Assembly: GCA_020631335.1 (NCBI GenBank)
Contig: JAHDHK010000025.1
Span: forward strand, 1 to 33,493
Reading direction: 5' to 3'
DNA length: 33,493 bases
Origin: Chromatiales bacterium
GTDB taxonomy: Bacteria; Pseudomonadota; Gammaproteobacteria; Granulosicoccales; Granulosicoccaceae
The position numbers and the translations under genes are program-made. Under the pieces are notes generated by a model that made no database searches, was not told the origin of the DNA, and saw nothing but the letters and a program-made list of their open reading frames with translations. Of the stretch, positions 1 to 33,493 are shown piece by piece (the first letter of the stretch is position 1; the number at the start of each line of letters is the position of its first letter).

Positions 1-894
1 GCGGTGATTGCCGGCGGGTCAGCAGCAGCGGTAGTTGAGGTCTACGCCGAAGTGCAGCGAGCAGCAGGTGCAACCGGCAGGCTGCTGGAGTTGCTTGAAG
101 CACAGCCGGTGATCAGCAACAGCGGCACCGGTTTACCTGACCACGATCATCATCATGATGCCGCCAGTGTGGCGTTCACTAATGTCTCATTCAGCTACCC
201 GAGCCGGCCGGATGACCGCTCGCTCGGCAACGTCAGCTTTGACATACGACCCGGTGAGAATGTGGCGATAGTCGGTCCGTCAGGTGCGGGCAAAACGACT
301 GTTTTTCAATTACTGCTGCGCTTTTACGACCCCGGAAACGGAGTGATAACCTTTAACGGTAAAGCACTGGCAGAATACAATCTTCAGGAACTGCGCCGCC
401 ACATCGGACTGGTGTCACAGGAAAGCACAGTGTTCTCGGCAAGTATCGCTGAGAACATTCGCTACGGCAGACTCGACGCCGGCGACAATGAAGTGGTCGC
501 CGCTGCACAGAGCGCACAGGCAGATGAATTTATTCAGCGCCTGCCTCAAGGGTACGACACCTACGTCGGGGAGAGAGGGGTACGACTTTCCGGCGGCCAG
601 CGGCAAAGACTTTCCATTGCGCGCGCACTGCTGAAGAACCCGCCCCTGTTGTTGCTGGACGAAGCGACCAGCGCACTGGATACAGAAAGTGAAAGAAAGG
701 TACAACTGGCACTGGAACATGCCAAAAACGGCAGAACAACGCTGACCATTGCACACCGACTGGCTACTATTGTTGATGCCGATCGAATACTGGTATTCGA
801 TAAGGGGCGCTTGACTGAGTCAGGTACCCATGAGCAATTGCTCGCCAACAACGCCACCTACGCACTACTGGCCAGACGTCAGATCGAGTCCTGA
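1..894 (+). CDS. ABC exporter (MsbA/ABCB type), C-terminal part
   Basis: This is the 3' part of a fused membrane-ATPase ABC exporter; the reading frame is already open at base 1, so the membrane domain lies outside the window. About 30 residues of the last membrane or coupling helix precede a complete nucleotide-binding domain. Visible motifs are Walker A (GPSGAGKTT), the signature LSGGQRQR, Walker B with the D-loop (LLLLDEATSALD) and the switch histidine (TIAHRL). The family couples ATP hydrolysis to export of lipids, peptides or drugs across the inner membrane. The substrate cannot be told from the ATPase half. The stop codon lies inside a hairpin, and no downstream gene follows on this strand, so it probably ends its transcription unit. 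Confidence 0.93.
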   Translation, partial: AVIAGGSAAAVVEVYAEVQRAAGATGRLLELLEAQPVISNSGTGLPDHDHHHDAASVAFTNVSFSYPSRPDDRSLGNVSFDIRPGENVAIVGPSGAGKTTVFQLLLRFYDPGNGVITFNGKALAEYNLQELRRHIGLVSQESTVFSASIAENIRYGRLDAGDNEVVAAAQSAQADEFIQRLPQGYDTYVGERGVRLSGGQRQRLSIARALLKNPPLLLLDEATSALDTESERKVQLALEHAKNGRTTLTIAHRLATIVDADRILVFDKGRLTESGTHEQLLANNATYALLARRQIES

Positions 895-911
895 TCACCG
901 GGTGGTGATCA
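892..911 (+). terminator. Hairpin overlapping the ABC exporter stop codon
   Basis: TGATCACC (892-899) pairs perfectly with GGTGATCA (904-911) around a GGGT loop. The stem begins at the stop codon itself. No T-run follows, so it is a hairpin at the transcript end rather than a textbook intrinsic terminator. Confidence 0.4.
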
Positions 912-968
912 TGTACGCCAATCAGATTGGGTTATTAATGCGGGCTATACCGACTCATAACAGGCAAT

Positions 969-1002
969 CGCCGGTAACGCGCTACTGAATGCGCTACCGG
1001 CG
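969..1002. terminator. Inverted repeat between convergent genes
   Basis: Arms at 969-980 and 991-1002 match over 12 bp with one mismatch (CGCCGGTAACGC against GCGCTACCGGCG), with a 10-nt loop. It lies between the ends of two convergent genes and could end transcription from either side. Neither flank has a strong T-run. Confidence 0.4.
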
Positions 1003-1057
1003 AACTGAATAAGTTAATTACCACAGCTCATGCAGCCGCAATGCCCGCCTGTGACTC

Positions 1058-1591
1058 TCAGGCAGACTCGCGATAAAACCGATAGGCTGCATCAGACAAA
1101 TCCTGCAATGCGGAATCGCCGTGATAGTGAGGATCGTTAGACGCCTCACGGTTGGTGTCGTCTCCGACCGACCGGATCAGCTCACCGCACAGTGAGTTTG
1201 CGACATCAAAGGTTTCGCGACTGGTCGCCAGCTCAGACTCGAATTTTTCCAGTGCAAAGCGATACTGCGCGACAGCCAGTTCATACCGTTCGCTGTTTCG
1301 CAGCATGGTATCACTGGCCAGGTCCATCTCTGCCAGCAGCGTGTGATACTGCGGATCATCCGGTGGTGTCGAATTGTATTTCATCACCGCTACCTCAAGA
1401 TGTGCATCGGATTCATTCAGTGTCAGTTTCGCGTACTCGAGCTGTGACTCCATACGATCGAGTCGGTAACGCGCCTCATCCAACACTGACTGGCCCCGCT
1501 CATAGTCTGCAACTGCTACTTCAAACCCTGCAACTACTTCGGCAACCGGGGGAACTTTATACTGACGATCGTTTTGTGCGGAACTCATCAA
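1058..1591 (-). CDS. Hypothetical coiled-coil protein, 177 aa
   Basis: I do not recognise a family. The protein is acidic and almost wholly helical. Residues about 15-135 show heptad-like spacing of Ala, Leu, Val and Tyr with many Glu and Arg, as in a long coiled coil. There is no signal peptide and no membrane segment. A polar stretch of Asp, Asn and His near residues 143-157 precedes the C-terminus. The gene stands alone on the minus strand, convergent with the ABC exporter and downstream of the AtuA/DUF4387 pair across about 100 bp. The start is the first of two adjacent ATG codons. A structural or scaffold role is possible, but function is unknown. Confidence 0.7.
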   Translation of the reverse strand: MMSSAQNDRQYKVPPVAEVVAGFEVAVADYERGQSVLDEARYRLDRMESQLEYAKLTLNESDAHLEVAVMKYNSTPPDDPQYHTLLAEMDLASDTMLRNSERYELAVAQYRFALEKFESELATSRETFDVANSLCGELIRSVGDDTNREASNDPHYHGDSALQDLSDAAYRFYRESA

Positions 1592-1693
1592 AATGCACCC
1601 ATGCAGCTATACGAAGCCCAGTGTATCGACCGGCCGCGTGAAACCTTAAACAATGAGTCGAAATAAATGTTCTGTTTCCGGTATTTCAGGCAG

Positions 1694-2002
1694 TTAGGCC
1701 ATCTGTATATTCATGGCTGCCACCAGGTTCGCATACTGCGCGCCATGCATGTCCCGATCAAATCTGCTGCCTTGAACAACTGATCTTGGAAAGCTGAATT
1801 TAATCACGTGTATATCATCCAGATCAAAGCGTTTGAGGTCCGCCACATCCACCTTCAACACCGACGCTACCGCCGGAGTGTCCAAAGCGGCGGCCACATC
1901 CATATAGGATTGCTGATCCGCAAAAAACACATCCACAGTCACCCAGAACGGACCGGCATTCTTGCTACGCACACTGCGTGCTAGTTGTCCGATATCAGTC
2001 AT
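1694..2002 (-). CDS. DUF4387 family protein
   Basis: This short protein of about 102 aa matches the DUF4387 pattern: an N-terminal IGQLARSVRSKNAGP block, then a (V/I)D(V/I)FF-type strand, and a C-terminal VIKFSFPR segment. DUF4387 proteins are the usual small partner of AtuA/DUF1446 proteins, either encoded alongside or fused to them. The start at 2002 gives the typical N-terminus and an 8-nt overlap with the upstream AtuA-type gene, which implies translational coupling. An ATG at 2017 is also in frame and would add five residues. The biochemical role is not established; it probably forms a complex with the AtuA-type protein. Confidence 0.85.
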   Translation of the reverse strand: MTDIGQLARSVRSKNAGPFWVTVDVFFADQQSYMDVAAALDTPAVASVLKVDVADLKRFDLDDIHVIKFSFPRSVVQGSRFDRDMHGAQYANLVAAMNIQMA

Positions 2003-3359
2003 AGTCAAGCTCCACAACGTCGAGACGAAAAGCGTCCATTGGATTTTGCAATTGCATTACATGATTCAATGCAAATTCGTATAGTGGCCCTCTGACAGAT
2101 TCCGCCGGTGAATAGGGAAATGCAAAGGTCGGTAACTCTTCATCGCTGGTGAGTGGATAATGTAATAGATAAGGATTACACAACCGTGCGATATCGTTGG
2201 CTATATCCTGAGTAGTTGCAGTCACCAGCATCAGCACACCCACCTCGGCGGGTTGTGAGGAAAGCTGCTCCAGCGCGCCAAGTGTGGCATCCACACCAAT
2301 CAAGCGGAACTCTATATCGTATTCGTGTTGCGACAACTGCATTTGCTGCTCAATGGTCTGCAGCAGAAATGCATGTAGCTGATCTGTCCATTGCCTCGCT
2401 TTTGCAACATAACCGGGTTGCCTCAGCAGCACCAGTGCAGAGGTTTGAAACCCGACCAGCTTTGCTCCCTCAAGCTTGACGGTGTAACGCTCGCTGTCGT
2501 GCCACTGCGAACCGGTGACTCGCACCGACTTTTCATTGATCGCTTCATAAACCGCCCGGCTGACATCAAGCATGCCTCCCGGTTCAACCAAACGGATTGG
2601 ATCGGCATTTTCATACAACATATGCGCTGACACAGAGTAAGGCGTGCAGGTGGCACTCTCTGCCAGCGGATTCACGGTAAAACCATCCTGATCAAATAAT
2701 ATTTCGATAACCCCGCTGACCGGATTGGTCGAGCACAATGCACCACACTCACCTATCTTTGCACCATGCCACGCAGCGCCTTTGTGATCACCCCGGGCAA
2801 TCGGAATAGCTGCGATCACGGCGGTGTCAGTCGTCCTGCCGGCCAGCACGATATCGGCACCGCTCGCAAGTGCAGCGTTTATTTGTTCAACCCCCGCCAG
2901 CGCAACCACATTGGCGCAGGAGTTAATTACCGTCTCGTCTAAAGGTATTTCAGGGCTTAACGCGGTGATGTCACCCTGTGCATAAGACTGAGTGAGTGTT
3001 TGCGAACTCTGGCTACTGTAGAGCCTGGCCACCTTTACCGACTGGCCTAACTCCTCTGCCAGCTGCTGCGTGAGCGCGAACATCCAGTCGACCGCATCAT
3101 CGGCACCGCAGGTACCGCATGAACCGATCACCAGCGGCACACCGAGCTCGGCGCGTGCCAGCATCAGATCACGCCACTGCGCACGTGTTGCCAGCTCGGA
3201 ATATTTACTGGTACCGGTACCAAGATAATACGGGCCACTGTCGGTAGAGCCGCCGTCAATACAAATGGCATCGGGTCGGTTGCGAACACCTTTGGCAAGT
3301 GCCCGGGCATCGAAGCCCAGCCCCAGCACACCACTGGGAATCAGGATGCGGGTCGGCAT
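1995..3359 (-). CDS. AtuA/DUF1446 family protein
   Basis: At 454 aa this fits the core DUF1446 (AtuA) family. It has an N-terminal GVLGLGFD segment, an IDGGSTDSGPYYLG motif, and the conserved IGSCGTCGADDAVDW and VLAGRTTDTAV blocks. AtuA was named for acyclic terpene utilisation in Pseudomonas, but most relatives occur in other catabolic contexts, so terpene breakdown should not be assumed. No Atu-type carboxylase, CoA ligase or dehydrogenase lies in the window. The protein is probably cytoplasmic; no signal peptide is visible. It is translated upstream of the overlapping DUF4387 gene and diverges from the sodium channel gene across about 130 bp. Confidence 0.87.
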   Translation of the reverse strand: MPTRILIPSGVLGLGFDARALAKGVRNRPDAICIDGGSTDSGPYYLGTGTSKYSELATRAQWRDLMLARAELGVPLVIGSCGTCGADDAVDWMFALTQQLAEELGQSVKVARLYSSQSSQTLTQSYAQGDITALSPEIPLDETVINSCANVVALAGVEQINAALASGADIVLAGRTTDTAVIAAIPIARGDHKGAAWHGAKIGECGALCSTNPVSGVIEILFDQDGFTVNPLAESATCTPYSVSAHMLYENADPIRLVEPGGMLDVSRAVYEAINEKSVRVTGSQWHDSERYTVKLEGAKLVGFQTSALVLLRQPGYVAKARQWTDQLHAFLLQTIEQQMQLSQHEYDIEFRLIGVDATLGALEQLSSQPAEVGVLMLVTATTQDIANDIARLCNPYLLHYPLTSDEELPTFAFPYSPAESVRGPLYEFALNHVMQLQNPMDAFRLDVVELDYD

Positions 3360-3488
3360 CGTCGGTCCTGAAAAAGATTAAGAGGGCTGAATAGTAACCT
3401 GTAACCAAAAACAAGTCAGAAACCACATTGAAATAAAACAATACAAGCCACAAACTCGCTGACAATTCGACTGCACTCACTGACGACT

Positions 3489-4322
3489 ATGGTTATCTCA
3501 TCCCCACCAGACACTCCTGCAGGCACCCGGCAATCACTCGCCGCTTTTATTGAAAGCCGCTACGCGGTCAATTTCATTACGATCATTATTCTGATCAACG
3601 CAGTCACACTCGGACTCGAGACCAATCCGGGAGTCATGGCCGACTACGGGACATTCCTGAACCTGCTCGACCGCGCAATACTCGTTATATTCACTATCGA
3701 GCTATTGATAAGACTTTACGCCTACCGGCTTTCTTTTTTTCGATCGGGCTGGAATCTGTTTGACCTGTTTATTGTCGTCATGGCCTGGCTGCCGACGACC
3801 GGCCCCTTCTCAATCCTGCGCGCACTACGGATATTGCGGGTGTTGCGATTACTCTCTGTGGTACCGCAGATGCGCAGAGTAGTGACTGCTATCGGTCACT
3901 CAATACCGGGTATGATTTCAGTCATAAGCGTATTGGGGCTCCTGTTCTATGTATCTGCCGTACTGACCACAAAGCTGTTCGGGCAGCACCACGATCCGTT
4001 AATTCAGGAGTGGTTCGGCTCCATCGGTGCATCGGCGTACACGCTATTTCAAATCATGACACTTGAAAGCTGGTCGATGGGAATCGTAAGGCCTGTCATG
4101 CACCACTTTCCGTGGGCATGGATATTTTTTGTACCGTTTATCATTATCACAAGCTTCGCCGTGCTCAATTTGTTTATCGGTATTATTGTCGATGCGATGC
4201 AGATGACGCAGCAGGATTCGCGCAAGGATGCCGACCCCGACGCCGGTCTGCACAACGAAATCGCCGAGCTTCGACAGGCAATCGCCACACTGCAGAACTC
4301 CCTCGATAACGGCAAACGATAA
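3489..4322 (+). CDS. One-domain voltage-gated sodium channel (NaChBac family)
   Basis: This 277-aa protein has the six-helix layout of bacterial Nav channels. S1 lies near 26-44, S2 near 58-78 (with Glu71), and S3 near 88-100 (Asp92). S4 spans 108-122 with Arg at 111, 114, 117 and 120 in the every-third-residue voltage-sensor pattern. The pore loop carries TLESWSM (191-197), matching the TLESWAS-type selectivity filter. S6 is near 208-236. A C-terminal helix (about 254-272) has heptad spacing, as in the tetramerising coiled coil of the family. Four copies would form an inner-membrane Na+ channel. In alkaliphiles such channels are linked to pH and sodium balance and motility. It appears monocistronic. 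Confidence 0.93.
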   Translation: MVISSPPDTPAGTRQSLAAFIESRYAVNFITIIILINAVTLGLETNPGVMADYGTFLNLLDRAILVIFTIELLIRLYAYRLSFFRSGWNLFDLFIVVMAWLPTTGPFSILRALRILRVLRLLSVVPQMRRVVTAIGHSIPGMISVISVLGLLFYVSAVLTTKLFGQHHDPLIQEWFGSIGASAYTLFQIMTLESWSMGIVRPVMHHFPWAWIFFVPFIIITSFAVLNLFIGIIVDAMQMTQQDSRKDADPDAGLHNEIAELRQAIATLQNSLDNGKR

Positions 4323-4435
4323 TGCGCTATTGCTCGTCCGATGAAACCGGCAAAAGGTGGTATGCCGGAATTTTTCAAACCAGCACGCAATAGACAATTC
4401 CAGGTGCTTCCCAGTGCAGTTACCAGCCTTGCATT

Positions 4436-4870
4436 TCAACCGGCGGCCAGCTGTTTCTGCATAAACCACCGGCGGTGGTGCGACGGGTGCTGATTCGGTC
4501 GATTGCCCAGCACACCAAACTCGAGATACCCGCGCCTCAAATAGAAGTCGCGGGCAGCCTTGCTTGATGTATCCAGCCATGCGCCATGGCATCCGTGTGA
4601 CAGCGCTATTTGCTCAGCCTTCTCGATCAACGCGGTTCCAACACCGCTTTGTCGCTGATCATCATGCACCCACAAGGTTTTTATCAACAGCCAGCCATAA
4701 GACGTCGTTGCAGTCATCCCGCCCGTCAGGTTGGCATCAGCATCTTCAACACTCAGCGTCAACCTGACATTCGCAGCCTGAGGTTGTTGCGCCTGCAATG
4801 TGGCCAACAGATGCGATTCAATAACCTCACCTGCCCCATCTTCGTCTATCCTAATTTTCAAAGCAGTCAT
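4436..4870 (-). CDS. GNAT family N-acetyltransferase
   Basis: This 144-aa protein is a single GNAT domain. The acetyl-CoA pyrophosphate-binding motif A is visible as LWVHDDQRQSGVGTALIEKAE (the R/Q-x-x-G-x-G/A loop, about residues 67-87). The AWLDTSSKAARDFYLRRGY segment carries the motif B features, ending in the usual FY..RGY. It transfers an acetyl group from acetyl-CoA to an amine; the substrate is not predictable. It is convergent with the sodium channel gene and divergent from the glutaredoxin gene (60 bp apart). The ATG at 4870 is the only good start. Confidence 0.88.
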   Translation of the reverse strand: MTALKIRIDEDGAGEVIESHLLATLQAQQPQAANVRLTLSVEDADANLTGGMTATTSYGWLLIKTLWVHDDQRQSGVGTALIEKAEQIALSHGCHGAWLDTSSKAARDFYLRRGYLEFGVLGNRPNQHPSHHRRWFMQKQLAAG

Positions 4871-4930
4871 AAGCAGTACCGGGAACTTGTTTCAGTAAAA
4901 AAAGACAAACCACCAAAAGCGGGAAGACAG

Positions 4931-5551
4931 ATGCAAAACAATCCAGTCAAGATATCGCTCTATCGCTGGGCGGGCAAATGGGGTCCGTTCAAAGTGTCCA
5001 TTCCCTGCGGTGAATGCGCACTCACAGTCGATGTCATTAAAGACACGCTCGCCAATGAGCTGCAGGGAATACCCGTTTCACTGGAAACCCATGACTGGCT
5101 ATCCAACTGGTGGAAACCGCTGCGTCATGGCGGTTGGCATGCTCCCATTGTTATCGTGGAAGGACAACTGGTCAGCCAGGGGCATGCACTCAATCGCGGT
5201 GTGCTTACAGAAGCAGTCATCGCCGCCCATACCCAGCGCTCGGAAGTATCCGGCAATGTAATTTTCGGCAAGGAATCCTGCCCGCACTGTACTCGGGCAA
5301 AAGGGTATCTGAATGATGCCAAACTAAATTTCGACTACCACGACGTGGTGAAAGAACCACGAGCATTGTATGAAATGATTGGACGGGTGAAACCGATTAT
5401 CGGCCCGAAAACACCGGTGACCGTGCCACAAATCTGGATCGACGGCAGCTACGTGGGCGGTGCGGATGAGCTGGCGGAAATACTGCACCACGAGGTAGAA
5501 CCCAACCCCGATCGCGGCCGATGCTCACTGTCGGCAACGCCGGCCGGCTGA
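4931..5551 (+). CDS. Glutaredoxin with an extra N-terminal thioredoxin-like half
   Basis: The 206-aa product has two thioredoxin-fold halves. Residues about 107-187 are a classical glutaredoxin: CPHC at 117-120, TVPQ with the cis-proline at 164-167, and the GG pair at 176-177. Residues about 6-95 also look thioredoxin-like, with a beta strand, a CGEC motif (Cys26, Cys29), and a HAPIVIVEG segment where a cis-proline strand would sit. The family reduces disulfides or glutathione mixed disulfides. The ATG at 4931 is preferred because GGGAAG (4921-4926) precedes it; the frame stays open upstream only by chance across the GNAT gene. A second functional dithiol in the N-terminal half is inference. 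Confidence 0.85.
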   Translation: MQNNPVKISLYRWAGKWGPFKVSIPCGECALTVDVIKDTLANELQGIPVSLETHDWLSNWWKPLRHGGWHAPIVIVEGQLVSQGHALNRGVLTEAVIAAHTQRSEVSGNVIFGKESCPHCTRAKGYLNDAKLNFDYHDVVKEPRALYEMIGRVKPIIGPKTPVTVPQIWIDGSYVGGADELAEILHHEVEPNPDRGRCSLSATPAG

Positions 5552-5613
5552 ATACTACAGGTGAAGCAAGACCGCAGTCCGGTGCTGCCAACAATCCACC
5601 TGCGCGCCTGACA

Positions 5614-5943
5614 CTAGCGCGCAGAGCGCCTTCTCTTAACGCGTAAAAACCGGTCGACTGTGTCGAACCAGCGGTACCACCTGCCATGAGGATTCAACCG
5701 GCGCTTAGTGCGTACATACAGCACCCGGGCCCGGCGTGACTGATTGAGCAACAGAGACAATGCCAGCGCCACCAGCGGCAGACCCGTGGGGAAAGGCAGC
5801 GGTATGCAAAGTACCGCAAGCAGCAGAATCACCGGAACCCAGAAGATGCTCACTTGATGACCTGAAGGTTGATGATTTAGCTCCCCCTGCACTGCCAGGG
5901 CACTGTGCAGACGAATTTGATGCGGCAGCCACAAGTATTCCAT
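5614..5943 (-). CDS. Small membrane protein, about 109 aa
   Basis: This is a small basic membrane protein. Two hydrophobic segments (about 32-48 and 53-67) are joined by a tight PLPFPTGLP turn and followed by an Arg/Lys-rich tail ending RVKRRRSAR. The Pro-Gly turn between two short helices is like that of small PGPGW-type membrane proteins, but the motif itself is not present. The start is uncertain: the ATG at 5943 has no clear ribosome binding site, and a GTG at 5853, preceded by AGGT, would start the protein just before the first helix. It is convergent with the glutaredoxin gene. Confidence 0.5.
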   Translation of the reverse strand: MEYLWLPHQIRLHSALAVQGELNHQPSGHQVSIFWVPVILLLAVLCIPLPFPTGLPLVALALSLLLNQSRRARVLYVRTKRRLNPHGRWYRWFDTVDRFLRVKRRRSAR

Positions 5944-6224
5944 TCAATTAAAAATAGCAGAGAATCTGCCGACGTCCAGATGCGCAAACCAGAGTCTGAA
6001 TCGTCAGGAATTTGTCTGCCTGAATACCCATGGAAAAAGCCTGTGGCAGCGCCTGCCCGTACGGCGAAAGCAGTTAATATCACAAATGTCGGGCGCAAAA
6101 GGCAAAGAATAACCGGCTATCGATACAGCGGGTAATTCTGGCTGAAGAGCACGCTTGCAGAAAGCCTGAGCGCAGTAAATCGCACAACGAAGTAAAACTG
6201 AAACACTGAAAAAGTACCGACGGG
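5944..6224. other. Intergenic stretch upstream of ectC
   Basis: No convincing gene is seen here. Open frames on both strands are short, lack ribosome binding sites and have no recognisable product. The right end leads into the ectC promoter. Confidence 0.5.
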
Positions 6225-6254
6225 TTATCGATCAGACGGTGATCACCGTATAAT
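6225..6254 (+). promoter_or_regulatory. Candidate ectC promoter with a perfect palindromic operator
   Basis: A perfect -10 hexamer TATAAT lies at 6249-6254, 28 bp before the ectC ATG. A weak -35 (TTATCG, 6225-6230) lies 18 bp upstream. The spacer contains ACGGTGATCACCGT (6236-6249), a perfect 14-bp palindrome whose last base is the first T of the -10. A dimeric regulator bound there would block RNA polymerase, so repression is the simplest reading. No regulator gene for it lies adjacent. Confidence 0.6.
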
Positions 6255-6282
6255 CCTGCCCCACCCGCCCGGATTACCGAAA

Positions 6283-6666
6283 ATGATCGTTCGAACTCTT
6301 GATGAACTTAAAAAAACCGGCCGCTACGCGGAGAAACCGGGGCACTGGAGCAGTGCTCGATATCTGCTTAGAGATGATAATGTCGGGTTTACTATGACCC
6401 GGACTACCGTTGCCGCCGGCTCAACACTCGACATGCAGTACAAGAACCACATCGAGGCTAATCTGATCATTGCCGGAGAGGCAACGGTTACCGATCTCGA
6501 CACCCAAAGTGAATATCATCTCTCTCCCGGCGCAATGTATACACTGGACAAGCATGATAAACATCGTCTGCATGCAAATTCAGACTTGACCATCGTCTGC
6601 ATCTTCACACCGGCACTCACCGGCACTGAAACCCACGACGAAGACGGCTCTTACCCCGTTTTGTAA
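6283..6666 (+). CDS. ectC: L-ectoine synthase
   Basis: The 127-aa protein aligns by eye along its whole length with EctC, a small cupin that cyclises N-gamma-acetyl-L-2,4-diaminobutyrate to the compatible solute ectoine. The N-terminus MIVRTLDEL, the LDKHDKH block and the FTPALTGTETHDEDGSY ending are all characteristic. The iron-ligand residues reported for the family appear to be kept as Glu58, Tyr86 and His94. EctA and EctB are normally encoded directly upstream, but neither is present here. The gene stands alone, between a divergent membrane protein and a convergent unknown gene. It may work with ectAB elsewhere, or cyclise another substrate. Confidence 0.9.
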   Translation: MIVRTLDELKKTGRYAEKPGHWSSARYLLRDDNVGFTMTRTTVAAGSTLDMQYKNHIEANLIIAGEATVTDLDTQSEYHLSPGAMYTLDKHDKHRLHANSDLTIVCIFTPALTGTETHDEDGSYPVL

Positions 6667-6708
6667 TCGCTGCTGATTGACTCAATTCAGCTTCTCACAG
6701 CGTGGCAT

Positions 6709-8085
6709 TTACCCGTCGGCAGCGGCTAACAGCACCTGCCCGACAATGATTGACATAGCCTGCGAATCGGTAGCACTTTCGTCAATCACTCTCTTGTGTC
6801 GACAATTGAGTGGCAGGTTCGTTATTGCCCGGGCCCGGCGACGTTCTTCCAGCTCAGTCAACCCTGAGTTGCTGTCACAGGTGTGCTTTGAGGTGTTAAA
6901 AACAATCAGGCAATCGACAGTGCCCGCAGTTATCCGCTCATAAACAGCTCGTTCAACTCTGGCGGCTAACCGCCAGAAATAATTATCTGCATCGCCTGCC
7001 AGCTTGAGTTTCGGCAAATCGAATCCGTCAGGAAAATCAACCACCGGGTAACCCGGCACCATCACCACCACACCTTTGCCGGCCAGTGATTCCATTTTTC
7101 TGAACCGAAGAAAATTTCTACCGGCAAGCGTCAGCGCCGAAACCACTTGAGCACCTTTGGCAAACAATGATTGCTCACGGCTATCTGATTGATGATCAGC
7201 TACAGTGTCACCGCGATCACCGGTGCAAAACGAAACCACCCGGGCATCGATCCTATCACCCAGGACTTGCTGCAGCGGCAGCAGATTATTTACCTGCGCA
7301 TCAGTGCGTGAAATTACAACTATCGGGGCGCGCCTGATATAGGCATGTGTGTCAGTGAGACGTTGCTTTTTACCCCCGGCTGTACCTGTTTTCCGGGCGA
7401 ACAAACGAGCCGGGCGATAGGCAATAGAATTAGCATTTTCAAGAATAGCGCGCAGCTCCTGTAGCAACAGATCTACTTCCCAGTTATTAAGCGGCTCCAT
7501 CAGCTTGACGACATACTCGCTTGCTTCTACGCCCAACAGCGCAATACACGTACGCTCGAAAGAAGACAATTCGCAAAGCTGGAATGACTCCCGCGCCTGT
7601 TTCATCAGTTGTTGCCGGGAGCGAATCTGATACTCATAGTGCATCGACGCTGCACATACCTTTGAAATGCTGTTGAGCGCTGTTGAAGTCTGCTTCATGC
7701 CCACATACGCAACAGAGTCAAACAGGTCTGCAGTACTTCTTAACGCCATCGGTTGCCCGGATAGATCGCCGATGGTCACATCCGTAACGAGGTTGAGCTG
7801 CATCAGCGCAGCACAGCCTTCGCAATAACCCAGAAACTTTTCGACTGTGGCTGTATCAGCCGACCGACTGGCAGCAACCCGATAAAAGCCCAGCCCGTTC
7901 AGAAATTTCGAGAATCCGGTCAGCGAAGTTCGCTCGATAAGGAAATCGAGAACACCGCCACTGCCACCGGCACAACAAAGATCCGTCGTTTCGCTTCGAA
8001 CGATAAGGCGGAAACCGGCAGCCTGTGCCTTTTCTAACAAATGGAGTGGAGAGTTTGTCGATAGTGATGCTGTCGTGATTATCAT
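6709..8085 (-). CDS. Unknown protein, about 458 aa, divergent from the DUF6502 gene
   Basis: I do not recognise a family. The product is probably cytoplasmic, with no signal peptide or membrane helix. The N-terminal third has several cysteines, including a CCAGGSGG segment and a YCEGCAAL pair. The middle (about 185-225) is helical. The C-terminal half alternates strands and helices in a Rossmann-like way: APIVVISRTDAQ, then a KGVVVMVPGYPVVDF strand, then a VDCLIVFNTSKHT strand. The ATG at 8085 is preferred: AAGGA (8096-8100) lies 10 nt upstream, whereas a TTG at 8094 would sit against that site. It shares an upstream region with the divergent DUF6502 gene. Confidence 0.75.
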   Translation of the reverse strand: MIITTASLSTNSPLHLLEKAQAAGFRLIVRSETTDLCCAGGSGGVLDFLIERTSLTGFSKFLNGLGFYRVAASRSADTATVEKFLGYCEGCAALMQLNLVTDVTIGDLSGQPMALRSTADLFDSVAYVGMKQTSTALNSISKVCAASMHYEYQIRSRQQLMKQARESFQLCELSSFERTCIALLGVEASEYVVKLMEPLNNWEVDLLLQELRAILENANSIAYRPARLFARKTGTAGGKKQRLTDTHAYIRRAPIVVISRTDAQVNNLLPLQQVLGDRIDARVVSFCTGDRGDTVADHQSDSREQSLFAKGAQVVSALTLAGRNFLRFRKMESLAGKGVVVMVPGYPVVDFPDGFDLPKLKLAGDADNYFWRLAARVERAVYERITAGTVDCLIVFNTSKHTCDSNSGLTELEERRRARAITNLPLNCRHKRVIDESATDSQAMSIIVGQVLLAAADG

Positions 8086-8115
8086 GGGGAGCAATTCCTT
8101 ATGTGTAGGTACCTG

Positions 8116-8136
8116 AGCCCACTTCTTCGGTGGGCT
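8116..8136 (-). promoter_or_regulatory. Leader hairpin upstream of the 458-aa gene
   Basis: AGCCCAC (8116-8122) and GTGGGCT (8130-8136) form a perfect 7-bp stem with a 7-nt loop. It lies about 30 nt before the start codon of the minus-strand gene, upstream of its AAGGA site. No T-run follows on either strand, so a leader structure is more likely than a terminator. Confidence 0.4.
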
Positions 8137-8222
8137 TGAACAGAGAACGCGTGTCCGTCTGCTTCAGGTGGGCATATCTTAGCGTCGACACTACAACTTC
8201 GCTGTGACTGGCCCCACGTTTG

Positions 8223-8260
8223 GGAATTATTTCCGTATTTTATTTTTCGGAATTATTTCC
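8223..8260. promoter_or_regulatory. Paired near-palindromic boxes in the divergent interval
   Basis: GGAATTATTTCC occurs twice, at 8223-8234 and 8249-8260, with starts 26 bp apart. Each copy has the inverted ends GGAA and TTCC. The surrounding DNA is strikingly AT-rich. A possible -10 (TACAAT, 8283-8288) for the plus-strand DUF6502 gene follows the second box. Two identical dyad boxes in a divergent promoter region suggest binding of a dimeric regulator to both; the DUF6502 protein is the obvious candidate. Confidence 0.55.
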
Positions 8261-8316
8261 AATTATTGAAAATTAATTTATGTACAATAGGTGTCAGAGT
8301 TGACTGCAGTTTCAAT

Positions 8317-8376
8317 AAAGCCGCCTGAAGAGGCACCCGTTTTTTTCGGTGCTGCTGATAAACGGCTTTTATTTTT
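8317..8376 (+). terminator. Terminator-like fold in the DUF6502 leader
   Basis: AAAGCCG (8317-8323) pairs with CGGCTTT (8363-8369), and the stem is followed by TATTTTTC. Inside the long loop, GCACC (8333-8337) pairs with GGTGC (8348-8352). Both are in the apparent untranslated leader before the ATG at 8418. A stem followed by a T-rich run within a leader resembles a transcription attenuator. The large branched loop makes it less certain than a compact terminator. Confidence 0.4.
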
Positions 8377-8417
8377 CAGGAGAGCGCAGCCCGAAATTCC
8401 CGGCTGCCAGGCAATAG

Positions 8418-9260
8418 ATGAACAAGCTTCAAGACCAGAACCGGGCGAAAATCGCACTTTCATTGGCAGTTTTCAGAATTTTGAAGCCACTGGCGAAATT
8501 CACTATTCGTCGTGGCATGTCCATAGGTGCAATGATCGAACTGGCCAGACGCGCTTACCTGGAGGCTGCCACAGAACTGCTAAGCGAAGAGCAAACAAAG
8601 GTAACCGCTTCCCGAATTTGTGCGATGACCGGCATGTACCGTAAAGAAATCAGACGACTGGAGGAGCTGCCGAAAATTTCCGACACCGAAACCGATGACA
8701 AGTACAACCGTTCCACACGGGTCATTACCGGCTGGCTTCGAGACGAAGAATTCAAAACAAAATCAGGCAAACCTGCGGCACTGAAGCTCGAAGGCCCCAA
8801 CAGCTTCGAGAGCCTGGTGCGTAAATACAGCGGTGATATGACCCCCAATGCCATGCATCAGGAGCTGGAACGTCTCGGTGCTGTTTCTGTGTCCAGCCGG
8901 GGAATGATCCGGCTTGAAACAGCAGCATATTTAAACTCCAGCGCAACCGACGGCATACACATATTAGGCACCGATACCGCTGAGCTCATCGACACCATCA
9001 CCAATAACATTGTTCAAGCCACCTCTGATGCCAAACGCTTCCAGCGAAAGGTATCCTATACAAATATCCCGCTGGAAAAGTCTGCTGATTTTTATCAATA
9101 TGCAGAAACCGAAAGCCAGAACCTGCTGGAAAAACTTGATCGCTGGCTGAACAAAGCGTCCGCTGCCCGCAAAGATAAAGACAACTGCAAAGTCAGTGTC
9201 GGTGTCTATCACTTTAGCGAAACACAAAATCAAAGCGGCACACGAGCCACAGCAATGTAA
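8418..9260 (+). CDS. DUF6502 family protein, probable transcriptional regulator
   Basis: The 280-aa protein resembles the gammaproteobacterial DUF6502 group. The N-terminus has a basic helical segment with FRILKPLAKFTIRRGMSI, followed by a helix-turn-helix-like block around KVTASRICAMTGMYRKEIRRL (about 62-82). A conserved-looking segment around TRVITGWLRDEEF follows. The C-terminal half is helical (FYQYAETESQNLLEKLDRWL). DNA binding is inferred from the HTH-like block. The gene is divergent from the 458-aa unknown gene and shares paired dyad boxes with it. The start at ATG 8418 has AGG about 7 nt upstream. Confidence 0.75.
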   Translation: MNKLQDQNRAKIALSLAVFRILKPLAKFTIRRGMSIGAMIELARRAYLEAATELLSEEQTKVTASRICAMTGMYRKEIRRLEELPKISDTETDDKYNRSTRVITGWLRDEEFKTKSGKPAALKLEGPNSFESLVRKYSGDMTPNAMHQELERLGAVSVSSRGMIRLETAAYLNSSATDGIHILGTDTAELIDTITNNIVQATSDAKRFQRKVSYTNIPLEKSADFYQYAETESQNLLEKLDRWLNKASAARKDKDNCKVSVGVYHFSETQNQSGTRATAM

Positions 9261-9284
9261 TGCCGGCGCTTTAACACTTGCCGG

Positions 9285-10403
9285 TCAATAGCCGGTCAAT
9301 TCAAGATAACCGTGTCCGATGGCAGTGCCCGCTTCATTAAATAACTCGATAGCGCCCTCCCAGTAGCGCACAGTCAGGTTGAGCTCCTGGTTATCAATCA
9401 ACGGCGAGAATTTTATTATCTCGTTCGAATCAGCCCTTATCAGCCGACCTTCGACCGGATAGCTGGCACCGCTGTCACTCTCCCACCAACGATCAATAAC
9501 TAATTGCGGCGCAGGAATCACCTGACGTTCACCCTTTTGATTTATTTCAACGGCACTACTGAATTCACTCGCGCTGCCGTCTGTCTCACGCAACTGATAA
9601 AACATCACCTCACGGCCATCATCAAACTGCAATGCAAACCAGTCCCAGCCCACTTGATTTTCAGCAAGTGCGCTGCTGCTCCATTCACGATCAAGCCACG
9701 CAGAGCCGGACACAGAATAAGCATCATTAGCCGTACTGATTTCTCCCTCTGCGTGAAGTCTGGTGTAGGCATAGTAATACGACGCGTTGCACGGATCTGC
9801 ACTCTTCCGGCTATAGCCATCAACGCCCTGCAGTACACGGGGTTTACGCGCAGTCAGTGTCAGGTCGATCGCAGCTCCGTTGTCGGCGTCGAGTTGTAAG
9901 TGCCATTGCGGCCTCGAACCTGCAACAGTCTGCGTAAATTTCCAGTCCTCAAGCCATACATCAGCCAGACCATCTTTTAACTCAGCGCCGGCAAGCCCCA
10001 CCGCCGCACGGGCAAATCGCTCATCGGCGTACAATTGATTATCGCCTTGCCTGGTGACTGCAAAGTGCGCCATATAAAACTGCGAAGTCTCCCAGGCTGA
10101 GTTACTGATCGTCTCCTCGTAGGGTTGTGTCGCTATTCTGAAGAATGTTGCATGAAAGCCGAGTTTTACAGCATCCCTGCTACTCAGGTTGCCCGTCACA
10201 TACCACCACTCGTTGCGAAACTCTGGATGCGCCTGATGATCTTGCGGAAATGAAAACTGCCTTGGCGCACAGGCACGCTCATAGCCAGTGGCATCGCCGC
10301 CGAGTTCCGAATGAAGCGAGACCACTGCAGTCGCGTTATCCACGTGACTATCACCACAGGAAACTAAAACGATACTGATCAACGCCCAGATTAATCGCTT
10401 CAT
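9285..10403 (-). CDS. AttH/CrtC-like secreted lipoprotein of an AttEFGH-type ABC system
   Basis: The 372-aa product starts MKRLIWALISIVLVSC. This is a lipoprotein signal with LVSC as lipobox and Cys16 as the lipidation site. The mature part is the lipocalin-like AttH/carotenoid 1,2-hydratase fold: HPEFRNEWWYVTGNL, then SYYYAYTRLHAEGEI, then WLDREWSSSALAENQVGWDWFALQF. Despite the carotenoid hydratase name, proteins in this setting are encoded with ABC transporters (AttH). The ATG at 10403 overlaps the permease stop as ATGA, showing translational coupling. The frame is open further upstream, but that segment lies within the permease gene. Role inferred: outer-membrane or periplasmic partner of the transporter. 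Confidence 0.87.
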   Translation of the reverse strand: MKRLIWALISIVLVSCGDSHVDNATAVVSLHSELGGDATGYERACAPRQFSFPQDHQAHPEFRNEWWYVTGNLSSRDAVKLGFHATFFRIATQPYEETISNSAWETSQFYMAHFAVTRQGDNQLYADERFARAAVGLAGAELKDGLADVWLEDWKFTQTVAGSRPQWHLQLDADNGAAIDLTLTARKPRVLQGVDGYSRKSADPCNASYYYAYTRLHAEGEISTANDAYSVSGSAWLDREWSSSALAENQVGWDWFALQFDDGREVMFYQLRETDGSASEFSSAVEINQKGERQVIPAPQLVIDRWWESDSGASYPVEGRLIRADSNEIIKFSPLIDNQELNLTVRYWEGAIELFNEAGTAIGHGYLELTGY

Positions 10404-12952
10404 CGCTGCCTCAATGCCTGAGTCGGCAGCATCCGCCCGATACGCCATGCCGGATAAATTGCGGCAAGTAAGGCTGCTATAAAAGCCAGCGCAACACTCT
10501 CCCATAGCACGCCGGTGGATACCGAGTACTGCATTGTCCAGCCGAATGAACGCCGGTTGATCACCGCAACCAGAATGCCTGACATAAGAATACCCAGTGG
10601 CAGTGCAAGTAACCCTGCAATCAGGCCCATCCATGCCGTCTGAGACAACAGCACCCTGCGCATCTCATTTGGTGTTAGCCCCAGCGCACGCAATACCGCA
10701 AATTCATGACGCCGCTCAAGTGTCAGTGCCAGCAGGGCACTGAGAATTCCAACAAAGGCGACACCGGCAGTCAACAACCGCAGAATGTGGGTAATAGCAA
10801 ACGTTTGATCGAATATACGCATCGACAACTCACGTATGTCACCATCAGAGCGGACAAGCAGTTGCGGCCAGGGCTTCACCAGCCTGCGAAAACGATCAGC
10901 ATCATCCACTGAACCTGCATTCAGTGACACCCCGATCGAACTCAATCCGCGGTCCTGCCAGTGCAAATGCATAGTGGCCATCGGCATGATAATAAGACCG
11001 CGTCCTGCACCGTAGTCGGTAAATACGCCGGCGATATGAAAGTCTCTTACACCGTTTTCTGTCGTGATACTCAGCTTTTCCCCGGCATTCAAGGCAAGTT
11101 GCCAGGCCAGTGGCTCTGAAATAAATAGACTGTCGGGCGCGGACCACTGCGTCCATTGCTCATCCACACTGGTGTGATGGCCGATGAGCGACAGCCCGCG
11201 ATTCATATCACCAGTGAGTTCCAGCGCCAGTAATCTGGCTGGCGTACCGCCGGCGTCAACATCAAACATCCGGCTGAGTCGTTTACCAGTGACAATCGCA
11301 AGCGAATCGACTGCATCGACAAACTCCTGTGGCAGTGCGTTGTCCAGTGATTCACTGTCACGAACATAAAAGTCCGCCTGTAACGTTTGGTCCAGCCAGT
11401 CGGCTACCGACGCCCTGAAACTGCCAATCATAATGCCGACACCGGCCGTTGCCGACACCGCTACCGCAAGTGCCGTCACCGCCACGGCCACACGACTCAA
11501 ACTGGCCGACAAAGAACGCATCGGGTAATTACCGGTAACCCCGGCGCCGGAAAAAGACATCTTGCCGGTGAGTCGTGCTGCCCAGTAAAGGCTACCGGGT
11601 ATCAACAGGCTATAGCCGATCACAATCATAAAAAGCGCGCAAAACGCCATCAGAAGCGACGCGCTTAACCACAACATTAAAAAACCAAGGACGCCCAGAG
11701 CGCAACCACCGGTTGCCAGCCAGGGTAAAAGCCGACCGGTTTTGGATTCAAGTGCCGAGCGCTGAGTTAAGGTGACCGGTGGGCTGTTCGCCGCCTCCAT
11801 AGCCGGCACCGCTACTGCCACCAGAGCAGCCAATACAGCCATCACCGTGATCTTTAACACATTAAACACAGACACATTGAGCTGCCGCACTTCAAGGGTG
11901 AAGTACAGATCATTGATCGTGCGGGTCACCAGGTTCAACAGCACTCCCCCCAATGCATAACCCGCCAGTAAACCGGCCACCAGACCCAGTAACGTAAAAG
12001 CCAGCACTTCAATGACAATGGCACTCGCGAGCGCCTGTCTATCGACACCCGCGACTCGCAATTGCCCGAACAACATTCGCCGCTGTAACACCGACAGAGT
12101 GACGGTGTTATAGATGAGAAAGGCCCCGACCAGCAATGCCAGCAGACTCATGGCAAGCAGATTAGTATGAAAGGCTCCGGTCATCTGCACCAATGCGTTA
12201 TTACGACGCGACGCATCAGCAATTGACACTTCGCTGAACGTATTTTTTATTTCTTCGAGCTGTGCCGGGTTGTCTGTGATCAAATCGATTCGACTGAGCC
12301 TGCCCGACATGTCCAACAGCCATTGTGCGGTAGCGATATCAGTCATCACCATCGAATCAAAGGCGGCCTGATGTGTTGTATCAATCACGTTGGCCAGCTT
12401 AACGGCGCGTGTTGCTCCACCGGCCTTTACCTTCACCGTATCACCAATCGAAAGCCCGAGCCGGGCCGCCGTGGAATTGCCTGTAAATACAGCACCGAAC
12501 TCAAGCAATGCCAGACTCTCGCGTGTGGCATCACCCGGTTCACCGACATCCTGCAGCGAGGAGAGCTGTGAACGGAACATCGGCTCGGAAAAAATATCGA
12601 TCCCCAGCAGCTGCAATGATTCACTGCCGTCCGGCCCCTGAACGGTCAGCGTCCCTTCCACCACCGGTGCGCTTTGTCTTACGCCGAGACGGGTACGCAA
12701 CTGCGTATAGATACCTTCATCTATTCCCGATACACCACCGACGATCTGATGCGTTGTCCGGCCGGTGATCGAGTCTAGTGACAGCGCAAAAGCCCTTTTT
12801 GCACTCTGATTGGCGATATCGACACTAAACACCACCGCCACACCAAGGGTCAGCCCGACAAACATCAACACTGCCTGCCACAGATGTTGCCGCCAATAGC
12901 GCGCTGAACAACGCAACAACAGCCCGATGTTATTACCAGGCAAGTGCATCAC
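10400..12952 (-). CDS. FtsX-type ABC transporter permease, 850 aa (AttFG-like)
   Basis: This is a double FtsX-type permease. TM1 (about 24-45) precedes a large periplasmic domain. A first FtsX block has helices near 255-275, 300-330 and 355-380, followed by several helices near 405-505. A second periplasmic domain and a second FtsX block with the final three helices (about 725-840) complete it. The permeases of the MacB/LolCE and AttFG groups move lipoproteins, lipids or proteins by mechanotransmission rather than through a classical channel. The gene overlaps the upstream ATPase gene by 20 nt and the downstream lipoprotein gene by 4 nt, so the three form one translational unit. Confidence 0.92.
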   Translation of the reverse strand: MMHLPGNNIGLLLRCSARYWRQHLWQAVLMFVGLTLGVAVVFSVDIANQSAKRAFALSLDSITGRTTHQIVGGVSGIDEGIYTQLRTRLGVRQSAPVVEGTLTVQGPDGSESLQLLGIDIFSEPMFRSQLSSLQDVGEPGDATRESLALLEFGAVFTGNSTAARLGLSIGDTVKVKAGGATRAVKLANVIDTTHQAAFDSMVMTDIATAQWLLDMSGRLSRIDLITDNPAQLEEIKNTFSEVSIADASRRNNALVQMTGAFHTNLLAMSLLALLVGAFLIYNTVTLSVLQRRMLFGQLRVAGVDRQALASAIVIEVLAFTLLGLVAGLLAGYALGGVLLNLVTRTINDLYFTLEVRQLNVSVFNVLKITVMAVLAALVAVAVPAMEAANSPPVTLTQRSALESKTGRLLPWLATGGCALGVLGFLMLWLSASLLMAFCALFMIVIGYSLLIPGSLYWAARLTGKMSFSGAGVTGNYPMRSLSASLSRVAVAVTALAVAVSATAGVGIMIGSFRASVADWLDQTLQADFYVRDSESLDNALPQEFVDAVDSLAIVTGKRLSRMFDVDAGGTPARLLALELTGDMNRGLSLIGHHTSVDEQWTQWSAPDSLFISEPLAWQLALNAGEKLSITTENGVRDFHIAGVFTDYGAGRGLIIMPMATMHLHWQDRGLSSIGVSLNAGSVDDADRFRRLVKPWPQLLVRSDGDIRELSMRIFDQTFAITHILRLLTAGVAFVGILSALLALTLERRHEFAVLRALGLTPNEMRRVLLSQTAWMGLIAGLLALPLGILMSGILVAVINRRSFGWTMQYSVSTGVLWESVALAFIAALLAAIYPAWRIGRMLPTQALRQR

Positions 12953-13655
12953 TCACATTCAGATCCGATTCCGCTATCCTTCCGTCGGTTATTAACGCAA
13001 CCCGGTTAGCCGTCGCGGCCACCGCACTACTGTGCGTCACCATGACCACCGTCTGGCTGGTTTCCTCGGCGATCTCATTGAACAGCCCCATCATGCTGGC
13101 ACCAGTCTCGGCATCCAGATTCCCCGTGTGCTCGTCTGCCAGTACCAGCGCCGGACGATGCACCATCGCACGGGCAATGGCGACGCGCTGCTGCTCACCG
13201 CCGGACAACTGATCGGCAAATGCATCACCACGGGCGCCCAGTCCGACCCGGTCAAGCATACGAGCAGATTGTTCAGCAGCCTGCCGTCTGTCAGCACCAT
13301 TGAGCTGAAGCGGCAATTGGACGTTCTCCAGTGCGGTGAGCGTTTGAATCAGGTTAAACGACTGGTAGATGAAACCGATGTGGCGACGCCTGAACAGCGT
13401 CCGGTCTTTTTCGGTCAGCAGGCCAATGCTCACACCATCGACAGTAATCCCGCCACTGTCCGGCGTATCGATACCGGCGATTAAATTGAGCAGCGTGGAC
13501 TTACCACTACCACTTTGCCCCAGCAGCGCCAGTCGTTCGCCACGGTACACCTGCAAAGAAACGCCACGCAAAACGGTTTGATAACCGCTGCCTGCCGGGT
13601 AGCTTTTTTCTAAGCCATGAATGTTCAAATAGGGCGCAAGGCTGGTTTGGTTCAA
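12933..13655 (-). CDS. ABC transporter ATPase of the LolD/MacB type (AttE-like)
   Basis: The 240-aa protein is a complete ABC ATPase. It shows Walker A GQSGSGKS (46-53), Q-loop IYQSFNLI (96-103), signature LSGGEQQRV (150-158), Walker B VLADE (171-175), D-loop GNLD, and the switch histidine in VTHSS. Residue 176 is His, where the family usually has Pro (ADEPTGNLD). It powers the FtsX-type permease encoded just downstream with a 20-nt overlap. It is the first gene of the operon. Substrate class is unknown. Confidence 0.93.
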   Translation of the reverse strand: MNQTSLAPYLNIHGLEKSYPAGSGYQTVLRGVSLQVYRGERLALLGQSGSGKSTLLNLIAGIDTPDSGGITVDGVSIGLLTEKDRTLFRRRHIGFIYQSFNLIQTLTALENVQLPLQLNGADRRQAAEQSARMLDRVGLGARGDAFADQLSGGEQQRVAIARAMVHRPALVLADEHTGNLDAETGASMMGLFNEIAEETSQTVVMVTHSSAVAATANRVALITDGRIAESDLNVSDALAW

Positions 13656-13924
13656 TAGCTCACCGGGGGTGTTTTGGATTTATTTCGCGGAAAATGCCAC
13701 CACTTCAGGCACTGGCAGCGGCAGGCGCAAAGCCGCTCTGACACTCGACTTCAACACAATATACGCAATAAAAGCCAATTAGTTCGTATTGTGCCGGCAA
13801 AAACCGGGAATATTACCGAAACTCCCCGGTAACGGCCTGCTGGTCTGGTCGCGCCATTGAACGATAATAACCTACAACAGGAAGCCAATATCCTGCTCTT
13901 TTCAACCATCACAAGGACGTTATC

Positions 13925-14167
13925 ATGGTTACGCTTACTGCTACAGAACATGCGATCTCACGCCCGGCAACGGAAGCCGCGAACCCTTCAAGCATACCGG
14001 CAAAAATTAAATGGTTGCTCAAGCACGCCGGCACTGCCTATGAAGTGAGCCTTGAGAGGCGCCAGTTGCTGAAATTGACCAATAGTGAACTCCAGGACAT
14101 TGGTCTGACCAGAGAACAGGTGCTCAAAGAAAGCAAACGATCGTTCTTCGATATTCCTAAACGATAA
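13925..14167 (+). CDS. DUF1127 family small protein
   Basis: The 80-aa protein ends in the DUF1127 (YjiS-like) motif. A basic, Leu-rich helix (RRQLLKLTNSELQDIGL) is followed by TREQVLKESKRSFFDIP. DUF1127 proteins are small and Arg-rich; some alpha-proteobacterial members act in phosphate or RNA-related regulation, but there is no general assigned function. AAGGACG upstream supports the ATG at 13925. It is monocistronic, ending in a strong hairpin. Confidence 0.85.
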   Translation: MVTLTATEHAISRPATEAANPSSIPAKIKWLLKHAGTAYEVSLERRQLLKLTNSELQDIGLTREQVLKESKRSFFDIPKR

Positions 14168-14175
14168 CCCCCTTT

Positions 14176-14203
14176 ATCTGCGGCTGCATGGTCAGCCGCA
14201 GAT
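14176..14203 (+). terminator. Strong hairpin after the DUF1127 gene
   Basis: ATCTGCGGCTG (14176-14186) pairs perfectly with CAGCCGCAGAT (14193-14203) around a 6-nt loop. It starts 8 nt after the stop codon. The following sequence is not a clean T-run, yet position and stem strength favour a terminator or a 3'-end stabiliser. Confidence 0.65.
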
Positions 14204-14335
14204 TCACTGTTCGCCCGAACACAAACTATTCTGACACACACCCAAAGAACGTCCCCGGACTGCCGGTAAACACCCCGCGACCGACAAGACACCGTGCTCC
14301 GGGCACAGTAAACCGACACGGTAAGCTGACTTTAA

Positions 14336-14359
14336 ACACCGCTCTCCGTCAAGCGGTGT
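14336..14359. repeat. 8-bp perfect inverted repeat upstream of folB
   Basis: ACACCGCT (14336-14343) and AGCGGTGT (14352-14359) flank an 8-nt loop. It lies about 65 bp upstream of the candidate folB -10. The stretch 14204-14335 between the DUF1127 hairpin and this repeat shows no gene. Confidence 0.4.
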
Positions 14360-14401
14360 CACGGCAGATCTGATCGGCCTTTGTATCATCAGGTCATGCC
14401 C

Positions 14402-14429
14402 CTTTCATTATTGCTGCGTACTTTATACT
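14402..14429 (+). promoter_or_regulatory. Candidate folB promoter
   Basis: TATACT (14424-14429) matches a -10 hexamer. CTTTCA (14402-14407) lies 16 bp upstream as a weak -35. The ATG of folB follows about 50 bp later. Confidence 0.35.
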
Positions 14430-14480
14430 TAACAATCTCGGTCTCGATCAACAATGAGGTTTTAAGGTATATTGAGCGTA

Positions 14481-14837
14481 ATGGATAGAATTTTTATAAC
14501 AGAATTACGCGCAGACACCATCATCGGCATTAACGATTGGGAACGAAAAGTTCGCCAGCGCGTTACCGTTGATCTGGAGATAGCAACAGACATCGCACAA
14601 GCTGCTGCCACTGACAACATACAATACGCCGTCAACTACAAATCTATCAGCGACCGTCTGGTAAGTTATATAGAAACCAGCGAATTCGAACTGGTCGAAT
14701 CACTGGCCGATGGAATCGCCAACATTGTAACTAAAGAGTTTTCAGTACCCTGGGTACGCATTACCCTGCACAAACCCGGCGCACTAAGAGCATCCAAAGA
14801 TGTCGGGCTGATTATTGAGCGCGGCAAAAAAGACTGA
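14481..14837 (+). CDS. folB: Dihydroneopterin aldolase
   Basis: At 118 aa this matches FolB along its length: MDRIFITELRADTIIGINDWER at the N-terminus, NYKSISDRL in the middle, FELVESLADGIA with the catalytic-site Glu, and the VRITLHKPGALRASKDVGLIIERG ending. FolB cleaves 7,8-dihydroneopterin to 6-hydroxymethyl-7,8-dihydropterin plus glycolaldehyde in folate synthesis. The ATG at 14481 gives the family-typical N-terminus; a TTG at 14472, just after AAGG, would add three residues. It is followed by folK, which acts on its product. Confidence 0.93.
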   Translation: MDRIFITELRADTIIGINDWERKVRQRVTVDLEIATDIAQAAATDNIQYAVNYKSISDRLVSYIETSEFELVESLADGIANIVTKEFSVPWVRITLHKPGALRASKDVGLIIERGKKD

Positions 14838-14969
14838 CACCGGGTTCGGCTGCCAGCGTGTCTGCATTCATTCACCTCCCACCTGTTCGCTTTTGGTGCA
14901 CCTGGTGTTCTCGCGCGCGCAGCGCGACAACAGATGTATCAATACATAACAAACATTCGACCAGTACCG

Positions 14970-15473
14970 ATGAACAAGCCGCACACGATTTACATCAGCC
15001 TTGGCAGCAACATCAATCCGGTTGTCAATATCCACCGGGCGATAAACACCATACAGTCAGTACTAGCCGACTGTGAAACAGCGCCTGTTTATCGCTCACC
15101 TGCTGTCGGCATGAGCGGTGCAGACTTCTTCAATACAGTGATCAGTGGCAGAACAAACATGAGTGCGGCAGACACCTACGAGTGGCTTCGCGAAATAGAA
15201 CGCCGGCAAGGCAGAGTACGAACCCACCATAAATACACAGATCGCACGCTGGATTTAGACTTATTGTTATTTGATGATCAGGTAACACAGAAACTGCCGC
15301 ATCAGGAAATTGCAGAGCAGGCCTATGTACTCCAGCCGCTGTACGATATCGCCCCTCTACTTCAGCATCCTGTATTAAACTGCAGCATCACCTCGCTTAG
15401 ATCAACGCTTATGGCTCAGTGCCCGCAACTATTCAGCGCGCTGATCCCGGTAGCAGTGGACGAAATGGATTGA
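14970..15473 (+). CDS. folK: 6-hydroxymethyl-7,8-dihydropterin pyrophosphokinase (HPPK)
   Basis: The 167-aa protein has the HPPK N-terminus (YISLGSNINP), the GADFFNTV segment, the R-R-Q-G-R-V-R block and the signature TDRTLDLDLLLFDD with the two Mg2+-binding Asp residues. It transfers pyrophosphate from ATP to the FolB product. The ATG at 14970 puts the start just before the first strand; an upstream ATG at 14934 is possible but adds an unlikely extension. A GC-rich inverted repeat (TCGCGC at 14911-14916 with GCGCGA at 14922-14927) lies between folB and folK. Its stop codon abuts the stop of the convergent reductase gene with no bases between. Confidence 0.93.
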   Translation: MNKPHTIYISLGSNINPVVNIHRAINTIQSVLADCETAPVYRSPAVGMSGADFFNTVISGRTNMSAADTYEWLREIERRQGRVRTHHKYTDRTLDLDLLLFDDQVTQKLPHQEIAEQAYVLQPLYDIAPLLQHPVLNCSITSLRSTLMAQCPQLFSALIPVAVDEMD

Positions 15474-16223
15474 TTATCCTGCAGCGGCGGTCCTGCCTCC
15501 ATCAAGAGCCAAAGTCTGACCGGTAATAAACGCTGCCTCGTCACTGCAAAGATAAAGCACCGCAGCAGCTATTTGTTCAGCAGTACCGGTTTTGTGCAGT
15601 GGAATTTTTTCAAGCATTGCTGCTTTATCTGCTTCACTTACCGAACTCTCGCCTTCCGGCCAGAGAATAGCACCGGGTGCCACACCGTTTACCCGAACTT
15701 GCGGCGCGCACTCCACCGCCATCGAACGCGTGATCATCGACAGTGCGGCCTTAGAGGCACAGTAAGCACTGTGATCAGGGTGAACCATATCGGCATAGAT
15801 ATCGAGTATATTCACCACCGCGCCACTATTCGCACTCAATGCAGGCACTGCGGCCTGCATCAGCAACAGAGGCGCAAATACATTAGCTTTAAAAATTCTA
15901 GAGAGGTTGGCAGAGTCGATTTGCCCCAGAGGCGTCGGGAAAAACTCTGAGGCATTATTGACCAGCACATCCAGCCTGCCGAATTGGTCAATAACCGCGT
16001 CGATCAACCCCTGACATTGATCAAGCTCACTGAATTCAGCGCAAAAACTAACGGCACTTTCAGCGCGTTTGGCATTCAGGGTATCAACCAGCTCAGCAGC
16101 CTGATGCGCTGATGCGCGATAATGCACACCAACGCGATACCCTTGCACATGTGCCAGAAGGGCTATCGCCGCACCGATGCGTTGAGAGGCACCGGTGACC
16201 AACATCACCCGGTCAGCAGTCAA
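15474..16223 (-). CDS. Short-chain reductase, pteridine reductase type (FolM/PTR1-like)
   Basis: The 249-aa protein is a classical short-chain dehydrogenase. The cofactor loop is TGASQRIG rather than TGxxxGIG; an Arg at this position is typical of pteridine reductases and suggests NADPH use. VNNASEFFPTPLG and the catalytic Tyr-x-x-x-Lys (YCASK), preceded by an Asp in LDIYAD, also fit PTR1/FolM. The family reduces dihydropterins (dihydromonapterin) or dihydrofolate. Its place beside folB and folK supports a pterin role. The start at 16223 is TTG; ATG at 16205 would shorten the first strand. It lies 55 bp downstream of fccB on the same strand. Confidence 0.85.
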   Translation of the reverse strand: MTADRVMLVTGASQRIGAAIALLAHVQGYRVGVHYRASAHQAAELVDTLNAKRAESAVSFCAEFSELDQCQGLIDAVIDQFGRLDVLVNNASEFFPTPLGQIDSANLSRIFKANVFAPLLLMQAAVPALSANSGAVVNILDIYADMVHPDHSAYCASKAALSMITRSMAVECAPQVRVNGVAPGAILWPEGESSVSEADKAAMLEKIPLHKTGTAEQIAAAVLYLCSDEAAFITGQTLALDGGRTAAAG

Positions 16224-16278
16224 AGTACTGATCCGCTGACAGAGCTTTGTCGACTGACTTGCGCCTGCCGGTCAATGC

Positions 16279-17544
16279 CTAGCCGAACATATCGGCGGTG
16301 ATACCGGCATACCAGCCAAGCGATTCAAGATAAGTCGTCTTGCGCATATCGGCTGCCTCACCCGTCTGACTGATAAACGTCGAAGTAGAGGCAATTTTAC
16401 CGTCCACCGCCTCATACTGAGCACCGACCTTTACACCGTCATCGGTCGCGATCAAGCTCCAGCAGGTGTTCGCATAAGTCGCAGGCCCAACGTCAGCACC
16501 GGTCAAATCACCCACAATGGCGGTTGCCGCTACCTTGGCCTGACTGTTGGCGGAAAATCCCGACTTAGGCATCGCACCGGCAATACTCGCATCACCCAGT
16601 ACAAACACATTTTCATCGACAGTTGATCGCATTGACTCTGCATCTATCGGGCAGAAACCAGTCTCATTGGTTAACCCTGCGGCCGAAGCAATCGACCCTG
16701 CTTTTTGCCCCGGCACCACATTCAGCACCGCGCCTTCAAACATATCGAGATCAGTTTCTACCGAACCGGACTTGGCATCAACATTCACAATGCCACCATG
16801 AACATCCGGCCCGTACCACTCTATCAAGCCCGGATAATGCTTCTCCCAGCCTTCCTGAAACAAACCCTGCTTTGAGAATTTGGGCTTGGGATCAAGGATG
16901 ATAATTTTGCTTTTACTGTAACCGCGGGCTTTAAGCGTATGCGCCATCATCGACACACGCTCGTAAGGCCCCGGTGGACAACGGTAGGGGTTCGGCGGTG
17001 GCACCATGACAATGTTGTCGCCATCCTGCATAGCATCCATTTTTGCTTTCAGCAGTTGAGTTTGCGTACCCGCCTGCCAGGCATGCGGTGCTATTTCGGC
17101 ATCAGCCTCCGAATAGCCGGGTACCGAATCGTATTTCAGATCGATACCGGGAGCGACCACCAGTCGATCATAGGCGATCGTCGCACCATCCTTTAAACTG
17201 ACCATCTTACTGCCCAGATCGACACCGGTCGCAAAGCCGGTCACAACATTCACACCACCGGCTGACAGCTTGTCATAACCGTGGGTGATCGATTCAAACT
17301 CGCGGAAACCGCCAAGATAAAGGTTAGAGAAAAAGCAGGTAGTGTAGGTATCTGATGCCGATATCAGCGTCACATCAACTGCACCGGACAGCGCCATCGT
17401 TCGCGCCGCTGTAGCCCCTGCTGCACCGCCGCCGATAACAACAACTTTGGGTTTCGATTGTGCGCCGATGTTGAACGGCACTGCCATGGATGCGATACCT
17501 GCGCCCAGGATCGCGTTGAATTGTCGCCGATTAAGTTTTTGCAT
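16279..17544 (-). CDS. fccB: Flavocytochrome c sulfide dehydrogenase, flavoprotein subunit
   Basis: The 421-aa protein begins with a Tat signal (NRRQFNAILGAG), so it is exported folded to the periplasm. FAD binding is shown by GGGAAG (38-43) and VFVLGDAS (313-320). Cys70 in TTCFFSN is at the place of the covalent FAD cysteine of FccB. Cys189 in RCPPGPYER and Cys298 in TGFCPID match the redox-active disulfide pair. FccB oxidises sulfide and passes electrons to a c-type cytochrome (FccA). No gene with CxxCH motifs lies next to it, so its partner must be elsewhere or different. It is probably co-transcribed with the downstream FolM-like gene only by proximity. Confidence 0.93.
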   Translation of the reverse strand: MQKLNRRQFNAILGAGIASMAVPFNIGAQSKPKVVVIGGGAAGATAARTMALSGAVDVTLISASDTYTTCFFSNLYLGGFREFESITHGYDKLSAGGVNVVTGFATGVDLGSKMVSLKDGATIAYDRLVVAPGIDLKYDSVPGYSEADAEIAPHAWQAGTQTQLLKAKMDAMQDGDNIVMVPPPNPYRCPPGPYERVSMMAHTLKARGYSKSKIIILDPKPKFSKQGLFQEGWEKHYPGLIEWYGPDVHGGIVNVDAKSGSVETDLDMFEGAVLNVVPGQKAGSIASAAGLTNETGFCPIDAESMRSTVDENVFVLGDASIAGAMPKSGFSANSQAKVAATAIVGDLTGADVGPATYANTCWSLIATDDGVKVGAQYEAVDGKIASTSTFISQTGEAADMRKTTYLESLGWYAGITADMFG

Positions 17545-17733
17545 TGAGCTCCCCCAGAGCGTAGATATTTCGGCATCGCAAATTACGATACCTCCGCCAC
17601 TTTGAAACTATAAGCCAATCCCCCCGCGGCGATAATATGCAATAAGGGATAGATTGTTATTGCATTACCTTAACGCCGATGGCTGACACCGCTTCCAACG
17701 GCATCCAACGCCCATCACAACCCTACTTTGTTA

Positions 17734-17937
17734 TCAGGGCTTTTTTATCCAGCGCTCGTAGCCATTGGTGACACCGTTTTTACCATCTTCATAGCCTGCG
17801 GTATAGTCTTCGGTAATTCTCTGCTCTTCCAGCAGCGGGTTACCCAGCGCACCGCTGGCCCAGCCGTGGCAGTAGGCACCGGAGGCACCGGCCTCCTGCA
17901 TGGTTTTCAACGTCGAGTGGTAGAGTGATTGTTCCAT
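17734..17937 (-). CDS. Small protein with RMF-like repeats, 67 aa
   Basis: The protein holds two short repeats of an aromatic-Gly type: AYCHGWASGALGNPL and then DYTAGYEDGKNG. This G[WY]xxG pattern resembles ribosome modulation factor (RMF), which dimerises 70S ribosomes in stationary phase. Overall identity to RMF looks low, and the order of the elements differs, so the relation is tentative. There is one Cys, no CxxCH motif and no signal peptide; it is not the missing FccA cytochrome. It lies about 190 bp upstream of fccB on the same strand. No clear ribosome binding site precedes the ATG at 17937. Confidence 0.6.
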   Translation of the reverse strand: MEQSLYHSTLKTMQEAGASGAYCHGWASGALGNPLLEEQRITEDYTAGYEDGKNGVTNGYERWIKKP

Positions 17938-18019
17938 CGGATTAGACTAACTCACAGTAAAACCTGAAGCATATATCTCTTAACGCATAGAGAAAATAAC
18001 CGATAGAGAATTTTCCAGC

Positions 18020-18982
18020 ATGTCTCACGATGACAACCCGGTCGTGACTTTGTCGCCGAGCGGCAGGCAATTCAGTTCACACCACCATACCAGCATACTG
18101 GAGGCCGGCCTGAGCGCCGGCATAACCCTGCCCTACCGCTGCAGCAACGGCAGTTGCGGTGAGTGCCGTGCCCGCATATTGTCGGGTGACGTAGAAATGG
18201 TTCAGCACCACGACTACACACTAACACAGGCAGAAAAAGCAGCGGGCGTCGTGCTGCTGTGCAGCCATCGTGCTTTGAACAATCTCGCGATTGAAGTCAG
18301 TGAAGCGGGCACCCCTGAAGACATTCCCCAGCAACAACTGAATACTCGCCTGTGCCATTGCGAAACCAACGACAATGTCATGGTGATCAGGCTGAAAATA
18401 CTTCGTGGTAAAGCACTGTGGTATCTGGCCGGACAGTACGCCATGATTCATCTGCCCGGAATACCGGCCTGTCTGCTGCCCATTGCCAGCTGCCCCTGCG
18501 AAACCGGTTATCTGGAGTTCCATATTCCGGAAACAATGAAACCAATACGCCGGGTTGTGGAGAAGCTAGGCAGACGAGATCGCATTTTGGTTGGAGGTCC
18601 GCAGGGTAATTTCGTAATCAAAGAAGACAGCCTGGCTTCAACACACCACATTTTTATTGCCAACAGTCATCAATTTGCAGCGATTAAACCGATGATTGAA
18701 CACATAATCGCAACCGAAGAAGAGCCACGCTGCACGCTGCTTTGGCAGGCGAAAAAGCACTATAAGAGCAATCTGTGCAGAAGCTGGAACGACGCATTCG
18801 ACTGGTTTTCATACCGACCGCTCGACAACATAGAGTCCGTGCAAAACGAATTGGCGTTACTGTTGAAAGATTCAACAACCGTTCGGATTTATGCCAGCAT
18901 GCCATCCGGCGAACACACTACACTCAGACAACTATGCAGCACCTCAGCCAACGCAGACTACATTGCAGATCAGCAGTCCTGA
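18020..18982 (+). CDS. 2Fe-2S ferredoxin fused to a degenerate ferredoxin-reductase-like domain
   Basis: Residues about 8-95 are a plant-type ferredoxin with all four cluster cysteines (41, 46, 49, 81; C-x4-C-x2-C-x31-C). The rest has the layout of a ferredoxin-NAD(P)H reductase, as in oxygenase reductases. However, the RxYS flavin motif is replaced by CLLPIAS (151-157). The GGTG-type nucleotide loop is IANSHQFAA (213-221). The C-terminal CGPPPM segment is YASMPSGEH. GGPQGNFVI (192-200) remains of the fold. The protein is cytoplasmic and divergent from the RMF-like gene. It may have kept the cluster while losing NAD(P)H and flavin use. Confidence 0.85.
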   Translation: MSHDDNPVVTLSPSGRQFSSHHHTSILEAGLSAGITLPYRCSNGSCGECRARILSGDVEMVQHHDYTLTQAEKAAGVVLLCSHRALNNLAIEVSEAGTPEDIPQQQLNTRLCHCETNDNVMVIRLKILRGKALWYLAGQYAMIHLPGIPACLLPIASCPCETGYLEFHIPETMKPIRRVVEKLGRRDRILVGGPQGNFVIKEDSLASTHHIFIANSHQFAAIKPMIEHIIATEEEPRCTLLWQAKKHYKSNLCRSWNDAFDWFSYRPLDNIESVQNELALLLKDSTTVRIYASMPSGEHTTLRQLCSTSANADYIADQQS

Positions 18983-19075
18983 TAAAACACGCAACGATAT
19001 TCCAAAACAAGGCTAACCACCGCGCACAAAAAAGGGACAACCACCGATGAGCCACAGCACCCGGCCTGGTATTTT

Positions 19076-19669
19076 TTACGCCCCCCTGCCAAACAGACGA
19101 TCAGTGGATTTTGTTACCTGCTCTATAATATCAGGCGCATCTATCTCGATTATCTGGTCGATCACCCAGCGGTTTTCCTGATCATGCCCCATAATCTCCA
19201 GCACCTGCTGGCCCAGATATCGCAGCGCCTTATAACCGGGCTCAGTATCGCGATAGGAAAAACCGGCATAGTCGGAAAAGCGCTCGTTTAATAACGCAAT
19301 GAAAGGGGGAATATAGCTACCGGGGCCGGCTATATCGCTGAGGTTATCCTGCATATGTTTCGCGACTTTCCGGCATAGCTGGTTTATCAGTTGACCACGA
19401 TCATCGGCGTCGACAAAAGAATAGGTCAGACGGTCGACGTGCTGAATTTGAAACGCGAGCAGCTCACTGATAACACCTATGCGCTGTTGATCATTATCGT
19501 AGCGAAAATCTTCCGCATGCAGATTGATCGCACCGTTTAAAGCCTGCCGCCACAGAATGTAGGCCAATGCACTGGCCTGATCATCAAAGGTCTTCTCAGC
19601 GAGTACATCGCGACTGTCCTGCTCCGGCGTGGAATTATGCCAGCGATCTTTTATGCGGCGACCGGCCAA
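19076..19669 (-). CDS. Conserved hypothetical protein, 197 aa
   Basis: I recognise no named domain. The protein is acidic and helical, with WHNSTPEQDSRDVLAEKTFDD near the start and RYLGQQVLEIMGHDQENRWVIDQIIEIDAPD near the end. That second segment looks strongly conserved in character, rich in charged and aromatic residues. The start is TTG at 19669, chosen because AGGAG (minus strand, 19682-19678) sits 8 nt upstream. It is divergent from the next gene. From memory, proteins of this look occur in beta- and gammaproteobacteria near relatives of the next gene; this is not checked. Confidence 0.8.
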   Translation of the reverse strand: MAGRRIKDRWHNSTPEQDSRDVLAEKTFDDQASALAYILWRQALNGAINLHAEDFRYDNDQQRIGVISELLAFQIQHVDRLTYSFVDADDRGQLINQLCRKVAKHMQDNLSDIAGPGSYIPPFIALLNERFSDYAGFSYRDTEPGYKALRYLGQQVLEIMGHDQENRWVIDQIIEIDAPDIIEQVTKSTDRLFGRGA

Positions 19670-19906
19670 GTGCTGCTCTCCTGTTCAATAGACCATTCGA
19701 TGTTACCCTGCCCCTGCGCATTGATAAAGCAGTGCCGAACCAAAAACAGATCACTGGCGGTGAAATGCGATCAACTGACAAAAACGCCTGCTATTCAACG
19801 CCCACACCACCAGCACAAGCCGTCAAGCAACACGGTGTCACAAAGCAGCGCCAACCGGGCACCATCAGTCGCACGCGATGTCGACACAGCGTGTTATGCT
19901 TTGCCA

Positions 19907-20971
19907 ATGAACACGATGCAAGCGCTGCTTGGCGAGACAGTACAGCATAATTGTGACATATCCGACGCACGCTATGCGCGAGACTATTCCATGTGTATCT
20001 ACCTGCTTCGAATGCAGGAACACTATCGCTGGAAAAATGAAATTCCTTTCAACGGCAGCATAGATACTGATGCGCTGGGTAACTGGGTACGTGAAACGGA
20101 AGACTACTGGGACACCATAGAAGAAACTGAGTTCAGACCGATTACCATCGCCGGTCAGGCACATGATCCGTTTGATACTAACGCGATAAACCATGCACTC
20201 AGTGATACCGGCCTTGCCTACACTGCCGGTACCGGCAGGCTGGGCCAGCCCCACTTTGTACTGGCAGAATGTGTTGAACGCACCCGCTCCCCTTACCCGC
20301 AGATTGAACTTGGAAAAGAACTCGCGCGCGACTCCATCACTGTGCCCGCCATGACGCGACAGGGCACCATCGTTATCCGACAGGACGGCATAAAGCAAAT
20401 GCTATGGCAGATGATCGCTGAATGGCAGCTACGTCAACCGGAAGGGCCAATGAAACGCCTGCTGCAACACTACAACATCGTTCCAGGCCAAGCGCACAGC
20501 CTGCACATAGAACAAACGGCAAAAGCACTCAGCCCGTTACTGGTGCATCATGAGCGCGGAGAGATCATGGCCACTGAACAACTCGGCGCTGACTACCCGA
20601 ACATGATTGCCGCACTGCACGGCAGGCCCGCCGAAGGCTATGTGCGCGCAGTAGGTGATCTGATGGCAGACACTCTGGGAACCTGGCCGTTTATTCTGCA
20701 TCATCAATCTGCGGTACACCTGGACTTCTGGCTGGCCGGGCTACAGGGCATTCGCGACACGCTGCTGGCAACCACACCACTCTATGCGCAACTCACCGAC
20801 AATCAAAACGATAATCGCCTGCAAGCGCTCAACGCACACCTGGCCCGGGAGCAACAGCGCTGGTGTCATACTGCAAAACTACTCCTGCAAGGCTTTAATC
20901 ACAGTGGTGTAGACTTTGATTTTAAATCAATCATCAAAAACGCAACCACTAACGACCGGGCCCGCGTATAA
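19907..20971 (+). CDS. Conserved protein of unknown function (Sfum_1244-like)
   Basis: The 354-aa protein begins MNTMQALLGETVQHNCDISDARYARDY, followed by CIYLLRMQEHYRWKNEIPF. This looks like a soluble protein family sometimes labelled Sfum_1244; I recall the pattern but cannot confirm it. There is no signal peptide and no cofactor motif. A His-rich central part (SPLLVHHERGE) and a C-terminal helical region (FWLAGLQGIRDTLLATTPLYAQL) are visible. The start at 19907 is chosen because the frame upstream has composition unlike the protein. An ATG at 19916 is also possible. The stop is only 2 nt from the following Fe(II)/2OG oxygenase start, so the two are co-translated. Confidence 0.82.
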   Translation: MNTMQALLGETVQHNCDISDARYARDYSMCIYLLRMQEHYRWKNEIPFNGSIDTDALGNWVRETEDYWDTIEETEFRPITIAGQAHDPFDTNAINHALSDTGLAYTAGTGRLGQPHFVLAECVERTRSPYPQIELGKELARDSITVPAMTRQGTIVIRQDGIKQMLWQMIAEWQLRQPEGPMKRLLQHYNIVPGQAHSLHIEQTAKALSPLLVHHERGEIMATEQLGADYPNMIAALHGRPAEGYVRAVGDLMADTLGTWPFILHHQSAVHLDFWLAGLQGIRDTLLATTPLYAQLTDNQNDNRLQALNAHLAREQQRWCHTAKLLLQGFNHSGVDFDFKSIIKNATTNDRARV

Positions 20972-20973
20972 GC

Positions 20974-21546
20974 ATGTTTACAGAAATTGCTCCAGCCACA
21001 CAAATATACACAGCGGATAACGCACTCACCCCAGCGCAATGCGATGACATAATCGAACGTTTTGAAGCGGCCACTGATGAACAGTATCAGGGACGTATCG
21101 GGCAAACCGAAAACGTTAACCTCGACATTAAGCGATCAACCGATCTTGTCATCAGCGGCAAGCCGCACTGGAAAGATATTGACCAGCTGCTGTTTCGCTC
21201 TCTGGCCGGAGGCATTGCGTTTATGCGGCAACAGCATAAGTTCTTTACCGGCAGGTTCAAAGACTTCGGCTATGCCATTCAACGCACCGGAGAGGGTGAG
21301 TTTTTTCACTGGCACGTAGACAGCGGCAGTCATTCATTCAGCGACAGGCAACTGGTGGCCATCTGGTATCTAAATGATGTACCCGGCCCCGGTGGTGAAA
21401 CAGAATTTAGACTGCAGAATATTAAAGTGCCGCCTGAAGCAGGCAAACTGTTACTGTTTCCACCGTTCTGGACCCACGAACATCGCGGTGTCACCCTGAC
21501 TCAGGGGGTCAAGTACATTGCAACTACCTGGGTATTGTTTGCATAA
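20974..21546 (+). CDS. Fe(II)/2-oxoglutarate oxygenase, prolyl hydroxylase-like
   Basis: The 190-aa protein has the double-stranded beta-helix of P4H-type oxygenases. The facial triad is visible as His114 and Asp116 (HWHVD) with a distal His170 in THEHRG. Lys180 (GVKYIATTW) is at the place of the 2-oxoglutarate-binding residue. It would hydroxylate a protein or small molecule using O2 and 2-oxoglutarate. It follows the Sfum_1244-like gene by 2 nt and precedes another oxygenase of a different subfamily. It has no signal peptide, so it is cytoplasmic. Confidence 0.87.
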   Translation: MFTEIAPATQIYTADNALTPAQCDDIIERFEAATDEQYQGRIGQTENVNLDIKRSTDLVISGKPHWKDIDQLLFRSLAGGIAFMRQQHKFFTGRFKDFGYAIQRTGEGEFFHWHVDSGSHSFSDRQLVAIWYLNDVPGPGGETEFRLQNIKVPPEAGKLLLFPPFWTHEHRGVTLTQGVKYIATTWVLFA

Positions 21547-21635
21547 CGCTTCCACTGTTACTCCGCGCATGACTCGTCATTTACCCAACGTCAATTACAG
21601 GCAATAACCCGCACCGCCACCGGCAGACCAACACC

Positions 21636-22310
21636 TTGTTAACTCAAATTTCCAATGTGCTCAGCGAAGAAGATCTTCAGCAGATCAACCAGCTTGTCAG
21701 TGAAGCACAGTGGCAGGCAGGCAATCTCAGCGCCGGCAGTCACGCCACTGACATTAAACATAACGAAGAAATGCATCAGGATTGTGAAAGCTGGAAATCC
21801 ATCAATAAACTGGTCATCGCAAAGCTGTACCGGCATCCGGAGTTTCAGCGTGCAGTGCTGCCATGCAAAGTATCCGCTGCCTTTGTGTCACGTTACGGGC
21901 CGGGAATGAAGTATCCGCCACATGTAGACGACCCGGTCATGGGGGGCGCTTCAGGGCGTTACCGAAGCGATGTTGCGGTCACTGTTTTCCTGAGCGACGC
22001 CAACACCTACGATGGCGGCGAGTTGCATATTCATACCCGCTTCGGGCCGGTCAGTGTCAAACTGAATGCAGGTGCTGCCGTGGTTTATCCCGCTTCCAGT
22101 TTGCATGAGGTAACCGAAATCACTTCCGGTCAAAGGCTGGCCTGTGTGCTGTGGGCTCAGAGTCTGGTACGTAGTGCAGAGCAGCGGGAAATTCTCAGTG
22201 ATCTCGACGAGGCCCGGCAGGCGCTGCACATTTCAGCAAAAGCAGCGCAGGTCACAGCAACAGTTGATCGTGCGTATACCAATTTGCTGCGCTTGTGGTC
22301 GGAGGTCTAA
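21636..22310 (+). CDS. PKHD-type Fe(II)/2-oxoglutarate hydroxylase (PiuC/YbiX family)
   Basis: The 224-aa protein matches the PiuC/YbiX family. It opens (M)LTQISNVLSEEDLQQI and carries YGPGMKYPPHVDDP with His96 and Asp98, then a distal His157 (SSLHEV) and Arg167 (SGQR) for 2-oxoglutarate. PiuC homologues are often found with TonB siderophore receptors, but none is present here. The start is TTG at 21636: no ATG exists upstream in frame, and the family usually begins ML-x-I. The ribosome binding site is weak. It lies 90 bp after another 2OG oxygenase on the same strand. Confidence 0.88.
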   Translation: MLTQISNVLSEEDLQQINQLVSEAQWQAGNLSAGSHATDIKHNEEMHQDCESWKSINKLVIAKLYRHPEFQRAVLPCKVSAAFVSRYGPGMKYPPHVDDPVMGGASGRYRSDVAVTVFLSDANTYDGGELHIHTRFGPVSVKLNAGAAVVYPASSLHEVTEITSGQRLACVLWAQSLVRSAEQREILSDLDEARQALHISAKAAQVTATVDRAYTNLLRLWSEV

Positions 22311-22409
22311 CACATACACTGAACCGATCACGCAGAGGCAGGTGTTCCCTACCTGCTGCAACAGCACTGGACATCATCTGGCAAAAGCATCACCAACAAT
22401 AAAAAACGG

Positions 22410-22787
22410 CTACTCGTAACGCTTGTGATAGCTACGTCGCACTCCGGCCCGCTGTACTATCACGCCGAGCACATTACTTAGATCAGACGCGACTTCGTCC
22501 AGTACCGGGTAATGATCATTCAGCGCTTGCAACCGCCATCCTTCATCCGCCTTGTGCAGTTGCCGGAACCAGACATCCGTCTGTCCTTCCACCAGCACAT
22601 AACTGCCGTCAGTGGCTCGACCGGTCGGGTCAATGATAATCACGCAACCGCGACGAAACTCAGGCTCCATGCTGTCGTCGAGTACGCGCAAGGCAAACGG
22701 CTCTGCTTCGGTACATGTACTGGGTTCATCCTGAATCGCCACCGAGGATGGAGCTTGCCGAAAAAACGTCAGCGCTTTTTCGCTCAT
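22410..22787 (-). CDS. S24 (LexA/UmuD-fold) protein without HTH, catalytic Lys replaced
   Basis: The 125-aa protein is only the peptidase fold of the S24 family. The nucleophile region is kept as ALRVLDDSMEPEFRRG (Ser39 in DSM). The strand that carries the general-base Lys in LexA and UmuD (TVKRL) reads VWFRQL here, so Arg75 stands at the Lys position. No N-terminal DNA-binding domain is present; the first 25 residues are short and unstructured. Self-cleavage would need another base or is lost. The protein may dimerise or act as a sensor or adaptor. It lies convergent with the PiuC-type gene. Confidence 0.82.
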   Translation of the reverse strand: MSEKALTFFRQAPSSVAIQDEPSTCTEAEPFALRVLDDSMEPEFRRGCVIIIDPTGRATDGSYVLVEGQTDVWFRQLHKADEGWRLQALNDHYPVLDEVASDLSNVLGVIVQRAGVRRSYHKRYE

Positions 22788-22950
22788 GAGGCGAATTGCC
22801 GGTAACCACTGCGAACAGCCGTCAAAAGAATCACTGATTTCTCGCTGTTGTCGGGCAGATCATTGTGCAAGCTTACCCTATGTTGGATGTACTACTGATC
22901 AATAGAGCCCGGCAGCGCATAGAGTCGTTACTGCACGCTTCATTGACCTG

Positions 22951-24090
22951 CTAATCCTGCATGCGCCAGGGCATAGCGACATCGGCCAGCCCGACTCCCA
23001 GGGCTTTGAAAAAACTCATGTCATCCATTCGATGATATTGAACACGCATGGTCAGCGCACTGCCCACCACAATAAAAAATGCGGCGATAAAAGAACCAAG
23101 CGCTAGCGTCGAGATACCACTGATAGACTGACCCACTGTGCACCCGAGTGCCAGCACACCACCAAACCCCATCAGCAGACCACCGGTGAGATGGTTGATC
23201 ATGTCGTTGCGATCGGAAAACGTTTCGATGGCCAGTGTTCTGCTGAAAAGCCCGTACAGAAACGAACCGACAATAATCCCTGCAACAATAGCGATACCGA
23301 AATTGATCGTCGCACCGGTATACGTCATCAGATAACTTAGTGAGTTACCGGTAGGCGCAATAAAGCTCATGGCTTCAACCGGAACAGGATCAAAATCATC
23401 GACCCCGATGTACCCGGTAACAAACCACGCTGCCGTGATAAGCAGCCCGATAACAATCCCCGCTGCCAGGTTATCACGTGATTCACGCAGCGCCTCCTGC
23501 CGCAGTGCCCACAGTATTAATACACCGGCGATGACCAGACCAACGATCCAGCGCACGGCTTGAGTCGCCTCAAACCCGAACCAGCCACCCAGCACACTGG
23601 CAACCCCCTGATCGGCAATTCCCTGCCCGGCCAGGTCGATCGTCATCGGTTCAATGGCGTTGACGCGCACCACCGCCAGCAGCCCGCGCAGCGTCATATA
23701 TGCTGAGATGGCCAGTATTAAAAGCACCACCAGCGATTTCAGGTTACCGGTGCCTACCCGTACCAGCGTACGTTGTCCGCAACCACCGCCCAGCGTCATA
23801 CCAATGCCGAACAACAGCCCGCCGATAATGTACCCGCCCAGACCGAAACTCGTGGTTCGATAAATACTGCTGCCCACATCGACAAGCCCGGTCAGCTCCA
23901 GCACCTGTGCACCGGCAACAGCAATCCCCATCGCCAGCACCCATGCACCAAACCTGCCTTTGAGCCCCATGTTAACCCAGTCACTCACCGCACCCATGGT
24001 GCAGAAGTTGGTGCGGTTGGCTACTGCACCGAAGATCAACGCCAACGCAAAGCCCAGCGCGCTCACCAGGTGGATATTGGTGAATTCCAT
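22951..24090 (-). CDS. YeeE/YedE (TsuA-type) sulfur-compound permease
   Basis: The 379-aa inner-membrane protein has about nine or more hydrophobic helices. It carries the cysteine motifs of the DUF395/YeeE family: NFCTMG (Cys30), GGGCGQRTLVR (Cys104) and ALGCTVGQ (Cys317). In TsuA such cysteines relay thiosulfate across the membrane. Members of the family import thiosulfate or other sulfane-sulfur compounds. The gene is the last of a minus-strand run with the TusA-like gene 69 bp upstream, a pairing seen widely. The ATG at 24090 opens before the first helix. Confidence 0.93.
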   Translation of the reverse strand: MEFTNIHLVSALGFALALIFGAVANRTNFCTMGAVSDWVNMGLKGRFGAWVLAMGIAVAGAQVLELTGLVDVGSSIYRTTSFGLGGYIIGGLLFGIGMTLGGGCGQRTLVRVGTGNLKSLVVLLILAISAYMTLRGLLAVVRVNAIEPMTIDLAGQGIADQGVASVLGGWFGFEATQAVRWIVGLVIAGVLILWALRQEALRESRDNLAAGIVIGLLITAAWFVTGYIGVDDFDPVPVEAMSFIAPTGNSLSYLMTYTGATINFGIAIVAGIIVGSFLYGLFSRTLAIETFSDRNDMINHLTGGLLMGFGGVLALGCTVGQSISGISTLALGSFIAAFFIVVGSALTMRVQYHRMDDMSFFKALGVGLADVAMPWRMQD

Positions 24091-24159
24091 AGTAAAGCCC
24101 CGGTTAGGCGTGTGCCCGCTGCGTAGAAATTTTGATGCTTCGCGTCACAGGTAGCGGAT

Positions 24160-24390
24160 TCAGGATTTTTTCAGCCGGTATACAAAGCTGTCGCCTTCTT
24201 CAATCGATTCAAGCAACTCATTACCGGTTTGCTTGGCAAACGCTTCGAAGTCTTTGACCGACCCCGGGTCAGTCGCAATCACGCGCAGAATCTCTCCGGA
24301 CTGCAGGTCCTTCAGGGCCTTTTTGGCACGCAAAATCGGCATTGGACAATTAAGTCCGCTGGCATCAAGCTCTTTCGTAAAGTCGCTCAA
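24160..24390 (-). CDS. TusA/YedF-like sulfurtransferase
   Basis: The 76-aa protein is a TusA fold. LDASGLNCPMPILRAKKAL carries the persulfide-bearing Cys15 in the CPxP motif, and the family strand-helix pattern follows. TusA-like proteins carry sulfane sulfur as a persulfide between partners. Encoded beside a YeeE permease, it probably receives sulfur from the transporter. In sulfur oxidisers TusA also feeds DsrE/Hdr systems, but none is present in the window. Confidence 0.93.
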   Translation of the reverse strand: MSDFTKELDASGLNCPMPILRAKKALKDLQSGEILRVIATDPGSVKDFEAFAKQTGNELLESIEEGDSFVYRLKKS

Positions 24391-24426
24391 CTGTGTTCCT
24401 CGCTCTTAGGCATTTCAAATTATTAT

Positions 24427-24648
24427 TCAGTCGTGTTCGCCCATCGGCCGCGGCGGCCGCTTCTGCTTAAGCAACCGTTCGGCAAGTTCAGGGTTATCGG
24501 CAAACATCATCCGGTAAGTTGTCCCTTTGGCCACACCGCTGGCGGTTCGGCACTGGCGCAGGTATGCCTTCGCCTCCCGGTAACCGGTGTGCGACTGCAG
24601 ATAGGTCAGCTGCTGGAAAGGGTTAATTTCAAAGACATGATAAGCCAC
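24427..24648 (-). CDS. Conserved small hypothetical protein, 73 aa
   Basis: The protein is basic, has no signal peptide, and is probably helical with a short strand (TYRMMFADNPELAERLL). It ends in KQKRPPRPMGEHD. I recall small proteins of this look in gammaproteobacteria but no named family. It is the first gene of the minus-strand run and ends 36 bp before the TusA-like gene. It diverges from the CysG-like gene over about 140 bp. A role linked to sulfur transfer is inferred from position only. Confidence 0.65.
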   Translation of the reverse strand: MAYHVFEINPFQQLTYLQSHTGYREAKAYLRQCRTASGVAKGTTYRMMFADNPELAERLLKQKRPPRPMGEHD

Positions 24649-24787
24649 CGGTGGAGGGTATTACTGTGCCGTCCCACATTCAATATCCCCTAAGAAATAT
24701 TCCCGTTCAACGCACAAAACGCAGGCTTCCCACCACAAAGCGAAACGGTAGAATTCACCGTCGCTGCATTTTCGTTAATATCGCCCT

Positions 24788-25861
24788 ATGCAATTGCTCC
24801 ACACCCCGCTTCGCGTTACCGGCCGACACTGTTTGGTGGCCGGTGGTTCACCACAGTCGATCAGACTGGCCGAATGGCTTGCACTACATGGTGCCAGCGT
24901 CACCCACTTCGGCAATGAGACAACCGGTCACACTGCTGTGCACTGTCAGACTGGAACACCGACAGCATCCGATATCGACAGCAGCTGGCTGGTGATTGCC
25001 GCCAGCGACGATAAAAACGCCAATAAAGAGCTGCTTGAGCATTGTGAGCGCACGGCACGATTTTGCTACTCCATCGATCATCCTGAACACGCGAGCTGGC
25101 TGCCGACCCGGCCCGACGCTGAGCCGGGTCGTGTCGCACTGGTTGGTGCCGGTCCGGGTGACCCCGAGCTGCTCACTTTGCGCGCACTGCGTCTGATTCA
25201 GCAGGCCGATGTGATTGTCTACGACAGACTGGTCAGCAAGCCGATCATGGCCCGCTGCAATCCGGCCGCAGAGTTCATCTACGCAGGCAAGGCAAAGTCA
25301 AAGCATACACTGCAACAGGAATCGATAAACAATCTGCTGGTCACACTGGCACAGCGCCCCGCCAATGTTGTGCGGCTCAAAGGCGGTGATCCTTTTATTT
25401 TTGGTCGAGGCGGTGAAGAAATCGAAACGCTGGCAGACCACCGTATCCCTTTTCAGGTCGTCCCCGGTGTGACTGCCGCCAGTGGCTGCGCCGCCTTTGC
25501 CGGCATCCCCCTCACCCATCGGGACTACGCCCAGTCCTGTGTTTTTGTGACCGGTCATCTGCAAAACGGTGAAATCAATCTTAACTGGCGCGAACTGGTA
25601 TCACCGCAGCTCACCGTCGTTGTCTACATGGGGCTGACCGGTCTCGAGAAAATCTGCGCTGCAATGATCGAACACGGTCGGTCAGCCGACACGCCCGCCG
25701 CACTGGTACAACAGGGAACACAACCGGCACAGCGGGTACTGGAGGGAACACTGACCGATCTGCCAGCCATAGTTGCTGCAAACGAAGTATCACCGCCAAC
25801 CATGCTGATCATCGGTCACGTGGTGACGCTGCGCAAAAAACTCGGCTGGTTTAACCCGTAG
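24788..25861 (+). CDS. Uroporphyrinogen-III C-methyltransferase with a shortened CysG N-terminal domain
   Basis: Residues about 113-357 are a complete [46 protein letters not shown] and [21 protein letters not shown]. This makes precorrin-2 from uroporphyrinogen III with two S-adenosylmethionine. Residues 1-112 align with the first part of the CysG dehydrogenase/ferrochelatase domain: [22 protein letters not shown], then a WLVIAASDD block and [11 protein letters not shown]. The glycine loop is altered (GGSP, not GGGxVA) and the helical dimer domain, about 100 residues in CysG, is missing. The total of 357 aa compares with about 457 for CysG. The dehydrogenase half is probably inactive. It diverges from the TusA/YeeE run. 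Confidence 0.9.
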
Positions 25862-25911
25862 CAAACACCCCCGAACATCAAACGGCGGCAGTTAACCGCG
25901 GCAATCGGCTA

Positions 25912-26093
25912 AGCAGGTGTTGAAAAACGTGCTGAGCGCCGGCCGGAGAAGACCCCTGACCGCTGTACAAGGACAACCGAAAAAAGCGTAGATTATGTAC
26001 GTGAACATGTTGACCAGGCTGGCGTTCCAGGGTGAATTTAACACCCTCAGACCCAACGCAATCAATAGCGCAATAGTTTTTCAACAGCCTGCT
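25912..26093. mobile_element. MITE-like element, 182 bp, with terminal inverted repeats
   Basis: The left end AGCAGGTGTTGAAAAAC (25912-25928) is matched in inverted orientation by GTTTTTCAACAGCCTGCT (26076-26093); they differ by one base present only at the right end. The 182-bp unit sits between the CysG-like gene and the EamA gene. An open frame of 83 codons on the minus strand runs through it, but it has no ribosome binding site and no known domain. No transposase is present and no clear target-site duplication is seen. It is best read as a non-autonomous element or the remnant of a longer insertion sequence. Confidence 0.6.
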
Positions 26094-26174
26094 AACACTA
26101 TTCGTGGAGATATAAAAACAGTGTCGCACCTGCAGCTGACTATTTATAAAAACTGCTACCGCTAATAATCGATA

Positions 26175-27083
26175 TCACTTGCGACTGGTTATCCACCAAA
26201 CAACACGTCCGTCAATAAACAGCAGCCCAAGCGCAATAATGCCTGCACCCAGAACATCTTTTAACTGAACAAGCTCACCTAAAAACACACTGCCCAGCAT
26301 CATCGCAGTGACGGGTATCAGCAGCGTCACCAGCATGACATTGCTTGGCCCTGCTCTGACCAGTATGTGAAAAAAAACCAGATAGGCCAAAGCAGTACCG
26401 AATACGGCCAGCGCCACCAGCGCCCACAGTGTACCGGTGCCCGGCATTGACAACCGCCAGGGCTGATCAACCAGTGACACAACGACCATCATCACCAGAG
26501 TGGAACAAATCAACTGGCAGGTTGCCGACTTAACCGGAGCAATCCCGCCCAGAAATTTCCGCCCCCACAATGCAGCCAACCCATAACTTAACGCTGCACC
26601 AAGACACAAAGCAATTCCCAGTGATTGGGTGGCATCAACCGGTCCACCTGCTCCCTGCAAAACCACCACGCCGGCAATGCCAAGCAGCACACCGAATACA
26701 CGGTTAACCGTCATACGCTCCTGCCCGAAAGAAGCCATCACAATCACCGTAAACAGCGGTGTCATCGCGTTAATGATAGAAGAAAGCCCGACGGTAATCT
26801 GAGTCTGCCCGGCAAAGATCAGACCGAACGGCAGAACATTATTCAACACTCCCATCCCGATAAACGGATACCACTGCTTAAGGGTCGATGGCATCGAGTG
26901 GCCTGCAAACCAGAACAGAGGTAATAGCGTCAGCGCTGCCAGGGACACACGAACAAGCACTACCGTTAACGGTGGCAACTCACGCACAGCAACACCTGCA
27001 AAAAAGTAAGCACCGCCCCACAGCACAGACAACAGCAGGAGCATTCCCCAGTCATGCCAATCCATTGTTTTGGTACTGTCCAC
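26175..27083 (-). CDS. EamA/DMT family transporter
   Basis: The 302-aa protein has ten predicted membrane helices in two EamA repeats. The first holds LLLSVLWGGAYFFAGVAVRELPP and PLFTVIVMASFGQERM; the second begins near LGIALCLGAALSYGLAALWGRKFLGG. DMT transporters export metabolites such as amino acids, or drugs; this one has no substrate clue. The start is uncertain: GTG at 27083 or ATG at 27065; neither has a good ribosome binding site. It is monocistronic. Confidence 0.9.
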   Translation of the reverse strand: MDSTKTMDWHDWGMLLLLSVLWGGAYFFAGVAVRELPPLTVVLVRVSLAALTLLPLFWFAGHSMPSTLKQWYPFIGMGVLNNVLPFGLIFAGQTQITVGLSSIINAMTPLFTVIVMASFGQERMTVNRVFGVLLGIAGVVVLQGAGGPVDATQSLGIALCLGAALSYGLAALWGRKFLGGIAPVKSATCQLICSTLVMMVVVSLVDQPWRLSMPGTGTLWALVALAVFGTALAYLVFFHILVRAGPSNVMLVTLLIPVTAMMLGSVFLGELVQLKDVLGAGIIALGLLFIDGRVVWWITSRK

Positions 27084-27231
27084 AAGCGCCAGCCGGTATT
27101 TTCAGAAAAGATCAGCCATTCTAACTCGGCAGCACACCGGTATGCTCAACGCTTTCCTGCGACATAAAGGCACTGCGTTACAACACAAAGTGACTACAGC
27201 CACCTTTTCAGCCGTGCGCAGGTAAGTTGAT

Positions 27232-27250
27232 CATAGTCGGGATGACTATG
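27232..27250. repeat. Inverted repeat, possible operator upstream of the EamA gene
   Basis: CATAGTC (27232-27238) and GACTATG (27244-27250) are perfect inverted copies with a 5-bp spacer. The 19-bp dyad lies about 150 bp upstream of the EamA start. An operator role is possible but unsupported by a clear promoter. Confidence 0.35.
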
Positions 27251-27359
27251 CCGGAAACATAGCCTGGAACAGACGAATTAGAATTCAGGCAGGAAAAAGT
27301 GATTACGACTAACGACTAACTCCAACTACCAAAAGAGACTACTGCAGAAAATAATCATC

Positions 27360-27384
27360 TGCCCCGTTATCAGCTAACGGGGCA
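27360..27384 (-). terminator. Terminator of the DctP fusion gene
   Basis: TGCCCCGTTA (27360-27369) and TAACGGGGCA (27375-27384) form a perfect 10-bp stem with a 5-nt loop. Read on the minus strand it comes about 85 nt after the DctP-fusion stop codon and is followed by the T-rich GATGATTATTTT. Confidence 0.7.
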
Positions 27385-27469
27385 ATCATCACGCTATGCT
27401 TTTCTGGTCAGCGCTTCGAACTCTACTGCAATGCGATTAGCGCAAAACACCAAAAAGCACGACTTTTGT

Positions 27470-29317
27470 TTAATAACTACACTGGCTGCCGTCAGGCAGC
27501 AATAGCACACCGTCGCCGGTACGAACCCCCAGATCCAGGCTTTGTGGACAAGGCTTCAGACCATTGGCACTTTGCTGATTCATCGGCACATGCCTGACCG
27601 TGCGGTAGGTATGATCAAAAACGGTGACCAGACCTCTGCCAGACAACAATTGAAACGCATCGCCCACCGGTATGCCACTGATTTTCTGTTGAATAGGCGG
27701 CAGCTTTAAAGCGTACACCCGCTTGGCGGTCTGATCGTCGGTGAGCAGCTGGTAGCCGATATACTTTGACAAATTGGCAATCGTAGAACCCACAGTGGCC
27801 ACACCTTCAAGGTCCCACTCCACCAGTGTTTGCAAAGGATCGGCATTGTAGGCGTTACCACCCTCTCCTCGGGGTACACCAAAGTAGTTCACCCCCTGAT
27901 CGCCGACAGTATCGACAAAAGGTTCTGCCATTTGCTTAGGGGCCACCGCGAGTGCCGGTGCATTCGCGGGTATTTCCTGACCTGCCAGACGATCGTCAAC
28001 AAACAATGCCGCTATACCACCTTTTATCAGCCCTTCCCCACCGGCAACGGCTACCTGATTGGCATCGGCTAACACAGGTTCTGACACAGGCTCTGCTACC
28101 AGTGGCTCTGTCACTGCAATCGCAGGCGCAGTGTCGAGCAGTGGCAGAGTGTTGTTGCTGAAAGTATCCGCACTGCTTTCCGGAGCCAGAGAGGCATCTT
28201 TTTTATTAAACGCATACGTGCTCAGTATTTCGTCTTTCTTTGCCCGCTCCTGTTCTTCGGTCGACGGCGCAAGACTGACCTGAGCCGGTGTGGCACCGGT
28301 CATCAGCGCCTGTTCCGGGTTCTCACCGGTGAGCGCAATTTTCACCAGCGAGTAAATTTCTCTGCCCGGTCGCCCATTGTTTTCCTGTTCATTAATCCAT
28401 TCCATAGCGGCAGGCTTTTCTACCCGATCTCTGAAATAGTTAAGCTCAAGCTCATTAAAGGTAACCTTCTCTATATTGAGTTTGTCCAGCACCGGCCCCC
28501 AGGACTCGCGCATGTTGAACTCGTAGTGACCGATATAGTAGTCGAGTGCTTCGTTAATAGAGCCATAAAGCGCATCGCGATGGGCTGCACTGAGCTGACT
28601 CACCGCATCAATGTTGGCCACCACCGGACAGTTCACTGTGCCGGGGTTCAGGTTGGTCGTCCACCAGTTAGCGCTGGCCACTGTACCGAACGACATGTGC
28701 GCGTGCGGGGCAAATGCGACAGCGTTGATCTGTCCGGTTTCAAGTGCCTGCCTGACCTCGGTGGCAATGATCGGACTGGGGTTTGCACCCAGCGCGTCCA
28801 TCGCCTTGCCGATACCGCCGGTCGCACGGACGTTTAGCCCGGCAAGCTGCATTAATGACAACGGCGCATCACCAACACCGATCAGGTTATATTGCGGCAG
28901 TGGCGAAGGCATTAATGCAATTGCATTCCACTTTCTAAAATCTTCGCGCACTGCCGGGTGGCGATAAAGCCACTGACTGATCGTGCGCTCTTCATCGAGC
29001 GTACTCACTCCTAGAAACGGCAATTCGAGCACGGTAATCGAAGGGTTCTTCTCTTTGTGGTAGCCCGCACAGAACTGAGCCATTTCAAACTGACCGGCGG
29101 CTATGCCTTCGAGATTTTCCCGGGGCTTGGCAAGCCCGCCGTAGGAGAGGTTCAAGATGAATTCTCCGTTAGTTTTGCGAGCAACCAGCTCCGAAAGCTT
29201 CTCGACATGCTCAGTGAAAGCGCGTCTCTTCCCCCAAAGCGAAACATCCCAGGTCACCTGCTCGGCAAAACCGGCGATCGGAAAGAGCAGTAAAATTATT
29301 ATTCTTATGTATCTCAT
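27470..29317 (-). CDS. TRAP-type (DctP) binding protein fused to a PilL/TcpQ/STN-like domain
   Basis: The 615-aa protein has a signal peptide (about 1-18, ending GFA). Residues about 20-330 are a DctP-type binding protein: LSYGGLAKPRENLEGIAAGQFEMAQF, then LNVRATGGIGKAMDALGANPSPI, then VRQALETGQINAV. A Pro/Ala/Glu-rich linker (about 335-495) follows. Residues about 497-578 resemble the PilL N-terminal/TcpQ/STN type: TVGSTIANLSKYIGYQLL, VYALKLPPIQQ, IPVGDAFQLLSG, and TVFDHTYRTVRHV. A C-terminal tail with two Cys ends the protein. No DctQ or DctM gene is nearby, so it is not part of an ordinary TRAP importer here. Location is periplasmic. Confidence 0.87.
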   Translation of the reverse strand: MRYIRIIILLLFPIAGFAEQVTWDVSLWGKRRAFTEHVEKLSELVARKTNGEFILNLSYGGLAKPRENLEGIAAGQFEMAQFCAGYHKEKNPSITVLELPFLGVSTLDEERTISQWLYRHPAVREDFRKWNAIALMPSPLPQYNLIGVGDAPLSLMQLAGLNVRATGGIGKAMDALGANPSPIIATEVRQALETGQINAVAFAPHAHMSFGTVASANWWTTNLNPGTVNCPVVANIDAVSQLSAAHRDALYGSINEALDYYIGHYEFNMRESWGPVLDKLNIEKVTFNELELNYFRDRVEKPAAMEWINEQENNGRPGREIYSLVKIALTGENPEQALMTGATPAQVSLAPSTEEQERAKKDEILSTYAFNKKDASLAPESSADTFSNNTLPLLDTAPAIAVTEPLVAEPVSEPVLADANQVAVAGGEGLIKGGIAALFVDDRLAGQEIPANAPALAVAPKQMAEPFVDTVGDQGVNYFGVPRGEGGNAYNADPLQTLVEWDLEGVATVGSTIANLSKYIGYQLLTDDQTAKRVYALKLPPIQQKISGIPVGDAFQLLSGRGLVTVFDHTYRTVRHVPMNQQSANGLKPCPQSLDLGVRTGDGVLLLPDGSQCSY

Positions 29318-29637
29318 AGTCGCACCAATTTCAGCTATTCCCGGGCGTTTAGTGGCGTTGGGGCACTGGTTAAAAAATCACGTCGACGGCTTACTCAGGC
29401 AATTCAACACCTCAGACAACTGCTTACATCCGCCGTCAAACCAATGCGTTTGTCAATCCCTTCATTCTAAACATTTGCGCGAAGAGTTTGATGGACAAAT
29501 GTAAAGGTTTTGAATCACTGAAATTGACAGGCCAAAGCCTGTTTCCGACCCGGCTATAAGGCCAGCCCTGATATCGAAAGATCGGAATCCGAAGGACTCT
29601 CTGCGACGGTCAGACACCCGCTGGAACAACAAATGAT
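29318..29637. other. Intergenic stretch upstream of the DctP fusion
   Basis: Apart from a short hairpin (29527-29542), I see no gene or clear promoter in this 320-bp stretch. The promoter of the minus-strand DctP fusion gene should lie in its left part, but no good pair of hexamers is visible. Confidence 0.5.
29527..29542 (-). terminator. Small hairpin downstream of the propeller lipoprotein gene
   Basis: ACAGGC (29527-29532) and GCCTGT (29537-29542) form a perfect 6-bp stem around a 4-nt loop. On the minus strand it lies about 95 nt after the lipoprotein stop and is followed by CAATTTC, with only a short T-run. It may end the DUF1989-deacetylase-lipoprotein unit. Confidence 0.3.
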
Positions 29638-31098
29638 TTACGGTTGAGAGTAACCGGGTAACTCAACAACATAACTGTCAACAGAACCCGAGTCATACCA
29701 GTCCGACCCGAACAAAATTCTGGTGCCTGAAGGGCTCAAGGTGGCGTGCGGCTCACCAAAGTAAGGCTCATAGCCACCGTTGAGCGCGTTTTTACCGAAA
29801 GAACGATGATGTGCCAGCCGACAGATCACAGGCTCACTGCCGGCAGTTTCGGCAAGGTAGATCTCGGACAACAATGGTGGTGCTAACCGGTTACCGGCCA
29901 GGTAGCGCATTTGCGGCATTGACCCGATACTGGACATAGCCACCCTGCCGGGGTGAGCCACAGACAACGCAGACATATGCGTACTACTGGTCGGATACGG
30001 GTAGCCGCTCTGTTGCCCGATAATATTGCGGCACTCCCCACTGACAAGATTGTGTTGCACCAAATGCCCAACACCCTTATCCGGATCGCCGGAACACCCG
30101 CGAGGGCTTGACCCGAACGCCACCTGATACAACGCTGCCTGCCCGGCAGCGGTTTGCCCCAGACTCGAATGCTCTATGGACGACTTCATATCCGGCTTTA
30201 CAGATAACGGCAATAACTCCTGATCAAGCACTGCCCCCTGAAACCAGAATAATTGTCCCGTCGGGGTCGGCACAGGTGCAGTGCGTGCCTCCCATGGTGT
30301 GCCTTCACCAACCGCCTGCACTGTGACTTCATCTGTGCTTACACGATACGAAAATATCACCGGTTGATCATTATCTGCCCGACAGCGAAAACCGAACCAG
30401 TCATCATTGTAAGACTGCATATGCACATCACTGCCGGCAACCGGGAGTGAACTGCCACACCACCGGGTAAAGTCTGCAATAACAACCGATTCATCGGTGT
30501 TGACGTTGAGCTTTTTAAACTGACCGAAATCACTTGCGCCGGCACTAACAAAATATAATTCGTCGGGTTGGCTATGACTCCAGAACACCTCTTCAATATC
30601 AGACGGTCTTATGTTCAGCCGACGGATCAATTCGTAAGAGTGGCCATCTCTCAACTCATGGCCGGTGTATGCGCTGGAACTGACATACAACAATAACAAC
30701 GATTCGTCAGCATTCCATGCCTGCATGGTGCTGTACGCAGGCTTTCTCACCTCTCCGACATTACTTGAAGAAATACGTACAACCGTAGCGCCAAGCGCTG
30801 GATCGATATACCGCACACCGGGTTCGGGTTTAGCCAGCTTTTTTATTATGGTTTGGCGGCTATCCGCTACACCGGCACTGCAAATACCCACCGTGGATAC
30901 ATTGATCGACTTTTCACCCGGCAACGACACCGCAGCCGCCGGCAATTCGTTTGGCTTCAATAAGGTGCCAGCCTTGCCTGCCATACAACCGCTTATCAAA
31001 GCCGGTATCACACCACAGCCGATGGCAGAGCGTACAAACTTAAGTGCGAGCCTGCCGCAACACGCCTCCGTGAGCCGGCACGGTTTATTCAATGTCAC
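29638..31098 (-). CDS. Putative lipoprotein with a beta-propeller-like body
   Basis: The likely start is GTG at 31098, giving 486 aa. It places a lipoprotein signal at the N-terminus (FVRSAIGCGVIPALISGC, Cys of LISGC as lipidation site) and begins 16 nt after the deacetylase stop. The frame is open further upstream, but that part lies within the deacetylase gene. The mature protein is rich in repeated strands with Trp and Asp turns (YSTMQAWNADESLLLLY, EEVFWSHSQPDELYFV, HATLSPSGTRILFGSDWY), as in WD40/TolB-type or oligogalacturonate-lyase-type propellers. No family is certain. It is the last gene of a three-gene run. Confidence 0.72.
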   Translation of the reverse strand: MTLNKPCRLTEACCGRLALKFVRSAIGCGVIPALISGCMAGKAGTLLKPNELPAAAVSLPGEKSINVSTVGICSAGVADSRQTIIKKLAKPEPGVRYIDPALGATVVRISSSNVGEVRKPAYSTMQAWNADESLLLLYVSSSAYTGHELRDGHSYELIRRLNIRPSDIEEVFWSHSQPDELYFVSAGASDFGQFKKLNVNTDESVVIADFTRWCGSSLPVAGSDVHMQSYNDDWFGFRCRADNDQPVIFSYRVSTDEVTVQAVGEGTPWEARTAPVPTPTGQLFWFQGAVLDQELLPLSVKPDMKSSIEHSSLGQTAAGQAALYQVAFGSSPRGCSGDPDKGVGHLVQHNLVSGECRNIIGQQSGYPYPTSSTHMSALSVAHPGRVAMSSIGSMPQMRYLAGNRLAPPLLSEIYLAETAGSEPVICRLAHHRSFGKNALNGGYEPYFGEPHATLSPSGTRILFGSDWYDSGSVDSYVVELPGYSQP

Positions 31099-31114
31099 AG
31101 CAAAGCCCGCCGCT

Positions 31115-32002
31115 TCACGATAAAACCGGTTTCTTATAATAGGGAAGATGCTCAACCCGAATCGCTTCATTATCATCCTGATGTTGCTTGCGAACGTACG
31201 CAGCAATCTCATGCAATGGCGCGAACCAGACATCTCCTTTTTCCAGCACGCTCTCCAGCCACTTTTCCACCTGCTTCCATCGCGCAGGTCTGCCGGTAAG
31301 AAACGGATGCCAGATCGCCATCCAGAATCCGCCGTCTTCATACTGTGCGTCGAACTCTTCCCAGAACGGCTGCACACCCACCGAAGGTGCGGCAACCGGC
31401 ATTAAGTAACCGATCTCATCGTAGTGTGCGAACTGCGGCCAGTCATCACTGCCCCAGTGTACCGGCAACTCAACCAGATCTCCGGCAGCGGTCTTCATCA
31501 TGTACGGAATATCATCTGCCATCAACGAGCTGTCATAGCTGAAATTATGTTCAACCAGTAAATCTATCACCGCCTGATTGACGTTATACACCGGCGCACG
31601 ATACCCGAGCGGCGTATTTCCGATCACACTTTTGTGTGATGCCAGCGCTCTCTCAAACCACTCGCGCTGTTCATCTGCCGAATGACTGGTCGGATCTTCA
31701 TGCAGATATCCGTGATGACCGATTTCGTGGCCATCCTTCAGAATAGCTTCCATCGCCTCAGGGTATTGCTCAACGCACCAGCCGGGTGCAAAAAAGGACT
31801 GCTTTAACCCTAAGCGCCGGTACGTTTCGAGTATGCGCGGCACCGCAACCGTGGGGCCGTACTTCCCCATACTAATCGGATACAAACGATCGTGTCCGTC
31901 CTTCGGACGCGATATATGTATGAGGCTGTCCGCGTCTACATCAAACGTAATTGCACAGGCACATCTGGCACCGTTCGGCCACGTGATTGCTCGCCTACTC
32001 AT
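31115..32002 (-). CDS. Polysaccharide deacetylase-fold hydrolase (PuuE/PgdA type)
   Basis: The 295-aa protein has the NodB homology fold: a first motif ITFDVDAD (Asp21, Asp23), the metal-binding block HEIGHHGYLHEDP (His92, His96, His97, His101), and a GYRAPVYN motif. The HHGYLHEDP pattern is that of the PuuE/HpPgdA-like group, which includes cofactor-independent allantoinase and cyclic imidases as well as peptidoglycan deacetylases. There is no signal peptide, so a cytoplasmic C-N hydrolase acting on a ureide or imide is more likely than a cell-wall enzyme. It lies 55 bp downstream of the DUF1989 gene and 16 nt upstream of the lipoprotein start. Confidence 0.87.
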   Translation of the reverse strand: MSRRAITWPNGARCACAITFDVDADSLIHISRPKDGHDRLYPISMGKYGPTVAVPRILETYRRLGLKQSFFAPGWCVEQYPEAMEAILKDGHEIGHHGYLHEDPTSHSADEQREWFERALASHKSVIGNTPLGYRAPVYNVNQAVIDLLVEHNFSYDSSLMADDIPYMMKTAAGDLVELPVHWGSDDWPQFAHYDEIGYLMPVAAPSVGVQPFWEEFDAQYEDGGFWMAIWHPFLTGRPARWKQVEKWLESVLEKGDVWFAPLHEIAAYVRKQHQDDNEAIRVEHLPYYKKPVLS

Positions 32003-32057
32003 GTGAATTATTCTCCGTTACGGGGTGTGGAAAACAGCCCGGGTGTGCCGCGTTTGA

Positions 32058-32787
32058 TCACACACAATCCACTTTAAAGTGCAGCTCGACAGGATCACAG
32101 TCATCACCATTGACCGGAGTGATATCCTGAGGGCATGCCGACATCACCGCGATTAGATCCATTTCTGCACGAAATTTTATCGTATCACCGGCGCTCGATA
32201 CCGGGGCCAGCCACTGTATGCTGCCATCCTGCGCAACCGGTATATTCATCCACAAATTAAACGGCGCCGGTATCAAAGGCAATTCCCTGCCAATTACCGA
32301 CAGTGCCATGCTTAAATTATCTGCGCAGTTGTCATGATACTCGGTACAACCCAACTGCTGATAACGCTGATGGTCGCACGATGCGATGACAGTATCATGC
32401 ACACCGGGTGAGGTATCCTCGACGATTGTCAGCATCGGTGCCCGCTCGCTGGACACAAGCGTATCCACATTTTGGAAAAATTGACCCCAGAGCAGTGTGT
32501 ACATGATGCATAGATAAATACTCACTCAAATCGACGCTCGAAAACGCCCAGAAGTCACACACCTGTGTACCATGCGTGTTGACGACAGAAAGCAGCTGCC
32601 CCCGCCCCACCTGCACCGCCACACCACAACGCGCCGGTATCGTGTATAGCCTGCCCGGCTCAGGTGCACCGGTCGCCGAAATCGCAATCGACAAACTGCC
32701 ATTAGTACCATGGGGAATATTGTCTTTTACAGCCCGCTCCATAAAAGCGCTCCGGTAAGCAAAATATCTGTGCCGCATTATCCACAA
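32058..32787 (-). pseudogene. DUF1989 (urea carboxylase-associated) gene broken by a frameshift
   Basis: Two frames together encode one DUF1989 protein. The first (start 32787, or 32742) gives TIPARCGVAVQVGRGQLLSVVNTHGTQVCDFWAF and EYLSMHHVHTALGSIFPK. The second gives VDTLVSSERAPMLTIVEDTSPGVHDT, GCTEYHDNCADN, NLWMNIPV and AEMDLIAVMSACPQD. The switch is near 32465-32473, after the Pro-Lys codons: skipping one T (minus strand) restores PK-VDTLV. DUF1989 proteins accompany urea carboxylase and related C-N metabolism genes. The break could be a real pseudogenising indel or a sequencing error. The N-terminal frame alone runs into unrelated sequence and stops at 32395. Confidence 0.88.
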
Positions 32788-33039
32788 GACACTCCGGTAA
32801 AAACAGCCAATATTCGATCAACACAATACAACCCATATTTTCAGGCATCTGTGCGTGGATAACTGGGTGCGTTTTTTCCAGCACTTGTTCAATCTGGAAG
32901 ACGGCTGAGAGTTACCGGGTTTTATACAAAGGCACTAATTGACTGCAGTCAGTATTCGATTACGCTTTGTTTGTACTGCGGGTCACCAGTCAAGCCGGCA
33001 CACCATCACCCGTTCCGCCCCACGGTATTGTGCCTATTT
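32788..33039. other. Intergenic stretch between the DUF1989 and DUF1851 genes
   Basis: I see no gene here. Both neighbours are read on the minus strand, so the region should carry the end of the DUF1851 unit and the promoter of the DUF1989 unit. No clear terminator or promoter is visible. Confidence 0.4.
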
Positions 33040-33423
33040 TTACTTCTTCAGCTTGAACCTGATTTTGGCGCCATCTTCAAGGTCTTTAATTTGAAAGGCG
33101 ATATCGCCGGACAAGCGTATAATTTCAATAAGCGGCGCTGTTTTTATGTTGGCCACACCATATTCACCACCCAGAGGTCCCGGGGTAACAAGACAATACT
33201 TATCACCTTCCCCCGGCTCTCCCAGATGATTCTGCGTACGCTCAACCAATAAACGCATATACCAGTCTTCAAGAAACTCCGGGTCTTTCAGCAAAGTGTC
33301 CAGCGCCACCTGAGAGGCCGCCACTACCTCACAGTAGAGATCCTCCGGGCACAAACGCCAAAACTTACCCTGCGTATCTTCCAGAATCAGATTTCCAAAA
33401 GCATTTTCAGAAACCACTCTCAC
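33040..33423 (-). CDS. DUF1851 (Tdi1-like) protein, start uncertain
   Basis: The 127-aa frame from GTG 33423 shows the DUF1851 layout. SENAFGNLILEDTQGKFWRLCPEDLYCEVVA opens it, and GGEYGVANIKTAPLIEIIRLSGDIAFQIKDLEDGAKIRFKL closes it. The family includes the T6SS immunity protein Tdi1 and many free-standing relatives. The reading frame stays open upstream through WGGAGIDPV, which also looks like family sequence, so the true start is probably further right. An ATG at 33473 lies in another frame. No effector or secretion genes are in the window, so an immunity role is not claimed. Confidence 0.75.
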   Translation of the reverse strand: MRVVSENAFGNLILEDTQGKFWRLCPEDLYCEVVAASQVALDTLLKDPEFLEDWYMRLLVERTQNHLGEPGEGDKYCLVTPGPLGGEYGVANIKTAPLIEIIRLSGDIAFQIKDLEDGAKIRFKLKK

Positions 33424-33493
33424 CGGGTCAATGCCCGCCCCTCCCCATCTTAACTTCAGACAAAACGCTCATGAATTTACTGTTTCACCTAAT

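Follow-up and report, generated by a model that had tools for sequence, protein, structure and literature searches.

We propose that regulators of the DUF6502 (PF20112) family, for which no function is described, repress their own promoters through a conserved palindromic site, and that the DUF6502 copy in the DNA analysed here (the window, a stretch of 33,493 nucleotides from a Chromatiales genome) is a diverged paralogue whose divergent neighbour, called X below, would be a dead relative of an enzyme. Judged from comparisons of sequence, we consider this reading probable, with a good deal of confidence. The boxes upstream of the window's DUF6502 gene resemble worn copies of the site that the family carries in its own promoters, and the family therefore probably switches itself off.

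The two genes diverge from one interval (positions 8095–8417, with no strand assigned), as an earlier note on this DNA had described. X occupies 6709–8094 on the reverse strand and encodes a protein of 461 aa from a TTG codon at 8094, or of 458 aa from an ATG at 8085. The DUF6502 gene (8418–9260, forward strand, 280 aa) is followed by a convergent CrtC-type gene (9285–10634, reverse strand). The same note had reported that GGAATTATTTCC stands twice in the interval; both copies are exact, at 8223–8234 and 8249–8260, 26 bp apart. On the other side of X lies an ectoine synthase gene (6283–6666), with no ectA or ectB seen beside it, and it holds the same place in the related genome G009 (L046:5739–6122).

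DUF6502 proteins and a palindrome near their gene starts

The window's DUF6502 protein matches the PF20112 profile with E 4.5e-55 and 186.8 bits, against a curated cut-off of 27, and we annotate it as a putative DNA-binding autoregulator in which two segments contain an HTH. Its AlphaFold2 model (pLDDT 87.4) places helices at 64–71/75–83 and 130–138/143–152, with wing strands, and gave local matches to HTH and winged-HTH chains, with HTH regions at 34–87 and the Rv2827c chain at 95–168; Foldseek returned no whole-chain structural match at E ≤ 0.001. A search of the PDB by sequence with the DUF6502 profile brought up designed repeat proteins and one ribosomal protein only, which we took as chance matches. 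The records that contain members of the family bear labels of the Gamma-, Beta- and Deltaproteobacteria, of Nitrospirota and of other groups. A literature search by name found no publication on DUF6502 or PF20112, and the operator strings likewise gave none.

Near the gene start, GGGA-N5/6-TCCC (consensus TTTGGGAATATATTCCCAAA) was present in 59 of 70 distant DUF6502 loci, all of them named loci without the label Granulosicoccaceae; the region examined for this count ran beyond the start of the hit. After deduplication there were 105 regions upstream of DUF6502, and 24 of them had a site within one mismatch of GGAATATATTCC, where shuffles predict 0.25; since this motif had been picked from the same data as the count, all 256 half-sites were tested. 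GGGA was the commonest of them upstream of the genus loci (15/29), of the named loci (48/72) and of 23 loci that were later taken from the phylum (14/23), the upstream sets having been deduplicated and short ones dropped. Inside the DUF6502 genes themselves, which served as control, it occurred in 0/29, 1/72 and 0/23, respectively, and GGGA-N5/6-TCCC was absent from nine of the 23 later-drawn loci. Thus, the earlier suggestion that the DUF6502 protein controls its own gene is strongly supported by comparison, with a palindrome in the family's own promoters that recurs across phyla and held in the later draw.

The exact pattern TTGGGAN6TCCCAA occurs 33 times in 31 chosen genomes, or about once per genome, and the reversed pattern four times; this rate is biased upward because 25 of the genomes were named ones chosen by hand, for the most part from among loci already known to have a site. 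Context was fetched for 28 of the 33 sites, five being left out. Twenty of these lie directly upstream of a DUF6502 gene, two before a DUF5666 gene that precedes DUF6502 (L170, L182) and two before other lipoprotein-like genes (L176, with a VWA domain, and L178), while the remaining four are elsewhere, two of them within coding frames. In nine of ten canonical-type Granulosicoccaceae DUF6502 promoters (L019–L028) there are two operators, 61–63 bp apart.

Variants of the site follow the clades of the DUF6502 protein. The paralogue pair L002 and L042, whose DUF6502 genes are orthologous, has the changed palindrome TTTGGTG-N6-CACCAAA, which is what joint evolution of operator and regulator would lead one to expect, and this may be a natural switch of specificity. 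The two loci share TTTGGTGTTTTTTCACCAAA upstream of DUF6502, with its first base differing in L002. When palindromes were searched for clade by clade, C172/L042 and G009 alone gave a clear outcome.

There is some likeness to HetR, the cyanobacterial regulator, a DNA-binding protein that acts on a GGG...CCC palindrome and binds upstream of its own gene. Its requirement is GGGnnnnnCCC (PMC4192349), whereas the spacing at DUF6502 sites is GGG-N7/8-CCC. VIA-align paired 210–226 residues of the DUF6502 model with four HetR entries (Z 6.9–7.2, rmsd 10–11 Å), which is a structural hint; homology we rejected at the profile level (hhalign probability 0.3%).

The divergent protein X

The earlier note had assigned X to no recognised family, and X indeed has no match over cut-off in Pfam, PHROGs or NCBIfam, but it does show profile homology to nucleotidyltransferase-kinase proteins. 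A search of the genome contigs for close kin of X gave no relative, a PDB sequence search with X and its G009 relative gave nothing useful, and a single-sequence model of X folded alone was unusable (pLDDT 32.6). A profile search through 369 genomes of the class uncovered four more relatives, each adjoining another small gene whose start is P-loop-like; plain polysaccharide clusters contain two of the relatives, and the other two lie near genes judged by eye to be of polysaccharide type. The intact relatives have weak matches to PF14907 (NTP_transf_5) and PF02223/dTMP-kinase, mostly under the curated cut-offs, and none was found in the viral contigs searched. Comparing profiles of three degenerate copies of X and four intact ones gave E 3.4e-8 and a probability of 95% over 369 columns, taking in both halves of the protein, and the window's X sequence alone gave E 2.9e-4 and 40% against the intact relatives.

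X resembles the NTP_transf_5 and thymidylate-kinase-like proteins of polysaccharide clusters in that it aligns with them over both halves, and differs from them in having lost the first NTase Asp as well as DR(Y/F)P and Walker A. In the window's copy, SRTDAQVNN stands in place of Walker A and PGYP in place of DRYP, and DLD has Val for its first Asp. It also lies outside a polysaccharide cluster, is without the partner kinase and has new cysteines. The cysteine pairs that the note had pointed out are there (LCC and YCEGC), and YLGYCxxC or a near form is common to all three degenerate copies and absent from five intact relatives. The C-terminal half, which the note had called Rossmann-like, corresponds by homology to a degenerate P-loop kinase-like half. 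By these alignments X is a degenerate relative of the nucleotidyltransferase-kinase proteins found in polysaccharide clusters, and a pseudo-enzyme is the best reading of it; that its cysteines sense something is a guess.

A protein with such losses could simply be a gene in decay, without function, a possibility that we take seriously even as we lean against it. Besides the missing catalytic motifs, the paralogue at C281 is cut short by a stop and the C-terminus of that at C112 is unalignable. Against decay, the window's X stays open over 461 codons at 24–30% amino-acid identity to its relatives, YCxxC persists in all three copies, and identities with C112 at the three codon positions are 0.45, 0.56 and 0.33, with the first and second above the third, which suggests constraint at the level of the protein.

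The window's genome has five DUF6502 genes, and relatives of X adjoin three of them (the window, C112 and C281), always divergently. The DUF6502 proteins of these three loci and one from G009 form one supported clade (100/99). Among the 57 genomes searched, this one included, a match to X was found only in this genome and in G009, so that conservation of the pair is limited to one small clade of DUF6502. In G009 the genes around the locus stand in the same order as in the window, with a polysaccharide cluster, which encodes an intact 524-aa relative of X, separating ectC from the next gene that the two share.

The operator-like boxes of the window

When the window was scanned with a matrix built from 57 distant DUF6502 promoter sites, box 1 (TTTGGGAATTATTTCCGTAT, 8219–8238) and box 2 (TTTCGGAATTATTTCCAATT, 8245–8264), to neither of which a strand is assigned, ranked first (18.3 bits) and second (12.5 bits) of 33,474 positions, and the third-best position scored 7.0 bits. 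The whole 5.58-Mb genome has three exact copies of GGAATTATTTCC, the two in this interval and a third inside a coding frame, and none of 300 dinucleotide shuffles of the interval equalled its best site or best two against TTSGGAN6TCCSAA. Each box is only partly symmetric, with GGAA/TTCC arms, and a sigma-70 promoter scan called no promoter at the boxes. Exact GGGA-N5/6-TCCC is found in none of the five DUF6502 promoters of this genome, and for C284 no good site was found.

The twin boxes stand 172 and 198 bp before the DUF6502 start in the window, 177 and 204 bp at C112, and 171 and 199 bp at C281; in G009 they stand at 170 and 198 bp from a TTG start, and some 15 bp farther from the ATG that corresponds to the other starts. 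Compared with shuffles, the pair at C112 is borderline (P 0.06 for the best site, 0.03 for the best two) and the weak pair at C281 is no better than chance (P 0.80). Across the four clade members the distance to DUF6502 is thus held within 170–204 bp (with the boxes of C281 weak), and that to X is 125, 289 or 763 bp. Since the boxes keep their distance to DUF6502 and not to X, they belong to DUF6502, and the earlier idea that the regulator also controls its neighbour is unsupported. Dual control does fit the position of the boxes between the two start codons and the recurrence of X beside three of five DUF6502 loci, and yet the distance to X ranges over 125–763 bp and G009 has the boxes where no X adjoins DUF6502; we regard it as somewhat doubtful.

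Canonical sites do occur in the same genome, at C76 and C78, yet it shows no DUF6502 gene with one (the assembly is about 93.5% complete). These sites score 26.6–31.8 bits (L176:1500, L147:1499, L145:1500) and lie before two lipoprotein-like genes on C78 and at C76. Such sites are what one might expect if another regulator bound the palindrome and controlled DUF6502-DUF5666 operons, with DUF6502 acting as a co-regulator or something else. We think this improbable: exact sites number roughly one per genome and mostly lie at DUF6502, the variants of the site track DUF6502 clades, and the DUF6502 model carries HTH segments.

Promoter geometry and a proposal for control

The palindrome ends 0–4 nt before the start codon at 33 of 57 sites and does not end within 4 nt at the other 24. 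At 28 of the 57, a TTGACA-like -35 element (at least five of six bases) lies 16–18 bp from the palindrome's central hexamer, compared with 1% in the control. This geometry suggests autorepression of a leaderless gene. A palindrome that abuts start codons could also work as RNA rather than as DNA, and this we hardly credit: in the start-codon layout the palindrome spans the -10 box, and most of it would therefore not be transcribed.

In 56 of the 62 loci scanned, the gene next downstream of DUF6502 is one for a DUF5666 protein; the 62 are the remainder of 80 named loci after ten were dropped for having no unambiguous frame and eight more for having no same-strand gene of at least 120 aa within 200 bp. 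The window's copy departs from the common layout in having neither an exact site nor a DUF5666 gene. At the syntenic locus of G009 a DUF5666 gene follows DUF6502; in the window it is missing, with a gap of about 25 bp to the CrtC-type gene (9260–9285).

Based on these comparisons we can present a proposal for how the family works. DUF6502 proteins would be regulators, probably dimeric, that bind TTTGGGA-N5/6-TCCCAAA in their own promoters, and repression would extend to the DUF5666 protein that the following gene usually encodes. Where the layout is the common one, the palindrome would cover the -10 box and end at the start codon, so we propose that the mRNA is leaderless and that the bound protein blocks polymerase; the signal to which it responds may be the state of the envelope. 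The promoters described above that lack the site, and the sites that lie farther from the start codon, speak against the proposal. In the window's copy, the operator would have turned into a tandem pair of worn boxes some 170–200 bp upstream and the DUF5666 partner would have been lost, with the divergent X probably a catalytically dead relative of nucleotidyltransferase-kinases kept as an open frame. A more sweeping version, which we consider unlikely, would make DUF6502 proteins widespread leaderless autorepressors of envelope lipoprotein genes, with paralogues that switched from GGGA to GGTG or CGGA half-sites and a Granulosicoccaceae clade that recruited the dead nucleotidyltransferase-kinase, with its new cysteine cluster, as a signal-sensing partner.

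If the proposal is right, DUF6502 would become a defined regulator whose DNA site and gene targets are stated and whose paralogues have changed sites, and it would open a first way in to the DUF5666 proteins, which are just as little characterised.

Follow-up and report, generated by a model that had tools for sequence, protein, structure and literature searches.

In a gammaproteobacterium of the Granulosicoccaceae, a solute-binding domain of the TRAP transporter type (DctP) is joined in one polypeptide to a C-terminal domain that resembles the N0/STN domains of secretin systems, and the same protein occurs in two further species of the genus. We see an even chance that this fusion binds a solute without importing it and is held at a secretin or pilus-type machine of the outer membrane. 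Below, the window means the whole stretch of DNA that was analysed, 33,493 nucleotides of contig JAHDHK010000025.1 (assembly GCA_020631335.1).

Architecture of the fusion gene

The gene occupies positions 27470-29317 of the minus strand (Table 1). The preliminary description had proposed one 615-aa frame composed of a signal peptide, a DctP-type binding protein, a proline/alanine-rich linker and a further domain. The frame is open throughout, from its ATG to the stop codon at its end; it begins with a Sec signal sequence, matches PF03480 (E = 1.6e-14) and contains a linker rich in alanine together with proline, valine, leucine and glutamate (25 alanines and 12 prolines in 136 residues), so that all of these parts were recovered. 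Because the signal peptide has no lipobox cysteine, a soluble periplasmic protein is expected. Downstream, the nearest gene is EamA, and the hairpin that follows the fusion gene weakly suggests a single-gene transcript. A polysaccharide deacetylase gene (31115-32002) is also among the neighbours in the window. Directly upstream lies a 585-aa open frame (29638-31395) without any Pfam match, which probably starts further downstream because its front overlaps the deacetylase gene.

Table 1. Positions of the fusion gene parts (window coordinates) and of related units at other loci (locus:coordinates).
Feature	Position	Strand	Basis or remark
Sec signal peptide, residues 1-19 (MRYIRIIILLLFPIAGFAE)	29261..29317	-	sequence; alignment with L036 and L037
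DctP (TRAP solute-binding) domain, residues 20-330	28328..29260	-	PF03480; AlphaFold model
Arg164 in motif GLNVRATGG	28826..28828	-	alignment of DctP homologues
Tether, residues 331-489	27851..28327	-	pLDDT; identity between three species
PilL/TcpQ-like domain, N0/STN fold, residues 490-580	27578..27850	-	TIGR03748; fold matches
C-terminal tail, residues 581-615, with Cys590 and Cys613, ending DGSQCSY	27473..27577	-	alignment
Stop codon	27470..27472	-	
Terminator-like hairpin 3' of the fusion gene	27359..27385	-	4 such sites against 2.8 expected by shuffling
Tad pilus operon	L098:317-11179		last two genes found: LysM-like protein, then DctP protein with tether
Two-gene unit, DctP (339 aa) and LysM/PilL/DUF2059-like	L046:6799-10437; L047:5218-8679; L049:577-4002; L050:6772-10199		
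OmpA-family gene	L048:10136-11269; L051:8952-10151; L055:2174-3370; L046:14282-15628	opposite to LysM/PilL-like gene	

A TRAP-type binding domain without a cognate-type permease

The PF03480 match covers residues 32-300 and scores 54.3 bits, against a Pfam gathering cut-off of 23.4. When the DctP part of the AlphaFold model was searched with Foldseek, the best match was 4p47 (E = 2.9e-18; 922 matches at E <= 0.001), and the best 50 of these 922 are solute-binding proteins, nearly all named TRAP, so that the domain has the TRAP binding fold. Arg164, in the pair V163-R164, is present in all 10 other aligned DctP homologues. One study reports that an arginine selects carboxylates in TRAP binding proteins (PMC4646407); by analogy, Arg164 is likely the carboxylate-binding arginine, equivalent to that of SiaP. 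Gene neighbourhoods gave no guess at the ligand: on Roseobacter plasmids, the unfused relatives are accompanied by DctQM and by no telling enzyme, and one of them is preceded by genes for an ATP-binding protein and a sigma-54 regulator. Two long DctP frames in other genomes, of 1108 aa (G134) and 1158 aa (G054), were examined as possible fusions and rejected as upstream DNA read through into ordinary DctP genes.

That no DctQ or DctM gene lies near the fusion had been pointed out before, and none is present among the ten Pfam-scanned genes of the window, the other open reading frames being judged by position only. In unfused relatives, the DctP gene is followed by DctQ and DctM (L038-L040 and L042-L045) or by DctQ at a contig end (L041). 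With the DctM of genome G018 as query, cognate-type DctM proteins are found at 72-82% identity in G035, G188 and G236; across the three genomes that carry the fusion (the window's own, G000, together with G001 and G009) this type is absent, the best match being 35-39% identical. The fusion is thus without the cognate DctQ and DctM genes of a TRAP tripartite system. The same DctP clade also includes orphan genes in other genomes (L146, L147 and L151), two of the three with a cognate-type DctM elsewhere.

Could the protein still be part of an importer? Its N0-like domain might merely station the binding protein close to a point of entry in the outer membrane, and the loaded protein would then serve a non-cognate DctQM pair encoded elsewhere. 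Delivery of this kind is possible in principle because G000 contains many other DctM matches (28 to PF06808, a number that includes fragments of the same gene), as do the other fusion genomes; the DctP part is strongly conserved and keeps Arg164, which also speaks for it, and an OmpA-family barrel gene that recurs near related genes in four loci (see below) is consistent with an outer-membrane station. TRAP binding proteins, however, usually act with their own QM pair, the DctM type that matches the fused clade is missing from all three genomes, and a receptor fused to an outer-membrane docking domain would shuttle poorly. We consider import by this route unlikely.

Conservation of the fusion in three species

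Searching for the same two-domain order and its neighbours, we found the protein in G009 (L036) and G001 (L037), the two further species of the genus, at 67-70% identity. No neighbouring gene is conserved across the three genomes: the flanks are MatE and GST in L036, an aminotransferase and a DUF1554-like gene in L037, and EamA in the window. The segments have diverged to different degrees, with identities among the three species of 83-85% for DctP, 69-70% for the PilL-like core and 36-41%, with indels, for the tether. Nonsynonymous divergence is low, with a dN of 0.10-0.12 in the DctP segment and 0.21-0.27 in the PilL-like core, whereas synonymous sites are close to saturation or past it. This pattern suggests that purifying selection acts on both halves.

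These rates bear on a structural reading, in which the DctP fold would no longer act as a receptor but as a spacer or a module that binds other proteins, the PilL-like domain being the working part. The solitary position of the fusion gene and the orphan DctP genes of its clade would fit such a role, but DctP is the slowest-changing segment of the protein and has kept its arginine, and we think this reading distinctly improbable.

Among 369 genomes drawn from the class, only the window's own has a match to the domain in a frame exceeding 371 aa, and the absence of the fusion elsewhere refers to this sample together with 48 genomes of the family, which also make up the sample for the order. Relatives in named genomes come from one short-peptide pattern scan, which is not exhaustive and can have missed some; the genomes with the fusion or its relatives are mostly draft, multi-contig assemblies.

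A tethered domain of the N0/STN fold

In a model of the whole protein built from a 20-row alignment, both ends are confident and pLDDT is below 50 over most of residues 342-475, a tether of about 140 residues that is predicted to be mostly disordered. Behind it, residues 492-574 match TIGR03748 (conj_PilL) with E = 1.3e-6 and 28.5 bits, below the curated NCBIfam cut-off of 64.15 bits, and the PilL proteins of two integrative elements (L052 and L115) likewise fall below it. For PF10671 (TcpQ) and STN, Pfam returned zero matches to the 615-aa protein at E up to 10. Nothing significant emerged among PDB chains searched by sequence with a profile of the domain, so that only the fold search was informative.

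The domain was modelled separately from a 37-sequence alignment, with a core pLDDT above 90. Foldseek matches to this model are weak yet consistent (best E = 5e-3), and structural comparison gives Z scores of 9.4 for DotD, 8.6 for EscC N0, 7.8 for BfpG, 7.4 for PilQ N0, 7.3 for GspD N0, 6.5 for Xanthomonas VirB7 and 6.2-6.3 for the signalling (STN) domains of FecA and FpvA; the model thus has the N0/STN fold. Phage and contractile-injection hub proteins score similarly, since the fold is widespread, and it does not by itself name a partner. The C terminus had been described as PilL-, TcpQ- or STN-like. This stands for the fold, shared with DotD, BfpG, secretin N0 and FpvA/FecA, and for PilL in sequence at a score below the cut-off; as for TcpQ, the Pfam profile gave no hit while the fold matches BfpG, a protein of that kind. 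Together, the results support an N0/STN-like domain that by sequence is nearest PilL2 and that, among solved secretin partners, resembles BfpG and DotD.

LysM/PilL-like paralogues and a relative in a Tad operon

The C-terminal domain recurs, in the same genus, in proteins of 670-860 aa with FimV-LysM-like, PilL-like and DUF2059-like regions. Six of their genes are full-length (L046-L051) and one is partial (L055). A weak DUF2059 match was found at the rear of both proteins that were scanned, and the one scanned with NCBIfam begins with a region that matches FimV-core (LysM); the remaining proteins align to these across most of their length. Four of the six full-length genes (L046, L047, L049 and L050) lie 24-51 bp behind a co-directional gene for a 339-aa DctP protein (PF03480, E = 3.9e-34 in L046). 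This two-gene unit is conserved in four species of the genus, with no DctQM pair directly adjoining, and a partial copy stands at a contig end in G002. On the DctP tree, the 339-aa proteins lie far from the fused DctP, so that two different DctP groups are tied to the same kind of domain. In four loci, a gene of the OmpA family (assigned by Pfam in L046 and by homology in the others) also lies close to the LysM/PilL-like gene and is encoded on the other strand.

Is the C-terminal domain instead a recently captured piece of an integrative-element PilL2, in a protein that still works in that transfer system? TIGR03748 is its closest family model, and its tail, with the pair of cysteines, aligns with the tails of the PilL-type proteins of such elements (L052, L053, L054 and L115). 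G000, however, has no PilL-type genes other than the fusion and the LysM type. On the domain tree, the fused and LysM-type domains fall on one side of a branch with support 94/94, just under the starred level, and a grouping of the fused domains with the PilL proteins of L052 and L115 was rejected (p-AU 0.002). We regard such a capture as very improbable. Scarcely credible is a functionless chance fusion or an assembly chimera joining two genes, for although all genomes involved are multi-contig assemblies, the identical join with different flanks in three species and the low dN of both halves rule against it.

Beyond the genus, the fusion is most closely related to a 444-aa protein of a Robiginitomaculum sp. 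metagenome-assembled genome (L098, JALZUP010000214.1). Its DctP part is about 61% identical, the DctP tree places it as the sister of the fused proteins (support 100/100), and behind DctP it continues into a sequence similar to the start of the fusion tether. Its frame ends without a PilL-like domain, about 425 bp before the contig end. Its gene closes the part we found of a Tad pilus operon that encodes CpaB, a secretin, TadA with FHA, TadB, TadC, a TPR protein that we read as TadD-like, a LysM-like protein and the DctP protein. The LysM-like protein, encoded directly before the DctP gene, matches FimV_core (1.9e-5), and its tail resembles that of the window protein (KAGFQLLTLSDGSKCIY against RTGDGVLLLPDGSQCSY; a fraction of 0.0005 of shuffles was as good). 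A BLAST query suggested that the L098 genome lacks DctM, but the Pfam family picks up one clear copy, which lies well away from the Tad operon. The genomes with the fusion (G000, G001 and G009) yielded no Tad-like secretin, so the Tad link concerns the relative only.

Comparison with known systems

The fusion combines features that are known separately. It shares with TRAP DctP proteins (PF03480, SBP family 7) the domain, the fold, the signal peptide and the conserved arginine, but it lacks cognate DctQM and adds a C-terminal tether and an N0-like domain. With PilL2 (conj_PilL) of PFGI-1 class integrative elements it shares sequence and the Cys-Cys tail; it differs in scoring below the curated cut-off and in being joined to DctP, and none of its three loci lies in an integrative-element transfer cluster. 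TcpQ and BfpG, the secretin partners of type IVb pili (PF10671; 9u5s), are likewise non-lipidated periplasmic proteins with an N0-like fold, but the fusion has no adjoining type IVb pilus operon, nor the Pfam TcpQ match. DotD of the Legionella Dot/Icm system and the N0 domain of Xanthomonas VirB7 share its fold and, unlike the fusion, belong to lipoproteins that are outer-membrane core subunits of type IV secretion. The paralogues resemble FimV/HubP and other LysM-type pilus secretin helpers in carrying a FimV-core-like LysM region, which is absent from the fusion. Finally, BctC of Bordetella is a solute-binding protein that acts in regulation and not in transport alone (PMC5812351); it works through a sensor kinase of a two-component system, whereas the partner of the fusion would be an outer-membrane machine. 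No fusion of DctP to a PilL-like domain was found in the literature searched, and open-access texts held nothing on point about DctP with PilL or about binding proteins with secretins.

Proposed role

We envision the fusion as a soluble periplasmic protein with two jobs and a long flexible tether between them. The DctP domain would close on a small organic acid, and the C-terminal domain would attach to a secretin or pilus-type machine in the outer membrane by binding its ring or one of its subunits, much as TcpQ and BfpG do with pilus secretins, and so keep the DctP domain at that machine. The bound solute would then report, or be presented, at the machine; since a cognate permease is lacking, the fusion protein itself would not import it. 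We infer the docking, its partner, ligand binding and the sensing output. The TCP secretin depends on TcpQ to be stable and to reach the outer membrane, and BfpG is needed for the formation or stability of the BFP secretin multimer (PMC4971541); DotD, which resembles secretin N0 and has the N0 fold, helps to place DotH (PMC2951367). By this likeness we expect a secretin or a comparable ring to be bound by the C-terminal domain. Candidate partners are GspD, PilQ, MshL or another, because G000 encodes these three secretins and a Tad-type secretin was not seen. Its GspD (L215:4693-7554) is 953 aa long, whereas the model has 600 positions, and it extends about 300 residues past the match.

The suggestion made at the outset, of a ligand-sensing envelope protein rather than an importer, is supported as a reading of these data, with sensing as its conjectural part. 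The links seen in the fusion, the paralogues and the Tad operon indicate that DctP, LysM-like and PilL-like modules have been joined repeatedly. More tentatively, and with rather less confidence than we place in the role of the fusion itself, DctP, LysM-like and N0/PilL-like modules, fused or adjacent, may form a ligand-responsive complex at secretin and pilus machines, independent of TRAP import, in which a small organic acid controls the machine or is captured there. Solute-binding proteins are almost everywhere taken as parts of importers. If the reading as a tethered, non-importing module is true, a dissolved nutrient would have a direct route by which to influence pili or secretion machines; the same reading offers a ready explanation for some of the orphan DctP genes.
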